A stretch of 64,000 bases of DNA, from contig NZ_JAGFNS010000040.1 in NCBI RefSeq assembly GCF_017592555.1, positions 1-64,000 of the forward strand. Reading direction: 5' to 3'. Within the stretch, counting starts at the first letter, position 1; each line of letters begins with the position of its first letter. Position numbers and translations under genes: made by a program. The stretch is from Actinoplanes flavus. Lineage in GTDB: Bacteria > Actinomycetota > Actinomycetes > Mycobacteriales > Micromonosporaceae. Positions 1 to 64,000 of the stretch are shown piece by piece. A model generated the notes under the pieces. The model searched no databases and was not told the DNA's origin. It saw only the letters and a list, made by a program, of their open reading frames with translations.

Positions 1-109
1 GTCAGCATCATCGGCAGCTTGGCGCGTCGCAAAACAATCTCCCCCGTTTGTCCGGCACGTTGTCGGCCGGGCATGGGAAAGAGATTCCAGGGCGGGCGTT
101 GCACCTCCA

Positions 110-934
110 GTGCCCGAACCGGTGCCGAGCGGTTGCGACCGTCCAGGCCCCGGGGCGAACGACTCGCCACGGGTAATCGACCACGAGAACGCCGGGTTTA
201 CCGAACCCGCGTACCCTTCACGCGTGGGGCTGCGGTTCGAGACACGCCGATCCGACTCGCCATGGGTCGACGCCGTGTGGACGTGCGCGAGCGAGCAGGT
301 CACCGCGATGACGTCGGTCGCGGGAGTGCGCTGGGGCCTGGTGTTCTGGGAGCGGGAGGGCCGGGCGTACGCGAGTGTCACCGGCCCGGAGACCCGGACC
401 CGGACGGCACCGGTGCCTGAGGGCGCCACCTTCACCGGCATCGACTTCGCGGTGGGCACCTCGCTGCGCACCATGTCCACGCCGGCGCTGGTCGACGCTG
501 GTGTCGAGCTGCCCGACACCACACGCCGCACGTTCCGGCTGGACGGCGTGCGCTGGGAGACGCCGGGCCCCGACGACGTCGAGGCGCTGGTCGGCGCTCT
601 GATCCGGGCCGGGACCGTGGTTCGTGATCCGCTCGTCGCCGAGGTGCTGCGAGGTGATCTCCCGGCCGTCTCGGGGCGTACCGTCGAACGCCGGTTCCGC
701 GCCGCGACCGGCCTGACGCGGGGCGCGGTCCGGCAGATCGAGCGGGCCCGGACGGCGGCGGAACTGCTGGCCGGGGGCGACGCGGCCGCCGACGTCGTGG
801 CCAAGCTCGACTACTTCGACGAGCCGCACCTGGCGCGGGCGCTGCGCTCCTACGTCGGCCGCACCGCCCGGCAGTTGCGTGACGGCACGGGCGGCGCGAT
901 CGGCCTGGACCTGGGTCAGCGCCGGACGTCGTAG
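110..934 (+). CDS. AraC-family transcriptional regulator
   Basis: Reads as a 274-residue DNA-binding regulator. The C-terminal part (about residues 185-260) has the two-helix AraC pattern: SGRTVERRFRAATGL, followed by a second helix around DVVAKLDYFDEPHLARAL, which is the usual 'FxDxxHLxRxF' recognition region. The N-terminal half would be a cupin-like sensor domain as in other AraC relatives, but no ligand can be named. The start is uncertain: GTG at 110 gives the longest frame, and GTG codons at 122 and 224 are in frame. The first 30 or so residues look poorly conserved, so a later start is quite possible. Its 3' end overlaps the convergent DHFR-like gene by 19 bases. Confidence 0.75.
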   Translation: MPEPVPSGCDRPGPGANDSPRVIDHENAGFTEPAYPSRVGLRFETRRSDSPWVDAVWTCASEQVTAMTSVAGVRWGLVFWEREGRAYASVTGPETRTRTAPVPEGATFTGIDFAVGTSLRTMSTPALVDAGVELPDTTRRTFRLDGVRWETPGPDDVEALVGALIRAGTVVRDPLVAEVLRGDLPAVSGRTVERRFRAATGLTRGAVRQIERARTAAELLAGGDAAADVVAKLDYFDEPHLARALRSYVGRTARQLRDGTGGAIGLDLGQRRTS

Positions 935-1491
935 ACGAGTTTCAGGATGCCGTTGGAGTAGGTCTGCGACTCGCTCAGCGTCAGCATGTGCTTGTCGCGG
1001 TCGGCCCGGCCGAACAGGCTCTTGCCGGCGCCGAGCAGGACGGGGAAGACGAGCAGGTGGTACCGGTCGATCAGGCCCGCGTCGGACAGCCGCCGGGCCA
1101 GTTCGGCGCTGCCGTGGATGAAGATGGCGCCGCCGTCACCGTTCTTGAGCGCGGCGACGTCGTCGGTGGAGCGCAGGATCGTCGTGGGCCCCCACCCGTC
1201 GACGAGGGCGTCCTCGGAGAGCGTGGCCGACACCACGTACTTGGGGAGGTCCTTGTAGGGGGCGTGGTCCTCCGACCCGGGCCAGATCGGCGCGAACGCC
1301 TCGTAGCTGCGGCGGCCGAACATCAGCGCGGTCGTGTCGGCGAGTTCCTCGCCCTTGAGCGACCACGCCTCGGGGACGAACTCGAGGTCCTTGACCACCC
1401 AGCCGCCGCTGCGGTGTCCCTCCTCCGGCCCGCCGGGCGAGTCCACGACGCCGTCGAGCGACATGAAACCGGTGTAGACCAGATCGCGCAT
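916..1491 (-). CDS. Dihydrofolate reductase-family protein (RibD C-terminal type)
   Basis: A 191-residue cytoplasmic protein of the DHFR-like / RibD C-terminal superfamily. It opens with the typical beta-strand RDLVYTGFMSLDGVVDSPGG and continues with GRRSYEAFAPIW, YVVSATL and a Gly-rich IFIHGSAELARRL segment that corresponds to the NADPH-binding region in this fold. The end contains LLGAGKSLF, also typical. Members are often called deaminase/reductase or DHFR family, but the substrate is generally unknown. It is not the housekeeping folA type. ATG at 1491 follows a purine-rich AGGAGGAGACAG, a strong ribosome-binding site. It converges on the AraC gene. Confidence 0.85.
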   Translation of the reverse strand: MRDLVYTGFMSLDGVVDSPGGPEEGHRSGGWVVKDLEFVPEAWSLKGEELADTTALMFGRRSYEAFAPIWPGSEDHAPYKDLPKYVVSATLSEDALVDGWGPTTILRSTDDVAALKNGDGGAIFIHGSAELARRLSDAGLIDRYHLLVFPVLLGAGKSLFGRADRDKHMLTLSESQTYSNGILKLVYDVRR

Positions 1492-1585
1492 GATGCTGTC
1501 TCCTCCTGCTGGGGCGGGCTGCCGGGTCCACGCTAGAACGTGGCCCGGACGGCCGTCTTGGACGGAAACGACAGCGAAGTCGGCG

Positions 1586-2170
1586 TCACCCGAGCGGGCG
1601 AACCTGCCGCACGGTGTCGCCGGGCGCGATCGTCCCGCCGGTGATCACCCGGGCGTTGAGGCCACGCAGCCGCAGGCTCTTGGCCTCGTCGGTCCAGACG
1701 AACTTGTGGGCGTCGCGCCCGAACCGGGCGGCGAACTTGGCGCAGCCGGTGTGCGGCTGGTCGGTCACCTCGATGACGGCCTGGTCGCCGATCGCGAGGC
1801 GGGAACCCGCGGGCAGGGCCTCGAAACTCAGGTCGAGATCGACGTAGAGCTGGTCGCCGGCGAGTGCCCAGGCGTCGCGATCGGGGCCGGCGATCAGCTC
1901 CACGAACCGGGCGTTGATGACGTTGAGCTGCATGTCGGGATGCGGCGTGCGGTCGGGCGTGCGGGAGCTCGGCCGCCGGCTCCAGTTGTCGCCGACCAAC
2001 CCGGTCTCCCGGTGCAGCTCCGCGTGGGCCAGCACTTCGCGGGCGCCGGTGGTGGGCCGGCGCACGGCCAGCTCCAGGGTCCCCGCGCCCCGCGGGGACT
2101 GCCGCACCAGGTGCAGGCCTTCCAGGATCTCGTCCAGCGAGCGATGCCGTACCGCGATGGTGTCGTCCAC
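1586..2170 (-). CDS. MOSC-domain protein
   Basis: About 194 residues from GTG at 2170; an upstream in-frame start at 2248 would add a poorly conserved 26-residue extension. The MOSC (molybdenum cofactor sulfurase C-terminal) fold is indicated by a beta-rich body with EGL-like GLVGDNWSRR, the DMQLNVINARFVELIAG segment and the characteristic VTDQPHTGCAKFAARFG motif, whose Cys is the conserved sulfur-carrying residue of the family. MOSC proteins are thought to bind sulfur or metal-sulfur groups; no specific reaction can be assigned here. The gene stands alone between the DHFR-like gene and a promoter region shared with the phospholipase gene. Confidence 0.8.
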   Translation of the reverse strand: MDDTIAVRHRSLDEILEGLHLVRQSPRGAGTLELAVRRPTTGAREVLAHAELHRETGLVGDNWSRRPSSRTPDRTPHPDMQLNVINARFVELIAGPDRDAWALAGDQLYVDLDLSFEALPAGSRLAIGDQAVIEVTDQPHTGCAKFAARFGRDAHKFVWTDEAKSLRLRGLNARVITGGTIAPGDTVRQVRPLG

Positions 2171-2403
2171 GACTGCACTCTGCCGCACGCCCGCAAGGGT
2201 GCTCCACGCCGTTTCCCAGAACCTGGCACAGTGTCCGTTTTTGCACACATCGACAAATTACTATCGAGTAACCGGGATCCGGCCGATCAGGCATTCAACT
2301 TAGTCATCGTTTGGGAAACACGCCGGCAACAATCGGCGGTTCCCCGGCGGTGCCATCCCCAACACCCGCCCACCACCGGGGCGGGCATCTCATGAGGAGC
2401 CGG

Positions 2404-2946
2404 ATGCACCCGTCAGTCCCGATCCCCCGCCCCCTCCGTACCGTCCTCGCCGCCCTGGTCGCCGTCCTGGCCGTCCTGGGCGCGCCGAGCCCCGCGCAGG
2501 CCGCCCCCGCCGACAAGCCGGCCGTTCTCGCCTCCTTCACCCAGACCAGCGTGAGCAGCTACAACTCCTGGAACGCCGCGCGGCAGAACCAGGGCGCCTG
2601 GTCCGCCTACGCGTTCATCTGGAGCACCGACTACTGCTCGTCCAGTCCGGACAACCCGCTCGGGTTCGACTTCAAGCTGTCCTGCTGGCGCCACGACTTC
2701 GGCTACCGCAACTACAAGGACATCGGCGCGTTCAGCGCCAACAAGAGCCGGCTCGACTCGATGTTCTACGAGGACCTGAAGCGCAAGTGCGCCACCTATG
2801 CGGCCGCCGTCCGACCGGCCTGTTACAGCCTGGCCTGGACCTATTACGAAGCAGTGTCCATCGCCGGATCGCTCGCCGCCGTCAGCGCCGCCGACCTGGA
2901 AGCCGCCGCCGAGTTGAAGGCCGCGGGCGAGGCCGCCGCCCGCTGA
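2404..2946 (+). CDS. Secreted phospholipase A2 (prokaryotic type)
   Basis: A 180-residue exported enzyme expected to hydrolyse the sn-2 ester of phospholipids outside the cell. The N-terminus has Arg residues, a long Ala/Val/Leu core and an APSPAQAAPA signal-peptidase site. The mature part carries the catalytic PLA2 signature SCWRHDFGYRNY, with the His-Asp pair (HD) and flanking Cys as in Streptomyces PLA2, plus further Cys residues at DYCSS, KRKCATY and RPACYS that fit two disulfides. ATG at 2404 is preferred because GAGGAG lies at 2394-2399; ATG at 2392 is the alternative. A C-terminal Ala/Glu-rich tail of about 25 residues follows. A hairpin just downstream probably ends the transcript. 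Confidence 0.88.
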   Translation: MHPSVPIPRPLRTVLAALVAVLAVLGAPSPAQAAPADKPAVLASFTQTSVSSYNSWNAARQNQGAWSAYAFIWSTDYCSSSPDNPLGFDFKLSCWRHDFGYRNYKDIGAFSANKSRLDSMFYEDLKRKCATYAAAVRPACYSLAWTYYEAVSIAGSLAAVSAADLEAAAELKAAGEAAAR

Positions 2947-2960
2947 CCGATTCAGCCCAG

Positions 2961-2989
2961 AGCCCGGCGGCGGTCCCGGCCGCCGGGCT
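2961..2989. terminator. Bidirectional hairpin terminator candidate
   Basis: A perfect 10-base stem (AGCCCGGCGG at 2961-2970, CCGCCGGGCT at 2980-2989) with a 9-base loop lies between the convergent phospholipase and CBM2 genes. There is no T-run, as is common for actinobacterial hairpin terminators. Confidence 0.6.
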
Positions 2990-3021
2990 CCGGGCCCCTC
3001 CCGGTCACGGTCACGACGTTC

Positions 3022-3420
3022 TCAGCCGACGGTGCACCGGTTGTCGTTGATCCGGAACTCGGCCGGCCGCGGGCCCTTGACGTCGCCCGCGGCATGGAAT
3101 CCCACCGACACCGACTTCCCCGATAGCACGTCACTGTTGTAGGCGAGGCTCTTCGCGGTCACCTCCTGCCCGTCGACGGTGAAGGTCGCCTCCCATCCAC
3201 TGCGGAGGGTCTGCCCGGCCGGCAGCGCGAACCTCAGCGTCCAGCCGTACAGGGTGAGCCCACCGGTGTTGGTGATGGTGATCTGCCCGTTGAACGACCA
3301 CGAGTCGCCGTTGGTCACATAGCCGACATGACACACCGCGGGCTCCGCGGCGACCGCCGGCGCGGACGGCGTGAGCAGGGCCGCGGCCAGGCCGGCGACA
3401 ACCGCCATTGATCGATGCAT
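3022..3420 (-). CDS. Secreted stand-alone CBM2 (cellulose-binding) protein
   Basis: A 132-residue secreted protein. After a signal peptide (MAVVAGLAAALLTPSAPAVA) the whole mature chain is one carbohydrate-binding module of family 2: a Cys near each end (AVCHVGY and DNRCTVG, expected disulfide), SWSFNGQITITNTG, the aromatic LYGWTLRFALPAGQ segment and VGFHAAG. The Trp residues fit the cellulose/chitin-binding face of CBM2. Unusually there is no catalytic domain, so it would act as a free binding protein. ATG at 3420 follows a GGGAG site about 10 bases upstream. It is divergent from the AfsR-like gene, with 138 bases between starts. Confidence 0.85.
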   Translation of the reverse strand: MHRSMAVVAGLAAALLTPSAPAVAAEPAVCHVGYVTNGDSWSFNGQITITNTGGLTLYGWTLRFALPAGQTLRSGWEATFTVDGQEVTAKSLAYNSDVLSGKSVSVGFHAAGDVKGPRPAEFRINDNRCTVG

Positions 3421-3558
3421 GACGATGCAGCTCCCGTGCTTGTGGGATCGGTTCAGGTCCACCTAAGGTTCCTTGAGCAGGGTGGAGCACCCGACTGGAT
3501 CCTGACTGGACGATGGCTGGACGACACCGCTCCACCACCCTTTGCCGGGGGTGAGAGC

Positions 3559-6500
3559 GTGCGGATTCAAGTGCTGGGCCCGGTCCGCGCATGGCTTGGC
3601 GACGACCCGGTGGCACTCACCTCGGCGGGCCGGCGCGCCGTGCTGGGCCTGCTCGCGGTGGCCGGCGGACAGCCGCTGGGCCAGGCCGAGCTGATCGACG
3701 CGCTGTGGGGCGACCGGCCCCCGCCGAGCGCGGCCAACATCATCCAGACACACGTCAAGCACCTGCGCCGGCTTCTGGAACCCGGGCGGGCCTTCCGTTC
3801 GCACAGCGCCCGCCTCCCCCGCGTCGGCGACGGCTACGCCCTGCGGGTGTCCGAGGAGAGCCTGGACCTCCTGCGCTTCCGGCGACTGCTCGCCGACGCG
3901 ACCGCCGCGCGGCAGAACGGCGACCAGCGGACCGCCGCCGACCTGTCCGCCGAGGCGCTCGCGCAGTGGCAGGGCACACCGCTGATGGACGTGCCGATGC
4001 TGGCCGGCCATCCCAAGGTCCTGGCCCTCATCGAGGAGCGGCGGGCCGCCCTGGGCCGCTACGGCGAACTCATGATCATGCTGGGCGCGGTGTCCGAGGC
4101 GCTGCCGGCCCTGGAGGAGGCCGCGGCGGCCCAGCCGCTCGACGAGGCCGGGCAGGCCCGGCTGATCCGCGCCTATGCGGCGGCCGGGCGCCGGGCCAAG
4201 GCGTTCGCGACCTTTCATGACACGCGCCGGCTGCTCGCCGACGAGCTGGGCGTCGATCCCGGCCCGGAGCTGTCCGCCGCGCACGCGTCCCTGCTGCGCG
4301 ATCCCGGCGAGGCCGTCGCCGTTCCGGCGCCGCGGACCAACACCACAAACCCGCATCCGGTACGACCGGCGCCCGCCCAGCTACCGGCGGACGTACCGGG
4401 GTTCACCGGCCGCGACGGCGAACTCGCCGCACTGGACCGGCTGGTCACGGCCGGCGAGCAGACGGTCGTGACGGTGTCCGGCATGGCCGGCGTGGGCAAG
4501 ACGGCGCTGGCGGTGCGATGGGCGCACCGGGCCCGCTCCCGGTTCCCGGACGGCCAGCTGCACGTGAACCTGCGCGGCTACGACTCGGAACAGCCGATGA
4601 CGCCGGAGGACGCGCTCGCCGGGTTCCTCCGGGCCCTGGGCATGGCCGGCACCGACATCCCGGCCGGGCGGGACGAGCGCGCCGCCGCCTACCGGAGCCT
4701 GCTCGACGGCCGCCGCGTGCTCGTCGTGCTGGACAACGCCGTGTCGGTCGATCAGGTGTGGCCGCTGCTGCCCGGCACGGCGTCCTGCACGGTGGTGGTG
4801 ACCAGCCGGGACATGCTGCCGGGCCTGGTCGCCCGGCACGGCGCGGGCCGGCTCGTCGTGCCGCTGCTGCCCGCCGGGGAGGCGCTGGTCCTGATCACCC
4901 GGCTGATCGGCGACCGGGTGCGCGACGAGCCCGCGGCCGCGGCCGACCTGATCGGGCGGTGTGCGCACCTGCCGCTGGCGTTGCGGGTCGCCGCCGAACT
5001 GGCGATCGGGCGGCCGGAGACGCCGTTGCGGGACCTGGTGGCCGAACTCGCCGACGAGAGCCGCCGCCTGGAGTTGCTGAACGCCGGCGGCGACCCGCAG
5101 ACCGGGGTCCGCGCCGTCTTCTCCTGGTCCTACCGGCAGCTCTCCCCGGCCGCGGCGCGGGCCTTCCGGTTGCTCGGCCTGGTTCCCGGCCCGGACGTGG
5201 CGGGCTACGCGGTCGCCGCGTTGCTGGACACCGGCGTCGCCGAGGCCGGTGAGCTGCTGGAGGTGCTGGCCCGGGCCCATCTGGTCCAGCACGTGACGGC
5301 CGACCGCTACAGCCAGCACGACCTGCTCCGGGCGTACGCCATCGATCTTGGTTGGTCAGGGGTGGAGAGTGACCGGGCACGGGAGCGACTCGCCGACGCC
5401 ACCCTGTTCACCGCGACCGCCGCGATGGACACGCTCTATCCGGCCGAGCGGCACCGGCGGGTCCGCGCCGTCCGGCCGCGGTCGCCGATCCCGCCGGTCG
5501 GCGACGGCGCGGGCGCCCAGGCCTGGCTGGACCGGGAACGCGACAACCTGGTGGCGCTGGTGGCGCACGCGGCCGTCCACGATCGGCCCGCGCACGCCGT
5601 CGGTCTCACCCTCACGCTGCTGCGTTACCTGGAGAGCGGCGGCCACTACCCGGAGGCCGTCGTCATGCACGAGCACGCGGTGCGGGCCGCCCGGCTGACC
5701 GGGGACGCCGCCGCGGAGGCGCAACTGCTGACCAACCTCGCGGTCATGGACGTGCAGCAGGGCCACTACGAACGGGCGGAAACCGTGCTACGGCGCGCGG
5801 TCGAGCTGGCCCGGGCGTGCGGCGACCACGCCGTCCAGGCGCGGGCGCTGGGCAATCTCGGTCACGTCGACCAGTGGCAGGGCCGCTACGACGACGCGGC
5901 CGACGCCCTGCGCAAGGCACTGGAACTGTGCCGGCAGACCGGTGACCGGGCGGCCGAGGCGCGGGCGCTGGGCAACCTGGGCCAGGTGCTGCGGCGGCAG
6001 GGCCTCGACGAGCAGGCGGCGGCGTACCTGAGCGAATCGGTCCGGATCTGCCGCGACATCGACGATCCGGTCGGCGAGGGGTACGCCCTGGTCAGCCTCG
6101 GCGACATCGCCGCACGGCAGCGGGACAGCCGGCGCGCGGTCCGCGCACACCGCGAGGCCCTGGACGTCTTCCGCCGGACCAACGAACGCGCCGGCACCGC
6201 GCTGGCGCTCGACGGGCTCGGCGCGGCCACCCACGACGTCGTCTTCCTGCGCGAGGCGCTGGAGATCTTCCAGCAGCTCGGCGAACGGGCCGGCGAGGCC
6301 CGGGTCACCAACAGCCTGGGCGAGGCCCTCACCACCACCGGCCGGCCGGCGGACGGCCGGGAACGGCATCTGGCGGCGCTCACCCTGGCGACCGGCACCG
6401 GCGACCGGTACGAGTCGGCGCGGGCGCACGCCGGCCTGGCCCGCGCGGCCGAGATGCTCGGCGACCCGGACACCGCCGAGCAGCACCGCAACCAGGCGTG

Positions 6501-6564
6501 GACCGGTTACACCGAGATCGGCGCCCCGGAGGCCGAGGACATCCGCCGCCTCATCGACCGCTGA
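3559..6564 (+). CDS. AfsR/SARP-type regulator (BTAD, NB-ARC and TPR domains)
   Basis: A 1001-residue signal-integrating transcriptional activator. Order of domains: winged-helix DNA-binding domain (about residues 1-95, RIQVLGPVRAWLGDD...SAGRRAVLGLLA), bacterial transcriptional activation domain (about 95-245), NB-ARC ATPase (Walker A GMAGVGKTALAVRWA near residue 307, Walker B VLVVLDNA, RNBS-like VVVTSRD), and at least six tetratricopeptide repeats (about 700-980, recurrent ARALGNLGHV / ARALGNLGQV). GTG at 3559 is chosen because GGGGGTGAG precedes it and RIQVLGP is the canonical SARP beginning. AfsR homologs activate secondary metabolism, but no biosynthetic cluster lies next to it, so its targets are elsewhere or are local secreted proteins. 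Confidence 0.9.
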   Translation: MRIQVLGPVRAWLGDDPVALTSAGRRAVLGLLAVAGGQPLGQAELIDALWGDRPPPSAANIIQTHVKHLRRLLEPGRAFRSHSARLPRVGDGYALRVSEESLDLLRFRRLLADATAARQNGDQRTAADLSAEALAQWQGTPLMDVPMLAGHPKVLALIEERRAALGRYGELMIMLGAVSEALPALEEAAAAQPLDEAGQARLIRAYAAAGRRAKAFATFHDTRRLLADELGVDPGPELSAAHASLLRDPGEAVAVPAPRTNTTNPHPVRPAPAQLPADVPGFTGRDGELAALDRLVTAGEQTVVTVSGMAGVGKTALAVRWAHRARSRFPDGQLHVNLRGYDSEQPMTPEDALAGFLRALGMAGTDIPAGRDERAAAYRSLLDGRRVLVVLDNAVSVDQVWPLLPGTASCTVVVTSRDMLPGLVARHGAGRLVVPLLPAGEALVLITRLIGDRVRDEPAAAADLIGRCAHLPLALRVAAELAIGRPETPLRDLVAELADESRRLELLNAGGDPQTGVRAVFSWSYRQLSPAAARAFRLLGLVPGPDVAGYAVAALLDTGVAEAGELLEVLARAHLVQHVTADRYSQHDLLRAYAIDLGWSGVESDRARERLADATLFTATAAMDTLYPAERHRRVRAVRPRSPIPPVGDGAGAQAWLDRERDNLVALVAHAAVHDRPAHAVGLTLTLLRYLESGGHYPEAVVMHEHAVRAARLTGDAAAEAQLLTNLAVMDVQQGHYERAETVLRRAVELARACGDHAVQARALGNLGHVDQWQGRYDDAADALRKALELCRQTGDRAAEARALGNLGQVLRRQGLDEQAAAYLSESVRICRDIDDPVGEGYALVSLGDIAARQRDSRRAVRAHREALDVFRRTNERAGTALALDGLGAATHDVVFLREALEIFQQLGERAGEARVTNSLGEALTTTGRPADGRERHLAALTLATGTGDRYESARAHAGLARAAEMLGDPDTAEQHRNQAWTGYTEIGAPEAEDIRRLIDR

Positions 6565-6659
6565 CTGTCCGGAGGTCCATTCCGCGTCCAGTCCCGGTCC
6601 ATTCCGCATTCCTAACTTTCGATGCGCAAGCCGCTCGAGGGAATCGGAGAGGAACACTC

Positions 6660-7517
6660 ATGAGGGCACGGATGAAGAAGTGGGCCGCGTCGGCGGCGGT
6701 TCTGGTGATCGCGACCGCCACCCTGGTGGCCGCGCAGCCGGGCAGCGGTTCGGCCGCGGCCACCCCCGGCCTGCAGGCCTACGGCATCTCCCAGAACGGC
6801 ACCCGGATGCTGGCCTTCAAGACCAACACCCCGGAACAGCAGGACTGGGTACGCCGTATCACCGGCCTGGTCGGCGACACGTCCGTGATCGGGATCGACA
6901 TCCGGGTCCAGGACAACACCCTGTACGCCGTCGGCAACCAGGGCGGCATCTACACCATCGGGATCCCGAGCACGATCGCGACGAAGGTGTCCCAGCTGAC
7001 CGAGACCCTGTACGGCACCCGGTTCGGCGTCGACTTCAACCCGGCCGCCGACCGGCTGCGCGTGATCAGCGACAACGGCCAGAACCTGCGCCACAACCTC
7101 GGCGACCACACCACCACCGCGGACACCACGCTGACCACCCCGCCGACGACCGGCCCGGCCAAGGGGGTCACCGCGGCGGCGTACACGAACAACGACCTGA
7201 ACGCCACCACCAACACCACGCTGTTCGCCATCAACACCACGTCCGACCAGGTGGTCATCCAGTCCCCGGCGAACCAGGGCTTCCTGGTCGCCACCGGCAA
7301 CCTGGGCGTCGACGCCGCGCCGGACACCGGCTTCGACATCTACAGCGACCTGAGCAACGGCAAGACCGTGTCGTCGACGGCGTTCGCGGTGCTCACTCCG
7401 GCGAGCGGCTACCAGACGCTGTACACGGTGGACCTGCTCACCGGGGCGGCGTCGATCGTCGGCGAGTTCGCACTGGACGTGTCGGACATCGCGGTGGCAC
7501 TCGACACCACCTACTGA
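6660..7517 (+). CDS. Secreted DUF4394-domain protein
   Basis: A 285-residue exported protein. A signal peptide with Arg/Lys residues, an Ala/Val core and cleavage near GSGSAAA is followed by a DUF4394 beta-propeller-like body: repeated blade-like segments such as IGIDIRVQDNTLYAVGNQGGI, RFGVDFNPAADRLRVISDNG and GFDIYSDLS. The family has no assigned activity; proteins of this type are predicted to be secreted. ATG at 6660 is chosen over the upstream frame because GGAGAGGAA precedes it with good spacing and the signal peptide begins there. It follows the AfsR-like gene on the same strand with 95 bases between, and overlaps the convergent TetR gene by seven bases. Confidence 0.85.
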   Translation: MRARMKKWAASAAVLVIATATLVAAQPGSGSAAATPGLQAYGISQNGTRMLAFKTNTPEQQDWVRRITGLVGDTSVIGIDIRVQDNTLYAVGNQGGIYTIGIPSTIATKVSQLTETLYGTRFGVDFNPAADRLRVISDNGQNLRHNLGDHTTTADTTLTTPPTTGPAKGVTAAAYTNNDLNATTNTTLFAINTTSDQVVIQSPANQGFLVATGNLGVDAAPDTGFDIYSDLSNGKTVSSTAFAVLTPASGYQTLYTVDLLTGAASIVGEFALDVSDIAVALDTTY

Positions 7518-8173
7518 TCATCCGATCCGTCGCGCCGGTGGGGGGCCGTGTGCCCACCACCGGCGCTGAGCCCGGTGACGAAGAGGCGGGCCAGCTCGGT
7601 CAGCATCCGGCGCGGCTCGATGCCCTGCTCCTCGGCGAGGCGGTCGCCCAGCCCGTAGACCCGTTGGGCGAGTCCCAGGTAGGCGTTGGTCAGCGTGGAC
7701 GCGGTCAGCTCCGGTGACGAGGTCAGGATCAGGGTGCCGTCCCGGCTGCCGTCGCGGAGGATCGCCACGATCGGCGCGAGCAGATGGTGGACGGCGGCCC
7801 GGAACTGTCCACCGAGATCGCTGTCGTCGTCGCCCGCCGGCTCGGCGTCGAACACCCGGGTGAACCGGACCTCGTCGGCGGCGTCGTCGACGAGCTGCTC
7901 GACGTCGGCGAGCGCGGCCCGCAGACGGTCGGCGCCGGTGCCCTGCCAGCCGGTGCCGAGGTCGTGCAGCAGGCGTCCCCACCGTTGGAGGATCCGCACC
8001 TCGACGGCGAGGGCGACCTGCTCCCGGGTGGCGAAATACCGGTAGACGGTACGGCGGGTGACGTCGCACCGGTCGGCGATGTCGTCGATCGTGACCCGGT
8101 CGACGCCCCGGTCCAGGAAGAGCTCGTAAGCGGCGGCGATCAGCGCCTCGCGCCTTCTTTCCCGTACGCCCAC
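7511..8173 (-). CDS. TetR-family regulator
   Basis: A 220-residue repressor-type protein. The N-terminal helix-turn-helix (residues 10-55) reads LIAAAYELFLDRGVDRVTID, then IADRCDVTRRTVYRYFATRE, a textbook TetR DNA-binding domain. The remaining helices form the ligand-binding part. It lies 3 bases downstream of the GPH symporter stop on the same strand, so the two are probably co-transcribed and the regulator likely controls the symporter operon, perhaps through the palindrome at 9501-9524. The inducer is unknown. Confidence 0.87.
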   Translation of the reverse strand: MGVRERRREALIAAAYELFLDRGVDRVTIDDIADRCDVTRRTVYRYFATREQVALAVEVRILQRWGRLLHDLGTGWQGTGADRLRAALADVEQLVDDAADEVRFTRVFDAEPAGDDDSDLGGQFRAAVHHLLAPIVAILRDGSRDGTLILTSSPELTASTLTNAYLGLAQRVYGLGDRLAEEQGIEPRRMLTELARLFVTGLSAGGGHTAPHRRDGSDDQ

Positions 8174-8176
8174 GGC

Positions 8177-9493
8177 TCAGGCCCCCGCGGACCGCACGTC
8201 GAGTTCACGCACCAGTTCGGCGTGCCGGCGTTCGTCCAGCCGGTACCAGATCAGGGGGACCGCGGCGAGGGCTCCGATGACGCCGGGGACGATCGTCATC
8301 GTGGCGTGCAGGCCGTCGAGCGCGGCACTGCTCTGTCGCGCTCCGGCCACGTACCCGAAGGCGGCCAGCAGCGCGAGCCCCAGCGAGGCGCCCAGCGCCG
8401 AGGCGACCTTGGTCTTGAAGATGTTGCTGGAGAAGACCAGCCCCTCGGTGCGGCGGCCGGTCCGCCAGTGGCCGTACTCCACGGTGTCGGCGAGCATCGA
8501 CAGCAGCGTGATGTTCGTGACGCCGTAGCCGATCCCGGTCACCGCGATCCAGCCCAGGATCGGCGCGAGCGACTGGTAGCCGGTGAGCCACGATCCCACC
8601 GAGGTGACCGTCGTGACCGCGAGCCCGGCCAGGGCCGCCCCGCGTTTGCCCCTGAGCCGTGCGGCGAGCGGGCTGAGCAGCGAACCGGTGATCGTGGTGA
8701 CGGCGAAGACACCGACGAACAGCGGCACCAGGGCCTCGGCGTCGAAGTTGTACCGCAGGTAGTAGGCCGGGATGATGCTGCGGACGGTGAAGGCGATCTC
8801 GGTCATCAGCATGGCGGCCAGCAGCAGTTGCAGCGGCCGGTTACGCACGAACAGGCGCAGCATCTCCCCCACCTGGTACCGCGGCGACGGCACGTGGTCG
8901 GCGCGCTCACGCACCCGGGCGAAGGTGATCCAGGTCAGCGCGACGGCGATCAGCGCGTAGAGGATCGCGACGTCGCGCCAGCCCTGGACCGCCACGAGCG
9001 GCAGCGTGACGATGTTGACGCCGATGAAGCCGACGCTGGCCAGGGTGCGGGGAACCATCACCAGCGACGTGCGCTCCCGGGCGTCCAGGGTCAGCGCGGC
9101 CGACATCGACCAGTACGGCACGTCCATCGCCGAGAACGCGATCCCCCAGAGCAGGTACGTCACGTACGCCAGCGCGAGCGTCGTGGACGGGTCCAGCCGC
9201 GGCACCGAGAACGCGACCACCGTGAGCAGCGCCAGCACGGGCGGCGCGAACAGCAGGTACGGCCGGAACCGGCCCCACCGCGACGACGTGCGGTCCACGA
9301 GCATCCCCATGACCGGGTCGAACAGCGCGTCGACCACCCGTACCACGAGGAACAGCAGCGACGCGGAGGCGGCGGCGATGCCGAGCACGTCGGTGTAGAA
9401 CAGCGCGAGATAGGTCGCGACGAAGCCGTAGAGGATGTTGTTGCCCAGGCTTCCCCAGCCGTAGGCCAGCTTGCTCTGCCAGCTCATCGTCAC
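8177..9493 (-). CDS. GPH-family (MelB-like) sugar:cation symporter
   Basis: A 438-residue membrane protein with about 12 hydrophobic segments. The beginning, KLAYGWGSLGNNILYGFVATYLALFY, and the loop FDPVMGMLVDRTSSRWGRFRPYLLF (recognisable DPVMG and RWGRFRPY) are diagnostic of the glycoside-pentoside-hexuronide:cation symporter family. It would import a glycoside or uronide with H+ or Na+. The start is GTG at 9493 or ATG at 9487; neither has a clear ribosome-binding site, so it may be leaderless or weakly translated. It is first in a two-gene operon with the TetR gene. No glycosidase is adjacent, so the substrate cannot be narrowed. Confidence 0.87.
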   Translation of the reverse strand: MTMSWQSKLAYGWGSLGNNILYGFVATYLALFYTDVLGIAAASASLLFLVVRVVDALFDPVMGMLVDRTSSRWGRFRPYLLFAPPVLALLTVVAFSVPRLDPSTTLALAYVTYLLWGIAFSAMDVPYWSMSAALTLDARERTSLVMVPRTLASVGFIGVNIVTLPLVAVQGWRDVAILYALIAVALTWITFARVRERADHVPSPRYQVGEMLRLFVRNRPLQLLLAAMLMTEIAFTVRSIIPAYYLRYNFDAEALVPLFVGVFAVTTITGSLLSPLAARLRGKRGAALAGLAVTTVTSVGSWLTGYQSLAPILGWIAVTGIGYGVTNITLLSMLADTVEYGHWRTGRRTEGLVFSSNIFKTKVASALGASLGLALLAAFGYVAGARQSSAALDGLHATMTIVPGVIGALAAVPLIWYRLDERRHAELVRELDVRSAGA

Positions 9494-9500
9494 GGGCAGG

Positions 9501-9524
9501 AAAATAACACACGTGTGACATTTT
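9501..9524. promoter_or_regulatory. Palindromic operator candidate, symporter/PPOX divergent promoter
   Basis: A perfect ten-base core CACACGTGTG at 9508-9517 is flanked symmetrically by AAAAT (9501-9505) and ATTTT (9520-9524), with only the two bases on either side of the core mismatched. It lies 7-13 bases upstream of the symporter start and 25 bases upstream of the divergent PPOX gene, a typical place for a TetR operator. The link to the TetR protein at 7511-8173 is inference from position. Confidence 0.5.
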
Positions 9525-9548
9525 CTGGATGCGACCTAGGATCGGTCC

Positions 9549-9941
9549 ATGGAGTCCGCCGCCGAACTGTTCGCCTCCGCACGGGTGGCACGGCTCGCCA
9601 CCGTCAACGCCGACGGTGTCCCCCGCCTGGTTCCGATCGTCTTCGCGGTCACCGGCGACCTCATCCACACCGCGGTCGACGCCAAACCCAAACGCACCCG
9701 CCACCTGCGCCGGCTCGCCGACATCGCGGCGAACCCACGCGTGTGCGTGCTCGCCGACCACTACGACGACGACTGGTCGGCCCTGTGGTGGGCGCGCGCC
9801 GACGGCACCGCCCGCGTCCTCGACTCCTCCCCCGCCGGCCTGGCCGCGCTGACCGCCCGCTACCCGCAGTACCGCGACACCCCACCGCCCGGCCCGTTCC
9901 TGGAGATCACCGTGGACCGCTGGTCCGCCTGGCGCCCCTGA
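9549..9941 (+). CDS. PPOX-class (F420-dependent type) oxidoreductase
   Basis: A 130-residue split-barrel flavin- or F420-binding protein of the pyridoxamine 5'-phosphate oxidase-like class. It opens ELFASARVARLATVNADGVPRLVPIVF, the typical first strands (VARLATVNADG), followed by DAKPKRTRHLRRLADIAANPRVCVL and a terminal WSAWRP, which match the actinobacterial subgroup described as probable F420-dependent enzymes. Cofactor assignment comes from family resemblance, not from the sequence itself. The 3' end overlaps the convergent DUF4291 gene by 35 bases. Confidence 0.8.
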   Translation: MESAAELFASARVARLATVNADGVPRLVPIVFAVTGDLIHTAVDAKPKRTRHLRRLADIAANPRVCVLADHYDDDWSALWWARADGTARVLDSSPAGLAALTARYPQYRDTPPPGPFLEITVDRWSAWRP

Positions 9942-10539
9942 CCGGCGGCGAAACCCCCACGTCAAAGTTGATTTGCGGGTACGGGTAGAGCCGTTCTGCC
10001 GGGAGAAGCGCCGTCGCCGTGTCGACGTCACGGGCGTCGAGGTGGCCCCGGATGCGGCGCACCAGTGGGGTCACGTCGGTGATCTCTGTGATCCACTCGT
10101 CGACGTAGAGCGGCACCGCCGCACCGCCGAGGCCGAGTTGCAGGGAACGGTAGGGCAGCTCACGCAGGTGCAGATCACGTTCCGGGTCCCACTGCACCCG
10201 GGTCGGGGCGCGTTTGAGCGCACGCTGCCAGGTGGCCCGGTCAGGGTGGATGCCGCGCTTGTAACCGCTGAGGACCGCGTTGGCGAGCGCCCATTCGAAG
10301 CCGGTCCGAGTGATCGAGATGGCAAGGACGTGTTCCTGGCCGGGTTTGGTGGCCCAGCCACAGCGATACATCATCCACAGGAACGACGGTTTGATCCAGG
10401 TCATCCGATCCCGCTTGAACGGCGGCACGAACCGTCCCGCGCTGACGGCCGGCACGGCGATCCTCGCTGAGTAGGCCTGATAGACGGTGATCGTGCTGTC
10501 GTCGTACATCGCTCGGATCTCGTGTTTCACGCCGCCCAT
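9907..10539 (-). CDS. DUF4291 protein
   Basis: A 210-residue cytoplasmic protein of the DUF4291 family, recognised from its highly conserved beginning (HEIRAMYDDSTITVYQAYS) and the FKRDRMTWIKPSFLWMMYR block, then CGWATKPGQEHVLAI. Function is unknown. ATG at 10539 is chosen because the conserved region starts right after it; the upstream frame is Arg-rich and not protein-like. It stands between the PPOX gene and the old (trailer) end of the CRISPR array. I see no evidence that it works with the array. Confidence 0.85.
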   Translation of the reverse strand: MGGVKHEIRAMYDDSTITVYQAYSARIAVPAVSAGRFVPPFKRDRMTWIKPSFLWMMYRCGWATKPGQEHVLAISITRTGFEWALANAVLSGYKRGIHPDRATWQRALKRAPTRVQWDPERDLHLRELPYRSLQLGLGGAAVPLYVDEWITEITDVTPLVRRIRGHLDARDVDTATALLPAERLYPYPQINFDVGVSPPVRGARRTSGPR

Positions 10540-10599
10540 GGTCGAGGTTCGGCGCCGCCGGCCGCGACCGGATTTCCGGCCGGCACGGCTGGCAGCACG

Positions 10600-10778
10600 C
10601 CGGTCAGGGTGCGGGTCCGCCCAGGTTCCTGCCGTAGCCCGGGCGGAGGATCGCGTCGGTGAACGTGTCGAGCAGTCGCCCCGTCGAAGGCACCGAAGCT
10701 GACAGGTTGGGTGGGCCACCGACGGGCGTCGCTAACGGGGTCGTAACCTCCGTTGACGAGGATCTCGACGCTGATCAT
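10600..10778 (-). pseudogene. Possible frameshifted small reading frame at the CRISPR trailer end
   Basis: On the minus strand, ATG at 10778, inside the first degenerate CRISPR repeat, opens MISVEILVNGGYDPVSD followed by RRWPTQPVSFGAFDG. At a GGGG run near 10682 the frame loses sense, but shifting by one base gives RLLDTFTDAILRPGYGRN and a stop near 10614. Together they would make one plausible peptide of about 55 residues. I do not recognise a family. It may be a decayed gene or chance; confidence is low. Confidence 0.25.
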
Positions 10779-11563
10779 CCCCGCATGCGCGGGGATCAGC
10801 CCTGGTCAGCGACCGCGGCAAGTAGGGCCTGCGGATCATCCCCGCGTGCGCAGGGAGCAGGTAGCCCACGTGTCATCGTAGCCCTTACCGTACGGATCAT
10901 CCCCGCGTATGCAGGGAGCAGATCCAGCCGAGCTCTTCCGTCTTTGCTGTGCCCGGCTCATCCCGCGTGCACGGGAAGCAGGTGATGTCGAGTTCATCGG
11001 CGGCGGACACGTCGGGATCATCCCCGCGTGCGCGGGGAGCAGTTGTCGCCGCGGTACGTGCGCTGCGTCCACTCGGGATCATCCCCGCGTGCGCGGGGAG
11101 CAGACGAGGTGCGTTGCTGAAATGTGCGCATGTGGAGGATCATCTCCGCGTGCGCGGGGAGCAGTTGGCCACCTCGGTCGCCGCCCGCGCTCACGCCGGA
11201 TCATCCCCGCGTGCGCGGGGAGCAGGAGCTAGGCGCCTACTGCCTGTTCCGGTACGTCGGATCATCCCCGCGTGCGCGGGGAGCAGAGCCACTTGAGCCA
11301 CCGCAGGATGTCCAGCACCGGATCATCCCCGCGTGCGCGGGGAGCAGCGTGGTCGTCTCCGGTCCCGTCACGGATGTCGCGGATCATCCCCGCGTGCGCG
11401 GGGAGCAGGAGACCAAGGCCGGCGCGATGCACGCGGCGCAGGGATCATCCCCGCGTGCGCGGGGAGCAGACCTGCTGATAGCCGCCCTGAATGGTGTACG
11501 GCGGATCATCCCCGCGTGCGCGGGGAGCAGACGCCCGTAAGATCGGCGCGGCTTCGGAACTTC
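10772..11563 (-). CRISPR. CRISPR block A: oldest repeats (ATCATCC/GTGCG type)
   Basis: Contains 13 repeats beginning at 10772, 10833, 10894, 10955, 11015, 11076, 11137, 11198, 11259, 11320, 11381, 11442 and 11503, and their 13 spacers. The first four repeats are degenerate: repeat 1 has CTGATC/GATCAG ends that make it a near-complete palindrome, repeats 2 and 3 have CAGGGAGCAG, and repeat 4 has lost one C and is 27 bases. Repeat 7 has ATCTCC. The rest share GGATCATC on the left arm, which gives a U-A pair at the stem base in the minus-strand RNA. Confidence 0.93.
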
Positions 11564-11593
11564 GGATTATCCCCGCGTGCGCGGGGGTGATCC
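11564..11593. repeat. Hybrid CRISPR repeat 1 (two left halves joined, 30 bases)
   Basis: The left 16 bases (GGATTATCCCCGCGTG) are the left part of a block A repeat. The remaining 14 (CGCGGGGGTGATCC) are the reverse complement of the left part of a block B repeat. It is therefore head-to-head and 2 bases longer than normal. It marks the left breakpoint of the inverted block. Confidence 0.95.
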
Positions 11594-12054
11594 TTCCCTT
11601 CGGTAGGCCCTCAGCGCTGGCTTGGTCTGCTCCCCGCGCACGCGGGGGTGATCCGAAGTGGCTCACCGCCAAGATCGACGCGCGTGCCTGCTCCCCGCGC
11701 ACGCGGGGGTGATCTCGCTGCCAATACCGCTTCACCGTCTTAGGGTCGCTGCTCCCCGCGCACGCGGGGGTGACCCCGCCTCGATGCGTGGGCCCCATTC
11801 GCCTTCGGCCTGCTCCCCGCGCACGCGGGGGTGATCCGTACTCCTGCAAACGCCGGGAGGCGCAGGAAGCCCTGCTCCCCGCGCACGCGGGGGTGATCCG
11901 GTCGTCTTCCAGCTCGCGCACGCTCCGGCCTGCTGCTCCCCGCGCACGCGGGGGTGATCCCACGGCGACGTCGGACTCGTCGGCGACGTCCGGCTGCTCC
12001 CCGCGCACGCGGGGGTGATCCCACGATGGCCGTGGTCCGCGCCCGCGATGCTGC
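11594..12054 (+). CRISPR. CRISPR block B: inverted block, 7 repeats and 8 spacers
   Basis: Repeats at 11627, 11688, 11749, 11810, 11872, 11933 and 11994 read CTGCTCCCCGCGCACG-CGGGGGTGATCC on the plus strand, the reverse of every other repeat in the array. All spacers are 33 bases except the one at 11838-11871 (34). Repeat 11688 ends in GATCT and 11749 in GACCC. If the array is transcribed from its right-hand leader, this block produces RNA with the handle on the wrong side of the stem. Its spacers are therefore expected to be non-functional unless the block is also transcribed from the left. Confidence 0.96.
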
Positions 12055-12080
12055 CTGCTCCCCGCGTGCGCGGGGAGCAG
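12055..12080. repeat. Hybrid CRISPR repeat 2 (two right halves joined, 26 bases)
   Basis: CTGCTCCCCGCG (12 bases, reverse complement of a right arm) is fused to TGCGCGGGGAGCAG (14 bases, right part). It is 2 bases shorter than normal, exactly balancing the 30-base hybrid at 11564-11593. It marks the right breakpoint of the inverted block. Confidence 0.95.
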
Positions 12081-12995
12081 GAGATACGCCCATGAGTGAG
12101 GCAATGCAGCGCCGGATCACCCCCGCGTGCGCGGGGAGCAGTTCGTCGAGAGCGAGCTGCTCATCGGCACCCGGGGATCACCCCCGCGTACGCGGGGAGC
12201 AGATCGACCCGCGGGCGGCGTAGAGGTCGTTGTACGGATCACCCCCGCGTACGCGGGGAGCAGGGGTAGACGCCGCCGACGGGAATGTTCGTGGCGGGAT
12301 CACCCCCGCGTACGCGGGGAGCAGGTCCAACCCCACGAGCGCGAGGCGATGCGACGGGGATCACCCCCGCGTACGCGGGGAGCAGCACCACGGTAACTCT
12401 CGCCCCTGGTGCGACCTAGGATCACCCCCGCGTACGCGGGGAGCAGCAGGTCCCGTCATGGTCAGTCCCCCTCCAGCCCGGATCACCCCCGCGTACGCGG
12501 GGAGCAGGGACCGCGTTTGGTGACGACCGGGATTGAACAGGGATCACCCCCGCGTACGCGGGGAGCAGGCCGGCCTCGCCGACTCGACGGTCACGCTGGA
12601 GGGATCACCCCCGCGTACGCGGGGAGCAGCTGAACACCACCGACCGCGCGGCCGGCTTCACCGGATCACCCCCGCGTACGCGGGGAGCAGAAGTCGGAAC
12701 TCGGAAACGCTTCCGACTTTTCAGGATCACCCCCGCGTACGCGGGGAGCAGGATCGCCTCGCGGGTCTGGGCCACGCTGGCGACGGATCACCCCCGCGTA
12801 CGCGGGGAGCAGGATCTGGCACCAGGTCGGCGAGACGACATTCAGGGATCACCCCCGCGTACGCGGGGAGCAGGGATGCGTGATCGAGCGCGAAGACCAG
12901 TACCGAGGATCACCCCCGCGTACGCGGGGAGCAGCGTGGGATAGCCGCCGCTGCCGTGGTTGCAGCGGGATCACCCCCGCGTACGCGGGGAGCAG
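12081..12995 (-). CRISPR. CRISPR block C: youngest repeats (ATCACCC/GTACG type)
   Basis: Fifteen repeats start at 12114, 12175, 12236, 12297, 12358, 12419, 12480, 12541, 12602, 12663, 12724, 12785, 12846, 12907 and 12968. The first (12114) still has GTGCG in the loop; the other fourteen all have GTACG and are identical to each other. That near-perfect uniformity, compared with the degenerate left end, supports the right side as leader-proximal. The spacer at 12691-12723 contains a perfect inverted repeat (AAGTCGGAA ... TTCCGACTT). Confidence 0.95.
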
Positions 12996-13095
12996 GCTAA
13001 TCTACCTGCGTTGCTATAGATCAACATCGCCGATTTCATTCACTCGGTTCTCCTGCACGATCTCAGGTGAGGCTGGGTCTGAGCGCCGATGAAAA
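12996..13095 (-). promoter_or_regulatory. Probable CRISPR leader
   Basis: Directly right of the last perfect repeat the sequence becomes clearly less GC-rich (for example TTGCTATAGATCAAC near 13010 and GATTTCATTCACTC near 13033), as leaders usually are. Placement rests on repeat polarity and on the degeneration of the opposite end. A promoter cannot be fixed by eye. The remaining gap to the helicase gene (13096-13440) shows no convincing gene; the 103-codon frame there lacks protein character. Confidence 0.55.
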
Positions 13096-13440
13096 GTTCG
13101 ATGCCGGCTACTGAGGGCGATGCCTGATCACGGCTGGCCATGCCCCTCGCCGGATACGAATTTCCACTTCGGCTTGAGTTCGAACACTACCCGGAACTTT
13201 CAGGGAGACGGCCGAAGTGCCTCCGATTTCGGAGACGAGCAGCACCCCGATGGCAGGCCGGCGTGGTCGAGCAGAGGACCGAGCCCTAAGACAGGATCGT
13301 GGTGCTTGGCGGCCCAGGGCGGGCGCCTCGCCGCCGCTATGCCCGATGTGCGGGTTCCGAGTCCCATAGCGGACGCCGGGGCTGGGCCGGCTTCACCCCG
13401 TACCGATGGGTCGGGGTTTGATCTGGAATAGGGTTTGGGC

Positions 13441-15093
13441 ATGGAAACTGATCCGTCTGAGTCCGAAGCGGGTTTCGCCGGACTGGGGTTGCGGGCGGAA
13501 CTGCTCCGTGCGTTGACCAATCTGGGCTATGAGGAACCGACACCGATCCAGCAGGGGGCGATCCCGCCGCTGATCGAGGGGCACGACCTGGTCGGTCAGG
13601 CCGCCACCGGCACGGGTAAGACCGCCGCCTTCGCGCTGCCCCTGTTGCAGGGGCTCAAGCCCGCCGGGCGGGACGCCGGGCCGTCGGCGCTGGTGCTGGT
13701 GCCGACCCGGGAGCTGGCCGAGCAGGTGTCGCAGGCGGTCCACCGGTACGGCCGTGACCTGGGGGTGCGGGTGCTGCCGGTGTACGGCGGACAGCCGATC
13801 GGCCGCCAGTTGCAGGTGCTGAACCGTGGGGTGGACGTGGTCGTCGGCACGCCGGGTCGGGTGCTGGACCACATCGAGCGGGAGACGCTGCGGCTCGGCG
13901 ACATCCGTACCGTGGTGCTGGACGAGGCCGACGAGATGCTCGACATGGGGTTCGCCGAGGACATCGAGGCGATCCTGGCCGAGACGCCGGAATCCCGCCA
14001 GACGGTGTTGTTCTCCGCGACGATGCCGCCCCGCATCGACGGCATCGCCCGCCGTCATCTGCGGAACCCGACGCGGATCACGATGGGCCGCAAGGCGGTC
14101 GAACCGGGTGAGCTGCCGCTGGTCCGGCAGAGCGCCTACGTCGTGGCGCGGGCGCACCGGGCGGCCGCGCTGGGCCGGATCCTGGATGTGGAGACGCCGA
14201 CGGCGGCGATCGTCTTCTGCCGGACCCGGGAGGAGGTCGACCAGGTCACCGAGACGCTGAACGGGCGCGGCTACCGGGCGGAGGCGCTGCACGGCGGCAT
14301 GAGCCAGGACCAGCGCGACCGGGTGATGGGCCGGCTGCGGGGCGGCAGCACCGAGTTGCTGGTGGCCACCGACGTGGCGGCGCGCGGGCTGGACGTCGAG
14401 CAGCTGACCCACGTGATCAACTTCAACGTGCCGGTGGCGCCGGAGGCCTATGTGCACCGGATCGGCCGGGTCGGGCGGGCCGGGCGGGAGGGTTCCGCGA
14501 TCACCCTGGCGGAGCCGCGTGAGCAGCGGATGCTCAAGGCGATCGAGCGGCTCACCGGGCAGCGGATCACCCTGGAGAAGCTGCCGACGGTGACCGATCT
14601 GCGGGCCCGGCGGCTGGAGGTGACGCGTACCGCGTTGCAGGCCAGCCTGGAGACCGACGATCTGGAGCGGTTCCGGGTGGTGCTGGATTCGCTGACCGAC
14701 GAGTTCGACGTCGAGGACGTGGCGCTGGCCGCGGTGAAGCTGCTGCACGAGGCGGCCGGTGGTGACCGTGACGAGGACGAGATCCCGACGCCGTCGCTGC
14801 CGCCGGAGGGCCGCCGGGCGGCGGCCCGCGACAACCGGGCGCCCGGCGGAAAGGTGGCCCGGCTGTTCTTCGGGATCGGCCGCCGGGCCGGGGTCCGCCC
14901 GCAGGATCTGGTCGGGGCGATCGCCGGTGAGGCCGGGCTGCACTCGCGGGACATCGGCGCGATTCAGATCACCGACCGGTTCTCGCTGGTGGAGGTGCCG
15001 GAGCCGGCCGCGGACCGGGTGATCGCGGCGATGCAGCGGGCCACCATCCGGGGCCGGCGCCCGACGGTCCGCCGGGAGCGGTTCGCCCGCTGA
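13441..15093 (+). CDS. DEAD-box ATP-dependent RNA helicase with DbpA-type RNA-binding domain
   Basis: A 550-residue RNA helicase. Q motif EEPTPIQQGAIPPLI, Walker A ATGTGKT (about residue 58), PTRELAEQ, TPGRVLD, DEAD box LDEADEMLDMGF (about 160), SAT motif FSATMP, VATDVAARGLD and HRIGRVGRAGREG are all present in order. The C-terminal ~75 residues (RLFFGIGRRAGVRPQDLVGAI ... DRFSLVEVPE) are a DbpA-type RNA-binding domain, which in E. coli directs binding to 23S rRNA. Such proteins (DeaD/CsdA/DbpA group) act in ribosome assembly and RNA turnover, often in the cold. ATG at 13441 is taken; TTG at 13435 is also in frame. It is monocistronic. Confidence 0.93.
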   Translation: METDPSESEAGFAGLGLRAELLRALTNLGYEEPTPIQQGAIPPLIEGHDLVGQAATGTGKTAAFALPLLQGLKPAGRDAGPSALVLVPTRELAEQVSQAVHRYGRDLGVRVLPVYGGQPIGRQLQVLNRGVDVVVGTPGRVLDHIERETLRLGDIRTVVLDEADEMLDMGFAEDIEAILAETPESRQTVLFSATMPPRIDGIARRHLRNPTRITMGRKAVEPGELPLVRQSAYVVARAHRAAALGRILDVETPTAAIVFCRTREEVDQVTETLNGRGYRAEALHGGMSQDQRDRVMGRLRGGSTELLVATDVAARGLDVEQLTHVINFNVPVAPEAYVHRIGRVGRAGREGSAITLAEPREQRMLKAIERLTGQRITLEKLPTVTDLRARRLEVTRTALQASLETDDLERFRVVLDSLTDEFDVEDVALAAVKLLHEAAGGDRDEDEIPTPSLPPEGRRAAARDNRAPGGKVARLFFGIGRRAGVRPQDLVGAIAGEAGLHSRDIGAIQITDRFSLVEVPEPAADRVIAAMQRATIRGRRPTVRRERFAR

Positions 15094-15125
15094 CGCGGGT
15101 GGCCGGCGCCTGCCATGGTGGCGGG

Positions 15126-15929
15126 GTGGCCAACGAGCACGAGATCGAACGCTGGAACGGCGACACGGCCCGGCGGTGGCTGGCCGAGCGGGCCCGGCAC
15201 GCCGCCGTCCGGGACCGGCTGATCCCGCACCTGCTGGACGCGGCGGCCGTCGCCCCCGGCGACCGGGTCCTGGACGTGGGGTGCGGCTGCGGCGACACGG
15301 CGCGGGCGCTGGCCCGGTCGGCCGGCACGGTGGTCGGCCTGGACGTGTCCGAACCGCTGCTGACGGTGGCGCGCCGCGAGGTGCCCGGGGTTCGCTTCGT
15401 GCGCGGCGACGCGCAGGTCCATCCGCTGCCGCCGGCCGGTTTCGACGTCGTGGTCAGCAGTTTCGGCGTGCTGTTCTTCGACGACCCGGTGGCGGCCTTC
15501 GGCAACCTCCGGGCCGCTGTCCGGCCGGGCGGCCGCCTGGCCTTCCTCAGCTGGCAGGATCCCCTGGCGAACGAGGTCTTCGCGATTCCGTTGCGGGTCT
15601 TTCAGGGGTACGGGTACGAGCTCCCCGGCGGGGACGGCGACCCGTTGGCCGACCCGGAGCGGATCACCGCGATCCTTACCGGCGCCGGCTTCGGCGCGGT
15701 GCGGGTGCGGCCGGTCGCCGAGCCGGCCCGGCTGGGTACGGACGTGGCCGACGTGCTGGCGTACGTCACCGGCACCACCCGGGTCGGTGAGCTGTTCGCC
15801 GCCGCCGGTGACGGCCGGGCCGGCCCGATCCGCGCCGCGATCCAGCGGGAGCTCGCCGCCCGGCAGCGTGCCGGCGGGGTGTGGGTGCGGGCCGCCGCGT
15901 ACCTGGTCACGGCCACGGCGGCCGGCTGA
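15126..15929 (+). CDS. Class I SAM-dependent methyltransferase
   Basis: A 267-residue cytoplasmic methyltransferase. SAM-binding motif I is RVLDVGCGCGDTARALA, the acidic residue after strand 2 is in VVGLDVSE, and motif II-like FVRGDAQVHPLP and FDVVVSSFGVLFFDDP follow. This matches the UbiE/Methyltransf_11-like group acting on small molecules. GTG at 15126 begins ANEHEIERWNGD, a common N-terminus of this family; the 9 upstream codons are not conserved-looking. Substrate unknown. It converges on the MHS transporter, with only three bases between the two stops. Confidence 0.85.
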   Translation: MANEHEIERWNGDTARRWLAERARHAAVRDRLIPHLLDAAAVAPGDRVLDVGCGCGDTARALARSAGTVVGLDVSEPLLTVARREVPGVRFVRGDAQVHPLPPAGFDVVVSSFGVLFFDDPVAAFGNLRAAVRPGGRLAFLSWQDPLANEVFAIPLRVFQGYGYELPGGDGDPLADPERITAILTGAGFGAVRVRPVAEPARLGTDVADVLAYVTGTTRVGELFAAAGDGRAGPIRAAIQRELAARQRAGGVWVRAAAYLVTATAAG

Positions 15930-15932
15930 GGG

Positions 15933-17267
15933 TCAGTCGAGGGTGCGGTCGTGGTTCAGGGACGAGCGGGCGGTCTCCCGGGCGGCCAGCACCGCCACGA
16001 TGGTGAGCACCGACGCGACCGTCATGTAGACGGCCACGGCCGTGGTGTTCGGCTGGCCGACGTCGCCGAGCAGTTTGAGCGCGATGATCGGGGCGAGGGC
16101 GCCGGCCAGGATCGAGGCGAGCTGGTAGCCGACGGAGGCGCCGGTGTAGCGGACTGAGGTGCCGAACAGTTCGGAGAAGAAGGCGGCCTGCGGGGCGTAC
16201 ATGAGGGTGTGCAGCAGGAGGCCGACGACGACGGCGATCGCGATCTTCCCGGAGTCGCGGCTGCCGATCAGGTCGAAGAAGACGTACATCCAGACGGCGA
16301 GGCCGGCGGCGCCGATCAGGTAGAGCGGGCGGCGGCCGACCCGGTCGGAGAGGGCGCCGACCAGGGGGATGACGAAGAACTGCACACCGGAGCCGATGAG
16401 CAGGGCGGAAAGGATCATGCTCTTGTCGGCGGCGCTTCCGGCGTACGTCGTCAGATAGGTGATGGAGATGACGGTGACCAGGTAGTAGCCGATGTTCTCG
16501 GCCAGCCGCATGCCCATCGCGATGAGCACCTCGCGCGGGTAGCGGCGGATCACCTCGAGCAGCGGCTGGTGGGTCCGGTCGCCGAGCTTCGCCCGCGCCT
16601 GCTGGAAGACCGGGGACTCCTCGATGCTGAGCCGCACCCACAGGCCGACCAGCACGAGGACCGCGCTGAGCAGGAACGGGACGCGCCAGCCCCACGCCTT
16701 GAACGCCTCGTCCGACTGGACCAGGGCGAGCAGCCACAGGATGCCGGTGGCGAGCAGGTTGCCGAGGGCGACGCCGGCCTGCGGCCAGGAGGACCAGAAT
16801 CCGCGGCGGGCGTCGTCGCCGTGTTCGGCGGCCATCAGCACGGCGCCACCCCATTCGCCGCCCACGGCGAAACCCTGCGCGAGACGGCAGGCGAGCAGCA
16901 GGATCGGGGCGGCGACACCGATCGAGGCGTACGTCGGCAGCAGGCCGATCGCCACGGTCGCCAGTCCCATCACGAACAGTGAGACGACGAGCATCTTCTT
17001 GCGGCCGACCCGGTCGCCGAAGTGGCCGAAGACGATGCCGCCCAGCGGCCGGGCGACGAAGCCGAGGGCGTAGGTGCCGAAGGACAGCAGGGTGCCGGTG
17101 ACCGGGTCGGACGACGGGAAGAACAGGGCGCCGAAGACGAGGGCGGCCGCCGAGCCGTAGAGGAAGAAGTCGTACCACTCCACGGCGGTGCCGACCAGGG
17201 ATGCGAAGACGACCTTGACGATGGGGGCACGGTCGGTTCCGGCCCGCGCCGCTGCGGTGGTGGGCAT
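15933..17267 (-). CDS. MHS-family metabolite:H+ symporter (MFS)
   Basis: A 444-residue, 12-helix transporter of the metabolite:H+ symporter subgroup. The signature is FASLVGTAVEWYDFFLYGSAAAL at the start of helix 1, then FGTYALGFVARPLGGIVFGHFGDRVGRKKMLV, the conserved loop 2-3 motif, and GEWGGAVLMAAEH. Relatives transport shikimate, proline/betaine, citrate or alpha-ketoglutarate. The start ATG at 17267 follows AAAGGACC. It lies 99 bases downstream of the PucR regulator on the same strand, so it may be controlled by it. Confidence 0.87.
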   Translation of the reverse strand: MPTTAAARAGTDRAPIVKVVFASLVGTAVEWYDFFLYGSAAALVFGALFFPSSDPVTGTLLSFGTYALGFVARPLGGIVFGHFGDRVGRKKMLVVSLFVMGLATVAIGLLPTYASIGVAAPILLLACRLAQGFAVGGEWGGAVLMAAEHGDDARRGFWSSWPQAGVALGNLLATGILWLLALVQSDEAFKAWGWRVPFLLSAVLVLVGLWVRLSIEESPVFQQARAKLGDRTHQPLLEVIRRYPREVLIAMGMRLAENIGYYLVTVISITYLTTYAGSAADKSMILSALLIGSGVQFFVIPLVGALSDRVGRRPLYLIGAAGLAVWMYVFFDLIGSRDSGKIAIAVVVGLLLHTLMYAPQAAFFSELFGTSVRYTGASVGYQLASILAGALAPIIALKLLGDVGQPNTTAVAVYMTVASVLTIVAVLAARETARSSLNHDRTLD

Positions 17268-17366
17268 GGGGTGGTCCTTTCTCCAGCGGGGTATCGCCGA
17301 CCGTAGGTCTTCCGGCACCGGCAGCCCATGGATCGGATCCACACATTGAGGGGTGTGACGGTGTGG

Positions 17367-19277
17367 TCAGTCCACGTGCCCGAGCGGGCCGCGCAGCCGG
17401 TGCAGCCGCAGCGCCAGTTGCAGGTCGAGGACGCGGCGGGGTTCGGCCCAGTCGTCGCCGAGCAGCTGGGCGACCCGTTCCAGGCGCTGGGTGACCGTGT
17501 TGACGTGCACGTGCAGGGTCTCGGCGGCCCGGCCGAGGGCGCCGCCGGCGTCGAACCAGGCCTCCAGGGTGCGGATCAGGGCGGTGCCCCGGCGGGCGTC
17601 GTAGTCGATCACCGGTCCGGCCAGGGCGTCGACGAAGCCGGTGACGTCGCGACGGTCGCCGAGCAGCAGGCCGACGTAGCCGAGTTCGGCGGTGCCGGCT
17701 CCGGCGCCGGCGCGGCCGAGGGTGACCAGGGCGCTCAGGCACCGGCCGGCCTCCCGGTAGGCGGGGGCGACGGCGGCGGCGCCGCGGGACGGGCCGGCGC
17801 CGCCGGCGGTGACCGCGCGGCCGAGGGCGCGGCCGAGTTCGCGGGCGACCTGCCGGGCGGTGCCGGCCGGGTCGTCGCCGGGTAGCAGCAGCGCCACCCG
17901 GTCGTCACGGGTCAGGGCGAGCCCGTGCCGGCCGGCGGCGAAGGTCCGGGCCCAGGAGGTGGCGCGCTGGCCGAGGCCGTCGCCGGTGTCGTCGCCGGCG
18001 GCCACCACGACGAACGGGGCGTCCAGGTCGAGGCCGAGCCGGGCGGCCCGGGAGCGGGCGGCGGCCGGGTCGCGGACCGGGCGGCTGATCAGGTCGTCGA
18101 GCAGGTCGCCGCGGACCTGCGCCTCGGCGTCGGCGACGGTGCGCCGGAAGAGCAGCAGCAGGGCGGTCACCTGGGCGGCGCGTTCCAGGATGCGCTGGTC
18201 CATCTCGGACAGCGGCCGGTCGGGCCGGAAGACGAGCGCGCCCAGGTTGTCGGCGCCGGCGACCACCGCCGCGATGATCAGCTCGCCGCGGCGCACGCTG
18301 CGGCCCTCGCCGCGGGAGGCGGCCACCGCCTCGCCGACCGTGGCGTCGCCGGGCCCGTCCAGGGTGGCGCAGCCGGGGCTGGCGGCGGTGGCCAGCGGCC
18401 GGCCCTCGGCGTCGATCACGAGCAGCGCCCCGTGCAGGACGTCGACCAGGTCGGCGGCGACGTCGCCGACCCCGCCGCCGCGCAGCACGACCGAGGTCAT
18501 CCGCTCGTGGGCGGCGGCGGCCCGTTCGACCGACTCGCTGTGCGCCTGGATGACGGCGTTGGCGGCGGACAGTTCGGCCAGGGCGGACTGTGTCTCGCTG
18601 AGCAGCCGGGCGGTGTCGAGCGCGACCGCGGCGTGCGCGGCCAGGGAGAGCAGCAGCGCGACCTCCTCGCGGGCGAACGGCCGTTCGGTGCGGTTGGCGG
18701 CCAGCAGCACGCCGATCACGGTGGACCCGAGCCGCATGGGTACGCCGAGGATCGCGACCAGCCCCTCCTCGCCGACTCCCTGATCGATCTCGGCCGTGTG
18801 CTGGAAGCGTTCGTCGGTGGCGTAGTTGGCGGTGGCGTACGGGGTTCCGGTCGATGCCACGAGCCCACCGAGCCCGTAGCCGTGCGGCAGCCGCAGTCGC
18901 TGGAAGCTGGCCGCCACCGAGCCGTCGGTGACCCGCATGTAGGTGTCCCCGCGCTCCGGGTCGTTGAGGGTCATGTAGGACACGTCGACGTTGAGCAGTG
19001 TCCGGGCCCGGTGCACGATGGCCCGCAGCACGGCGTCGACGTCGCGCAGCCCGGCCAGGTCGCCGGCCGTCTCGTAGAGGGCGGACAGTTCCTCCTCGCG
19101 CCGCCGGCGGCGTTCCAGCAGTGCCCGCACCCGCAGCGCCATGGCCTTGGCCTGTTCGAGGTCGGCGAGTTCGGCCCCGGACAGGCCGGCGGTACGCGCG
19201 GCGACCAGCGGCCGTTCGAACTCGACGACCGCGGCCTCGCGCGCCAGCAGATCGAGGTATTCCCACCCGTGCGGCAT
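17367..19277 (-). CDS. PucR-type regulator with GAF domain
   Basis: A 636-residue transcription factor. A coiled-coil-like Arg/Glu-rich stretch (about 45-75) precedes a GAF sensor domain (about 75-235: LLNVDVSYMTLNDPERGDTYM ... GVPMRLGSTVIGVLLAANR), a long second regulatory part, and at the end the PucR helix-turn-helix (RTLEAWFDAGGALGRAAETL, then HVHVNTVTQRLERV). The family (PucR/CdaR) controls use of purines, sugar acids or phenylacetate-type compounds. ATG at 19277 is used; the longer upstream frame is not protein-like. The gene lies between the MHS transporter and the divergent DUF3311/symporter pair and may regulate both. Confidence 0.85.
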   Translation of the reverse strand: MPHGWEYLDLLAREAAVVEFERPLVAARTAGLSGAELADLEQAKAMALRVRALLERRRRREEELSALYETAGDLAGLRDVDAVLRAIVHRARTLLNVDVSYMTLNDPERGDTYMRVTDGSVAASFQRLRLPHGYGLGGLVASTGTPYATANYATDERFQHTAEIDQGVGEEGLVAILGVPMRLGSTVIGVLLAANRTERPFAREEVALLLSLAAHAAVALDTARLLSETQSALAELSAANAVIQAHSESVERAAAAHERMTSVVLRGGGVGDVAADLVDVLHGALLVIDAEGRPLATAASPGCATLDGPGDATVGEAVAASRGEGRSVRRGELIIAAVVAGADNLGALVFRPDRPLSEMDQRILERAAQVTALLLLFRRTVADAEAQVRGDLLDDLISRPVRDPAAARSRAARLGLDLDAPFVVVAAGDDTGDGLGQRATSWARTFAAGRHGLALTRDDRVALLLPGDDPAGTARQVARELGRALGRAVTAGGAGPSRGAAAVAPAYREAGRCLSALVTLGRAGAGAGTAELGYVGLLLGDRRDVTGFVDALAGPVIDYDARRGTALIRTLEAWFDAGGALGRAAETLHVHVNTVTQRLERVAQLLGDDWAEPRRVLDLQLALRLHRLRGPLGHVD

Positions 19278-19491
19278 GGGCGACACCTTAGAGGCGGTCG
19301 GCCGTTTTCGATATGTGCCGCGGTGACATGTGGTTCCGGGGCCTGGTGGCCGGAGCCTACATAGCCGGTAACCGTCTCGTATTAAGCCTTTCTTATTTGG
19401 ATCTCTACGAGTAGAACGGGTGCCACGGTTTCGGCACACCAAGTGCAAATTGTTGATCTTGACGCGCCACACGACGCCAGGAGACATATCG
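19278..19491. promoter_or_regulatory. AT-rich divergent promoter region, pucR / symporter pair
   Basis: The 214-base gap includes the least GC-rich stretch nearby (for example CGTATTAAGCCTTTCTTATT near 19377-19397), consistent with promoters for both directions. AGGAGACA at about 19481 is the ribosome-binding site of the DUF3311 gene. Confidence 0.45.
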
Positions 19492-19698
19492 ATGCCCGCA
19501 CCCGCCCGCTCCCGCCGTTGGCAGTGGCTTCTGGTCGTTCCGGCGGCCGCGCCACTGCTCACCCCGTACGCGAACCGCATCGAGCCCCGCGTGGCCGGTG
19601 TGCCGTTCTTCTTCTGGTACCAGATCGCCTGCGCCCTGCTCGCCATGGTGGTCATCACCTTCGTCCACCTGGTCAGCCGCGAGGACGACCATGAGTGA
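19492..19698 (+). CDS. DUF3311 small membrane subunit
   Basis: A 68-residue protein with two hydrophobic segments (WLLVVPAAAPLLTPY and VPFFFWYQIACALLAMVV, the typical DUF3311 'FFFWYQ' motif) and a charged end. DUF3311 proteins are nearly always encoded directly before a sodium:solute symporter and are thought to be its small partner. It has a good AGGAGAC site and overlaps the following symporter by 8 bases. Confidence 0.88.
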   Translation: MPAPARSRRWQWLLVVPAAAPLLTPYANRIEPRVAGVPFFFWYQIACALLAMVVITFVHLVSREDDHE

Positions 19699-21328
19699 GC
19701 GCACCATCGAGGTCGGTGTCTTCGTCGCCCTGATGGCCGTCGTCGTGCTGGCCGGGTTCGGCGCGGCCCGCTGGCGCGCCCCGGACAACCCGCACACGCT
19801 CGAGGAGTGGGGCGTCGGTGGCCGCGCGTTCGGCAACTGGACCATCTGGTTCCTGCTCGGCGGCAGCATGTACAGCGCGTACACCTTCATCGCGGTGCCG
19901 GCGCTCACCTACGGCGTCGGCGCGATCGGCTACTTCGCCGTCCCGTTCGCCGTCATCACCACCCCGATCACCTTCGCCTTCACGACGAAGGCCTGGTCGG
20001 TGGCCCGGCGGCACGGCTTCCTCACCCACAGCGAGTTCGCCACCGCCCGGTTCGGCTCACCCGGCCTCGGCGCGCTGGTCGCGGTCACCGGCATTCTCGC
20101 CACCATTCCGTACGTCGCCGTACAGCTGGTGTCGTTGCAGGCGGTGCTGCGCACGGTCGGGTTCGGCGGGGAGTGGCCGCTGCTGGCCGCCGTGACCGTG
20201 GTGTCGATCTGCACGTTCCGGTCCGGGCTGCGCGCCCCGGCGCTGCTGTCCATCGTCAAGGACGTGCTGCTCGCCTGGATGCTGCTGACCGCCGTGCTGA
20301 TGGTCGCCATGTACGGCGGCTGGGACAGCGCCTTCGACGGCGCCGCCACCCGGTTCGCAGCCACCCCGAACCCGGCCGACGGGCTGCTGCTGCCGGACAC
20401 CGGCCACCTCGGGTTCCTCACCCTGGTCATCGGCTCGGTACTGGCGATCTTCGCGTACCCGCACGCGCTGCTCGGCATGCTGGCGGCCAAGGACCGGGCG
20501 ACGATCCGCCGCAACGCCGCGGCCCTGCCGGTCTACTGCATAGCGCTGGCGATCATGGCGATGCTCGGGTTCTTCGCCCTGGCCCGCGGCGTCCGGCCGG
20601 CCGACGGCGACCTGAACACCGTGGTGCCGCAGATGATCCACGAGTTCTTCCCGCCCTGGTCGGCGGGGATCGCGTACGCCGCCCTCAGCGTCGCGGCCCT
20701 GATCCCGGCGTCCGTCATGTCGATCGCCGCGGCGACCACCTTCACCCGCAGCCTCTACCGCCCGTACCTGCGCCCGCACGCCACCCAGGCGACCGAGGCG
20801 AAGGTCAGCCGGTGGGTGTCGCTGATCGTCAAGTTCGGCGCGGCCGCCCTGATCCTCGCCGTCGACCCGGCCTTCTCGGTGGACCTGCAACTGATCGGCG
20901 GCGTCGTCATCCTGCAGACCATCCCGACCGTGTTCCTCGGGCTGATGACCCGCTGGTTCCACCGCGCCGCCCTGATCAGCGGCCTGATCACCGGGCTGGC
21001 CGTCGGCGTCGTGATGCTCTACCTGACGCCGAGGCTCGACGGCGCCGGCCGGACCGTGGCCGAACACTTCGGCGGCTCCAGCTGGTCACTGGGCGACGGC
21101 CGCAGCATCTACGTCGGCATCGTCGCGCTCGCGGTGAACCTGGCGGTCACCGTCGTGGTCACGCTGGTCCTGCGGGCCGCCAAGGTGCCGTCCGGCGCCG
21201 ACGCGACCCGGCCGGACGACTACCTGGCCGACGCCGGCGACCCGTACCTGCAACGCCTCGACCAGCTGATCGACGGCCTGCCCCGGGCCGACGAGCACCC
21301 GGGACGGCAGCGGGAGGGCGTCAGGTAG
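19691..21328 (+). CDS. Sodium:solute symporter (monocarboxylate type)
   Basis: A 545-residue SSS-family transporter with about 13 hydrophobic helices. TLEEWGVGGRAFGNWTIWFL followed by GGSMYSAYTF is the characteristic first part, where the sodium site and substrate path lie, and RHGFLTHSEFATARFGS is the typical cytoplasmic loop. Together with DUF3311 it resembles MctP-type monocarboxylate (lactate, pyruvate, acetate, alanine) transporters; the substrate is inference. ATG at 19691 lies within the end of the DUF3311 gene, which implies coupled translation. A hairpin at 21332-21368 follows. Confidence 0.88.
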   Translation: MSERTIEVGVFVALMAVVVLAGFGAARWRAPDNPHTLEEWGVGGRAFGNWTIWFLLGGSMYSAYTFIAVPALTYGVGAIGYFAVPFAVITTPITFAFTTKAWSVARRHGFLTHSEFATARFGSPGLGALVAVTGILATIPYVAVQLVSLQAVLRTVGFGGEWPLLAAVTVVSICTFRSGLRAPALLSIVKDVLLAWMLLTAVLMVAMYGGWDSAFDGAATRFAATPNPADGLLLPDTGHLGFLTLVIGSVLAIFAYPHALLGMLAAKDRATIRRNAAALPVYCIALAIMAMLGFFALARGVRPADGDLNTVVPQMIHEFFPPWSAGIAYAALSVAALIPASVMSIAAATTFTRSLYRPYLRPHATQATEAKVSRWVSLIVKFGAAALILAVDPAFSVDLQLIGGVVILQTIPTVFLGLMTRWFHRAALISGLITGLAVGVVMLYLTPRLDGAGRTVAEHFGGSSWSLGDGRSIYVGIVALAVNLAVTVVVTLVLRAAKVPSGADATRPDDYLADAGDPYLQRLDQLIDGLPRADEHPGRQREGVR

Positions 21329-21331
21329 GCC

Positions 21332-21368
21332 CCGGGGTGGTGATCGGCCAGACCTTCCACCACCCCGG
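21332..21368. terminator. Hairpin terminator between convergent genes
   Basis: CCGGGGTGGTG (21332-21342) pairs perfectly with CACCACCCCGG (21358-21368) over 11 bases around a 15-base loop, just after the symporter stop and before the convergent alcohol dehydrogenase stop. Confidence 0.6.
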
Positions 21369-21406
21369 CGGCCCGAATTCCTCCACCGTCCACGTCCGAC
21401 CGCCGG

Positions 21407-22588
21407 TCAGGGCTTGAGGACCACCTTGATGCAGCCGTCCTGCTTCTTCTTGAAGATCTCGTACGCGTGCGGCGCCTCCTCCAACGGCATCCGGTGGGTG
21501 ACCAGATCGTCCACACCCAACGGATCCTCGTCACCGGTGAGCAGCGGCATCAGGTCGTCGACCCAGCGCTTCACGTGCGCCTGTCCCATCCGCAGCGTCA
21601 CGCCCTTGTCGAACAGGTCCAGCATCGGGATCGGGTCGGCGTTGCCCCCGTAGACGCCGATGATCGAGACGGTGCCGGCCCGGCGTACCGCCTCGAAGGC
21701 CGTGGTCAGAGCCGCCATCCGGTCGATGCCGGCCTTCTCGACCGCCTTGCGGGCCAGCGGATCGGGCAGCATCCCGGCCGCTTTCACGGCGGCCGCCTGA
21801 ATCGGGGAGCCGTGCGCCTCCATGCCGACCGCCTCGATCACGCAGTCCGCGCCGCGGCCGTGCGTCAGCTCGCGCACCGCCTCGGCCACGTCGGTGTCGC
21901 CGGTGTCGAGGGCCTCGATGCCGTGGCGGCGGGCCATGGCGAGCCGCTCCGGCACGTTGTCGGAGGCGATCACCCGCTCGGCGCCGAGGTGCCGGGCGAT
22001 GCGGGCGCTCATCTGGCCGATCGGGCCGAGGCCGGTGACCAGAACCGTGTCGCCCGGGCGGACGTCGGCGTACTTGGCGGCCTGCCACGAGGTGGTCAGC
22101 ACGTCGGAGAGGAAGAGGAAACGCTCGTCCGGGTGGCCGTCCGGGACCTTGATCGGGCCGAACTGGGCCTGCGGGACACGCAGGTACTCGGCCTGCCCAC
22201 CGGGCACCTGGCCGTACAGGCGGGTGTAGCCGAACAGGGCGGCGCCCTTGCCCTCGGCGGTGACCTGGGTGGTCTCGCACTGGGCGTACCAGCCGCGGGT
22301 GCACATCCAGCAGTGCCCGCAGGAGATGTTGAACGGGATGACCACGCGGTCACCCGGTTTGATGTGGGTGACGTCGGCGCCGACCGCCTCGACGACGCCC
22401 ATCGGCTCGTGCCCGAGGATGTCGCCCTTGTCGATGAACATCCCGAGCACGTCGTAGAGGTGCAGGTCGGAGCCGCAGACGGCGGTCGAGGTGATGCGCA
22501 CGACGGCGTCGGTGGATTCCTGGATCCGGGGATCGGGCACCGTCTCCACCGAGACCTTGCCGGTGCCCTGCCATGTCAAAGCTCGCAT
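21407..22588 (-). CDS. Zinc-dependent alcohol/formaldehyde-type dehydrogenase
   Basis: A 393-residue medium-chain dehydrogenase. Catalytic zinc ligands are in STAVCGSDLHLY (Cys) and GHEPMG (His-Glu). The structural zinc site is the four-Cys cluster SCGHCWMC plus the C of AQC. The Rossmann fold GLGPIGQMSARIA binds NAD(P). The insertion after the nucleotide-binding part (about residues 235-275) resembles glutathione-independent formaldehyde dehydrogenases. ATG at 22588 begins RALTWQGTGKVSVETVPDP, the standard N-terminus. It is monocistronic, and its upstream region is a 47-48-base tandem repeat. Confidence 0.88.
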   Translation of the reverse strand: MRALTWQGTGKVSVETVPDPRIQESTDAVVRITSTAVCGSDLHLYDVLGMFIDKGDILGHEPMGVVEAVGADVTHIKPGDRVVIPFNISCGHCWMCTRGWYAQCETTQVTAEGKGAALFGYTRLYGQVPGGQAEYLRVPQAQFGPIKVPDGHPDERFLFLSDVLTTSWQAAKYADVRPGDTVLVTGLGPIGQMSARIARHLGAERVIASDNVPERLAMARRHGIEALDTGDTDVAEAVRELTHGRGADCVIEAVGMEAHGSPIQAAAVKAAGMLPDPLARKAVEKAGIDRMAALTTAFEAVRRAGTVSIIGVYGGNADPIPMLDLFDKGVTLRMGQAHVKRWVDDLMPLLTGDEDPLGVDDLVTHRMPLEEAPHAYEIFKKKQDGCIKVVLKP

Positions 22589-22645
22589 GGTCGATGCATG
22601 CCCGCTCACATCCCGGTCAACCACGTCCCGCCCGGCGATCACACC

Positions 22646-22776
22646 GGTGCCGCGCCGGCCGGGTTCGCCGTCCGCCGTCCGGCCATCGCATCGGTGCCGC
22701 GCTGGTCAGGTTTCGCCGTCCGCCGTCCGGCCATCGCATCGATGCCGCGCCGGTCAGGTTTCGGCGCCCGCCGTCC
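22646..22776. repeat. Tandem repeat, 47-48-base unit, about 2.8 copies
   Basis: Copies begin at about 22646, 22693 and 22741. Each starts G(G/A)TGCCGCGC and contains CCGTCCGCCGTCC and GGCCATCGCATC. The third copy runs into the last codons of the serine hydrolase gene (stop at 22754), so the repeat may have grown out of or into that gene end. Confidence 0.85.
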
Positions 22777-23677
22777 CCTCCAGCGCTGTGAAGGCCGGAG
22801 TCACGATGCCGCCGCGGCCGGGGGTGACGGCGGTCAGCGCCGCGAGAGCGGTACGCCGGGACGGACAGAAGCCGGCGAAGGCGGTGAAGCCCGGAGTCGC
22901 GCCGGAATGCCAGCGCAGCTCGCCGTCGCGTTCCCAGCCGAGCCGGGCGGTGGTGGCCAGGCGCATGGCGGCCGCCAGCGGCGTGCCGTCCGGATCCGCC
23001 CAGGCCGCCAGGTAGCGGCCCAGGTCGGTGACCGTGCTGCGCAGGGCGCCGGCCGGTGCCAGGCCGGGAATGCGCAACGGCGGCCGGACCTTCCCGCGCA
23101 CGCTGTGCCCGACGGCGTCGCGCTCCGGGCATTGCTCGCAGCCGGTGTCGGCGAGCCCCAGCGGACCGGTGACGCGGGCCGCGATCAGATCCGCCCAGCC
23201 GGTGCCGGCCGCCCGGGACAGCGCCACGCCGAGCAGCCCGATACCGAACGTCGAGTAACCGGTCCGGCTGCCCGGCGCGTGGCGGATCCGGCACCGGCCC
23301 GCCGCCCTCAGCACCAGCCTGCCGGGGTAGCGGGCGTACGGGGCGGTCCGCAGCGTGGGCAGCGCACGCAGGAGGAAGTCGCGGGGCAGGCGAGGCAGGC
23401 CGGAGGTGTGCGCGGCCAGATGGCGCAGGGTCACCTCGGGACCGTGCGGCCCGGGCAGACGGGCCGGCGGCGGCAGGTGGCGGTTCACCGGGTCGTCGAG
23501 GCTCACCAGGCCGGCGGCGGCCAGGTCGCAGAGCAGCAGCACGGTCAGGGTCTTGGTGATCGATCCGATCTCGTACCGGGTGCGCGCGTGTCCCGTACCC
23601 CGATGGGTGAAGGAAGCCTGACCGTCGCGGACGGTGACCGTGCTGACCGCGGTGGCCCCGGCCGGTAGGGCGATCAC
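22754..23677 (-). CDS. Serine hydrolase of the beta-lactamase/DD-peptidase family, last gene of peptide operon
   Basis: About 307 residues from GTG at 23677, which overlaps the stop of the preceding gene by four bases (GTGA). The catalytic Ser-x-x-Lys motif is in YEIGSITKTLTVLLL (about residues 38-43). The HTSGLPRLP segment is typical of class C-like serine hydrolases, and the third motif is HSGATPGF. The usual Tyr-x-Asn is replaced by GYSTFGIGLLG (Tyr-Ser-Thr), an unusual change of a conserved residue. No signal peptide is visible, so it may act in the cytoplasm, unlike most of its relatives. In this operon it could act on the peptide product (inference). Confidence 0.8.
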   Translation of the reverse strand: MIALPAGATAVSTVTVRDGQASFTHRGTGHARTRYEIGSITKTLTVLLLCDLAAAGLVSLDDPVNRHLPPPARLPGPHGPEVTLRHLAAHTSGLPRLPRDFLLRALPTLRTAPYARYPGRLVLRAAGRCRIRHAPGSRTGYSTFGIGLLGVALSRAAGTGWADLIAARVTGPLGLADTGCEQCPERDAVGHSVRGKVRPPLRIPGLAPAGALRSTVTDLGRYLAAWADPDGTPLAAAMRLATTARLGWERDGELRWHSGATPGFTAFAGFCPSRRTALAALTAVTPGRGGIVTPAFTALEGTAGAET

Positions 23678-24570
23678 GAGACGGTCGCCGGCGCGTGCAG
23701 GCGCCGGGACAGGCCGAGGGTGCCGGCGATCGCGGCGACCACCGTCGGGTGGTGGTCGTGCCGGAAGGCCTCGCCGGGCTCGTCCGGGCCGGGTTCGGCG
23801 TCGCGTGGCAGACGGCCGTCGGGGCGCTGCACTTCGGCCAGCCCGGTCCAGGCCTCCGGCGGGCACACCGGCGCCGGCAGGCAGGCGTCGACGATCAGCA
23901 GTTCGCCGACCAGGTCCCACTCGGCGACCTCGGTCCACACGTCGAGCCACACCGGCAGCCAGAGTTCCAGGTAGCCGACCATCTGCGGGGTGAGGCCGCC
24001 GGGGTCGGCGCCCCAGTCGGTGAGATGGAAGACCGTGTGGGTCATGGCGTAGGCGGTTGCCCGGTCGATGAGCCATGGCGCGGTGGCCGTGCCCAGCCAG
24101 GTTCCCGCCGCGAGTGCCGTCATGTCGGCGGACGGCTCCAGGCCGGTGACCCGGGCGGCGTTCGCCACCGCGAGGCGCCGGTTCGGCAGCAGTTCCCTCG
24201 TCTGCTCCGGTCGTGTCCGCCGAAGATGCCGCAGCAGCTCCTCGAGGGCCGGATGCCGTAGACCGGCCCGGGCGAAATGAGCGTAGATCTCCAGCGGGTC
24301 GGTCGATGCCGGATTCTCCGCCTGGCAGAGGTAGAGCGCGTCGCCGCGGCCCAGCTCCCGCCAGGCGTGCTCGAGCAGATCGCGGGCGGCCAGCCGCTGG
24401 CCCGATCCGGCCACCCCTTCACGCAAGATGATCGCCGCGGCCAGCGCCGTCTCGCCGAGCGCCTTGTACGTTCCGTCATCGTCCGGATCCAGGCGCAGGT
24501 GGTGGATGCCGCCACTCAGCCAGCCGGTGGCCGACTCCGCCAGCCGGTGGGCGGCCGCGGTGGCGGTCAT
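23674..24570 (-). CDS. Mostly helical protein, DUF6895-like, third gene of peptide operon
   Basis: A 298-residue soluble, mainly alpha-helical protein. It has a helical repeat-like look (AHRLAESATGWLSGGIHHL, ALGETALAAAIILREG, LYLCQAENPASTDPLEIYA) and a striking TAYAMTHTVFHLTDWG segment, which I associate, tentatively, with the actinobacterial DUF6895 family. No catalytic motif is evident. It overlaps the upstream gene by ATGA (24567-24570) and the downstream hydrolase by GTGA (23674-23677), so all are probably made in fixed proportion. Function unknown. Confidence 0.7.
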   Translation of the reverse strand: MTATAAAHRLAESATGWLSGGIHHLRLDPDDDGTYKALGETALAAAIILREGVAGSGQRLAARDLLEHAWRELGRGDALYLCQAENPASTDPLEIYAHFARAGLRHPALEELLRHLRRTRPEQTRELLPNRRLAVANAARVTGLEPSADMTALAAGTWLGTATAPWLIDRATAYAMTHTVFHLTDWGADPGGLTPQMVGYLELWLPVWLDVWTEVAEWDLVGELLIVDACLPAPVCPPEAWTGLAEVQRPDGRLPRDAEPGPDEPGEAFRHDHHPTVVAAIAGTLGLSRRLHAPATVS

Positions 24571-25205
24571 CGCCGCATCCGATCAGATACGGCCACGTCG
24601 AGGGCGGTTCGGGCGTCGGCGCCGCCCAGCACCCGGAGGTGGTCGAGCAGGACGCCGGTGTCGAGCGGCACACGCACGCCGTACCGCTGAAGGAGGATCA
24701 ACCAGCGGGTGAGCGCCGCCGCCGTCGGATGATCGCGCCGCATCGTCGCTCGCGCCGCTCCTCGGGCGATGTCCGCGGGCCGATCCCGGACCGCGTCGTG
24801 CAGCGGACCGTCGAGTTTCGGCGTGGCCAGGGCGGAAAGCGCCACGAGCGCACCGGCGAAAACCTTCCAGGAGTCACCCGCGTGAAAGGGCAGGCCGGCC
24901 GGAATCCGGTGGGCGACGCCCGCGGCGCGGTGCATCGCCCACTCCTGCCAGTCGGCCACCGGATCCGGGTCCGGCCGGGCGAACGTGCTGACGGCCTCGG
25001 TGAGAATCGCGCGGTCGTCCGGGCCCGGCGAGGCGACGCCGGCCATGGTGTCCGCGCCGAGGATGCGGATCGCGGCGAGCGCGCGGGAACGGGACGGGCA
25101 CACGGCCACGAACTGTGCGGTCGAACCCGTGTCGTGGCCGGATTCGAGTCCGTCCACGACACGGGTCGCCAACTCGTTGACCGCCTGCTCGTAGCCGGCG
25201 GTCAG
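24567..25205 (-). CDS. Unknown protein, second gene of peptide operon, probable CTG start
   Basis: A 212-residue protein of unknown family. It contains hydrophobic-helical segments (WQEWAMHRAAGVAHRIP, FAGALVALSALATPK, AALTRWLILLQRYGVRVPL) but no membrane signature. No ATG or GTG is suitably placed: the frame opens after a stop near 25245, then offers CTG at 25205, TTG at 25172 and GTG at 25157. CTG at 25205 overlaps the stop of the upstream peptide gene as CTGA, the same 4-base geometry as the ATGA and GTGA junctions in the rest of this operon. It would give (M)TAGYEQAVNELATRVV. I therefore prefer the rare CTG start; TTG 25172 is the conservative choice. Confidence 0.65.
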   Translation of the reverse strand: MTAGYEQAVNELATRVVDGLESGHDTGSTAQFVAVCPSRSRALAAIRILGADTMAGVASPGPDDRAILTEAVSTFARPDPDPVADWQEWAMHRAAGVAHRIPAGLPFHAGDSWKVFAGALVALSALATPKLDGPLHDAVRDRPADIARGAARATMRRDHPTAAALTRWLILLQRYGVRVPLDTGVLLDHLRVLGGADARTALDVAVSDRMRR

Positions 25206-25372
25206 CGGGCCGCCTTCGGTGGCGCCGACAGCAGAGCGAGCAGCACGTCACCTCCGGCCATCGTCGGGCCGGTTGGGATGCCGCTCACCGGGGCTTCGGG
25301 CCGCCGCGACAACTCGGTCACCGCCGCCCGGTCGACGGTCTCGTCCACCCTGATCAGGGTGTGGGTGCTCAT
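25202..25372 (-). CDS. 56-residue peptide, first gene of a four-gene operon
   Basis: A small protein with a strong ribosome-binding site (AAAGGAG, 6 bases before ATG 25372), suggesting high expression. The N-terminal half is charged and helical (STHTLIRVDETVDRAAVTEL). The C-terminal half is rich in Pro, Gly, Thr and Ala (PVSGIPTGPTMAGGD, then VLLALLSAPPKAAR) and has no Cys. This charged leader plus small-residue core resembles precursors of ribosomally made, modified peptides, but I do not recognise the family and the resemblance is only general. It could instead be a small structural or regulatory partner of the downstream proteins. Confidence 0.7.
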   Translation of the reverse strand: MSTHTLIRVDETVDRAAVTELSRRPEAPVSGIPTGPTMAGGDVLLALLSAPPKAAR

Positions 25373-25445
25373 CGTGCACTCCTTTCGTGGAGGTTGGACT
25401 CCGCGAATCACCCTAATGAATCAAATACGGCAAGAAGCTGTAAAT

Positions 25446-26081
25446 CTATTCATCTCGCGCTCCGGCCCCGACGGGTCCGCGCGCATCATCACCGGTGGCG
25501 ATCAGGTAGAGGGCCGCCATGTAGGTCGCCATCACCAGCACGCCGCGGCCCGGCCGTTCGAACCCGGCCGCGCCGAGGCCGATCAGCGCGTCCGAGACCA
25601 GGAAACACGCGCCACCTGCGGCGACCCGCCGGGAGACCCCCGCCGCTGCCGCCGCCATCGCGGTCAGCGCCAGGCTGTAGATCATCACCGGTACGCGCAG
25701 AGCGCCCAGCCGGCTCCACAGCAGAACGTTCGCGCCCGCCCAGACCACCCCGTACCCGATCATCGCCGCGACCGGCGGCCGCGACCGGCGCAGGAACGCC
25801 ACGGTCAGGGTGATCTGCGTGCCGAGGAAGAACAGCATCCCGACCAGGAACGCGGTCTGCCCCGGGATCAGCAGCGCGATGTCCCCGGCGGTGGCGAGGA
25901 CCAGCGCCAGCGTGACCGGGCCCGGCCGGCGCAGATGGGCGATGAGAAGCGGCGCCAGCAGCGGTTTCGCCAACCATTGCAGGGCGGTGACGTCCGCCGC
26001 GACCGCGACGAGTTCGACCGCCGCCGCGACGGCGAACAGGGTGAGCGGCAGGTCCAGGCGCCGCGCCGTCATCGTGCTCAC
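25446..26081 (-). CDS. YhhN/TMEM86-family lysoplasmalogenase
   Basis: A 211-residue membrane protein with about eight hydrophobic segments. The family pattern includes LQWLAKPLLAPLLIAHL near the start, LATAGDIALLIPGQTAFLVGMLFFLGTQ (the Gly-Asp and later Asp are the conserved acidic residues) and GGACFLVSDALIGLG. Members hydrolyse the vinyl-ether bond of lysoplasmalogens. GTG at 26081 is preferred because it overlaps the upstream gene's stop by GTGA; ATG at 26072 is an alternative. Co-transcription with a fatty-acid-hydroxylase-type oxidase points to ether-lipid turnover. Confidence 0.85.
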   Translation of the reverse strand: MSTMTARRLDLPLTLFAVAAAVELVAVAADVTALQWLAKPLLAPLLIAHLRRPGPVTLALVLATAGDIALLIPGQTAFLVGMLFFLGTQITLTVAFLRRSRPPVAAMIGYGVVWAGANVLLWSRLGALRVPVMIYSLALTAMAAAAAGVSRRVAAGGACFLVSDALIGLGAAGFERPGRGVLVMATYMAALYLIATGDDARGPVGAGARDE

Positions 26082-26905
26082 GCGGCCGGCTGCCAGCCCG
26101 GACGGCCGAACAGGTACCCCGCGCGGTGGCGCCAACTCGTCGCCGCACGCACATCCCGCCAGATCGCCGCGTACTCGTGGGTGGCGACCTTGAGCGGGTT
26201 GAACGTCTGGATGTTGGTGGTCAAGCCGTAGCTGACCCGCTCCCCCTCCGGCTCGAAACTGCCGAACAGCCGGTCCCAGACGATCAGGATGCCGCCGTAG
26301 TTGCGGTCCAGGTAGGGGTCGTTGGAGCCGTGATGCACCCGGTGGTGCGACGGGGTGTTGAAGAACCACTCGATCGGCCGGGGCAGCCGGTCGATCCGCT
26401 CGGTGTGCAGGAAGAACTGGTAGGCCAGGCTGACCGACTGCTGGAGGAAGATCATCCACGGCGGGAATCCGAGGGCCGCCAGCCCCAGCCAGAACGGCAG
26501 CGCGGTCATCGGCGTCCAGCTCTGCCGCAGCGCCGTGGACAGGTTGAAGTACTGGCTGGAATGGTGCACCACGTGGCCGGCCCAGAGCAGCCGCACCTCG
26601 TGGTGCAGCCGGTGGAACCAGTAGTAGGCGACATCGTCGGCGACGAACAGCAGCACCCAGACCCACCAGTCGTGCGGGTCCAGCTTGATGGGGCTGAGCA
26701 CGTAGAGCCCGGCGAACAGCACCGCGGTGACCAGCTTCCACGGCACGCCGATGATCTGGCTGCCCACGCCCATGGACAGGCTGGTGGCGGTGTCACGGGC
26801 CTCGTAGCCGCGTTCCTCGTCGTCCGGCAGGAATCGGAACGACAGGACTTCCATGACTATCAGTAGCAGGAACGCCGGGACGGCGAAGAGGACGGCGGGA
26901 ATCAT
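26078..26905 (-). CDS. Sterol desaturase / fatty acid hydroxylase-family di-iron membrane enzyme
   Basis: A 275-residue integral membrane oxidase. The three His clusters that bind two irons are complete: YYWFHRLHHEVRLLWAGH (HxxxH, HxxHH type), VVHHSSQYFN, and NTPSHHRVHHGSND. N-terminal hydrophobic helices anchor it in the membrane. The family includes sterol and carotenoid hydroxylases and alkylglycerol monooxygenase; the neighbouring lysoplasmalogenase makes an ether-lipid substrate attractive (inference). ATG at 26905 is used. It is the first gene of the two-gene operon. Confidence 0.87.
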   Translation of the reverse strand: MIPAVLFAVPAFLLLIVMEVLSFRFLPDDEERGYEARDTATSLSMGVGSQIIGVPWKLVTAVLFAGLYVLSPIKLDPHDWWVWVLLFVADDVAYYWFHRLHHEVRLLWAGHVVHHSSQYFNLSTALRQSWTPMTALPFWLGLAALGFPPWMIFLQQSVSLAYQFFLHTERIDRLPRPIEWFFNTPSHHRVHHGSNDPYLDRNYGGILIVWDRLFGSFEPEGERVSYGLTTNIQTFNPLKVATHEYAAIWRDVRAATSWRHRAGYLFGRPGWQPAA

Positions 26906-27013
26906 TCGGGCTGTTCGTCCAATCTCTGGGGTGAGCCGGGGCGGTCTACGGTGGTCACCGCCCTGGCCGGATCCGGGTCATCGCCGCGTTCCCGCCCAGC
27001 CGGGCGGCGCAGC

Positions 27014-27438
27014 CTCATCACTTCACTTCCGCACTCCGCCCCCGCACCTCAGTCCCGCGGTCCGCTTCCGTACCTCAGCCCGCGCTCCGCTTCCGTACCT
27101 CGGCCCGCACTCCGCTCACGCACCTCGGCCCCGCAGTTCGCCTCCGCACCTCGGCCCCGCACTCCGCTCACGCACCTCGGCCCGCACTCCGCTCACGCAC
27201 CTCGGCCCCGCAGTTCGCCTCCGCACCTCGGCCCCGCACTCCGCTCTCGCACTTCGCTTCCGCACCTCGGCCCCGCGCCCCGCTTCCGCACATCGGCCAC
27301 GCGCCCCGCTTCCGCACCTCGGCCCAACGCTCCGCTTCCGCACTCGCCCCCGCGCTTCGGTCCCGCACTTCGCTTCCGCACCTAGGTCCCGCGTTCCGCT
27401 AAGGCACATCGGCCCCGCACTCCGCTTCCGCACGAGCC
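27014..27438. repeat. Degenerate minisatellite, about 26-base unit, roughly 16 copies
   Basis: Units approximate CCCCGCACTCCGCTTCC then GCACCTCGG, with variants such as GCAGTTCGCCTCC, GCGCCCCGCTTCC and GCTCACGCACC. Because 26 is not a multiple of three, long open frames on both strands here cycle through the same Arg/Pro/Ser-rich pattern and are not considered genes. The whole gap 26906-27723 shows no convincing gene. Confidence 0.85.
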
Positions 27439-27723
27439 CCCCAACTTCACGGCCCCTGGGTCCGTTGCTCCCCGCCGGTCATGGATCGGCGACTATCGCG
27501 CACGCCACGGGAAGCGGCGTCGTCACGCGATGGCGAGTGACGTCACCGGGATTCGCCGGTGCGTCCGTTCTAAAGTGCCTGTGCACTGTGGTCGATCTTG
27601 CCCGGCTGACTACACAAGATCGCCGCCATCCAGACGCCCCCGAATTCACGGCTTTCGATGGGTAGGCAGGGCTCGCATGTCCTCAGCTGCGTTCGGAAGT
27701 GGCTTACTTGAGCGTCGGCTCTG

Positions 27724-28485
27724 TCATGGGGCGGCGGATTCGTCGTGGGCGCCGGCTTCACCCTGAGTGGCGGCTCTGTCATGGGCAGCGGCCTCGCCGG
27801 TCGCGGTCAGCGCGAGCAGCGCCCGAGCCGTGCGCTGCGCGCCGGCCGCGTCGCCCCAGGCGATCTGATCGGACAACCTACGGTGGGCGCCCACGTCCAA
27901 GAGCTCAGCGGTACGCCGGGGAGCAGGCATGTGACCGACCGCGATCGCCCCGGCGGTGAGGCTGTTGAAGGCGAGCAGGTAGGCGATGTTCCCGGAACCC
28001 TCGATGATCCGCCGCCACAGTGCCAGGTCGGCCTCAGCCATCCTGGCCAGATCGGGGACCACCGCCGCATACCGGTCAACGGCCTCGGCGATCGCCGCCC
28101 GCGCCCCGGGGGCAGCCCGCTCGGCGCACAGCCGGGCGGCGTCGGCGCCGATGCAGGCCCGCATCTCGAGTACGTCCCGCCCGAGCGTGGCGACCGGCAA
28201 CACATCCTCGGCGCCGACGAGCGCCATCGCCAGGTCGAGGCCCGCGGTGGCCCGCCAGTCCAGCACCCGGGTCGCCCCGCCCTGACTCACCCGCACCAGC
28301 CCGAGCTGCTGCAACCGCCGCAGCGCTTCACGGACCGCATGCCGGTTGACCTCGAACGTCGCGGACAGCTCACGCTCACTGGGCAGCGCTTCGTCGGCAG
28401 CGTAGCGACCGCTGACGATGGCATCGCGCAGCCGCCCGAACACTTGATCCGACACGGACTGCCGGGAGATCGGCTCGAACGTCAT
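27724..28485 (-). CDS. GntR/FadR-family regulator (FCD domain)
   Basis: A 253-residue repressor. The winged helix-turn-helix is SDQVFGRLRDAIVSGRYAADEALPSERELSATFEVNRHAVREAL (LPSERELS and the N-R-AVREAL recognition helix are diagnostic of GntR). The C-terminal helical FCD-type domain, from about residue 95, contains MRACIGADAARLCAER and typically binds a carboxylate ligand. ATG at 28485 is used; the first eight codons of the longer frame are unlikely. The final 20 residues (AAHDRAATQGEAGAHDESA) look like a duplicated low-complexity tail. The heptamer repeat with G-quadruplex potential lies 138-228 bases upstream. Confidence 0.85.
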   Translation of the reverse strand: MTFEPISRQSVSDQVFGRLRDAIVSGRYAADEALPSERELSATFEVNRHAVREALRRLQQLGLVRVSQGGATRVLDWRATAGLDLAMALVGAEDVLPVATLGRDVLEMRACIGADAARLCAERAAPGARAAIAEAVDRYAAVVPDLARMAEADLALWRRIIEGSGNIAYLLAFNSLTAGAIAVGHMPAPRRTAELLDVGAHRRLSDQIAWGDAAGAQRTARALLALTATGEAAAHDRAATQGEAGAHDESAAP

Positions 28486-28622
28486 GCCCGGAAGTGTGCC
28501 CGCCCTCACATCAACCCGTCAACTGGTTGGACCAGTTGACTCAAGCATGTTTGGCAATATCCAGCGCCCCGCCGTCACCGAGCCAAACCGCAACAAGGCC
28601 CCTTCCGCGAACATGCGCGCGG

Positions 28623-28713
28623 CCGCACCCCGCACCCCGCACCCCGCACCCCGCACCCCGCACCCCGCACCCCGCACCCCGCACCCCGCACCCCGCACCC
28701 CGCACCCCGCACC
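28623..28713. repeat. Perfect heptamer repeat, (CCGCACC)x13, G-quadruplex-forming
   Basis: Ninety-one bases consist of thirteen identical seven-base units with no interruption. On the minus strand it reads runs of four G separated by TGC, which fits the consensus for stable G-quadruplexes; the plus strand could form an i-motif. It lies upstream of the GntR gene on that gene's coding strand. The rest of the gap 28486-28965 shows no gene. Confidence 0.95.
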
Positions 28714-28965
28714 GATCGAACTTCGATCTTGGACAGCTCACCACCGCCTTCGACAACAAGCACTCAGGCTCGAACAGCCGCAGCCACATCGAAACGGTCA
28801 CCGCTCCACCGGCGTCACCGCGATCGACCGCAACATTCCGTCGCTGATCTAAGACGCCCTCAACGTCCCTGATCGATCAGCAACATCCCCGCCGCATCCT
28901 CAGAGACCGTCAACGGCTTCGCTCGACCAGCAACATTCCGTCACGGTCGCGGCCCCGAAACGCTG

Positions 28966-29688
28966 TCAAAGGCGTCGCGTGACGGCCTCGGTGAATCCGC
29001 GCATCGGAGCCGACCAACCGTTCGGATCGCCCCAGGCGAAGTCGTGCGCGCCGGACAGCTCGATGTATCCGCCGGTTGCGAGGCCGCGCGCCCACCGGGC
29101 CGTGGACATCGGGTCGCGCCGACCGCGCAGCACCAGAATCGGCACCGTCACCCTGCGCAACGACTCCTCGATGACGTGCCGCCGATGGACGCGCACCAGA
29201 TGGGCGATGTGGCGGAGGCCCGCACGCCGCCATTCCGGCCACTGCGTGGCCAAAACGCCCGGTGCCTCTCGACGTCCCGCAAGCAACCAGCGACGAAACA
29301 GACGATCCGTACGCCGGTAGGCAGGATCGGTCATCGGCGCGGCCAGCACCAGCCCGGCCACGTACGGATCCCGGCTCGCGGCCTCGGCGGCCACCTGTGT
29401 TCCGCTGGAGTGCCCGGCGAGAATCACGGGATCCCGCACCTTTCTGGCCAGCCAGTCGGCAACCGCCCGCCCGTAGTCGGCGACCGGTAGGCGCTCCGCC
29501 GGCAGTTCGAGCAGATGCGCACGGGTGAAGGAACTCAATGCGGCGAGGCCGGGCAACAGGTAGTCGGCCACCGCCAGGCCCTGCACCAGCACGATCTCCG
29601 GGACTCCCACCCGCGGCACCCCCACGGAACGGCTGCGCACAACCCCGAAAGCCCCTCGGTGGTACGACGTGACGACCGCCCCAACCAC
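28966..29688 (-). CDS. Alpha/beta-fold hydrolase
   Basis: A soluble hydrolase of about 240 residues. The nucleophile elbow is LAGHSSGTQVAAEAA (Ser in G-H-S-S-G). The acid is probably the Asp of LRGRRDPMST, and the His that of LSGAHDFAWGDP, giving a complete catalytic triad. The beginning EIVLVQGLAVADYLLPGLAAL carries the oxyanion-hole strand. The start is uncertain because the upstream region is low-complexity repeat; GTG at 29688 is the best guess, with a longer frame open to 29781. Substrate unknown. Confidence 0.75.
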   Translation of the reverse strand: MVGAVVTSYHRGAFGVVRSRSVGVPRVGVPEIVLVQGLAVADYLLPGLAALSSFTRAHLLELPAERLPVADYGRAVADWLARKVRDPVILAGHSSGTQVAAEAASRDPYVAGLVLAAPMTDPAYRRTDRLFRRWLLAGRREAPGVLATQWPEWRRAGLRHIAHLVRVHRRHVIEESLRRVTVPILVLRGRRDPMSTARWARGLATGGYIELSGAHDFAWGDPNGWSAPMRGFTEAVTRRL

Positions 29689-29726
29689 ACCCGGCTCCCT
29701 CGCTCCAGCCCCCGGCACCGTCCATC

Positions 29727-29970
29727 CCGCCACACCCGGCTCAGTCACTTGGCACCCCGAGCACCACCGAACCCGCCACACCCAAATCAGTCACCCCGCA
29801 CCCCAGCACACCGAAGCCAGCTCAGTCACAGCGCACCCCCGCACCACCGAACCCGCCCCACCCAGCTCAGTCACCACGCACCACCGCACCACCGGCACCG
29901 CCACACCCAGCTCAGTCACCACGCACCACTGCACCACCGGCACCGCCACACCCAACTCAGTCGCCGCGGA
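29727..29970. repeat. Tandem repeat, about 45-base unit, six copies
   Basis: Each unit carries CCGCCACACCCAGCTCAGTC followed by ACCACGCACCACC-type sequence. The last two full copies (from about 29862 and 29907) are nearly identical while earlier ones are more diverged. It covers the 5' flank of the alpha/beta hydrolase gene and may include its promoter. Confidence 0.85.
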
Positions 29971-30049
29971 TCCCGGCGCTGTTGGACCCGACGCCGGCGA
30001 CTCAGATTCCTGCGCTACCGAACGAAACTCCACCGTCCCGGCCCCCGGC

Positions 30050-30485
30050 GCTGCCGCACCCCATCCCCACGCCCCAGACCCCGGCACTACCGCACCCAAC
30101 TTCGACGCTCCAAATCCCGCCGCAGCTGCACTGGACTCCACCGCCCCAAACCCCGGCATACCGCACCCAACCTCGACGCCCCAACCCCGCCGCAGCCGCA
30201 CTGGACTCCACCACCCTGACCACCGGCGCTGCCGCAACCAACCCGGACACCCCGACCTCCGCCGCTGCCGCACCCGGCACTACTGCCCCGAACCTCGCCA
30301 CAGCCGCACTGGACTCCACCAACTCGACCTCCGGCGCTGCCGCACCCGGCGCTACTGCCCCGAACCTCGCCACAGCCGCGCTGGGCTCCACCGCCTCAAA
30401 CCCGGGCATACCGCACCCAACCCCGACGCCCCAGACCCCGCACCACCGCACCACCGCACCACCGCACCACCGCACCACCGCAGCC
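30050..30485. repeat. Second low-complexity repeat tract, about 66-70-base units plus CACCGCACC runs
   Basis: The core CACAGCCGCACTGGACTCC (with small changes) recurs near 30120, 30190, 30305 and 30371. Around it are repeated GCTGCCGCACCCGGC and CTACTGCCCCGAACCTCGC. The end (about 30440-30482) is a short CACCGCACC array. Frames through it are Pro/Thr/Ala-rich in all readings, so I do not count them as protein. No gene is supported between 29689 and 30788. Confidence 0.8.
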
Positions 30486-30788
30486 GACCCCGATATCCGA
30501 ACCCCCCGCGCTGCCGCATCCGGCGTCGGCGTCGCGGACTCCGGTGTTGCCTTTGTGGCTGGGCTGAGCGGATCCGTCATGACCAGAACAGCCCTGACCA
30601 TCTGGCTTCCGCCTTCGCGCTCCGACCATTTCGCTTGCAAGGCCGGCAATCTGGTCAGGGGCGCGAATTCGCACTCTGCTTTCCCGAACACGTCGTGCCT
30701 GAACGTGGCGGCTGGTGCGGCAGCGATCGTCGGCGGAGAAGCGGTTGCCACCGGTTCGTACCCGGCGGATCGGGGCATCAACCGGCGC

Positions 30789-32156
30789 ATGAGGATGCCG
30801 CGTGAGGTCGCCGGATTCGACTCCGCGACCGGGATGGTCGTGGCGCTGGCGCGATTCCTGCACGGGCTCGGCACCCCGCCACTGGGCGATCCAAGGATGC
30901 GGCTGCTGCGCCCGGCGGCCGCCCTGCTCGGACGGGCTCCGGTCGGGATGCGGCAGTTCGTGTACAGCATGTTCAGCGGCGCGGAAGGCCGGCCGGAACA
31001 GGAGATCGCCACGCTCGACGCGGACGACGTGTTCCGGAGGATCGCCGGCGCCTATCCACGCCGTCGGTACCCCGTCGTGGTGATCGGTTCCTCGGGTGGG
31101 GCCATGATCCACCTGTGCGCGGCACTCGGCGTGCCGTGGTTGCCGCAGACCGTGCTCATACCCGTACGCCAAAGGGGTTTGACTCCGGACGAACCGCGAC
31201 GCGCGGCAGAAGTCTTCGATCGCACCGCTCGCGCCCTGCTGGACGCAAACCCCGACCTGGTGCTCCACCACATGCACGACCCGGTTCAGGACCGTCTGAC
31301 GCTACGGCGGATCGCGTATTTTCGGGTGAAACGGACCCGGCTCGGGCGCGCCTACGAGGAGTTCCTGGCCGATGTGCTGGAGCCGGGCGGAACCGTGCTG
31401 CTGGCGGAATGCGGGCAGACATGGCCGATCTCGTCACGGGGCGAGCGGCACGTGTTCCAGTTCGGCGCGGTCGGCGGTTTACCGCCACACGAGTACATCG
31501 ACGGCAGCGCACGCGTCCGTGATTATCTGCGCCGTTACCGCGTTCCGGCCGAGCGGTGGGAGGCGCCGCCCGTGGACGGCACGGCCCCGGAGGCCGAGTG
31601 GGGATTCGAGCCGGGGCTCCGCGACGACGTTCAACGGTTCGCGAAGGAACGCGGCTATCGGGTGGCGCGGCTGGTCCACGACCGGCCGGAGGATCTCAGT
31701 CCGCTCGTCGCCGATCTCTATCGTCGCTGGTACCGGCGGCGCGGGCTGCCCGCGAACCGGCTGCTGATCGAGTCGTTCATGCTGATGGACCCGTGGTGGA
31801 CGCTACGCACCGGCAGTGTCCCGTACTGGACGCTGTTCCCGGTGCGGCCGTCGCTCGACCGGCTGCACCGGTATCTGGACGGCGCGGACACGTACGATTT
31901 CCTGCATCTGGGCCTTTTCTGCCACGGCGTCGAGTCGCCGGGCTCGGTGAGCGCCGCCGAATGGCGCGATCTGCTGGGACGCGCCGGCGTGAAAGGCGCG
32001 TTCGCCGGAGTCTCGCCACGCCGTTATCCGACCGATCCGGGCACGTTCTTCGAGTTCCCGCGCGCGCTGCGGGCCATCCCGCAACGGCATCCGCTTCCCG
32101 ACCCGCTCACCCTGGGTGAGGTCGAGGCCGACGTCGGCGGTCAGTACTTCCACTGA
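30789..32156 (+). CDS. Conserved-looking protein of unknown function, about 455 residues
   Basis: A soluble protein that I cannot assign. Coding character (third-position GC, sensible hydrophobic pattern) begins about 30789, where RMPREVAGFDSATGMVVALARFLHGLG starts; the upstream part of the open frame is repeat sequence. Visible elements are YPVVVIGSSGGAMIHLCAALGVPWLPQT, a strand-Gly-Ser-Gly turn reminiscent of alpha/beta folds, then EPGGTVLLAECGQTWPIS and GLPPHEYIDGSARV. The second half is rich in Trp and Tyr (DPWWTLRTGSVPYWTLFPVRP). No signal peptide or membrane span. Start uncertain (ATG 30789 or 30795). It is 59 bases before the next gene on the same strand. Confidence 0.7.
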   Translation: MRMPREVAGFDSATGMVVALARFLHGLGTPPLGDPRMRLLRPAAALLGRAPVGMRQFVYSMFSGAEGRPEQEIATLDADDVFRRIAGAYPRRRYPVVVIGSSGGAMIHLCAALGVPWLPQTVLIPVRQRGLTPDEPRRAAEVFDRTARALLDANPDLVLHHMHDPVQDRLTLRRIAYFRVKRTRLGRAYEEFLADVLEPGGTVLLAECGQTWPISSRGERHVFQFGAVGGLPPHEYIDGSARVRDYLRRYRVPAERWEAPPVDGTAPEAEWGFEPGLRDDVQRFAKERGYRVARLVHDRPEDLSPLVADLYRRWYRRRGLPANRLLIESFMLMDPWWTLRTGSVPYWTLFPVRPSLDRLHRYLDGADTYDFLHLGLFCHGVESPGSVSAAEWRDLLGRAGVKGAFAGVSPRRYPTDPGTFFEFPRALRAIPQRHPLPDPLTLGEVEADVGGQYFH

Positions 32157-32215
32157 TGTGCGGAACCGGAGGCCGGCCGAACATCATCGGTAACGACTAC
32201 CGGAGGTGACCGACG

Positions 32216-32797
32216 ATGTACGCCCGAATCCAGACCACCGCGTCCCGGCCCGACAACGCCGACAAGCTCGCCCGCGAGCTTGTCGAAATGATCTCCGGAC
32301 ATCCGGGGTACGCGGGCCTGATCCTGCTCGAGGGCTCCCTGATCACGCTGTGGACCAGCCGGGAGGACGCCGAACTGGCCTCGGAACGCTCGCAGGCCGG
32401 TCGCGGGCCACGCCCGGTGACGATCCAGACCGACGACATCTATCAGATCGAGGACGATCGGCCCGGTACGGCGTCGGGCCGGCCGGCCGCCGCCGGATGG
32501 ATCGGCTACTTCGACGGGCCGTTGAACGCGGACCGGCTCGCCGCCATCCGCCGGGCCGGCGCGGAACGGATCGGCCCGGCGCTGCATGGCCTTCCCGGCT
32601 TGGTCCGGACGCTGACGCTGTGGCATCCCGGCGACGCGAAGTTCGCCGTCGTCCACCTCGCCACCTCGGCGGATTCGCTGCGGGAGATCGGTGACGCGAT
32701 CATGTCGACGCGCTTGCTCGACGGCGAGAACCCGGCGTTGCTGCCCGGTCCGGACCGGATGACGACGAGCCCGGTGGTCGCCTACGACACCGTGTGA
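32216..32797 (+). CDS. Two-domain dimeric alpha/beta-barrel (ABM-like) protein
   Basis: A 193-residue protein whose first half reads MYARIQTTASRPDNADKLARELVEMISGHPGYAGLILLEG, the pattern of antibiotic-biosynthesis-monooxygenase-like dimeric alpha/beta barrels; the second half (from about residue 90) repeats the fold more weakly. Such small proteins may be monooxygenases, heme or substrate binders; no catalytic residue can be named. ATG at 32216 follows GGAGGTGACCG, a strong ribosome-binding site. A small hairpin (GGTGAAC at 32798, GTTCACC at 32823) follows the stop. Confidence 0.7.
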   Translation: MYARIQTTASRPDNADKLARELVEMISGHPGYAGLILLEGSLITLWTSREDAELASERSQAGRGPRPVTIQTDDIYQIEDDRPGTASGRPAAAGWIGYFDGPLNADRLAAIRRAGAERIGPALHGLPGLVRTLTLWHPGDAKFAVVHLATSADSLREIGDAIMSTRLLDGENPALLPGPDRMTTSPVVAYDTV

Positions 32798-32829
32798 GGT
32801 GAACCGTCGGCGGTCCGGCGGTGTTCACC
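32798..32829. terminator. Weak hairpin, possible terminator
   Basis: GGTGAAC (32798-32804) pairs with GTTCACC (32823-32829), with further CCG/CGG pairing possible inside. It directly follows the stop of the ABM-like gene. Confidence 0.4.
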
Positions 32830-32921
32830 CCTGCGAAGAGGACACCCCAAAAAGTTGTCGTATCCCACGGCTACCTTGAGGGTCTACCGGTCGAGAGTGT
32901 CGCGCGAAGGAGGAGAGCACC

Positions 32922-33206
32922 ATGACTGCCGTTTTGACCGCCGCCCGTGCGGAGGCGCTGTTCACCACCGCTCTGGCCACCGGAAGCCGACCGGCCTACG
33001 AGGTCGTCGACGAGGCGATCCGCGTCGCGGTGCGCGCGCACGGTGGCGTCCGCGGTTGTGCAGCCGACGTTGCCGCCGAGTATGGCGACCACCCCGAGCT
33101 GGCCGTCCCCCGGATGCGGTGGGCGCTGAGCGTCGTCGAGCTTCTGTACCCGGCACGCCGGCCACGTCCGGAGCGCCCACAGCAGCGCTGGGCCCTCGTC
33201 GCCTGA
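32922..33206 (+). CDS. Small actinobacterial protein of unknown function, 94 residues
   Basis: Starts at ATG 32922 after a very strong AAGGAGGAGAG site. The sequence is amphipathic and helical (LTAARAEALFTTALATGS, then YEVVDEAIRVAVRAHGGVRGC) and continues AADVAAEYGDHPELAVPRMRWALSVV. I associate it with short conserved actinobacterial proteins but cannot name a family. The gap 33207-33510 shows no other gene. Confidence 0.7.
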   Translation: MTAVLTAARAEALFTTALATGSRPAYEVVDEAIRVAVRAHGGVRGCAADVAAEYGDHPELAVPRMRWALSVVELLYPARRPRPERPQQRWALVA

Positions 33207-33510
33207 GCGGTCGAGTCTCGCCCGCGGGTCGTCACCTGAGCAGGGTGAGGCCCGGTGGGGCGGCTCACTGTCGGGTCCTGCCGCAGATTGCCGGTCGGAT
33301 GTGCCCTGGTCGCCTACTCGGGCCGGCATGGGCCCCAACCAACCCGGGCCACCGGGCGGCCACTCCGGCCGGCGCTCAGTGCTGGCCCAACGGCGCCGAC
33401 TCAGCGCTGGGAACCGGCTGGACAAGATCAGCCGCTGTCCGGACAGTCCCCGGATCCAGTCGGGCGACTTCGGTGACAGCGGCGGCGGACTTCGTACCAG
33501 CGAATGGGTT

Positions 33511-34710
33511 TTAGCCGACGCGGCGGCGGAGGTGGACGGGGACGGCGACCAGCGACGTGGCTATGCCCGCGGCCGCGATAGCGGTCGCCGGTGCGGTCAG
33601 TTCGGCGAGCGCACCGAAGACGAGCGGGCCTACGCCTTGCAGTGCCATCAGACCGGTGGAGAGCAGGGCGAACAGCTGGCCGAGCCGGTCGGCGGGGGCC
33701 GCTTCCAGAAACTCGCGCTGTAGACCGAGGCCGTAGGCGAAGCCGGTTCCGGCGAGTGTCAGGACCGCGGCCACCAGGGGAAGCGGCAGCGGCGCCAGCA
33801 GGGTGATCAACGGGGTGCCGAGCAGGATGATCAACGGGGCGGAGAGACGTTCACGGACGCTCGGGCGCAGCAGGCGGCCGACGGCGAAATTGCCGATGAG
33901 CATGCCGACCGCGGGGGCCGCCATCAGGATCGCGCCGGCACCGGGAGCGAAGCCACGCCGGGCGGCGTAGGCGACGAGCAGGGCTTCGGAGCCGGCGACG
34001 AACGCGGACGGCAACCATTGGGCGAGCAGCAGGCGCCGGATGGTGCGGTTGGTGAGCATGGAGATCGCACCCGTCCAGCTGTCGCGGACCGCTCCCCCGG
34101 TCTTGGAGCCGGCGTCGCCGCGGTCGGCGGGCAGTCCGATGCGGACGGCGGCCGCGGCGAGCAGGTGACAGACGGCGGCGACGAGCAGGGCCGGGCGGGC
34201 GCCGAGCGTCGCCACCGCGACGCCGCCGCCGGCCAGGCCGAGAAGTTGCGCGGCGGAGGAGGACATGCTGGTCAACGAGCGGCCCAGGACGTACGCGTCG
34301 CCGGTGAGACGTTCGGCGATCACCTTCGACGCGGCGCCGGAGAAGACCGGGGTGAAGCAGGCGACCGCAGCCACGAGCAGCAGGTTGACCACGACCGGCA
34401 GGCCGGCCAGGCACAGGGTGGCGGCCAGCGCGGCCTCCACGGCGTAACCGGCGACGATCAGCGGACGGGCCGGGAGCCGGTCGGTGAGTGAGCCGAGCAG
34501 CAGGCCGCCCGCGAACTGCGGCAGGAACCCGGCGCCGAAGGCGAGCGCGCTGAGCAACGGGGAGCCGGTGCTCGCGTAGACCAGCACCGACAGCGCGAAG
34601 ATCTGGAGGGAATTCGCGCTGATGGCGAGGGTACGGGCCACGAACAGCGTGCGGAACGTGGGTTCCGCGAACACCTCGCGATAGGTGGCCGGGCGATCGG
34701 TGACGGTCAT
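33511..34710 (-). CDS. MFS transporter, DHA/enterobactin-exporter-like
   Basis: A 399-residue, 12-helix major facilitator. The start YREVFAEPTFRTLFVARTLAISANSLQIFALSVLVYASTGSPLLSAL is typical of multidrug-type MFS with a TGSPLLSALAFGAGFLPQ helix, and the loop LTDRLPARPLIVAG matches motif A (G-x-L-x-D-R). ATG at 34710 is 67 bases from the divergent ArsR regulator start, so the two are probably a regulator/exporter pair. Substrate unknown. Confidence 0.85.
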   Translation of the reverse strand: MTVTDRPATYREVFAEPTFRTLFVARTLAISANSLQIFALSVLVYASTGSPLLSALAFGAGFLPQFAGGLLLGSLTDRLPARPLIVAGYAVEAALAATLCLAGLPVVVNLLLVAAVACFTPVFSGAASKVIAERLTGDAYVLGRSLTSMSSSAAQLLGLAGGGVAVATLGARPALLVAAVCHLLAAAAVRIGLPADRGDAGSKTGGAVRDSWTGAISMLTNRTIRRLLLAQWLPSAFVAGSEALLVAYAARRGFAPGAGAILMAAPAVGMLIGNFAVGRLLRPSVRERLSAPLIILLGTPLITLLAPLPLPLVAAVLTLAGTGFAYGLGLQREFLEAAPADRLGQLFALLSTGLMALQGVGPLVFGALAELTAPATAIAAAGIATSLVAVPVHLRRRVG

Positions 34711-34777
34711 GCCGTGAGCTTGCGGCTCGGGCACCATGGCGGACCAATGTTTCGTCGTCTGGCGTAAGGTCGTGGGG

Positions 34778-35746
34778 GTGTTGCGGTTCGTCGTCGGCAC
34801 CGAGGACCTGTTGCGGACACGGTTCGCGCTGTCGCCGGTGTTCGATCTGATCAACCTGATCCGCGCGGTGGCCGGTCCGCATGGGCGGGGTGTTCCGGCG
34901 TCGTGGCTGGCCCGGTTGCGCCCCCTGTTCGAGCCGTTGACGGCCGATCCGGTGCTCGACGCCATTCACGCGCTGCATCTGGACAAGTCAGGAGCGACGT
35001 TCATCTGTCCCCCACCGCAGCGGATCGGACAGAGCATCGAGGACGACCTCGCGGCATTGCGAGCCGCACCGCCCGCGCTCGTGCGGGAGGAGATCGACTA
35101 CTACCTGGCACGGTCGTCGTCATCGGCGGCCGCCCGTGCGGTGCTGACCGCTCCAGACGTCCTGGACCGGCTGGCCGTCTTCCTGGCCGCCGCCTGGTCT
35201 GTCCTGCTCGCCGAGGATTGGCCGAAATTGCGCCTGCTCTGCGAACGCGACGTCGTCCACCGATCCGGCGAACTGAGCCGCGCCGGCTGGGAGGCGGCCC
35301 TGTCCGGCCTCCATCCGAAGTTGCGCTGGCGGGACGGCGGAATCGACCTGATCGGCCGGGGCGGCCGCGCAACGATGCTGGACGGCGCGGGCCTGTTGCT
35401 GGTGCCGTCGGTGTTCATCTGGCCGGAGTTCGCCGTCTTCGCCGACGAGCCGTGGCCGAAGGCCATCGTCTATCCGGTACGGGGTGTGGCGACCCTGCTC
35501 GAACAGGGTCCACCCGAGGCGCCGGAGCATCTGGCCGCGCTGATCGGACGCTCCCGCGCCCTGATCCTGATGATGCTGGCCGATCCGGCGAGCACGAGTC
35601 AGCTGGCCCGCGCCCTGGGTATGGCGGTCGGTGCGGTGGGCGATCATCTCGGCGTACTCCTTCGTGCCGGTGTGGTGGAGAAGGCCCGGGCGGGTCGATC
35701 CGTGCTCTATCGACGAACGTCCCGGGGTGACGCCCTGGTGCGGTGA
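34778..35746 (+). CDS. ArsR-family regulator with large N-terminal domain (DUF5937-like)
   Basis: A 322-residue protein. The winged helix-turn-helix is at the C-terminus (about residues 250-315: ALILMMLADPASTSQLARAL, GMAVGAVGDHLGVLLRAGVVEKARAGRSVLYRRT). The N-terminal 230 residues, beginning LRFVVGTEDLLRTRFALSPVFDL, match the regulatory domain found in actinobacterial ArsR proteins that lack metal-binding Cys clusters. GTG at 34778 is preferred over an upstream TTG-type frame because conservation starts there. It probably controls the divergent MFS gene. Confidence 0.83.
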   Translation: MLRFVVGTEDLLRTRFALSPVFDLINLIRAVAGPHGRGVPASWLARLRPLFEPLTADPVLDAIHALHLDKSGATFICPPPQRIGQSIEDDLAALRAAPPALVREEIDYYLARSSSSAAARAVLTAPDVLDRLAVFLAAAWSVLLAEDWPKLRLLCERDVVHRSGELSRAGWEAALSGLHPKLRWRDGGIDLIGRGGRATMLDGAGLLLVPSVFIWPEFAVFADEPWPKAIVYPVRGVATLLEQGPPEAPEHLAALIGRSRALILMMLADPASTSQLARALGMAVGAVGDHLGVLLRAGVVEKARAGRSVLYRRTSRGDALVR

Positions 35747-35851
35747 CATCGCGTTCCACCAGGGCGCCCGGGCCTGCGACACTGCAGCATCCGCTGGCGC
35801 AGCCTCCGTGCCGACGTCAGCGCCCCGCTCTGGCACCAGGCACCGTGTGAG

Positions 35852-36027
35852 CCCACCGCTAGGGCAACCTCTCAGCCAAACCGCTGCCCAGCCGTGGGCA
35901 CCGAACAAACCCACCGCTGGCACAGCCGCTCAGCCGAACCGCTGCCCAGCCCCGGACAGCCCACCGCTGGCACACCCGCCCGGCCGAACCACTGCCCAGC
36001 CCCGGACAGCCCACCGCTGGCATGGCC
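35852..36027. repeat. Tandem repeat, 50-base unit, about 3.4 copies
   Basis: Units start GCCCACCGCTGGCAC and contain CCGAACC(G/A)CTGCCCAGCC then CCGGACA. Copies two and three are nearly identical; the first is diverged (GCTAGGGCAACC). It fills most of the gap between the ArsR and MMPL genes, where no gene is seen. Confidence 0.88.
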
Positions 36028-36156
36028 ATCCAGACGACATCCGCACCCCGCGCGGCGCCAGACACCTTGCGATCCCGCCGCTTGCGCGGTCTTGCAGCTG
36101 ATATCCCCGCCTGCCCGGGCGCCGGGCAGGCGTCGGGTCCACGCTGGCGCAGCATT

Positions 36157-38262
36157 TCATCGGTATTCCAGCGCCAGGCGGGGTAGGCGGTGGGCCAGCG
36201 GGCTCGGAAGCCACCAAGCGCGGGGGCCGAACAGGTGCATGAGCGCGGGCAGGAGGAGGCAGCGAATGATCACGGCGTCAACTAGGACGGCGACTGCCAA
36301 GCCCAGGCCGAACTGCTGGAGCATTCGGTCGGGGGACATGAGGAAGGCGCCGAAGACGACGATCATGATGGCTGCCGCGGCGGTCACCACCCGGCCGGTG
36401 GTGGCCAGGCCTTCCCGGACCGCACCGGCGGCGTCGCGGGTGCGTTCCCACTCCTCGTGCATGCGGGCCAGCAGGAACACCTCGTAGTCCATGGACAGGC
36501 CGAAAATGATCGCGAAGATCATGACTGGGACATACGCCTCGATCGGGCCTGGCGGGATACCGAAGGCGCCCTCCTGGAACACCAGGATGACGACGCCGAG
36601 CGCGGCACCGACGCTGAGCAGGTTCAGCACGGCGGCCTTGAGCGGGATCAGCAGTGACCGGAACACCACCAGCAGGAGCAGAGCGGACAGGCCCACCACC
36701 ACGGCCACGAACAGGGGCAGCCGGGCAGCGACCGCGTCGGAGAAGTCGATGACCGCGGCGGTGGGGCCGCCGACCAGGACGGTCGCCCCACTCTCCCGCG
36801 CGACCGCCGGAAGCACGTCGTCGCGTAGTGTGCCGACCAGCTCACCGGTGGCCTCGTCCTGTGGAGCGGACGCCGGGTAGGCGATCACCGTGGCCACGTC
36901 ACCGCCGGGAGCGGGAATCGGTGGCAGAGTGGCCGCGATCCCTGGCGTGGTGGTCACCGCACGCTGGACCGCGTGTGCCGCGGCCTCGGCCGGATGGCCG
37001 GCTGCGTCGACCACGATCACGAGCGGACCGTTGAACCCTGGACCGAACCCGGTGGCGAGCAGCTCATACGCCTTGGTGCTGGTCTTGCTCGCGGCGTCGC
37101 TGCCCGCGTCGGCGAAGCCGAGCCGCATGTCCAGCACGGGCGCGGACAACACCAGCAGAACGCCCAGCGTGACGATCGCGATCGGCCAGGGGCGACGGCC
37201 GACGGCGTCGCTCCAGTGTCGCCAGATCCGCCCTTCCGGTCGGCGCCGTTTTCGCAGCGTGCGCTCCAGCCGTGCGCCGAAGAGGCCAAGCAGGGCCGGC
37301 AGCAGCGTCAGCGCGGCCAGCATGGTGACCAGCACCGTGACGGCAAGGGCGACGGCGACGCCCTGGAGCGCGCCGATCCCGAGCGACACGAGGCCGAGGA
37401 GGGCGAGGATCACCGTGGTGCCGGCGAAGAAGACAGTCCGGCCGGCCGTGTCGAGGGCGGTGCGCACCGCGGTCTCCCGGTCCGCTCCGGCGGTCAGCTC
37501 ACTGCGGAAGCGTGAGAAGACCAGTAGCGCGTAGTCGATGCCGACGCCGAGGCCAACCAGAATCAGCAGCGGGGCCGTGAAGTCGGCGACCGTGGCCACA
37601 TGCGAGGCGAGCGTGACCAGGCCGATCGCCGAGCCGACGGCGAAGACCGCGATCACGATCGGGAGGCTGGCGGCCAGCAGCGAGCCGAACAGGAACACCA
37701 GGATGATGAGCGCGGCCAGCATGCCGGCACCCTCCGCGGCACCGCCCTCGGCTTCTTCGGCGGCGCGGGCCGCCTCTCCACCCACCTCGACGGTGAGACC
37801 GGGAACCTGAGCCGCTTCGATGATCTTCCGAGAAGCCTCGGCCGGCATCGCCTCGGCCGTGACGTCGAGGGCAACCGTCGCATAGGTGATCGTGCCGTCC
37901 GCGGAGACCGCCTCCGGCTTCGCCGCGTCGGCGACGTGCGGCAGGCTCCGGATCCGGGCCAGCATGTCGTCGACGGCGGCCCGGGTGGCTGGCCGCTCCG
38001 CTCCCGCCGGATCCTGGACGACAATTTCCAGGGTGGCGCCGGCCCGGGTCGGCGCCCGGTCGGCCAGCACGTCCTGCGCCTGCTGCGATGGTGCCCCGGG
38101 CAGGCTGAAGTCGTTGTGGTAGTCGTCGCCGGCGATGCCCGCGCCGGCCGTGACGCCGGCCAGAACCAGCACCCAGAGCAGCAGCGCAGGCCAGCGATGC
38201 CGATAGGACCATCCGGCCAGCCGCTCGAAGACGCTGGCTCTGTGCACCGATACCGAAGTCAT
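36157..38262 (-). CDS. MMPL/RND-family membrane transporter
   Basis: A 701-residue protein with two sets of about six transmembrane helices and two large external loops. ERLAGWSYRHRWPALLLWVLVL is the first helix. Conserved features include VGLGVGIDYALLVFSRFR(S/E), the MMPL signature in helix 4-5, repeated in the second half as FGLSMDYEVFLLARMHEEW with its key Asp-Tyr pairs. MMPL proteins export lipids or hydrophobic compounds, or give drug resistance. ATG at 38262 is used. It is divergent from a sensor kinase/response-regulator pair which may control it. Confidence 0.88.
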   Translation of the reverse strand: MTSVSVHRASVFERLAGWSYRHRWPALLLWVLVLAGVTAGAGIAGDDYHNDFSLPGAPSQQAQDVLADRAPTRAGATLEIVVQDPAGAERPATRAAVDDMLARIRSLPHVADAAKPEAVSADGTITYATVALDVTAEAMPAEASRKIIEAAQVPGLTVEVGGEAARAAEEAEGGAAEGAGMLAALIILVFLFGSLLAASLPIVIAVFAVGSAIGLVTLASHVATVADFTAPLLILVGLGVGIDYALLVFSRFRSELTAGADRETAVRTALDTAGRTVFFAGTTVILALLGLVSLGIGALQGVAVALAVTVLVTMLAALTLLPALLGLFGARLERTLRKRRRPEGRIWRHWSDAVGRRPWPIAIVTLGVLLVLSAPVLDMRLGFADAGSDAASKTSTKAYELLATGFGPGFNGPLVIVVDAAGHPAEAAAHAVQRAVTTTPGIAATLPPIPAPGGDVATVIAYPASAPQDEATGELVGTLRDDVLPAVARESGATVLVGGPTAAVIDFSDAVAARLPLFVAVVVGLSALLLLVVFRSLLIPLKAAVLNLLSVGAALGVVILVFQEGAFGIPPGPIEAYVPVMIFAIIFGLSMDYEVFLLARMHEEWERTRDAAGAVREGLATTGRVVTAAAAIMIVVFGAFLMSPDRMLQQFGLGLAVAVLVDAVIIRCLLLPALMHLFGPRAWWLPSPLAHRLPRLALEYR

Positions 38263-38396
38263 GCGGCAGACGGTAGGAGCGATGAACACTCAGCCGAATC
38301 GCTCCGGAGAGGGCATGCCTTGTACCCCTTGAGAGGTACGAGGCATGCCTCTCGTGAAGGATCCGCCGGGCGGTAGGGCCGCCGTACGCTGGTCGC

Positions 38397-39572
38397 GTGA
38401 CGATGAGGCGGTGGTTGGTCGACAGCATGGTGGCGTTGTTCGCCGCCGTGTTCACGCTGGTGATGCTCCAGCAGGGCGGTCTCGGCTCCCAGGAGAGCGC
38501 CTACCGGCAGCTGGATGTGTTGGGGGTGACGCTGACACTCGCGTCGACGTTGCCTCTGATCTTCGCTCGCCGGGCTCCGGCCGCGGTCTACGCGATCACG
38601 GCGGTGGCCTCTCTGGGCCTGCTCGTCCTCGACTATCCGCTGGACGTTCCCCCGGGCGCTCTTATCGCGACCTATGCGATGGCCGAGACGTTCGGAGGGG
38701 CGAGCCGCGGCCCTCGGTATGCGGCATGGGCCGGGGTCATGCTGTTCCCAGCGCTGTCGATCGCGCTGATGGCCGTCAACCATCAGGCCCGGTCCATGCT
38801 GTCGATCGCTCCCGGTTTCGCCGCATGGATCACGATGTTCCTGCTGGTGTGGGTCGCCGGCGACCGCAACCGGCTCCGGCAGGAGCGGATTGCCGAGTTG
38901 GAGGAGCATGCGCGGCTGCGCGAGCTGGACATCGCTGCGCAGCGGCGGCTCGCCGCGGCCCAGGAACGCACCCGGATCGCCCGGGAGCTGCACGACTCGG
39001 CCGGGCATGCGATCAACGTGATCCTGGTGCAGGCGGGTGCGGCGCGGCTGCTGCACGAGCGCGATCCGCAGCGATCACGGCAGGCCATCGAAACCATTGA
39101 AGAGGTCGCGCAGAGCACCATCACCGACATCGACCGGCTGGTCCGGGCGTTGCGGGAGGAGTCGGGGCCGGTCGATCCCGCGCCCGCCGACACGGCGGCG
39201 CTGGAGCAGTTGGTCGATCGGCACCGCGCCGGTGGGTTGCGGGTGTCGACCACGTTCGACGGGGCACCGCGGGGCCTGCCGAGTGGGGTGGCATGGGCGG
39301 CCTATCGGATCCTGCAGGAGGCGCTGACGAATGCGGCGCGGCACGGTTCCGGGACCGCCGATGTTCGGATGGCCTACGGGAGTTCGGAGGTGGAGATCGA
39401 GGTGAGCAACCCGGTCGGATCGGTCCCACAGCCAGGCGGCGGGATGGGCATCGTAGGGATGCGTGAACGGGTCGCTCTGCTGGACGGCACTCTGGAGGCG
39501 GACACGAGCGGACCAGATCTGTTCCGGTTGCACGCCCGCCTTCCGATCGCGGCCACGGAGGCCGCCATATAG
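38397..39572 (+). CDS. NarL-type sensor histidine kinase
   Basis: A 391-residue membrane kinase starting with GTG at 38397. Four or five hydrophobic helices (to about residue 150) are followed by a coiled linker (DRNRLRQERIAELEEHARLRE), the HisKA_3 box RTRIARELHDSAGHAINVILVQAG (phosphorylated His in E-L-H-D) and a GHKL ATPase domain (LQEALTNAARHGSG with the N box, GGGMGIVGMRERV as the G box). It has no large external sensor domain, so it may sense membrane stress. The response regulator follows after a 441-base gap that holds a repeat. Confidence 0.88.
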   Translation: MTMRRWLVDSMVALFAAVFTLVMLQQGGLGSQESAYRQLDVLGVTLTLASTLPLIFARRAPAAVYAITAVASLGLLVLDYPLDVPPGALIATYAMAETFGGASRGPRYAAWAGVMLFPALSIALMAVNHQARSMLSIAPGFAAWITMFLLVWVAGDRNRLRQERIAELEEHARLRELDIAAQRRLAAAQERTRIARELHDSAGHAINVILVQAGAARLLHERDPQRSRQAIETIEEVAQSTITDIDRLVRALREESGPVDPAPADTAALEQLVDRHRAGGLRVSTTFDGAPRGLPSGVAWAAYRILQEALTNAARHGSGTADVRMAYGSSEVEIEVSNPVGSVPQPGGGMGIVGMRERVALLDGTLEADTSGPDLFRLHARLPIAATEAAI

Positions 39573-39802
39573 CGCGAAAGTGATGATGCGGTCAGCCGCG
39601 CAGAGTGAGGCCTCGGGGCGCGGGAGACCGGGTGGTCGGCAAATCAGACGACAGCGAGCCGGGTAAGTGTGAGAACCGGAACGCAGCGACCAGGCTGTGG
39701 AACAACAGAGCCACCGCGCGGGCAGCGAACCGGCGGTCCGAATCGGGGCGGTAGCAGACCGGGCATTAGAGAGCTAAGTTCGCGAGGTTGACTGATCTCC
39801 CC

Positions 39803-39990
39803 GAAACGGTGCAAGGCGAAAACGACCGCCAGGCCGGCGCGAGACGAGAACGACCGCCAAACGGGTGCAAGACGACAGCGAGCACGAAACGTCGGGAGAC
39901 GAGACCGACCGCCAAGCGGGTGCAAGGCGACAGCGAGCGCGAACCGGTGTGAGGCGGGAACGACCGCTAAGCGGCGGTGTGAGGGCGATA
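39803..39990. repeat. Degenerate tandem repeat, about 27-28-base units, purine-rich
   Basis: Alternating units read GACGAGAACGACCGCCAA(A/G)CGGGTGCAA and GACGACAGCGAGCACGAA-type sequence (given approximately, each unit about 27-28 bases), about six in total. They occupy the gap between the kinase and response-regulator genes. The rest of 39573-40013 shows no gene. Confidence 0.75.
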
Positions 39991-40013
39991 GGTGACGGGA
40001 CGGGGGTGGACGG

Positions 40014-40688
40014 GTGAGCGAGGTCCTTCGGGTGCTCATCGCTGATGACGATGACCTGATGCGGGCCGGGCTGCGGGCCGTTCTCTCCAGCGACGACCGG
40101 ATCTCGGTGGTCGGTGAGGCCTTCGACGGGCGGGAGGCGGTGGCGCGGGCTCGGGCGCTTCTGCCGGACGTGGTGCTGATGGACGTGCGGATGCCGCAGC
40201 AGGACGGAATCGCGGCCACCCGGGATCTGAGTGCCGTCGCACCTGAGGTTCGGGTGTTGATCCTGACCACGTTCGAGGACGATGACTACGTGTTCGGGGC
40301 GCTCAATGCGGGAGCGTCCGGGTTTCTGCTCAAGCGGACCCGGCCGGAACAGCTGATCGAAGCCATTCACACGGTCGCGGCCGGGGAGTCGCTGCTGTCG
40401 CCGTCGGTTACGCGAACGGTCATCGACCGGATGACGACGGCCACACCGCCGGATCCGGAGACAGCTCGGCGGCTGAGAGTTCTGACCGCCCGGGAGCGGG
40501 ATGTGTTGACGCTGGTGGCGCGGGGGCTGTCGAATGCGGAGATCGCGGCGGAGCTGTTCGTCGAGGAGTCGACGGTGAAGACCCACATGAAGCGGATCCT
40601 GCCCAAACTCAAGCTTCGCGACCGGGTGCAGGCGGTGATTCTCGCCTACGAGACCGGTATGGTCCGACCCGGGGAGAACGCTCGATGA
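40014..40688 (+). CDS. NarL/FixJ-type response regulator
   Basis: A 224-residue two-component regulator. The receiver domain has acidic pocket residues in IADDDDLMRAG, the phosphoacceptor Asp in DVVLMDVRMPQQDG (about residue 55), and Thr and Lys in LILTTFEDD and GFLLKRTRPEQL. The C-terminal LuxR-type helix-turn-helix is LTARERDVLTLVARGLSNAEIA with EESTVKTHMKRIL. It starts with GTG at 40014 and pairs with the kinase at 38397-39572. Confidence 0.9.
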   Translation: MSEVLRVLIADDDDLMRAGLRAVLSSDDRISVVGEAFDGREAVARARALLPDVVLMDVRMPQQDGIAATRDLSAVAPEVRVLILTTFEDDDYVFGALNAGASGFLLKRTRPEQLIEAIHTVAAGESLLSPSVTRTVIDRMTTATPPDPETARRLRVLTARERDVLTLVARGLSNAEIAAELFVEESTVKTHMKRILPKLKLRDRVQAVILAYETGMVRPGENAR

Positions 40689-40700
40689 GGTGAGATCACA

Positions 40701-41441
40701 CTGCGACTGTTGACGTTGAACGCACTGTTCAAAGGGGATGTCCGGCCACGGCTACGGGTTCTCGGCGAGATCCTTGAAAAGTCCCGGTACGACGTCGTCT
40801 GCCTGCAGGAGGTCATGTACCGGCATCTGATCCCGCGGTATCCGCATCGGGTCTCGGCCGGGACGGTTCTGCTCAAGGGTGGCCTGGTGGTGCTGTCTCG
40901 GTGGCCGGTGACGCGGTCACGGTTCGTCCGGTTCCCGTTGACGGCGCCGGCCCGGCCGGAGTACCTGATGCGCAAGGGTGCACTGGTCGTGACCGTCGAT
41001 ACCGGTGACGGCGAAGTAGTCGTGATCAACACTCATCTCTCGGCCAACCGGGACGATGACTGGTCGGCGGAGAACCGGTACACGGATATCGCGCGGACGG
41101 AACTCGGGGTGCTGGCCGAGCAGGCGGCGACGGTCGACCCGGCGGTGCCGGTCGTGGTGATGGGTGACCTCAACGTGCCGCGTGACTCCGTCGTGCTGCG
41201 GGAGTTCCTGGAGGAGACCGGGCTCCGGGATGTGCTGGCTGGTGACACCCGGCCGACGTATCGGCCGACGCCCGGGTGGCCGAACCCGCCCGCCTTCGAT
41301 CACATCCTGGTGCGCCCTCCGATGACCGGGGCCGCCCGCCTGGTCCTCCAGGACGAGGTCACTCTCGCCGACGGGCGGCGGGCCTACCTCTCCGACCACT
41401 ACGGAGTCGAGGTCGACCTCGCCCTCCACCCGACCGGCTGA
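40701..41441 (+). CDS. Endonuclease/exonuclease/phosphatase-family protein
   Basis: A 246-residue hydrolase of the EEP superfamily (DNase I-like, metal-dependent phosphoesterases). Motifs: LTLNALFKG, VVCLQEV (metal-binding Glu), VVINTHLSANRDD (catalytic His), VVVMGDLNVPRDS (Asp-x-Asn), FDHILV and SDHYGVEVDL (Asp-His pair). The start is uncertain. TTG at 40710 would cut into the first conserved strand. The usual N-terminus M-R-L-L-T-L-N is encoded from CTG at 40701, and ATC at 40695 lies 4 bases after GAGG. A CTG or other rare start is therefore possible. It directly follows the response regulator (12 bases) and is likely in its operon. Confidence 0.8.
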   Translation: MRLLTLNALFKGDVRPRLRVLGEILEKSRYDVVCLQEVMYRHLIPRYPHRVSAGTVLLKGGLVVLSRWPVTRSRFVRFPLTAPARPEYLMRKGALVVTVDTGDGEVVVINTHLSANRDDDWSAENRYTDIARTELGVLAEQAATVDPAVPVVVMGDLNVPRDSVVLREFLEETGLRDVLAGDTRPTYRPTPGWPNPPAFDHILVRPPMTGAARLVLQDEVTLADGRRAYLSDHYGVEVDLALHPTG

Positions 41442-41457
41442 GCCCGCCGTTCGATCA

Positions 41458-41574
41458 TTCGCACCAGTCAGGGCATCGTCGCGGGAGCGGTGGGTGTTCG
41501 CCGACCGGTTGGGCTACGGGTTCGAACGCTCGGACACCTGGGAAATCGAAGACGGCCCCGGCTGGGGCGGCTGA
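41458..41574 (+). pseudogene. 3' fragment of an unidentified gene
   Basis: A frame ending at TGA 41572-41574 reads SSRERWVFADRLGYGFERSD then TWEIEDGPGWGG, which has clear protein character but no start or N-terminal domain upstream. It looks like the C-terminal end of a gene whose front has been lost. The family is not recognised. Confidence 0.35.
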
Positions 41575-41632
41575 GTTGATCTATGCCTATGTATCCCAGT
41601 GATCATCCGTACGGGAAGGTCCGGGAACGGAT

Positions 41633-41832
41633 TCAGTGGGCATGCGGGTGCGCCATGGCTGATTCCGGGGAATCGGTAGCCGCGCTGTGGTCGTCGGCTG
41701 GGACCTGGCTGGTCAGCCAGTCGGTGGCGCGGTCGAGGACGGCGGGCTCGACCGGGCGGCGGACCTCTTCCTTGTACGCGCGAAGCGACGGCGGGCCGTG
41801 CTGGGTACGCAGCAGGTGGGTGACGTCGGATC
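41633..41832 (-). pseudogene. C-terminal fragment of an alpha/beta hydrolase
   Basis: The minus-strand frame DVTHLLRTQHGPPSLRAYKE continues EVRRPVEPAVLDRATDWLTS, which resembles the end of alpha/beta hydrolases (the catalytic His within V-T-H-L). It is cut off upstream by a TGA two codons before the Asp, leaving about 60 codons. The family call is from memory of the pattern and is tentative. Confidence 0.35.
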
Positions 41833-41928
41833 ACCGAACTGGCCGGGGTGTTCGCCCGGCGCATGGCGCTGCCACCCGAGGGCCGCACCCGCCGGATGCT
41901 GACCACCATCCTGATGCCGGCGGAGTGA
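41824..41928 (+). pseudogene. 3' fragment of an unidentified gene
   Basis: The plus-strand frame RRITELAGVFARRMALPPEG continues RTRRMLTTILMPAE and ends at TGA 41926-41928. There is no upstream start; a TGA precedes it at 41821. It abuts and slightly overlaps the hydrolase fragment on the other strand, as if two broken genes had been joined. Confidence 0.3.
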
Positions 41929-41959
41929 CCGTCGAGGGCCCGGCGATGCGCTGCCCGGG

Positions 41960-42886
41960 TCACCGCGGTGCGGTCCGGGCGCCGAGATGGGCCAGAAAGG
42001 CCCGGACGGCTCCGGCCGGCGGCGTTCGTGGCCCGTCCCAGATCGCGCGCAGCTCGCGGCGCAGATCGAGGTCGATGACGGCGACGTGGCGCAGCCGTTC
42101 GCCGCGCAGGTCGTCGGTGACGGCCAGCCGGCTCAGGACGGCGGGGCCGGCGCCGGCGAGGACGGCGGCGCGCACCGATGCGGTGGTGGACAGTTCGAGC
42201 GCCGGTTTCGACTGGCGGGTGCCGGCGCCCAGGCGGCTCCGCAGTGCGGTCGCCAGGAATTCGCGGGTCCCGGAGCCCGCCTCACGGGTGACCAGGGGCG
42301 TGTCGTTGAGTTCCTCGGCGGTGACCCCGGAGCTGCGGCGCGCCCAGCGGTGATCGGGCAGGACGACGAGGACCAGCTCGTCGTGGGCGACGACCCGGCT
42401 GCGCAGCCCGCGCGGCGTGCCGGAGCCCTCGATGAAGCCGAGGTCGGCGTCACCGGTCCGGACCTGATCGACGACGGTGTCGCTGTTGGTGGCCTGGAGC
42501 ACCACCTCGATCGGCTCCTTTCCCTGGCGACGGGCCTGCGCTCGCAGCGTGACGAGCCAGCCCGGAAGCAGTTGCTCGGCGATGGTCAGGCTGGCCGCGA
42601 TCCGCATCCGGCCCTGGGCGTCGGCGCGCAACGACGCGATGCCGGTGTCGACCTCGTGGGCGGCCTGGAGCAGCCGGTCGGCCCAGCCGGCCAGAACGGT
42701 GCCGGCCGGGGTGAGGACGGCGCCGCGGGTGGTGCGGACGGCGAGGCGGATCCCGGTGCGGGCCTCCAACCCGGCCAGACGAGCGGAGACGGCCTGCTGG
42801 GTGAGGCCGAGCTCACGTCCGGCGGCGCTCAGGCTCCCCGTACGCGCGATCACCAGCAGCAGTTCCAGTGATGCGAGGTCCGGCAT
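41960..42886 (-). CDS. LysR-family regulator
   Basis: A 308-residue LTTR. The helix-turn-helix is LELLLVIARTGSLSAAGREL, then GLTQQAVSARLAGLEARTGI; the substrate-binding domain follows (LTIAEQLLPGWLVTLRAQ ... DADLGFIEGSG). ATG at 42886 is preferred to GTG 42904 because LysR proteins normally begin a few residues before the first helix. It is divergent from a TDT-family exporter; two inverted repeats in the intergenic region suit a LysR operator. Confidence 0.88.
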   Translation of the reverse strand: MPDLASLELLLVIARTGSLSAAGRELGLTQQAVSARLAGLEARTGIRLAVRTTRGAVLTPAGTVLAGWADRLLQAAHEVDTGIASLRADAQGRMRIAASLTIAEQLLPGWLVTLRAQARRQGKEPIEVVLQATNSDTVVDQVRTGDADLGFIEGSGTPRGLRSRVVAHDELVLVVLPDHRWARRSSGVTAEELNDTPLVTREAGSGTREFLATALRSRLGAGTRQSKPALELSTTASVRAAVLAGAGPAVLSRLAVTDDLRGERLRHVAVIDLDLRRELRAIWDGPRTPPAGAVRAFLAHLGARTAPR

Positions 42887-42924
42887 CCGCGCGCTCAATG
42901 CCACAAGCCAGAATCGTACACAGC

Positions 42925-42957
42925 CACAAAGGCCGTTTGTGACCTCACAAGGTTGTG
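42925..42957. promoter_or_regulatory. LysR-type operator candidates
   Basis: CACAAAGGCCGTTTGTG (42925-42941, perfect 6-base arms) is followed four bases later by CACAAGGTTGTG (42946-42957, perfect 5-base arms). Both share the half-site TTGTG/CACAA and lie between the divergent LysR and TDT genes. Confidence 0.55.
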
Positions 42958-42992
42958 GCAGCTACCGGCCGGTCCGCCGGACCACGATCGTG

Positions 42993-44189
42993 ATGGCCAT
43001 GAACACGATTCCGACCCGCGCGGCGACCGGCGAACACGGCACCGGGGTACTGGCGAATCTGACCCCGAACTGGTTCGCCTCGGTCATGGGGACCGGCATC
43101 GTGGCCACCGCAGCCCTGTCGCTGCCGGTGCGGTCCGCCGGCCTGCGCCTGTTCGCCACCGCCGTGTGGGTGCTCGCGGTGTTGCTGCTGGTCGTGCTGA
43201 CGGCGGCGACGGTGACGCATTGGCGCCGTCATCCCCGGACCGCCCGGCGCCACCACCTCGACCCGGTCATGGCGCACTTCTACGGTGCCCCACCGATGGC
43301 GCTGATGGCGGTCGGTGCGGGAACGCTGCTGGCCGGCCCGACGGTGATCGGCACGCGGGCGGCCGTCGCGGGCGGCTGGGCGCTGTGGTCCGCCGGTACG
43401 CTCGCGGGCCTGGTCACCGCGGTGGCGATTCCGTACCTGCAGTTCACCCGGCACGAGACCGTGGACCCGCGCAGCGCGTTCGGCGGCTGGCTGATGGCGG
43501 TCGTGCCACCGATGGTGTCGGCGTCGACGGGTGCGCTGCTCGTGCCGTACACGCCGGCCGGTCAACCTCGCCTGACCATGTACCTGGCCTGCTACGCGAT
43601 GTTCGGGATCAGCCTGCTCGCGTCACTGGTGATCATCAGCATGATCTGGGCCCGGCTGGTTCATCACGAGATCGGGCCGGCGCGGATGGTGCCCACCCTG
43701 TGGATCGTTCTCGGCCCGCTCGGACAGTCGATCACCGCCGCGAGTCTGCTCGGCGGTGTGGCCGCCAACGCTCTGCCCGACCCGTACGCGACAGCGATGG
43801 CGGCGTTCGCGGTGCTGTACGGCGTACCGGTCTGGGGTTTCACGCTGCTGTGGGCGGCCCTGGCCGCAGCCGTCACGATCCGCACCGCCCGCCACCACCT
43901 GCCCTTTTCGTTGACCTGGTGGTCGTTCACCTTCCCGGTCGGCACGGTGGTCACCGGTACGTCGGGACTGGCCCTGCACACCGGAGCGGCCCTGTTCCGG
44001 GTCTGCGCCGTCGCCCTCTACGCCGCCCTGGTGGTCGCGTGGGCGGTGGTCGGGGCACGCACCCTCCGTGACGGCGTCTTCCGCCCGCCGGCGCGTGACA
44101 CCGTGCTGTCCGGTTCGGGACCTCGGACCCGGGCAGACGGGCGGACCGGTTCTCGGTGGGCCTGGGCCGCCGGCCGAAACAGCTGGTGA
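42993..44189 (+). CDS. TDT-family (TehA/SLAC1-like) exporter
   Basis: A 398-residue protein with ten hydrophobic helices. LTPNWFASVMGTGIVATAA, then a second-helix HFYGAPPMALMAVGAGTL, and LPFSLTWWSFTFPVGTVV near the end are hallmarks of the tellurite-resistance/dicarboxylate transporter family that includes TehA, Mae1 and the sulfite exporter Ssu1. Substrate could be a dicarboxylate, sulfite or anions. ATG 42993 or 42999; both lack a clear ribosome-binding site. Confidence 0.87.
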   Translation: MAMNTIPTRAATGEHGTGVLANLTPNWFASVMGTGIVATAALSLPVRSAGLRLFATAVWVLAVLLLVVLTAATVTHWRRHPRTARRHHLDPVMAHFYGAPPMALMAVGAGTLLAGPTVIGTRAAVAGGWALWSAGTLAGLVTAVAIPYLQFTRHETVDPRSAFGGWLMAVVPPMVSASTGALLVPYTPAGQPRLTMYLACYAMFGISLLASLVIISMIWARLVHHEIGPARMVPTLWIVLGPLGQSITAASLLGGVAANALPDPYATAMAAFAVLYGVPVWGFTLLWAALAAAVTIRTARHHLPFSLTWWSFTFPVGTVVTGTSGLALHTGAALFRVCAVALYAALVVAWAVVGARTLRDGVFRPPARDTVLSGSGPRTRADGRTGSRWAWAAGRNSW

Positions 44190-44214
44190 GCAACGTCCGA
44201 CGGAGGAGCGAGGG

Positions 44215-44346
44215 ATGACTGTCCGCAGCGAGCCGGATGCCACGACCGGTGCGACGGGGACGGTGACGGCGGGTATCCGCGCGGCGTTGCTGCGCACCGC
44301 CACCTTCACCCTGCCCGCCGTCACGGCCACCGCACCGGCCGCCTGA
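44215..44346 (+). CDS. Possible small protein, 43 residues
   Basis: ATG at 44215 has a strong GGAGGAGCGAGGG ribosome-binding region and follows the TDT gene by 25 bases. The product is Thr/Ala-rich (TTGATGTVTAGIRAALLRT) with no recognised domain. The signal to translate is good but the sequence has little protein character. Confidence 0.4.
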   Translation: MTVRSEPDATTGATGTVTAGIRAALLRTATFTLPAVTATAPAA

Positions 44347-44510
44347 CCGTGTTCCGTTGGTCGTGGGCGCTGTCTCGTGGGGCGCGATCGACGGGTGGCC
44401 GATCGTGATCCGGGTGCTCGGGGCCGTACGATCAGCGGGTTTGATCGTCGGGTTTGGCCTGGCCTTATCCTGTCGGTCACCACTCCGCACGTCGCACCGG
44501 AGCAACGAGC

Positions 44511-45170
44511 ATGAGTAACGCCAGGAGGGCGCGCGCCGAGCAGGTGGAGACGACCCGCGCGCGGATCCTGGATACGGCGGAGCGGCTCTTCGCCGAGCAC
44601 GGTGTCTTCACCGTGTCCAACCGGCAGGTCAGCGAGGCGGCCGGGCAGGGCAACAACGCGGCCGTCGGCTACCACTTCGGTGGCAAGAAAGAGCTGGTCC
44701 GGGCGATCGTGCGCCGGCATGCCACGCCGACGGAGGCGGTCCGGGAGCGCCTGCTGGCCGAGCACGGCGACAGTGACCGGTTGCGGGACTGGGTGACCTG
44801 CGTGGTCCGGCCGATCACCGACCATCTCGCCACGCTGGGCAATCCGAGCTGGTACGCCCGGTTCGCGGCCCAGCTGATGACCGAGCCGAACCTGCGTCAG
44901 ATGGCGGCCGCCGAGGTGGGCGCGGCGCCGACGCTGCACGCGGTTCTGGACGGTCTGCACGAGAGGCTGCCGCACCTGCCCCCCGAGGTGTGGCAGGAAC
45001 GCGACGACATGGCGCACACCCTGATCATGCACTTCTGCGCGCGGCGGGAACGGGCCATGCCGCCGGGTGTGGACTCACGTTCCGTATGGGCGGCGACCGC
45101 GACGAGTTTGATCGACGCCCTCGAAGGGCTCTACGGCGCCCCCTGTCAGAGCATTGAGGACCGTTTTTAA
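44511..45170 (+). CDS. TetR-family regulator
   Basis: A 219-residue regulator. The DNA-binding domain reads TRARILDTAERLFAEHGVFTV, then VSEAAGQGNNAAVGYHFGGKKELVRAIV, a pattern with the 'NNAAVGYHFG' recognition helix of a distinct TetR subgroup. ATG at 44511. It ends 100 bases before the Baeyer-Villiger monooxygenase on the same strand and probably controls it. Confidence 0.87.
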   Translation: MSNARRARAEQVETTRARILDTAERLFAEHGVFTVSNRQVSEAAGQGNNAAVGYHFGGKKELVRAIVRRHATPTEAVRERLLAEHGDSDRLRDWVTCVVRPITDHLATLGNPSWYARFAAQLMTEPNLRQMAAAEVGAAPTLHAVLDGLHERLPHLPPEVWQERDDMAHTLIMHFCARRERAMPPGVDSRSVWAATATSLIDALEGLYGAPCQSIEDRF

Positions 45171-45270
45171 CGCGACAGGCGGCCCCGCTTCACCATCTAC
45201 ATCAGTCAGTTGCTTTAAATTGATCGCCTGGCTGTGCCGCACCGGAAGCTCCCCGCGAAAGGTCCCACGC

Positions 45271-47067
45271 ATGTCCCCCTCCGGCATCCCCGCTACACCC
45301 CACCGGTTCACCCCCGAGGAACTCACCGCTCTGCGCGCCAGATATCGCGCCGAGCGGGACCGCCGCATACGGCCGGACGGGGCCACCCAGTACCAGCGGG
45401 CGGCCGGCGAGTTCGGCGACTACGCCAAGGATCCGTACACGCCGTTCACGCAACGGGACCCGAAGACCGACCGGGTCGAGGCGCTGGTGATCGGCGGCGG
45501 GTTCGGCGGCCTGCTCACCGGCGCGAAGCTGCGGCAGGCCGGCGTACAGCAGCTCCGGATGATCGACGAGGCGGGCGACTTCGGCGGTACGTGGTACTGG
45601 AACCGCTACCCGGGCGTCCACTGTGACATCGAGGCGACCGTCTACATGCCGCTGCTGGAGGAGGTCGGCCACGTCCCGCAGTGGCGCTACGCCCCCGGTG
45701 AGGAGATCCGCCGCCACTGCGTCGCCATCGCGAAGCGGTTCGATCTGTACGACGACACCCTGTTCCACACCCGCGTCACGTCGCTGACCTGGGACGACGC
45801 CGCCAACGAGTGGCAGGTCACCACCGACCGCGGTGACGACTTCCGGGCCCGTTACGTGGCGATCTCGTCGGGCACCATGACCCAGCCGAAGTTGCCCGGC
45901 ATCCCCGGCATCCAGGACTTCCAGGGTCACACGTTCCACACCAGCCGGTGGGACTACGCCTACACCGGCGACGACCTGTCGAAGCTGGCCGGCCTGCGCG
46001 TGGCCGTGGTCGGCACCGGCGCCACCGCCATCCAGGCCGTTCCGCACCTGGCCGAGGCGGCCCAGCAGCTGTACGTCTTCCAGCGCACCCCGTCGACGGT
46101 GGACTTCCGCGGCAACCGGCCCACCGACCCGGAGTGGGCCGCGTCGTTGCAGCCGGGCTGGCAGCAGGAGCGGATGGACAACTTCCTGACCATCGTGACC
46201 GGCGGCCACGTCGACCAGGACCTGATCGGCGACCGCTGGACGGCGACCGCCAAACTTCAGCGGCAGATGCTGACCGGCACGCTGGACCCGACGATCTCGG
46301 CGGAGGAGCGCGAGTACCTCGACGAGATCGCCGACTTCCGGACGATGGACGAGATCCGCGCCCGGGTCGACGAGGTGGTCGAGGACCCGGCCGTCGCCGA
46401 GATCCTCAAGCCCTGGTACCGGTACATGTGCAAGCGGCCCACGTTCAGCGACTTCTACCTGCAGACGTTCAACCGGCCGAACGTGACCCTGGTCGACACG
46501 GCCGACCACGGCGGCATCACCCGCATGACCGCGAACGCCGTCGTCGTCGGCGAGCAGGAGTACGAGGTGGACTGCGTCATCTTCGCCACCGGCTTCGAGG
46601 TCGGCATCTCCGGCGTGGTGTCCGGGACGCTGCCGGTCACCGGCCGGGGCGGGATGCCGCTGCTCGGGCACTGGCGCAACGGCCCGCGTACGCTGCACGG
46701 CTTCTACAGCCACGGCTTCCCGAACCTGTTCCACCTGGGCGCCCTGCAGAACGCGGCGGCGGTCAACTTCGTCCACGTGCTCCAGGAGCAGGCCACCCAC
46801 ATCGGCGCCGTGGTCGCCGAGGCCGCCAAGCGCGGCGCGATCCGGGTGGAGCCGACCGCGGAGGCGGAGGAGGGCTGGGTGCGGACCATCTTCGAGACCG
46901 CGCCGAACAACTTCACCTTCCAGGCCGAGTGCACGCCCGGCTACTACAACGGCGAGGGCAACCCGCGGCCGGTGAATTTCTCGTACGGGCCCGGGCCGGT
47001 CGTCTTCCACGAGTTGCTGCGCACGTGGCGCGCCGAGGGCATGGACGACGTCCTGGTCACGAACTGA
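45271..47067 (+). CDS. Baeyer-Villiger-type flavin monooxygenase
   Basis: A 598-residue class B flavoprotein monooxygenase. Two Rossmann motifs are present: FAD site ALVIGGGFGGLLTGAKL (about residue 72) and NADPH site VAVVGTGATAIQAVPHLA. Between them lies the Baeyer-Villiger fingerprint FQGHTFHTSRWDY (F-x-G-x-x-x-H-x-x-x-W). DFGGTWYWNRYPGVHCD is also typical of cyclohexanone/steroid monooxygenases. It would insert one oxygen beside a ketone, making an ester or lactone. ATG at 45271 follows AAAGG. A hairpin at 47080-47116 ends the transcript. Confidence 0.9.
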   Translation: MSPSGIPATPHRFTPEELTALRARYRAERDRRIRPDGATQYQRAAGEFGDYAKDPYTPFTQRDPKTDRVEALVIGGGFGGLLTGAKLRQAGVQQLRMIDEAGDFGGTWYWNRYPGVHCDIEATVYMPLLEEVGHVPQWRYAPGEEIRRHCVAIAKRFDLYDDTLFHTRVTSLTWDDAANEWQVTTDRGDDFRARYVAISSGTMTQPKLPGIPGIQDFQGHTFHTSRWDYAYTGDDLSKLAGLRVAVVGTGATAIQAVPHLAEAAQQLYVFQRTPSTVDFRGNRPTDPEWAASLQPGWQQERMDNFLTIVTGGHVDQDLIGDRWTATAKLQRQMLTGTLDPTISAEEREYLDEIADFRTMDEIRARVDEVVEDPAVAEILKPWYRYMCKRPTFSDFYLQTFNRPNVTLVDTADHGGITRMTANAVVVGEQEYEVDCVIFATGFEVGISGVVSGTLPVTGRGGMPLLGHWRNGPRTLHGFYSHGFPNLFHLGALQNAAAVNFVHVLQEQATHIGAVVAEAAKRGAIRVEPTAEAEEGWVRTIFETAPNNFTFQAECTPGYYNGEGNPRPVNFSYGPGPVVFHELLRTWRAEGMDDVLVTN

Positions 47068-47079
47068 TTCGCACGCTTC

Positions 47080-47116
47080 GCGGCTGCCGGTCGTCTCTCA
47101 GGCGGCCGGCAGCCGC
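47080..47116 (+). terminator. Hairpin terminator after the monooxygenase gene
   Basis: GCGGCTGCCGG (47080-47090) pairs perfectly with CCGGCAGCCGC (47106-47116) over 11 bases with a 15-base loop, 13 bases after the stop codon. Confidence 0.65.
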
Positions 47117-47194
47117 GTCCGCCCGGGCACGGCACGGGCTCGGGACACCCACCGAACAGGTCGGCGCTCTTGACGAAGATCAACGGCGATCATA

Positions 47195-47214
47195 ATGTGT
47201 GCACGTTCACACAT
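47195..47214. promoter_or_regulatory. Inverted repeat upstream of secreted papain-like protein
   Basis: ATGTGTG (47195-47201) and CACACAT (47208-47214) form a perfect seven-base inverted repeat with a six-base centre, ending 18 bases before the start codon at 47233. The position suits an operator over the promoter or ribosome-binding region. Confidence 0.5.
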
Positions 47215-47232
47215 CGGTGCAGGGAGTCACTC

Positions 47233-47829
47233 ATGTCCATGGCGAGCGCCGTCCGACGCCCCCGCTTCCTCGTCTTCTGCGCGCTGACCGTGGCACTGCT
47301 GGCGGCGTCGATCGGGCCGCTGACGGCATTCGCGAACGCGGCCACCCTGCGATGCGGCCCCGCCAAGGGTGCCTACGTGTTCGTCCGGACCGCCGGGGCG
47401 AACGGTCTCGGCCACGTGGGCTGGAGCTACCGGCTCACCTGCGACGGCGGATACGCGTTCGGATCGGTGGAGAACCCCACCGGCAAGGCGCACATCGACA
47501 AGGGCTCCGACAACGGCTTCTGGCGCGGAAACGGCACCGAGGCGCAGATGCTGGCCGCGATGAGGTCCCGCGGCTACAACGCCTACAAGACCATCACGAG
47601 CGCACGGGCGACCTTCGACACCGGCCCCGCCGACGCGGTCGCGGCAGCCTCGGCCGGCCGGGGCTACGACGTCATCGGCAACAACTGCGCCGACAACGTG
47701 TGGGACGTGCTGCACGCCTACGGGGTCCCGGATCTGCCCTACCTCCAGCTTCATCCGGCTCCCAACAACTGGTACGCCACCCTGGGCCACACGGCGAACG
47801 CCGACTGGGCCACATCGACCAGCCTGTAA
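47233..47829 (+). CDS. Secreted papain-like protein (permuted NlpC/P60 or LRAT-like fold)
   Basis: A 198-residue protein with a signal peptide (FLVFCALTVALLAASIGPLT, cleavage near AFANAA). The mature part has GLGHVGWSYRLTCDGGYAFGS, with a candidate catalytic His in G-H-V-G-W, and later VIGNNCADNVWDVLHAYG with a candidate catalytic Cys after Asn-Asn. His before Cys is the order found in circularly permuted NlpC/P60 and LRAT-like enzymes. It could be a cell-wall amidase, peptidase or acyltransferase; assignment is by motif only. AGGGAG precedes ATG 47233. Transcription is probably governed by the inverted repeat at 47195-47214. Confidence 0.65.
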   Translation: MSMASAVRRPRFLVFCALTVALLAASIGPLTAFANAATLRCGPAKGAYVFVRTAGANGLGHVGWSYRLTCDGGYAFGSVENPTGKAHIDKGSDNGFWRGNGTEAQMLAAMRSRGYNAYKTITSARATFDTGPADAVAAASAGRGYDVIGNNCADNVWDVLHAYGVPDLPYLQLHPAPNNWYATLGHTANADWATSTSL

Positions 47830-48036
47830 CCCACCGGCGTCGCGGACCTCGGAGCCCGATACCGGCTGAGACCCGAACCCATTCCGAACTCTTCTTGCTT
47901 GCGACATCGGCGCCAGGCCAGGAAGTGCAGGTTCCGAGGACCGCGACGCGCCGGTGCCAGTCCGGCTCCGGCCACGAGTGTCCTCCACGGCACGCGGCGG
48001 GCGCTCGCTCAGCTAGCGACGGCGAGACCCGGCCGG

Positions 48037-48891
48037 TCAGGGACGATGGTGTACGAACCACGCGTCCCCCGACGGCAGGGCGACGGCGACCTCCCACCGG
48101 CTCAGCTCGAGGTTCGGGGCGAGGGCCTTGAGCTGACCGGCCGCGATCCACGCCTCGTCACCGGGCGTGGGCGGACGGCCCACCTGGAACTGCAGCATGG
48201 TGCCCCACGCGGCGACCAGGCGGGCGTCCCACCGGTGACGCCACCGCGCCAGCACCTCGGCGAGCTTCTCCCGGCACTCCCGGGTGAGCGCGCCGTAGAA
48301 GTCGACCCAGTATCCCGAGGTGCGCACGTCGACGGTGGGCGTCAGCATGAGCGTGACGCTGTCCGGCGTGTACCAGTACTCGGTCTGTGTCACGAGCCGC
48401 ACCCGGTCGAGCACGCGGGCGTGCAGGCCGGCGTCGGCGAGCAGACGGTCGTACAGGGCTCGCTCCAGCTCCGGCAGTGACGTCGGCAGCGGGACATCGG
48501 CCACCAGGGCCGTCGCGTCGATGCCGGTCATGCCGCGCGCGTAGGACTCGAGCTCGCCTGCGTGGACGAGTTCGTCCTCGCTGTAGTGCCGATAGGTGGT
48601 CCAGGGCTCCGACGACTCGGCCGCCCTGGCGAACGCGCGCAGCTCCGGCTCCGGCGGACCCGGCGCGGGCCGGGGCTGGATCCCCAGCGTGGGGTTGAAG
48701 TCGCCGGTGACCAGGACGGGCCGGCATCCGATGGTGGGCGCCAGTGTCTCGGCGGCCTGCCAGACCTCGTACAGGTGATCGGGATCCACGTCGGTGACCA
48801 GGACGGTGCCCGCCGGGCCGTGCCCGATCGGCAGGCCGGCCAGCAGTGTGCCGCCGAAGGCGGCTTCGATCCGGTCGAGGTCGTGTCCCAT
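48037..48891 (-). CDS. Hypothetical protein, weakly DUF4253-like
   Basis: A 284-residue soluble protein. Recognisable features are HLYEVWQAAETLAPTIGCRPVLVTG in the first third and EVLARWRHRWDARLVAAWGTMLQF near the end, which weakly recall DUF4253 proteins, but several expected Trp-Asp motifs are missing. Acidic overall, no signal peptide. Function unknown. ATG at 48891. Confidence 0.6.
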   Translation of the reverse strand: MGHDLDRIEAAFGGTLLAGLPIGHGPAGTVLVTDVDPDHLYEVWQAAETLAPTIGCRPVLVTGDFNPTLGIQPRPAPGPPEPELRAFARAAESSEPWTTYRHYSEDELVHAGELESYARGMTGIDATALVADVPLPTSLPELERALYDRLLADAGLHARVLDRVRLVTQTEYWYTPDSVTLMLTPTVDVRTSGYWVDFYGALTRECREKLAEVLARWRHRWDARLVAAWGTMLQFQVGRPPTPGDEAWIAAGQLKALAPNLELSRWEVAVALPSGDAWFVHHRP

Positions 48892-48940
48892 GATGAAAGT
48901 ATCGATGCGAAGCGCTCAGCGGGTGAGCCCGAGGCGGAGG

Positions 48941-49213
48941 CTACTTCCGGGCCGCTCGTTCCGCCAGGTAGGCCCGGAGCATCACGCCGCCGATCACCGC
49001 GACGACCGCCACGGTCCCTGCGACGACCAGGGCGAACACACCGTCACCGTGCTTCTCGCGGAGCATCACCGCTCCATTGATCATGAAATAGGCGCCGGCG
49101 ACCAGGCCGGCCAGGGTGAAGACCCAGCTGCTGTTGAGCGGCTTGCGGGCACCGGTGTCCCGCGGCTCCGGAGAGTCGTCGTTGATCGAGGTCACGACTG
49201 CAGTATCGGCCAT
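48941..49213 (-). CDS. Small membrane protein, two transmembrane segments
   Basis: About 90 residues from ATG 49213. Two clear membrane helices (WVFTLAGLVAGAYFMINGAV and FALVVAGTVAVVAVIGGVML) are joined by a charged loop (REKHGDGV), with an N-terminal acidic tail. No family recognised. It is the last gene on the strand below the uronate operon, 39 bases after the IclR stop, and might be co-transcribed. Confidence 0.65.
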   Translation of the reverse strand: MADTAVVTSINDDSPEPRDTGARKPLNSSWVFTLAGLVAGAYFMINGAVMLREKHGDGVFALVVAGTVAVVAVIGGVMLRAYLAERAARK

Positions 49214-49252
49214 CAGGTCCGGCGGACAAGTCATCGGGCCGCATCCGAGCGG

Positions 49253-50014
49253 TCAGCGGGCGGTCCGCTCGATGGCTCCGAGGGCGGCGGAGACATCCCG
49301 GGCGGCGGCGATGACCTCGGGCGCGTGCGCCTCCAGACCGGCCATGTCCATGTCCATGGCGAGGGTGGAGACGGAGATGCCGCCGAGCACCTGCCCGGTG
49401 TGGTCGAAGACGGCCGCTCCGACGCAGCGGATGCCCGGTTCGTTCTCCTCGTCGTCGACCGCGTAGCCGACGGCCCGGACCCGGGCGAGGTGGGTCAGCA
49501 GGTCCTCCTCGCTGGTGAGGGTGCGGGGCGTCCGCGGGGCGAGGCCGGTGCGCCGGCAGATCGCCAGCACCTCCTCGTCGCTGAGTTCGGCCAGGATCGC
49601 CTTGCCGATGGCCGTGGTGTGCAGCGCGACGCTCATGCCGATGCGGGACGGCATCTGGTACGGCCGGCGGCCCTCCTGCTTGTCGACGTACACCGCCTCG
49701 TCGACGCTGCGGATCGCGAAGTGGGTGGTGAAGCCGGTGGTCTCGCGCAGGGCCAGCAGCGCGCTGGACGCCTGCCGGGCGGGGTCGAACCGGTGCATCA
49801 CCCGGCCGGCCAGGGTGAGGATCCGCGGGCCGGGTTCGTAGGTGCCGAGACCGTCGGGGCGGGCGAAGCCCCACGTGACGAGCGCCTGGAGGATCCGGTG
49901 CACCGTCGACTTGGAGACGCCCGTCGCGACGGCGATGTCGGTGACACGGTGGTGCTCGGCGAGCGCCTCGAGCACCGCCAGCGTCTTGTCGATGGAACTG
50001 CCTTCCCTAGCCAC
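49253..50014 (-). CDS. IclR/KdgR-type regulator of the uronate operon
   Basis: A 253-residue IclR protein starting with GTG at 50014. The winged helix is SIDKTLAVLEALAEHHRVTD with IAVATGVSKSTVHRILQAL; the effector domain contains TAIGKAILAELSDEEV and GGISVSTLAMD, both typical of IclR. In many bacteria the IclR protein KdgR represses pectin-catabolic genes in response to ketodeoxygluconate. It is last in the symporter-kduI-kduD-iclR series, and GTTCCGTG-type palindromes in front of the operon are plausible targets. Confidence 0.87.
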   Translation of the reverse strand: MAREGSSIDKTLAVLEALAEHHRVTDIAVATGVSKSTVHRILQALVTWGFARPDGLGTYEPGPRILTLAGRVMHRFDPARQASSALLALRETTGFTTHFAIRSVDEAVYVDKQEGRRPYQMPSRIGMSVALHTTAIGKAILAELSDEEVLAICRRTGLAPRTPRTLTSEEDLLTHLARVRAVGYAVDDEENEPGIRCVGAAVFDHTGQVLGGISVSTLAMDMDMAGLEAHAPEVIAAARDVSAALGAIERTAR

Positions 50015-50058
50015 CGATTCAGCCTACTGGCAGCGGGTGGGCGGATCCGGCGCAGCGG

Positions 50059-50817
50059 TCACCGGGCGAGCCAGCCGCCGTCGACGGCGAGCACGTGCCC
50101 GTTGACGTAGTCGGACGCGGCGGAGGCGAGGAAGATGACGGCGCCGGCCACGTCGTCGGGCCGGCCCCACCGCCCGGCCGGGATCCGCGACCGGATCTCC
50201 GGTTCGCGGACCGGGTCGGCGCGCAGCGCGGCGGTGTTGTCGGTGGCGATGTAGCCCGGAGCGACGGCATTGACCTGCACTCCTTCCGCGGCCCACTCGC
50301 AGGCCAGCGCCTTGGTCAGCCCGGCAACACCGTGCTTGGCGGCGGTGTAGCCGGGAACCTGTACGCCGCCCTGGAACGACAGCATCGACGCCACCGAGAT
50401 GATCTTGCCGCGCCGGCGGGCCAGCATGCGTACGCCGATCGCGCGGCTCAGCTGGAACACCGCGTCCAGATTGACGTCCAGGACCGCGCGCCAGTCGTCG
50501 AGGGTGTGCTCGGCGGCCGGCGCGCGCCGGATGATGCCCGCGTTGTTGACCAGGATGTCCACCGGGGGCAGGCCGGCCACCGCCGCCGGGATGGCGGCGG
50601 TGTCGGACAGGTCGAACACCCAGCGGGTGGCGTCACCGCCGGCCTCGCGGACGTCCTTCTCCACGCCGGCGAGGTCGTCGGTGTGGCCGTGCAGCACCAG
50701 GTCGGCGCCGGCCCGGGCGAGCGCGACCGCGATGGCCCGGCCGATGCCGCCGCGCGAGCCGGTCACCAGCGCGGTCCTGCCGTGCAGCGAGAACATCGAC
50801 GGGGCCGGACCGGTCAC
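50059..50817 (-). CDS. kduD: 2-deoxy-D-gluconate 3-dehydrogenase-like SDR (KduD)
   Basis: A 252-residue short-chain dehydrogenase. The nucleotide motif is ALVTGSRGGIGRAIA, NNAG is in DILVNNAGIIRRA, the catalytic Ser is in SVASMLSFQGG, and the Tyr-Lys pair in GYTAAKHGV. The beginning FSLHGRTALVTG and the HTLDDW segment match KduD, which reduces/oxidises the 2,5-diketo-3-deoxygluconate step of pectin breakdown. GTG at 50817 overlaps kduI by GTGA; ATG at 50796 is also possible. Confidence 0.88.
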   Translation of the reverse strand: MTGPAPSMFSLHGRTALVTGSRGGIGRAIAVALARAGADLVLHGHTDDLAGVEKDVREAGGDATRWVFDLSDTAAIPAAVAGLPPVDILVNNAGIIRRAPAAEHTLDDWRAVLDVNLDAVFQLSRAIGVRMLARRRGKIISVASMLSFQGGVQVPGYTAAKHGVAGLTKALACEWAAEGVQVNAVAPGYIATDNTAALRADPVREPEIRSRIPAGRWGRPDDVAGAVIFLASAASDYVNGHVLAVDGGWLAR

Positions 50818-51614
50818 CGCAGGTCGCCGATCGCGACCGGCTCCACATCGTCGTACGCCTGGTTCTCCCCGCCCATGGCCCAGACGAACGCGTAACTGCG
50901 TGTGCCGAATCCGCAGTGCACCGACCAGTAGGGCGAGATCACCGCCTGCTCCGGCGCGACGATGAGGTTGCGGGTCGCGCCGGGCGGGCCCATCAGGTGC
51001 ACCACCCGGTCGGATGCGGGCAGGTCGAAGTAGAAGTACACCTCGGTACGGCGTTCGTGGGTGTGGCACGGCATGGTGTTCCACATGCTGCCCGGTTCGA
51101 GCACGGTGACGCCGAGCACGAGCTGGCAGCTCTGGATGCCCTTGAGGTGGATGAACTTGTAGATGGTGCGCTCGTTGGAGCCGTCGCGGGAGCCGAGGCG
51201 GACCGGTTCCGCGTCGTCGAGGGTGGCCTTGACGGTCGGGTGGCCGGTGTGCGCCGGCGTGGACACCAGGTAGAACCGGCCGTCGAAGCTCACTTTGCGG
51301 GCGCCGCGCCCGATGTAGAGGACCTCCCTGGCGTCCAGTTCGTGCCGCACGCCGTCGACGGTCACCGTGCCCGGTCCTCCGACGTTGACCACGCCCATCT
51401 CGCGGCGCTCCAGGAAGTACGCCGAGCGCAGTTCGCCGGGGCAGGGCAGTTCGGCGGGGCCGGCCACGCCGCCCACCACGATGCGGTCCTCGTGGGAGTA
51501 GGTCAGCCGCACCTCTCCGGGCCGGAACAGGTCCTCCACCAGGAACCGTTTCCGCAGCCGCTCGGTGTCCATGCCGGCCAGCTGGTCGGGGGCGGTGGCG
51601 GGTCGTGACTCCAT
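50814..51614 (-). CDS. kduI: 5-dehydro-4-deoxy-D-glucuronate isomerase (KduI)
   Basis: A 266-residue cupin-type isomerase converting the unsaturated-uronate product 5-keto-4-deoxyuronate to 2,5-diketo-3-deoxygluconate. Conserved: GVVNVGGPGTVTVDG, YIGRGARKVSF, MPCHTHERRTEVYFYF (zinc-binding His, His and Glu) and SPYWSVHCGFGTRSYAFVW. ATG at 51614 shares its A with the TGA stop of the upstream symporter. A complete and standard-length protein. Confidence 0.93.
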   Translation of the reverse strand: MESRPATAPDQLAGMDTERLRKRFLVEDLFRPGEVRLTYSHEDRIVVGGVAGPAELPCPGELRSAYFLERREMGVVNVGGPGTVTVDGVRHELDAREVLYIGRGARKVSFDGRFYLVSTPAHTGHPTVKATLDDAEPVRLGSRDGSNERTIYKFIHLKGIQSCQLVLGVTVLEPGSMWNTMPCHTHERRTEVYFYFDLPASDRVVHLMGPPGATRNLIVAPEQAVISPYWSVHCGFGTRSYAFVWAMGGENQAYDDVEPVAIGDLR

Positions 51615-53131
51615 CAGCGCTCCTCGCGTCCGGTGACCGGGGAGACCGGCTCGGTCTCCGGCGCCGGATCGGTGTCCAGCGAATCGATGAGTTCGTCGCG
51701 CGGCGCCGTGCGCTCCGGCCGCAGCAGGCCGATCGCCACGTAGAGCACCAGCGACGTGACCAGCGGAACGCCGACCACCATGGTCTGGCTGGTCTCCTCC
51801 AGCACCCACTTGATCACCGCCCAGACGCCGAGCCCGGCGGCCCAGGAGACCAGTGCGGCGGTCGGCCCGCTGCGCCGGAACCAGGGCAGCAGCCCGAGCA
51901 TCAGCGGGATCGAGATCGGGCCCATGGTCGCCGCGACCAGGTCGATGACGATCTTCAGGACCACGCCCTGGCCCTCGGTGCTGATCGCGATCACCATGCT
52001 GATCGCCACGAACGTGAACGTGGTGATCCGGGCGAACGTCAGTGCGCCCTTCTCGCTGAGGTCGCGCACCCGGCGCACCAGCCTCGGGGCGATGTCCCGG
52101 GTCACCACCGAGGAGATCACGTTGGCGTCCGAGGACACCATCGCCATCGTGTGCGAGAAGAAGCCCGCCAGCACGAGGCCGATCACGCCCGGGGGCAGCA
52201 GGGTCTTGGCCAGTTCGACGTACGCCTGCTCGGGGTTGGCCAGGCCGGGCACGATCAGCGGCGCCGCGAACATCGGCATGAACAGGATCAACGGCCAGAC
52301 CAGCCACAGCCCGCTGGACAGCAGTGCGGAGCGCTTGGCGGCCGAGCCGGTCGGGGCGGCCATGTACCGCTGCGCCAGGTTCCACATGCCGCCGTTGTAC
52401 TCGAACGTCTTGATGAACAGCAGCGCCAGGAAGAACGTCAGGGTGTACGGCCCGCTGAACGGATCGCCGTGCCCCTCCGGCAGGTCGCCCCACATGGTCC
52501 ACAGTGTGGAGACGCCACCGAGGTGGGCCAGGAAGGCGAAGAACATCGCGACGCCGGCGACGCCCTGGATGACGAACTGGCCGAAGTCGGTGAGCACGTC
52601 GGCCCACAGCCCGCCGAGGGTGATGTAGACGAGCGTGACCGCTCCGGTGATCAGGATGCCGCCCAGGATCGGCACACCGGCGAAACCCCGCAGGAGTACG
52701 GCGATGGCCACCCATTTGGCGGCGATGTCCACCACTTTGAGCAGCGCGCCGCTGTAGGCCAGCGCCTGCTGGGTGGGGACGTTGTAGCGGCGGGCCAGGT
52801 ACTCCAGCGGGGACGCCACGCCGTGCTTGGAGCGCAGCCGGTTCCAGCGGGCGGCGAAGACGAAGGCGCCGATGCCGACGCCGAGGCCGATGGTGAGTGC
52901 CCACCAGACGTACATGGCGAGCCCGTAGTTGTAGGCGACGGCCGCGAAGGCGACGAACATGATGGCGCTGTATCCGGACATGTGATGCGAGATCCCGGAC
53001 AGCCACCAGGGGATCATGCCCCTCGCGGTGAAGAAGTCGGCGACGTTGTGGACGCGGCTCTTGGCCCAGAGACCGATGCCGATCATGACCAGGAAGTACC
53101 CGCTGAGTACTGACCAGTCGAGCGCGGTCAC
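51614..53131 (-). CDS. Sodium:solute symporter of the uronate operon
   Basis: A 505-residue SSS-family transporter with about 13 helices. VADFFTARGMIPWWLSGISHHMSGYSAI is the N-terminal signature, and KTFEYNGGMWNLAQRYMAA the central one. As the first gene of the kduI-kduD operon it probably imports uronates or unsaturated digalacturonate (inference from context). GTG at 53131 faces a 176-base divergent promoter region with several IclR-type sites. Confidence 0.87.
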   Translation of the reverse strand: MTALDWSVLSGYFLVMIGIGLWAKSRVHNVADFFTARGMIPWWLSGISHHMSGYSAIMFVAFAAVAYNYGLAMYVWWALTIGLGVGIGAFVFAARWNRLRSKHGVASPLEYLARRYNVPTQQALAYSGALLKVVDIAAKWVAIAVLLRGFAGVPILGGILITGAVTLVYITLGGLWADVLTDFGQFVIQGVAGVAMFFAFLAHLGGVSTLWTMWGDLPEGHGDPFSGPYTLTFFLALLFIKTFEYNGGMWNLAQRYMAAPTGSAAKRSALLSSGLWLVWPLILFMPMFAAPLIVPGLANPEQAYVELAKTLLPPGVIGLVLAGFFSHTMAMVSSDANVISSVVTRDIAPRLVRRVRDLSEKGALTFARITTFTFVAISMVIAISTEGQGVVLKIVIDLVAATMGPISIPLMLGLLPWFRRSGPTAALVSWAAGLGVWAVIKWVLEETSQTMVVGVPLVTSLVLYVAIGLLRPERTAPRDELIDSLDTDPAPETEPVSPVTGREER

Positions 53132-53175
53132 GTGTTCCCCCCTCCGGTGGGTGGCGCGGGTTACAGGGACGTTTC

Positions 53176-53223
53176 GTTCCGTGGATGTTCTGCTACATGG
53201 AACAGCTTGTCAATACACGGAAC
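53176..53223. promoter_or_regulatory. IclR-type half-site cluster, uronate operon promoter
   Basis: GTTCCGTG at 53176-53183, CATGGAAC at 53196-53203 and CACGGAAC at 53216-53223 recur at 20-base steps (about two helical turns). Same motif as the palindrome at 53259-53275. All lie within 90 bases upstream of the symporter start. Confidence 0.55.
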
Positions 53224-53258
53224 ACAAAGATGCAGATCCATGCGTACGCCTTGACAGC

Positions 53259-53275
53259 GTTCCGTGTCACGGAAC
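53259..53275. promoter_or_regulatory. Perfect IclR-type palindrome GTTCCGTG-T-CACGGAAC
   Basis: Seventeen bases, eight-base arms around a single T. It lies midway between the symporter (start 53131) and the tautomerase gene (start 53308), just upstream of the latter, and could control both directions. A further imperfect copy (GTTCCTG ... CGGGAA) runs from 53279. Confidence 0.65.
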
Positions 53276-53307
53276 AATGTTCCTGTCTACGGGAAGCAGG
53301 AGGGTCA

Positions 53308-53496
53308 ATGCCCAACATCACCGTTGAACTGCTGTCCGGCCGCACGCTGGATCAGCGACGGGAGTTCGCCGAGGCCGTCACCGCGGCCGCGGTCGACATC
53401 CTCAAGGCGCGCCGGGCCGCGGTGCGCATCCGCTTCGACGAGATCGAGCGGGAGGACGTCGCCAACGGCGGCACCCTGGAGTCCGACCGCGCCTGA
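53308..53496 (+). CDS. 4-oxalocrotonate tautomerase-family protein
   Basis: A 62-residue enzyme that begins M-P-N-I-T-V-E-L; removal of Met would expose the catalytic N-terminal Pro. The helix-strand pattern DQRREFAEAVTAAAVDILKA followed by VRIRFDEIERED is typical of the small tautomerases, which act as hexamers on keto-enol isomers. AGGAGG precedes the ATG. It shares a divergent promoter with the uronate operon, so a role on a keto-acid intermediate of that pathway is possible (inference). Confidence 0.85.
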   Translation: MPNITVELLSGRTLDQRREFAEAVTAAAVDILKARRAAVRIRFDEIEREDVANGGTLESDRA

Positions 53497-53499
53497 GCG

Positions 53500-53534
53500 C
53501 CCGGGCGGCCGGGGAGAACCTCTGGCCGCCCGGG
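53500..53534 (+). terminator. Strong hairpin terminator
   Basis: CCCGGGCGGCC (53500-53510) pairs perfectly with GGCCGCCCGGG (53524-53534) over 11 bases with a 13-base loop, four bases after the tautomerase stop. It separates that gene from the ABC operon. Confidence 0.7.
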
Positions 53535-53591
53535 ACGGACCCGGACCCCACACAGCGCCTGGCACGGCTCGACGCGAGACGCTACTCTTCA

Positions 53592-53611
53592 TTTTCGTAC
53601 GCGTACGGAAA
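53592..53611. promoter_or_regulatory. Near-perfect 20-base palindrome before the ABC operon
   Basis: TTTTCGTACG (53592-53601) and CGTACGGAAA (53602-53611) are reverse complements at nine of ten positions. It sits directly before the AGGAGAGA ribosome-binding site of the first ABC gene, an operator position; the TetR protein at 56888-57508 is the nearest candidate binder. Confidence 0.6.
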
Positions 53612-53620
53612 TAGGAGAGA

Positions 53621-55255
53621 ATGATGGTCGCCGAGGTCTTGCGCCCCCACGTGCCGAAGTTCGCCCTGGTCGCGGCCCTTCAGGTGGCGGGGGCGGTGGC
53701 CGGGCTCGCGCCGCTGCTCGCCGTCGCCGAGCTGGGCCGCGTCCTGCTGTCGCCCGGCCCGCACGACAGGACCCACGTCGCGACCGTCGTGCTGGCCGGC
53801 GCCGCGGGGCTGCTGGCGCGGCTCGCGTTCACCGGCGCGTCGGCCGGGCTCGGGCACGTGCTCGACGGTCAAGTGCAGCTCGGGCTGCGGCGACAGCTGG
53901 CCGCCACGCTGGGACGCGCGCCGATCGGCTGGCTCGGGCGGCGCCGCAGCGGGGAACTGGCCCGGATCGCCGGCGAGGACGTGGACGCGGTGCACCCGTT
54001 CATCGCGCACGCGCCCGGCGAGCTGACGGCCCCGTTCGTCGTGCCCCTGGTGTCGCTGGTCTACCTGCTCGGCGTCGACTGGCGGCTCACCCTGATCACC
54101 CTGGTTCCGGTGCTGGTGGCGGTGGCGCTCGTGCCGCTGCTGATGCTGCCGGCCCGGGTGCGCGAGCAGCACGCCTACGACGCGGCGATGGGGCGGATCG
54201 CGGCCGCCGCGGTCGAGTTCGTGCAGGGTATCGCCGTGGTGAAGGCGTTCGGCGGCACGGGGCGGGCGCACCGCCGGTTCGTGGCGGCGGCCGACGAGTT
54301 CACCGGGGTGTTCACCCGCTGGGTGCGCGGGGTGTCGGCGGTCGCGGCCGGGATGCAGCTGGCGCTGTCGCCGCCGGTGGTGCTGCTGGCCGTGCTGGCC
54401 GGCGGCACGATGCTGATCACCTCGGGTGGGCTGGCGCCCGCCGATCTGCTGCCGTTCCTGCTGCTCGGGCTGGGCCTGACCGCCCCGGTGGCGGCGCTCG
54501 GGCACGGGTTCGACGACCTGCAGGCGGCCGGGCGGGCGGTCGGCCGGATCCGGGCGGTGCTGGCGACACCGGCGCTGCCCGAACCCGTGACGCCGGTGCT
54601 GCCGGACGGCGACCGGGTCGAGTTCCGCGGGGTGCGGTTCGCCTACGACGACGGGCCCGAGGTGCTGCGCGGCGTCGACCTGGTGCTCGAACCCGGGACC
54701 GTCACGGCGCTGACCGGGCCGTCCGGTGGCGGCAAGTCGACGCTGGTGCGGTTGCTGCCGCGGTTCTTCGACCCGGCCGGCGGGGCGGTGCTGCTCGGCG
54801 GCGCCGACCTGCGCGACATCGGATCCCGTGAGCTGTACCGGCGGATCGCGTTCGTCTTCCAGGACGTGCGGCTGGTGCGCGCCCCGGTGGCCGACAACAT
54901 CGCGCTCGCCGTTCCGCACGCGAGCTTCGCCGACGTGGTGCGGGCCGCGCGGCTCGCGCACATCCACGACCGGATTCTGCGGCTCCCGCACGGGTACGAC
55001 ACGGTGCTCGGTGAGCAGGCCACCCTCTCCGGCGGGGAGGCGCAGCGGATCGCCCTGGCCCGGGCCCTGATCGCGGACACCCCGGTGCTGGTGCTGGACG
55101 AGGCGACCGCCTTCGCCGATCCGCTGACCGACCGGGCGATCCGGGACACCCTCGCGGGTCTGCGGGGCCGGACGGTTCTGGTGATCGCCCACCGGCCGGA
55201 GACGATCGCGGCCGCCGACACCGTCGTACGCCTGGAGAACGGGGTGATCCGGTGA
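53621..55255 (+). CDS. ABC transporter permease/ATPase, siderophore type (first half)
   Basis: A 544-residue half-transporter with six N-terminal transmembrane helices (to about 300) and an ATPase: Walker A TGPSGGGKSTLVRLLP, Q-loop VFQDVRLV, signature LSGGEAQRIALARAL, Walker B LVLDEATAFADP, H-loop IAHRPET. The 'DEATAFADP' form is characteristic of the YbtP/IrtA-like group, exporter-fold ABC proteins that import iron-siderophores. ATG at 53621, or 53624, after AGGAGAGA. The start of the next gene overlaps its stop by GTGA. Confidence 0.85.
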   Translation: MMVAEVLRPHVPKFALVAALQVAGAVAGLAPLLAVAELGRVLLSPGPHDRTHVATVVLAGAAGLLARLAFTGASAGLGHVLDGQVQLGLRRQLAATLGRAPIGWLGRRRSGELARIAGEDVDAVHPFIAHAPGELTAPFVVPLVSLVYLLGVDWRLTLITLVPVLVAVALVPLLMLPARVREQHAYDAAMGRIAAAAVEFVQGIAVVKAFGGTGRAHRRFVAAADEFTGVFTRWVRGVSAVAAGMQLALSPPVVLLAVLAGGTMLITSGGLAPADLLPFLLLGLGLTAPVAALGHGFDDLQAAGRAVGRIRAVLATPALPEPVTPVLPDGDRVEFRGVRFAYDDGPEVLRGVDLVLEPGTVTALTGPSGGGKSTLVRLLPRFFDPAGGAVLLGGADLRDIGSRELYRRIAFVFQDVRLVRAPVADNIALAVPHASFADVVRAARLAHIHDRILRLPHGYDTVLGEQATLSGGEAQRIALARALIADTPVLVLDEATAFADPLTDRAIRDTLAGLRGRTVLVIAHRPETIAAADTVVRLENGVIR

Positions 55256-56880
55256 TTCGCACCCTGCTGCGGGTGGGCGGCGCCGCGTACGCCGTACCCG
55301 TCGCCTTGATGACCGCCGCCGCCTTCCTGGAAGGTCTGCTCTACGCCCTGATCGTGCCGATCCTGGAAGACCCGGCGGCGGCAGGGCCGTGGCTGCTCGG
55401 TTTCGCGGCCGCCGTGGCGGCGCTCGGTGTGCTGCGCTACGCGGCCGACCTGTCCGGGATGCGGGCCGGCACCACGCTGCTGCGCGACATGTACCACCGG
55501 CTCGGCGACCATCTGGCCCGGCTGCCGCTGGGCTGGTACGACAAGGCCCGCGTCGGCGAGGTGTCCGGCCTGGCCGGCCGGGGCCTGCTCGCCGCTCTGG
55601 GCGTGTCGGCGCACCTGCTGGGCCCGTTCATCGCCGCGTGCGTGACCCCGCTGACGATCGTCGTGGTGATCGCCTGCTACGACTGGCGGCTCGGTGCGGC
55701 CGCGCTCGCCGCCGCCCCGCTGGTGGCGCTCGCCGTCCGGAGGCCGCCAGCCACCGGCGAGCACGCGGACCTCAGCGACGAGGCCGCCGCCCGGGTCGTC
55801 GAGTTCCTGCAGGCCCAGCCGGTGCTGCGAGCGGGCGGGCGGACCGGCGAGCGGTTCGCGCTGCTCGACGGCGCGTTGCGCGATCTCGAACGGGCGTCGC
55901 GCCGCCGGGCGCTGTCGGTGCTGCCCGGGGCGGTCGGCATGGCCTTCACCGTGCAGACGGCCTTCACCGTCGTGCTGGCCCTCGGCGCGTACCTGGCGCT
56001 CGGCGGTCACCTCGGCGTGGCCGAACTGCTGGCGATCCTGGTGCTGGCCGCCCGCGCCGCCGACCCGCTGCTGTCGCTGACCGACCTCGGCGGCAAGCTG
56101 CGGGCCGCGCGGAGCGAACTGGAGCGCCTGGACCGGGTGCTGTGCACCCCGCCGCTGCCGGAGGCCGCGCATCCGGTCCGCCCGGACCGCGACGACCTGG
56201 AGTTCGACGGCGTCCACTTCCGGGGCCTCGACGGGCTGTCGCTGTCGGTTCCGCAGGGTCAGCGCCTGGCCGTGGTCGGTCCGTCCGGCGCCGGGAAGAC
56301 GACGTTGTTGCAGCTCGTCGCCCGGTTCCACGACGTCGGAGAAGGCACCGTACGGGTCGGCGGCGCGGACGTCCGGGACATCGCCACGGACCAGCTGATG
56401 GCGCGGATCGCGATCGTCTTCCAGGACACCTACCTGTTCGACGCGACGATCGAGGAGAACGTACGGCTGGGCCGCCCCGACGCCACCGACGCCGAGGTGC
56501 GGGCCGCCCTGACCGCCGCCCGGCTGCCGGACGGCGCGGACACCACCGTCGGCGAGGGCGGCGCCCGGCTGTCCGGTGGTGAGCGCCAGCGGGTGTCGAT
56601 CGCCCGGGCGCTGCTCAAGGACGCCCCGATCGTGCTGCTCGACGAGGTGACCTCGGCGCTGGATCCGGAGAACGAGGCGGCCGTGCACGACGGCATCGAG
56701 CGGCTGATGGCGGGCCGGACCGTGGTGATGGTCGCGCACCGGATGGGCACGGTGCGCCGCGCCGACCGGATCGTCTTCCTCGACGAGGGCCGGATCGTCG
56801 AGGACGGCACCCACGAGGAGCTGCTGGCCCTCGGTGGCCGCTACGCCGAGTTCTGCGGGGTCACGCCGGCGAACCGGTGA
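55252..56880 (+). CDS. ABC transporter permease/ATPase, siderophore type (second half)
   Basis: A 542-residue partner of the preceding protein, expected to form the heterodimer. Six membrane helices, then ATPase: Walker A VGPSGAGKTTLLQLVA, Q-loop VFQDTYLF, signature LSGGERQRVSIARALL, Walker B VLLDEVTSALDPENE, H-loop VAHRMGT. Both ATP sites appear complete. GTG at 55252 overlaps the first gene by four bases. No siderophore biosynthetic gene is nearby; direction of transport (iron uptake or drug efflux) is inference. Confidence 0.87.
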   Translation: MIRTLLRVGGAAYAVPVALMTAAAFLEGLLYALIVPILEDPAAAGPWLLGFAAAVAALGVLRYAADLSGMRAGTTLLRDMYHRLGDHLARLPLGWYDKARVGEVSGLAGRGLLAALGVSAHLLGPFIAACVTPLTIVVVIACYDWRLGAAALAAAPLVALAVRRPPATGEHADLSDEAAARVVEFLQAQPVLRAGGRTGERFALLDGALRDLERASRRRALSVLPGAVGMAFTVQTAFTVVLALGAYLALGGHLGVAELLAILVLAARAADPLLSLTDLGGKLRAARSELERLDRVLCTPPLPEAAHPVRPDRDDLEFDGVHFRGLDGLSLSVPQGQRLAVVGPSGAGKTTLLQLVARFHDVGEGTVRVGGADVRDIATDQLMARIAIVFQDTYLFDATIEENVRLGRPDATDAEVRAALTAARLPDGADTTVGEGGARLSGGERQRVSIARALLKDAPIVLLDEVTSALDPENEAAVHDGIERLMAGRTVVMVAHRMGTVRRADRIVFLDEGRIVEDGTHEELLALGGRYAEFCGVTPANR

Positions 56881-56887
56881 CGAGGCG

Positions 56888-57508
56888 TCACGCCAGCAGG
56901 CCGTCGACGATCGCGGTGATGCCCCGGCGGTGGGTGTCGCGGGCGTTGAGCTCGGCCCAGCGCCCGGCGACCGCCGCGAGCCGGGGATGCGCGTGCGCGG
57001 TCAGGGCGGCGACCGTCTCGGTCTCGCCGACCCGGCCGTGGCGGGCGACCCGGATCACCAGGTCGCCGACGATGTAGAACCAGATCGTCCGGTAGACGTA
57101 GACGGCGTCGTCGTCGGAGCACCCGTGGTCGGCGGCCGCGCCGATCATCGCCTCCACGATCCACAACGCGGACGGGCCGATCAGATCCTTGCCGGTCAGC
57201 ACCTCGACGATCCACGGCCGTTCCGCGAGCAGCTCGTAGAGCAGCACCGACGCCTCGATCAGCCGCTCCCGCGGATCGTCCGGGAACGACGGCCGCGGCA
57301 TGGCCCGCGCCTGCGCCTCCATCACGTGCACGAGCAGCTCGTCCTTGTCGCGCACGTGGTGGTAGACGGCCATCGGCGCGCTGCCCAGGTCGGTGGCGAG
57401 CCGCCGCATCGACAGCTTCTCCAGGCCCTCGGTCTCGAGGATGCGGGTGGCCGCGGCGACGATGGCGTCCAGGGACAGGCGCGGTGGCCGGCCGGCGTTC
57501 GGTGGCAT
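56888..57508 (-). CDS. TetR-family regulator next to the ABC operon
   Basis: A 206-residue protein. LSLDAIVAAATRILETEGLE with KLSMRRLATDLGSAPMAVYHHVRDKDELL is the DNA-binding domain, followed by a C-terminal domain with long helices. ATG at 57508 (GTG 57511 also possible). It converges on the ABC operon with a 7-base gap, so it is not divergent in the usual way, but is the only regulator close to it. Confidence 0.85.
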   Translation of the reverse strand: MPPNAGRPPRLSLDAIVAAATRILETEGLEKLSMRRLATDLGSAPMAVYHHVRDKDELLVHVMEAQARAMPRPSFPDDPRERLIEASVLLYELLAERPWIVEVLTGKDLIGPSALWIVEAMIGAAADHGCSDDDAVYVYRTIWFYIVGDLVIRVARHGRVGETETVAALTAHAHPRLAAVAGRWAELNARDTHRRGITAIVDGLLA

Positions 57509-57541
57509 CACCCCATCCTCGCCGATGGGGTGGCACAAAAC

Positions 57542-57579
57542 GAGCGGCGCCGCCCGGTCTGTCCACCGAGCGGCGCCGC
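57542..57579 (-). terminator. Intrinsic terminator of the chvE-mmsA-mmsB operon
   Basis: GCGGCGCCGC occurs twice (57544-57553 and 57570-57579); being self-complementary, the two copies pair as a ten-base stem with a 16-base loop. On the minus strand the stem is followed by TCGTTTTG, giving a short U-run directly downstream of the permease gene. Confidence 0.75.
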
Positions 57580-57595
57580 AACCCCCTGAAAGGTC

Positions 57596-58825
57596 TTACT
57601 TGCCGCGCCGCTTGTTGAGGATGTCGAGCGCGACGGCGGCGATCAGGACGAGGCCCTTGATCACCTGCTGGTAGGCGGGGTCGGTACCCATGATGGACAG
57701 GCCCATGTTGAGCACGCCCATGATCAGCGCACCGGTGATCGCGCCGGTGATCTTGCCGATGCCGCCGTTGACGGAGGTACCACCGATGAAGGCCGCGGCG
57801 ATCGCGTCCAGCTCGTAGTTGGTACCGGCGGCGGCGATGCCGGCACCGGCCCGGGAGGTGGTGATGACCGCGGCGACGCCGGCGAGCAGGCCCATGTTCA
57901 CGAAGATCAGGAAGTTGACCCGCTTGGTCTTCACACCGGAGAGCATCGCGGCGGGCAGGTTGCCGCCCATGGCGTAGATGTGCCGGCCGAAGATCGTGTT
58001 GTTCATCAGGAACGTGTAGATCAGCACCAGCACGCCGACGATGACCAGCACGATCGGGGTGCCGCCGGCGCTGGACGCCAGCAGGTAGGTGATCGCGCCG
58101 ATGGCCACGGCGGACAGCACCAGCTTGCCGGCGAACGCGGCGAACGGCTCGGTGCGCAGGTCCAGCTTGGTCAGCTCGCGGCGGGCCCGCAGCTGGGCGA
58201 TGGTCAGGCCGGCGAAGGCGAACACGCCGATGAACACCGTGATGCCGTCGAGGTTGCCCAGGTAGCCCAGCGACGCCGGCAGCGAGCCGTTGCTGATGTC
58301 GTTGAAGCCGCTGGGCAGGCCGGCGATGGTCTGCTCGAGGATCACGATGGCCAGACCGCGGAACAGCAGCATGCCGCCGAGGGTGACGATGAAGGCGGGG
58401 ATGCCCGCGTAGGCCACCCAGAAGCCCTGCCAGCAGCCGACCAGACCGCCGATGACGATCGAGATGGCGACCGCGATCGGCCACGACAGCTCGAAGTCGG
58501 TGATCAGCACGGCGCAGATGCCGCCGACGAACGCGACCACGGACCCGACCGACAGGTCGATGTGCCCGGCCACGATGACCATGACCATGCCGATGGTCAG
58601 GACGAACACGTACGCGTTCTGCTGGATCAGCGCCGCGATGTTGTCCGGGTTGAGCATCAGCCCGTCGGTCGACCACTGGAAGTAGGCGACGATGACCAGC
58701 AGGGCCGCGATCATGCCGTACTGCTGGATGTTCTGACCGAGGTAGGCCTTGAGCGACCCACCGTCGCTCTTCTTGGAGGGCTCGGGCTGTGCCTTCGGCT
58801 GCTCGAGCGTGGTGGTGGCGCTCAC
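57596..58825 (-). CDS. mmsB: Sugar ABC transporter permease (MmsB/GguB/XylH type)
   Basis: A 409-residue membrane permease with ten or more helices. [30 protein letters not shown] (with HIDLSVGS) is the diagnostic segment of ribose/xylose-type permeases, along with [19 protein letters not shown] and the EAA-like loop [23 protein letters not shown] at 58825 overlaps mmsA by GTGA. It would move xylose, arabinose, galactose or a similar monosaccharide. Confidence 0.9.
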
Positions 58826-60375
58826 CGCGTTGCTCCGCTCTTCTCCATGGTCATGTAGCGCATGAGGCTCTCCTGGCTGGCCTCGGCGCGGGGAAGTTGC
58901 CCGGTGATCCGGCCCTGGCTCATCGCGTAGATCCGGTCGCAGATGCCGAGCAGCTCGGGCAGCTCCGAGGAGATCACGATGACGGCCTTACCGGAGTCCG
59001 CGAGCTTGTTGATGATCTCGTAGATCTCGTACTTGGCGCCGACGTCGATGCCACGGGTGGGCTCGTCGAGGATCAGCACCTCGGGCTCGGCGAAGAGCCA
59101 CTTGGCGAGCACGACCTTCTGCTGGTTGCCGCCGGACAGCTTGCCGACGACCACGTCCACGCTGTTGGCCTTGGTCTTCATGTCCTTGCGGAACTGCTCG
59201 GCCATGACGACCTCGCGGCCGGCGTCGACCACGCCGCCCTTGGTGATGCGCTGGAGCTTGGCGGCCGAGGTGTTGCGCTTGATGTCGTCGATCAGGTTGA
59301 GGCCGTAGTGCTTGCGGTCCTCGGTGGCGTACGCGATGCCGTGCTCGATGGCCGCGTCCACGGTCTTGATCGACACCTGTTTGCCGTGCAGGAACAGCTT
59401 GCCGGAGATGTCGGCGCCCCAGCTGCGGCCGAAGATGCTCATGGCCAGCTCGGTGCGGCCGGCGCCCATCAGCCCGGCGATGCCGACGATCTCGCCGCCG
59501 CGCACGTTCAGGTCGGCGTTGTCGACGACGACCCGGCTGCGGTCGGCCGGGTGGTGCACGGTCCAGTTCTCGATCCGCAGCACCTCCTCGCCGATGGTCG
59601 GGGTGTGCGCCGGGTAGCGGTTCTCCAGGTCACGGCCGACCATGGCGCGGATGATGCGCTCCTCGGTGACCGGCTCGGCGCCGTGCATGTCCATGGTCTC
59701 GATGCTCTGACCGTCACGGATGATCGTCGTGCTGTCGGCGATCGCGGCGATCTCGTTGAGCTTGTGCGAGATGATGATCGACGTGATCCCCTGGCCCTTG
59801 AGGTGCCGGATCAGGTCGAGCAGGTGCGCGGAGTCCTCGTCGTTGAGCGCCGCGGTGGGCTCGTCGAGGATGAGCAGCTTGACCTTCTTGGAGAGCGCCT
59901 TGGCGATCTCCACGAGCTGCTGCTTGCCGACGCCGATGTCCTGGATCCTGGTGTCCGGGGATTCGTCCAGTCCGACCCGGGCCAGCAGGTCGGCGGCCTG
60001 CTTGTTGGTCTGGGCCCAGTTGACGACGCCGCCGCGTGCCCGCTCGTTGCCGAGGAAGATGTTCTCGGCGATCGACAGGTACGGGCTGAGCGCCAGCTCC
60101 TGGTGGATGATGACGATGCCGCGCTCCTCGGAGTCACGCGTCGTCTTGAACCGGCAGGTCTCGCCCTCGAAGACGATGTCGCCGTCGTAGCTGCCGTGCG
60201 GGTAGACACCCGACAGCACCTTCATGAGGGTCGACTTGCCCGCGCCGTTCTCACCGCAAATGGCGTGAACCTCACCCCGGGCGACGCTGAGGGTGACGTC
60301 CGAGAGCGCTTTGACGCCCGGGAAGGTCTTGGTGATCCCCCGCATCTCCAGGATCGGGGTGGTGTCGTTGGCCAT
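58822..60375 (-). CDS. mmsA: Sugar ABC transporter ATP-binding protein (MmsA/GguA type)
   Basis: A 517-residue tandem ATPase. First half: Walker [17 protein letters not shown], signature [16 protein letters not shown], Walker [14 protein letters not shown]. Second half: degenerate Walker [17 protein letters not shown], then signature [15 protein letters not shown] and [14 protein letters not shown]. This fused double-domain layout is standard for ribose/xylose/multiple-sugar ATPases. ATG at 60375. Separated from chvE by a hairpin that may reduce its expression relative to the binding protein. Confidence 0.92.
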
Positions 60376-60405
60376 CGCTCAACTCGCTTGCTCTCGAGTT
60401 CCAAA

Positions 60406-60433
60406 AGCCGGGCCCCGGAGACGGGGCCCGGCT
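60406..60433 (-). terminator. Intergenic hairpin between chvE and mmsA
   Basis: AGCCGGGCCCCG (60406-60417) and CGGGGCCCGGCT (60422-60433) form a perfect 12-base stem with a GAGA loop. On the transcribed minus strand it is followed by TTTTGG. It lies 10 bases after chvE ends and is suited to partial termination or to stabilising the chvE message. Confidence 0.7.
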
Positions 60434-60442
60434 ACGGGAGGC

Positions 60443-61552
60443 TTACAGGCCGAGCTTGTCGGCGGTGTAGAAGCCGGAGTCGACCAGCTTGGTCTTGACG
60501 TCGTCCTTGGTGACGACGACCGGCGGGAGCAGGTACGACGGGACGACCTTGACACCGTTGTTGTAGGTCTTGGTGTCGTTGGTCTCGACGGTGCCGCCCT
60601 TGACGATGGCGTCGACCATCTTCAGAACCTGGTCACCCAGGGTGCGGGTGTCCTTCCACACGGTCATCGACTGCTTGTCCGCGAGAACGTTCTTGGTGTT
60701 CGCCAGGTCGGCGTCCTGACCGGTGATGATCGGGTAGTCGGCGCCCGGCTTGTAGCCCTTGCTCTCCAGCGACTGCGCGATGCCCAGCGCCAGCGAGTCG
60801 TTCGGGGACAGGACGACGTTGACCTTCTTGCCGCCGGTGTAGAACGAGTTCAGGCGGTTGTCCATCTCGGACTGCGCGGTCTCGGTCTTCCAACCCTGGA
60901 CGGACACGGTGGTCCACTCCTCGTTGGTGGCCGGCTTCTTGCCCGACGGGACGACCAGCTTGCCGCTGTCGATGTACGGCTTGAGCACGTCCCACGCGCC
61001 GGAGAAGAAGAACTTGGCGTTGTTGTCGTCGGCGGAGCCGGCGAACGCCTCGAGGTTGAACGGGCCCTTGCCGTCCTTGAGGCCCAGCTTCTCCTCGATG
61101 AACTGGCCCTGGAGCTTGCCGACCAGGTAGTTGTCGAAGGTCGCGTAGAAGTCGACGTTCGGGGTCGAGTTGATCAGCCGGTCGTAGGCGATGACCTTGA
61201 CCTTCTTCTCGGCGGCCTTCTCCAGCGCCGGGGCCAGCGCGGTGCCGTCGATGGAGGCGACGACCAGAACCTTCGGGTTCTGGTTGATCATGTTCTGGAT
61301 CTGCGTGATCTGCTGCTCGACGCTGTCCGCGTGCTGCAGCGAGGTCTCGTAGCCCGCCTTCTTGAGGATCTCGTCGAGGTGCGAGCCGTCCTTGTTCCAG
61401 CGCTCGAGGCTCTTCTGCGGCATCGCGATGCCGATCAGGTTGGAGGAGGAGCCGGACGAGGCCTCCTCGTCACGGGTGTTGCTGCAGGCGGAGGTCGCGG
61501 CCAGCGAAGCGGCGAGCGCGACGGACGCGAGGACCCGGAAGTTCTTGGACAC
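60443..61552 (-). CDS. chvE: Sugar-binding lipoprotein (ChvE-type)
   Basis: A 369-residue periplasmic-type binding protein anchored as a lipoprotein: the lipobox is ATSACS, with the lipid-modified Cys at about residue 23. The mature chain has GIAMPQKSLERWNKDG, VIAYDRLINSTPNVDFYATFDN and SPNDSLALGIAQSLESKGY, all typical of ChvE/xylose-galactose binding proteins of peripheral family I. ATG at 61552. It is the first gene of the operon and is probably transcribed most. The ROK repressor is divergent. Confidence 0.92.
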   Translation of the reverse strand: MSKNFRVLASVALAASLAATSACSNTRDEEASSGSSSNLIGIAMPQKSLERWNKDGSHLDEILKKAGYETSLQHADSVEQQITQIQNMINQNPKVLVVASIDGTALAPALEKAAEKKVKVIAYDRLINSTPNVDFYATFDNYLVGKLQGQFIEEKLGLKDGKGPFNLEAFAGSADDNNAKFFFSGAWDVLKPYIDSGKLVVPSGKKPATNEEWTTVSVQGWKTETAQSEMDNRLNSFYTGGKKVNVVLSPNDSLALGIAQSLESKGYKPGADYPIITGQDADLANTKNVLADKQSMTVWKDTRTLGDQVLKMVDAIVKGGTVETNDTKTYNNGVKVVPSYLLPPVVVTKDDVKTKLVDSGFYTADKLGL

Positions 61553-61707
61553 CTCGACGTCTCCTTTCTATCGGGCCCGCCAAAGTGCGGGCCGCCGAAG
61601 CTTCGATTTGTTGCTGGGCACAACATACGGCCATCGCGATCATCTTTCACGCGGGGGTTCGTAACGGCTGCGTAACACTCCCCGTGACCAAAACGGGCTT
61701 AAGTGCC

Positions 61708-61719
61708 GTTAGGCCTAAC
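61708..61719. promoter_or_regulatory. Palindrome GTTAGGCCTAAC, ROK operator candidate
   Basis: A perfect 12-base palindrome lies in the 269-base gap between chvE (start 61552) and the ROK gene (start 61822). TTAG/CTAA half-sites are a plausible target for a ROK-family sugar repressor; the assignment is by position. Confidence 0.5.
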
Positions 61720-61821
61720 CCAGAGTGACCATCGTATTTGTTGGGCCTGGTGACATAACCGCGCGGGTCCCGAATTGCACGGACCGCTATGGTGTCTGCA
61801 CGACGCGTGAGAGGAGCCGCC

Positions 61822-63036
61822 ATGCACGCCGGAACCGTCCGACGACGTCACGACACGACCGCGGTCAACCCGCGCGCCGCCCACCTGTCACTGGCCCTGC
61901 GCCACGTCGCCGAAGCCTCCGGGCAGATCTCCCGCGCCGACATCGCGGCCCGCACCGGCCTCAACCGGTCCACAGCTTCCAGCCTGGTCGACGAACTGAT
62001 CACGGGAGGCCTGGTGAAAGAGACCGGCGCCACCCCACGCACCCGCGCCGGCCGGCCCGCCACCGCCCTCGCCCTGCGCGACGACGGCCCCGCCGGCCTC
62101 GGCGTGGACGTCAACGTCGACTACACCGCCGTCTGCGTCGTCGACCTCACCGGCGCCGTCCGCTACAAGCACGTCGTCGCCGAGGACCAGCGCGGCCACA
62201 CCATGGCCGAGATCCTCGACCGCATCAACACGCTCTCCCGCGCCGCCCACGCCGCCGCCCGCGCCGACGAACTCACCCTCTGCGGCAGCGCCATCGCCGT
62301 CCCCGGCATCGTCGACCGCGACCGGGCCACCGTCACCCTCGCCCCCAACCTCGGCTGGCGCGACCTCGCCGTCACCGAGGTGCTCCCCGCCGACGTGCAC
62401 GGCCTGCTCGACAACGAGGCCAACTTCGCCGCCCTCTCCGAACCCGGCCTGCTGCGCGCCCGCGCCAGCTACCTCTACGTCAGCGGCCAGATCGGCGTCG
62501 GCGCCGGCATCGTCCTGGACGGCCACCTCTACCGCGGCACCCACGGATGGTCCGGCGAGATCGGCCACCTCACCGTCGACCGCGACGGCCCGCCCTGCCC
62601 CTGCGGACGCCGCGGCTGCCTCGAACGCTACGCCGGCCAGGAGGCCATCCTGCGCGCCGCCGGCGTCTCCTCCGACCCCGGCACCGCCCTCGGCGTACGC
62701 CCCACCATCACCCTCATCGCCGACCGCGCCCGCTCCGGCGACACGGCCACCCTCGCCGCCCTCACCCGCGCCGGCGAAGTCCTCGGCGCCACCCTCGCCG
62801 GCTGCCTCAACCTGCTCGACCTCGGCCACGTCGTCCTCGGCGGCATCTACCGCGACCTGGCCCCCTGGATCGCCCCCGAAGTCGAACGCGAGGTCGCCAC
62901 CCAGTTCCTCGGCGCACCCTGGGCCCGCCCCACCGTCGAGGTCGCCACCTACGGCCCCGAAGCCCCCGCCATCGGCGCCGCCCGCTCGGTCATCCACGAC
63001 GTCATCGGCGACCCACTGCGCTGGCTCAACCGCTGA
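61822..63036 (+). CDS. ROK-family transcriptional repressor (XylR type)
   Basis: A 404-residue protein. N-terminal winged helix (RHVAEASGQISRADIAARTG, LNRSTASSLVDELI) is followed by a ROK sugar-kinase-like domain with GVDVNVDYTAVCVVDLTG, DNEANFAALSE, GVGAGIVLDGHLYRGTHGWSGEIGH and the zinc motif PCPCGRRGCLERYAG (C-x-C-G-x-x-G-C-L-E). The start ATG 61822 follows GAGAGGAG. Divergent from the chvE operon, which it most likely represses until sugar is present. Codon use is extremely C-ended on the coding strand. Confidence 0.9.
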   Translation: MHAGTVRRRHDTTAVNPRAAHLSLALRHVAEASGQISRADIAARTGLNRSTASSLVDELITGGLVKETGATPRTRAGRPATALALRDDGPAGLGVDVNVDYTAVCVVDLTGAVRYKHVVAEDQRGHTMAEILDRINTLSRAAHAAARADELTLCGSAIAVPGIVDRDRATVTLAPNLGWRDLAVTEVLPADVHGLLDNEANFAALSEPGLLRARASYLYVSGQIGVGAGIVLDGHLYRGTHGWSGEIGHLTVDRDGPPCPCGRRGCLERYAGQEAILRAAGVSSDPGTALGVRPTITLIADRARSGDTATLAALTRAGEVLGATLAGCLNLLDLGHVVLGGIYRDLAPWIAPEVEREVATQFLGAPWARPTVEVATYGPEAPAIGAARSVIHDVIGDPLRWLNR

Positions 63037-63206
63037 AGACCAATTTCTCGTACGACGTTCGCCGCCACCGAGCGCACCCCCGGCCGTCCCGCCGGCTCCC
63101 CGCGAGCACCTGCCCACGCGCGCCCGTGCCGCGCCCGCCGGGCGCAGATCGGTGGTCCGGCTTGCGGGAAACCCCGTTGAGCCGCCATCCCGGCGCCGCC
63201 TAGCGT

Positions 63207-64000
63207 GTGAACGTGCGCATCCTTCACCTGTCGGACACCCACCTCACCCGCGACCCCGGCCCCCACCGCACCGGCGTCGACCCGCGCGAGTCCCTGCGCC
63301 GCATCCTGCACGACTGCCGCCAGATCCCCGGCCTCGACGCCCTCGTGATCACCGGCGACATCGCCGACGACGGCTCCCCCGAGGCCTACACCGACGCCCG
63401 CGCCATCATCACCGAGTTCACCGGCCCCCGCGGCATCCCCGCCCTGTTCACCACCGGCAACCACGACGAACGCACCGCCTTCACGACCATCCTCGGCACC
63501 GGCCACCTCGGCCCCGACGGCCGGCCCCGGCCCACCGACCACCTCGACTCCCCCACCGGCGAACGCGCCGCCGCCACCACCATCGCCGGCCACCGCATCG
63601 TCACCCTCGACTCGCTCGTCCCCGGCAAGGGCTCCGGCCGGATCAGCACCGCCCAACTCGACTGGCTCGCCGGGCTGCTGGCCACGCCCGCCCCCCACGG
63701 CACCGTCCTGGCCTTCCACCACCCGCCGATCGCCGTCCCCGGCGTCGCCGTCCAGCACCACCTCGGCCTGCGCGACCCGGCCGCCCTGTCCGCCGTGATC
63801 GCCGGCACCGACGTCCGCCTGATCCTCTGCGGCCACTTCCACCTGCAGATCTTCGGCCTGCTCGGCGGCGTGCCCACCTGGGTCACCCCCGGCGTGGTCA
63901 ACCGCATCGACCTGACCGCCACCCCCGGCACCGAACGCGCCGTCCGCGGAGCCTCCGCCACCCTGGCCGACCTGTCCGTCCCCACCGCCCCGATCCTGCA
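63207..64000 (+). CDS. Metallophosphoesterase (CpdA-like), 3' end beyond the window
   Basis: An open frame that continues to the window edge (more than 260 codons). All calcineurin-type motifs are visible: RILHLSDTHL (D-x-H), VITGDIADDG (G-D-x-x-D), TTGNHDER (G-N-H-D), LAFHHPP (H) and LCGHFHLQIF (G-H-x-H). The layout resembles 3',5'-cyclic-AMP phosphodiesterase CpdA and related class III phosphodiesterases. Start GTG 63207 or 63213; the second begins directly before the first strand. Strong C-ending codon bias as in the ROK gene. Confidence 0.87.
   Translation, partial: MNVRILHLSDTHLTRDPGPHRTGVDPRESLRRILHDCRQIPGLDALVITGDIADDGSPEAYTDARAIITEFTGPRGIPALFTTGNHDERTAFTTILGTGHLGPDGRPRPTDHLDSPTGERAAATTIAGHRIVTLDSLVPGKGSGRISTAQLDWLAGLLATPAPHGTVLAFHHPPIAVPGVAVQHHLGLRDPAALSAVIAGTDVRLILCGHFHLQIFGLLGGVPTWVTPGVVNRIDLTATPGTERAVRGASATLADLSVPTAPIL

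Follow-up and report, generated by a model that had tools for sequence, protein, structure and literature searches.

The window, the whole stretch of 64,000 nt analyzed here from the genome of Actinoplanes flavus, contains a type I-E-like CRISPR array at 10772-12995, which is composed of 37 repeat units and 36 spacers. At 2311-2946, a gene carries a phospholipase A2 domain of the prokaryotic type (PF09056, E 3.6e-35), and a gene for a large regulator with BTAD, NB-ARC and TPR domains is present at 3415-6564. A DUF4291 gene (9907-10719) adjoins the array on its trailer side. The components of the array and its leader are as follows.

10772..11563, minus strand: left, trailer-side block; 13 repeats and 13 spacers, with the crRNA sense on the minus strand
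11564..11593, no strand: hybrid repeat A, 30 nt, GGATTATCCCCGCGTGCGCGGGGGTGATCC; two 3' halves, outward-facing
11594..12054, plus strand: inverted block; 7 repeats and 8 spacers (33-34 nt each), lying antisense to the leader
12055..12080, no strand: hybrid repeat B, 26 nt, CTGCTCCCCGCGTGCGCGGGGAGCAG; two 5' halves, outward-facing
12081..12995, minus strand: right, leader-side block; 15 spacers and 15 repeats
12996..13046 (limits approximate), minus strand: leader; conserved core adjoining the first repeat, common to the leader ends of congeners' arrays

The 37 repeat units are thus 13 left repeats, hybrid A, seven reversed repeats, hybrid B and 15 right repeats. All spacers are 33 nt in length except one of 34 nt (11838-11871). 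The geometry is that of type I-E arrays, in which palindromic repeats of ~28-29 nt alternate with spacers of 32-33 nt. On the plus strand, the flank repeats (13 left, 15 right) read GGATCA[T/C]CCCCGCGT[G/A]CGCGGGGAGCAG or near variants. The outer four of the left block are variant or degenerate; the fourth, at ~10955, is degenerate and was read by eye. The repeats of the inverted block are of the GTGATCC / CA-loop type on the plus strand, with a single substitution in two of them, and start, as reverse complements, at 11627, 11688, 11749, 11810, 11872, 11933 and 11994. An earlier reading of the sequence alone had placed seven repeats and eight spacers at 11594-12054 in the orientation opposite to both flanks, and its coordinates and base counts are exact. 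Seven consecutive reversed 28-mers with spacers of 33-34 nt cannot be the product of chance.

The sequence-only reading had also observed that the two hybrids, 30 and 26 nt, sum to 56 nt, the length of two normal repeats, and a recount agrees. All pairs of breakpoints in 11560-11599 and 12045-12089 were re-inverted and scored by the number of canonical repeats in 11501-12150. The number rose from two to 11 at eight breakpoint pairs, from 11580/12066 to 11587/12059, and these eight equivalent pairs yield one identical re-inverted sequence. The eight-fold ambiguity arises because the 7-bp arm CGCGGGG is common to both repeats in inverted orientation. The left breakpoint is within CGCGGGG of hybrid A (11580-11586) and the right breakpoint is within CCCCGCG of hybrid B (12060-12066). 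Offset 16 of the left repeat and offset 14 of the right one, proposed earlier as the points of re-inversion, are right by this test, and the exhaustive comparison supports a single flip with both breakpoints in repeat palindromes. In the re-inverted array, the 35 listed repeats are spaced 61 nt apart except for one 62-nt step, which corresponds to the 34-nt spacer, and one 121-nt step, which spans the degenerate repeat; the outermost repeat (10772) falls outside the repeat pattern of the script. Two reciprocal junctions are resolved by a single re-inversion, as in an in-place inversion.

Judged from the sequence of a draft assembly of 94 contigs, the flip is very probably genuine and in place, the result of one inversion of a uniform type I-E-like array. 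It is quite improbable that the assembler, or chimeric molecules in the library, such as those from whole-genome amplification, joined the block backwards. The draft state of the genome and the palindromic repeats make such an error conceivable, and the flip is known from the assembly alone. Array drawings in the literature have been reversed in error before: parts of Sulfolobus arrays were "inadvertently inverted" in one paper and corrected later, according to the available part of a review (PMC4390879). At the junctions here, however, identity between a normal repeat and a reversed one extends over just 7 bp, and their loops differ (TG vs. CA). With an overlap of 7 bp, usual k-mer assembly should not create the hybrids from normal reads, and real or chimeric molecules are required. 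Chimeras, in turn, would need to have generated two reciprocal hybrids that fit one exchange.

The polarity of the array is indicated by its leader. The leader core motif, at 13034 on the minus strand, is present in a single copy in the window. Among the best 40 matches, the right array end including the first repeat matches nine array ends in 8 of 13 congener loci, with 75-82% identity over 57-95 bases. Without the repeat, the leader finds at best a modest match (77.6% over 49 bases, E 1e-4), followed by weaker ones (E 0.001 and 0.017). The left flank without repeats reached E 0.064 at best against the congener loci. In the repeat-anchored alignment of ten leaders, AGTGAA, AAA and TTGATCT show little or no variation, and GCAGGT is almost invariant. 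In one congener (G031), such a leader is directly downstream of cas3-cse1-cse2-cas7-cas5-cas6-cas1-cas2. This kinship with a leader beside type I-E cas genes indicates that the array here is of type I-E; its youngest repeat has the leader on its upstream side, the arrangement of arrays that adjoin I-E cas genes. Because the leader is at the right end, transcription should run leftward, and the flipped block is antisense to it. In another congener (G008), the array adjoining a homologous DEAD-box helicase gene (72% identity) has a uniform orientation, as parsed for 25 repeats where 26 exact repeats were counted.

The repeat variants form strata along the array. The left block carries the GGATCAT/GTGC type. 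The flipped block and the next repeat (12114, the first of the right block) carry GGATCAC/GTGC, and the remaining 14 repeats, nearest to the leader, carry GGATCAC/GTAC. The block shares the intermediate type with its neighbor at 12114 and is thus a native stratum of middle age, in place. The change from GGATCAT to GGATCAC sits precisely at the left breakpoint, which a single inversion does not demand. Insertion in reverse of a block from another array, instead of a flip in place, is very improbable. A possible parallel to it is found in a congener (G015, locus L055 on contig C118), where an ATGATCC array includes, at 782-1274, six reversed repeats as a block. Their type is different, mostly GTGTTCC, and the block has an A-like hybrid on one side but lacks a B hybrid on the other. 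Here, in contrast, the block repeats have the intermediate type of their neighbor and the two hybrid lengths total exactly two repeats. There is also no second array of this repeat in the genome with up to three mismatches; outside the array, only one isolated place was found (contig C12, three mismatches), and no donor array. The un-inverted order of the flipped spacers was found in none of the 90 fetched loci, from collections that hold one genome per species. When the 36 spacers were compared with these loci, the top 20 matches were 14-24 nt long and were judged to be due to chance.

In-place inversion can be outlined as follows. A uniformly oriented type I-E-like array would have undergone one inversion, ~473-487 bp long. 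Being almost identical to its reverse complement, the repeat core CCCCGCG-TG-CGCGGGG could let repeats of one orientation act as inverted partners. The pairing repeats, which would start at 11564 and 12053 in the re-inverted array, would align over 8 bp (TCCCCGCG), a two-base mismatch (TG vs. CA) and 7 bp (CGCGGGG). Both hybrids would have arisen simultaneously from a single reciprocal exchange within the 7-bp arm. By this reasoning, both hybrids are predicted to have TG as loop bases, and both do. The exchange may have proceeded by crossover, by strand annealing, or by reciprocal template switching at a replication fork.

The search for Cas1, Cas6e and Cas7e, the three cas families examined in the own genome, returned no match, although the genome is listed as 100% complete. 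Exact matches to the repeat are present in 8 of the 67 genomes of the genus, including the own genome. Of the other seven, five encode both Cas6e and Cas7e, and in two neither was found. This places the array among cas-less ones of I-E type and not among working systems. Arrays left behind after their cas genes were lost are known; the part of PMC3119063 available describes a residual array without cas genes in a Haloquadratum strain.

Transcripts from the leader would carry the eight flipped spacers as reverse complements; their 5' handle would be wrong, and so would the side of the PAM. The correct handle and PAM side are required for working guides in type I-E systems, and the flipped spacers would therefore be expected to fail as guides. 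The repeat core folds in the antisense strand too (-13.1 vs. -13.9 kcal/mol), and the hairpins of the hybrids are stronger (A, -23.6 on the plus strand and -15.7 on the minus strand; B, -23.7 on the plus strand). From these foldings, guide failure should come from the handle and the PAM side, not from hairpin loss. The earlier suggestion that transcripts of the flipped block carry the handle on the wrong side, perhaps silencing eight memories, stands as to the antisense position relative to the leader. It does not stand as to live silencing, given that Cas1, Cas6e and Cas7e were not found. With these proteins undetected, the flip is probably neutral here and the whole array probably idle. The flipped spacers, and likely all 36, are probably idle unless the enzymes act in trans or sit in unassembled DNA.

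None of the eight flipped spacers matched viral contigs when the first 32 bases were searched with every sixth position free. Within the window, the longest self-match of a spacer was one of 23 nt with 87% identity. In a BLAST comparison with phages, the whole array matched 55 records, with a best E of 9e-12 among the 30 listed. This best match was rejected as a spacer target; the record, MT835722.1 (locus L100), is an unverified phage contig from human faeces and carries its own I-E-like array at 13348-14825. That array, in which at least 22 repeat cores follow each other every 61-62 nt, is either phage-borne or part of a bacterial contig misfiled. One of the matches to Streptomyces phage ZL12 spans two palindromic cores 49 nt apart, and, the best match aside, the single-piece phage matches listed had E values of 0.06 or higher. 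Against plasmids, the whole array matched 331 records, 30 of them listed, which were presumed to be other arrays.

The hybrid A pattern was found in 48 stretches among 84,980 species genomes. By record title, 47 of them are actinobacterial, including Actinoplanes lutulentus (L035) and A. sandaracinus (L029), and one is a Flavobacteriales MAG. The A pattern misses variants, including the A hybrid of the window itself (GGATTAT), and the B pattern is restricted to 5' halves that end in TGCT. The 49 A places labelled consist of 13 orientation switches, 24 one-sided places and 12 isolated places. A switch is here defined as a place flanked on both sides by one or more diverging repeats, and three of the 13 have at least two on both sides. 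Closure by a B hybrid in the same array was seen, by eye, in one of the 13 switches, a count which may be too low as it was judged from the repeats around each A hybrid, in part up to six on either side.

The closed case is a second complete flip, in Brevibacterium album DSM 18261 (L041), with a Cas3 homologue in the same locus. There, a 30-nt A-type hybrid is followed by one reversed repeat with two spacers and a 26-nt B-type hybrid, and one inversion turns all the repeats to 28 nt. The re-inverted left repeat has the loop GA, in contrast to TC in the 42 exact repeats of the locus, giving 16 bp of perfect inverted homology. Among 300 genomes of the family, A hybrids are present in eight and B hybrids in two (the own genome and G031); by coordinates, seven of the eight A-hybrid genomes represent loci already in the species-genome scan. 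Clear homologues of the cas genes of G031 are present in 3 of the 48 A loci (up to 8 kb each), with a weak fourth match in L025. The leader core of the genus was found in 0 of 56 A-hybrid loci, including those bearing cas genes, and its absence is uninformative.

Some of these places have other arrangements. In Streptomyces adustus (L049, 2588), hybrid A is within an otherwise one-way array. An inversion does not account for it; local copying within a hairpin, with one arm of the palindrome as the template for its partner, would. This case argues against taking every A hybrid as an inversion. At L024, L035, L051 and nine more A places, which together make up the 13 switches without L041, divergent arrays are seen, with outward repeats on either side of one hybrid A and only repeats and spacers in between. 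Paired leader-inward arrays are present ~3 kb apart in G052, and around cas genes in G031 and G048. Deletion between palindromic repeats could leave a scar of the divergent-array kind. In G031, which is assembled in two contigs, a B hybrid joins two converging arrays (L064, 1370; C1:7310165), and an A hybrid is in a small array (L065, 2287; C1:7934779), 0.62 Mb from B. A large inversion between the two arrays is possible in G031. Its right flanks were located in 24 genomes of the genus, G031 included, and the flank beside B is patchy. In G053, one piece of the B flank (73%) is ~0.2 Mb from the other flank and another, matching weakly (68%), is ~0.03 Mb from it; in G027 the two flanks are on different contigs.

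Frequent flipping of blocks between palindromic repeats, toggling memories in the population, has hardly any probability as the explanation for the block in A. flavus. The hybrids retain inverted pairing arms, by which re-inversion is possible, and flips or orientation switches recur in other genomes. But Cas1, Cas6e and Cas7e are undetected, the pairing tract is just 7 bp, and no site-specific recombinase was found among the ten neighboring proteins by the Pfam scan, in which three matched no family. The exact E. coli A hybrid, used as a single query, was found in 0 of 5,426 E. coli genomes, where the canonical E. coli repeat as the control was found in at least 34,949 places in at least 4,158 genomes. 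In gut microbiome arrays compared within lineages, internal rearrangements affect 3.6% of array pairs and spacer inversions, at less than 0.01%, are virtually absent, according to the part of PMC11307328 available.

A broader proposal than the single in-place inversion is offered tentatively and is itself rather doubtful. The palindromic cores of I-E repeats might be a standing, recurrent route of orientation switching in actinobacterial arrays. Within an array, it would flip blocks, with eight spacers here and two in B. album. Between the two leader-inward arrays on either side of I-E loci, it would delete leaders and cas genes, leaving divergent arrays with one hybrid. If this is true, the orientation of an array would be a changeable feature of CRISPR memory that can in part be reversed.

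The order and orientation of spacers serve as a clock and a sign of polarity, and one orientation per array is normally assumed. A clean one-step inversion indicates that palindromic repeats are able to act as inverted partners. Such a flip would be a way of silencing memories without losing them. The pair of 30-nt and 26-nt hybrid repeats is a simple signature for counting flips across genomes.

No published description of such a flip was recognized among the papers listed in full-text searches of the literature, mostly of open-access papers. The sequence-only reading, which knew of no described case, holds in so far as no paper was recognized; in sequence data, the flip is not unique, since B. 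album is a second complete case and single orientation switches are present besides. Large-scale chromosome inversions in Thermotogales are reportedly coupled with CRISPR sequences, by the title of an article of DeBoy et al. in 2006 (J Bacteriol), which is possible prior art. The likeness is the coupling of inversions with CRISPR; those are, by the title, chromosome-scale, whereas the inversion here is of a block within one array. The parts available of PMC6113626, PMC7820667, PMC3704272, PMC5576922, PMC4084955, PMC3630104, PMC4869251, PMC3718332, PMC8549365, PMC4390879 and PMC10883916 describe no natural flip of this kind. The words "inversion" and "inverted" do not occur in the corresponding parts of PMC8047081 and PMC8616872.

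The array shares with type I-E arrays the 28-nt palindromic repeats, the 33-nt spacers and the leader, which is common to the cas-linked array of G031. It differs from them in the reversed internal block and in that Cas1, Cas6e and Cas7e are undetected. Bacterial genomes undergo template switching as well as inversions between short inverted repeats. The flip resembles such inversions in the short inverted homology at both ends and in the reciprocal junctions, but here the CRISPR repeat itself supplies the homology. Recombination between repeats deletes and duplicates spacers, as reviewed in PMC8047081, in the part available. In common with those events, repeat recombination or misalignment alters the array in one step. 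Direct repeats cause spacers to be lost or doubled there, whereas the palindromic arms act here as inverted repeats and no spacer is lost. The rearrangement is real, clean and uncommon. It belongs to the repeat-mediated rearrangements of arrays, and its functional importance in this genome is modest. The closest counterpart is the flip in B. album, which has the same pair of A and B hybrids, but is smaller and lies beside a Cas3 homologue.
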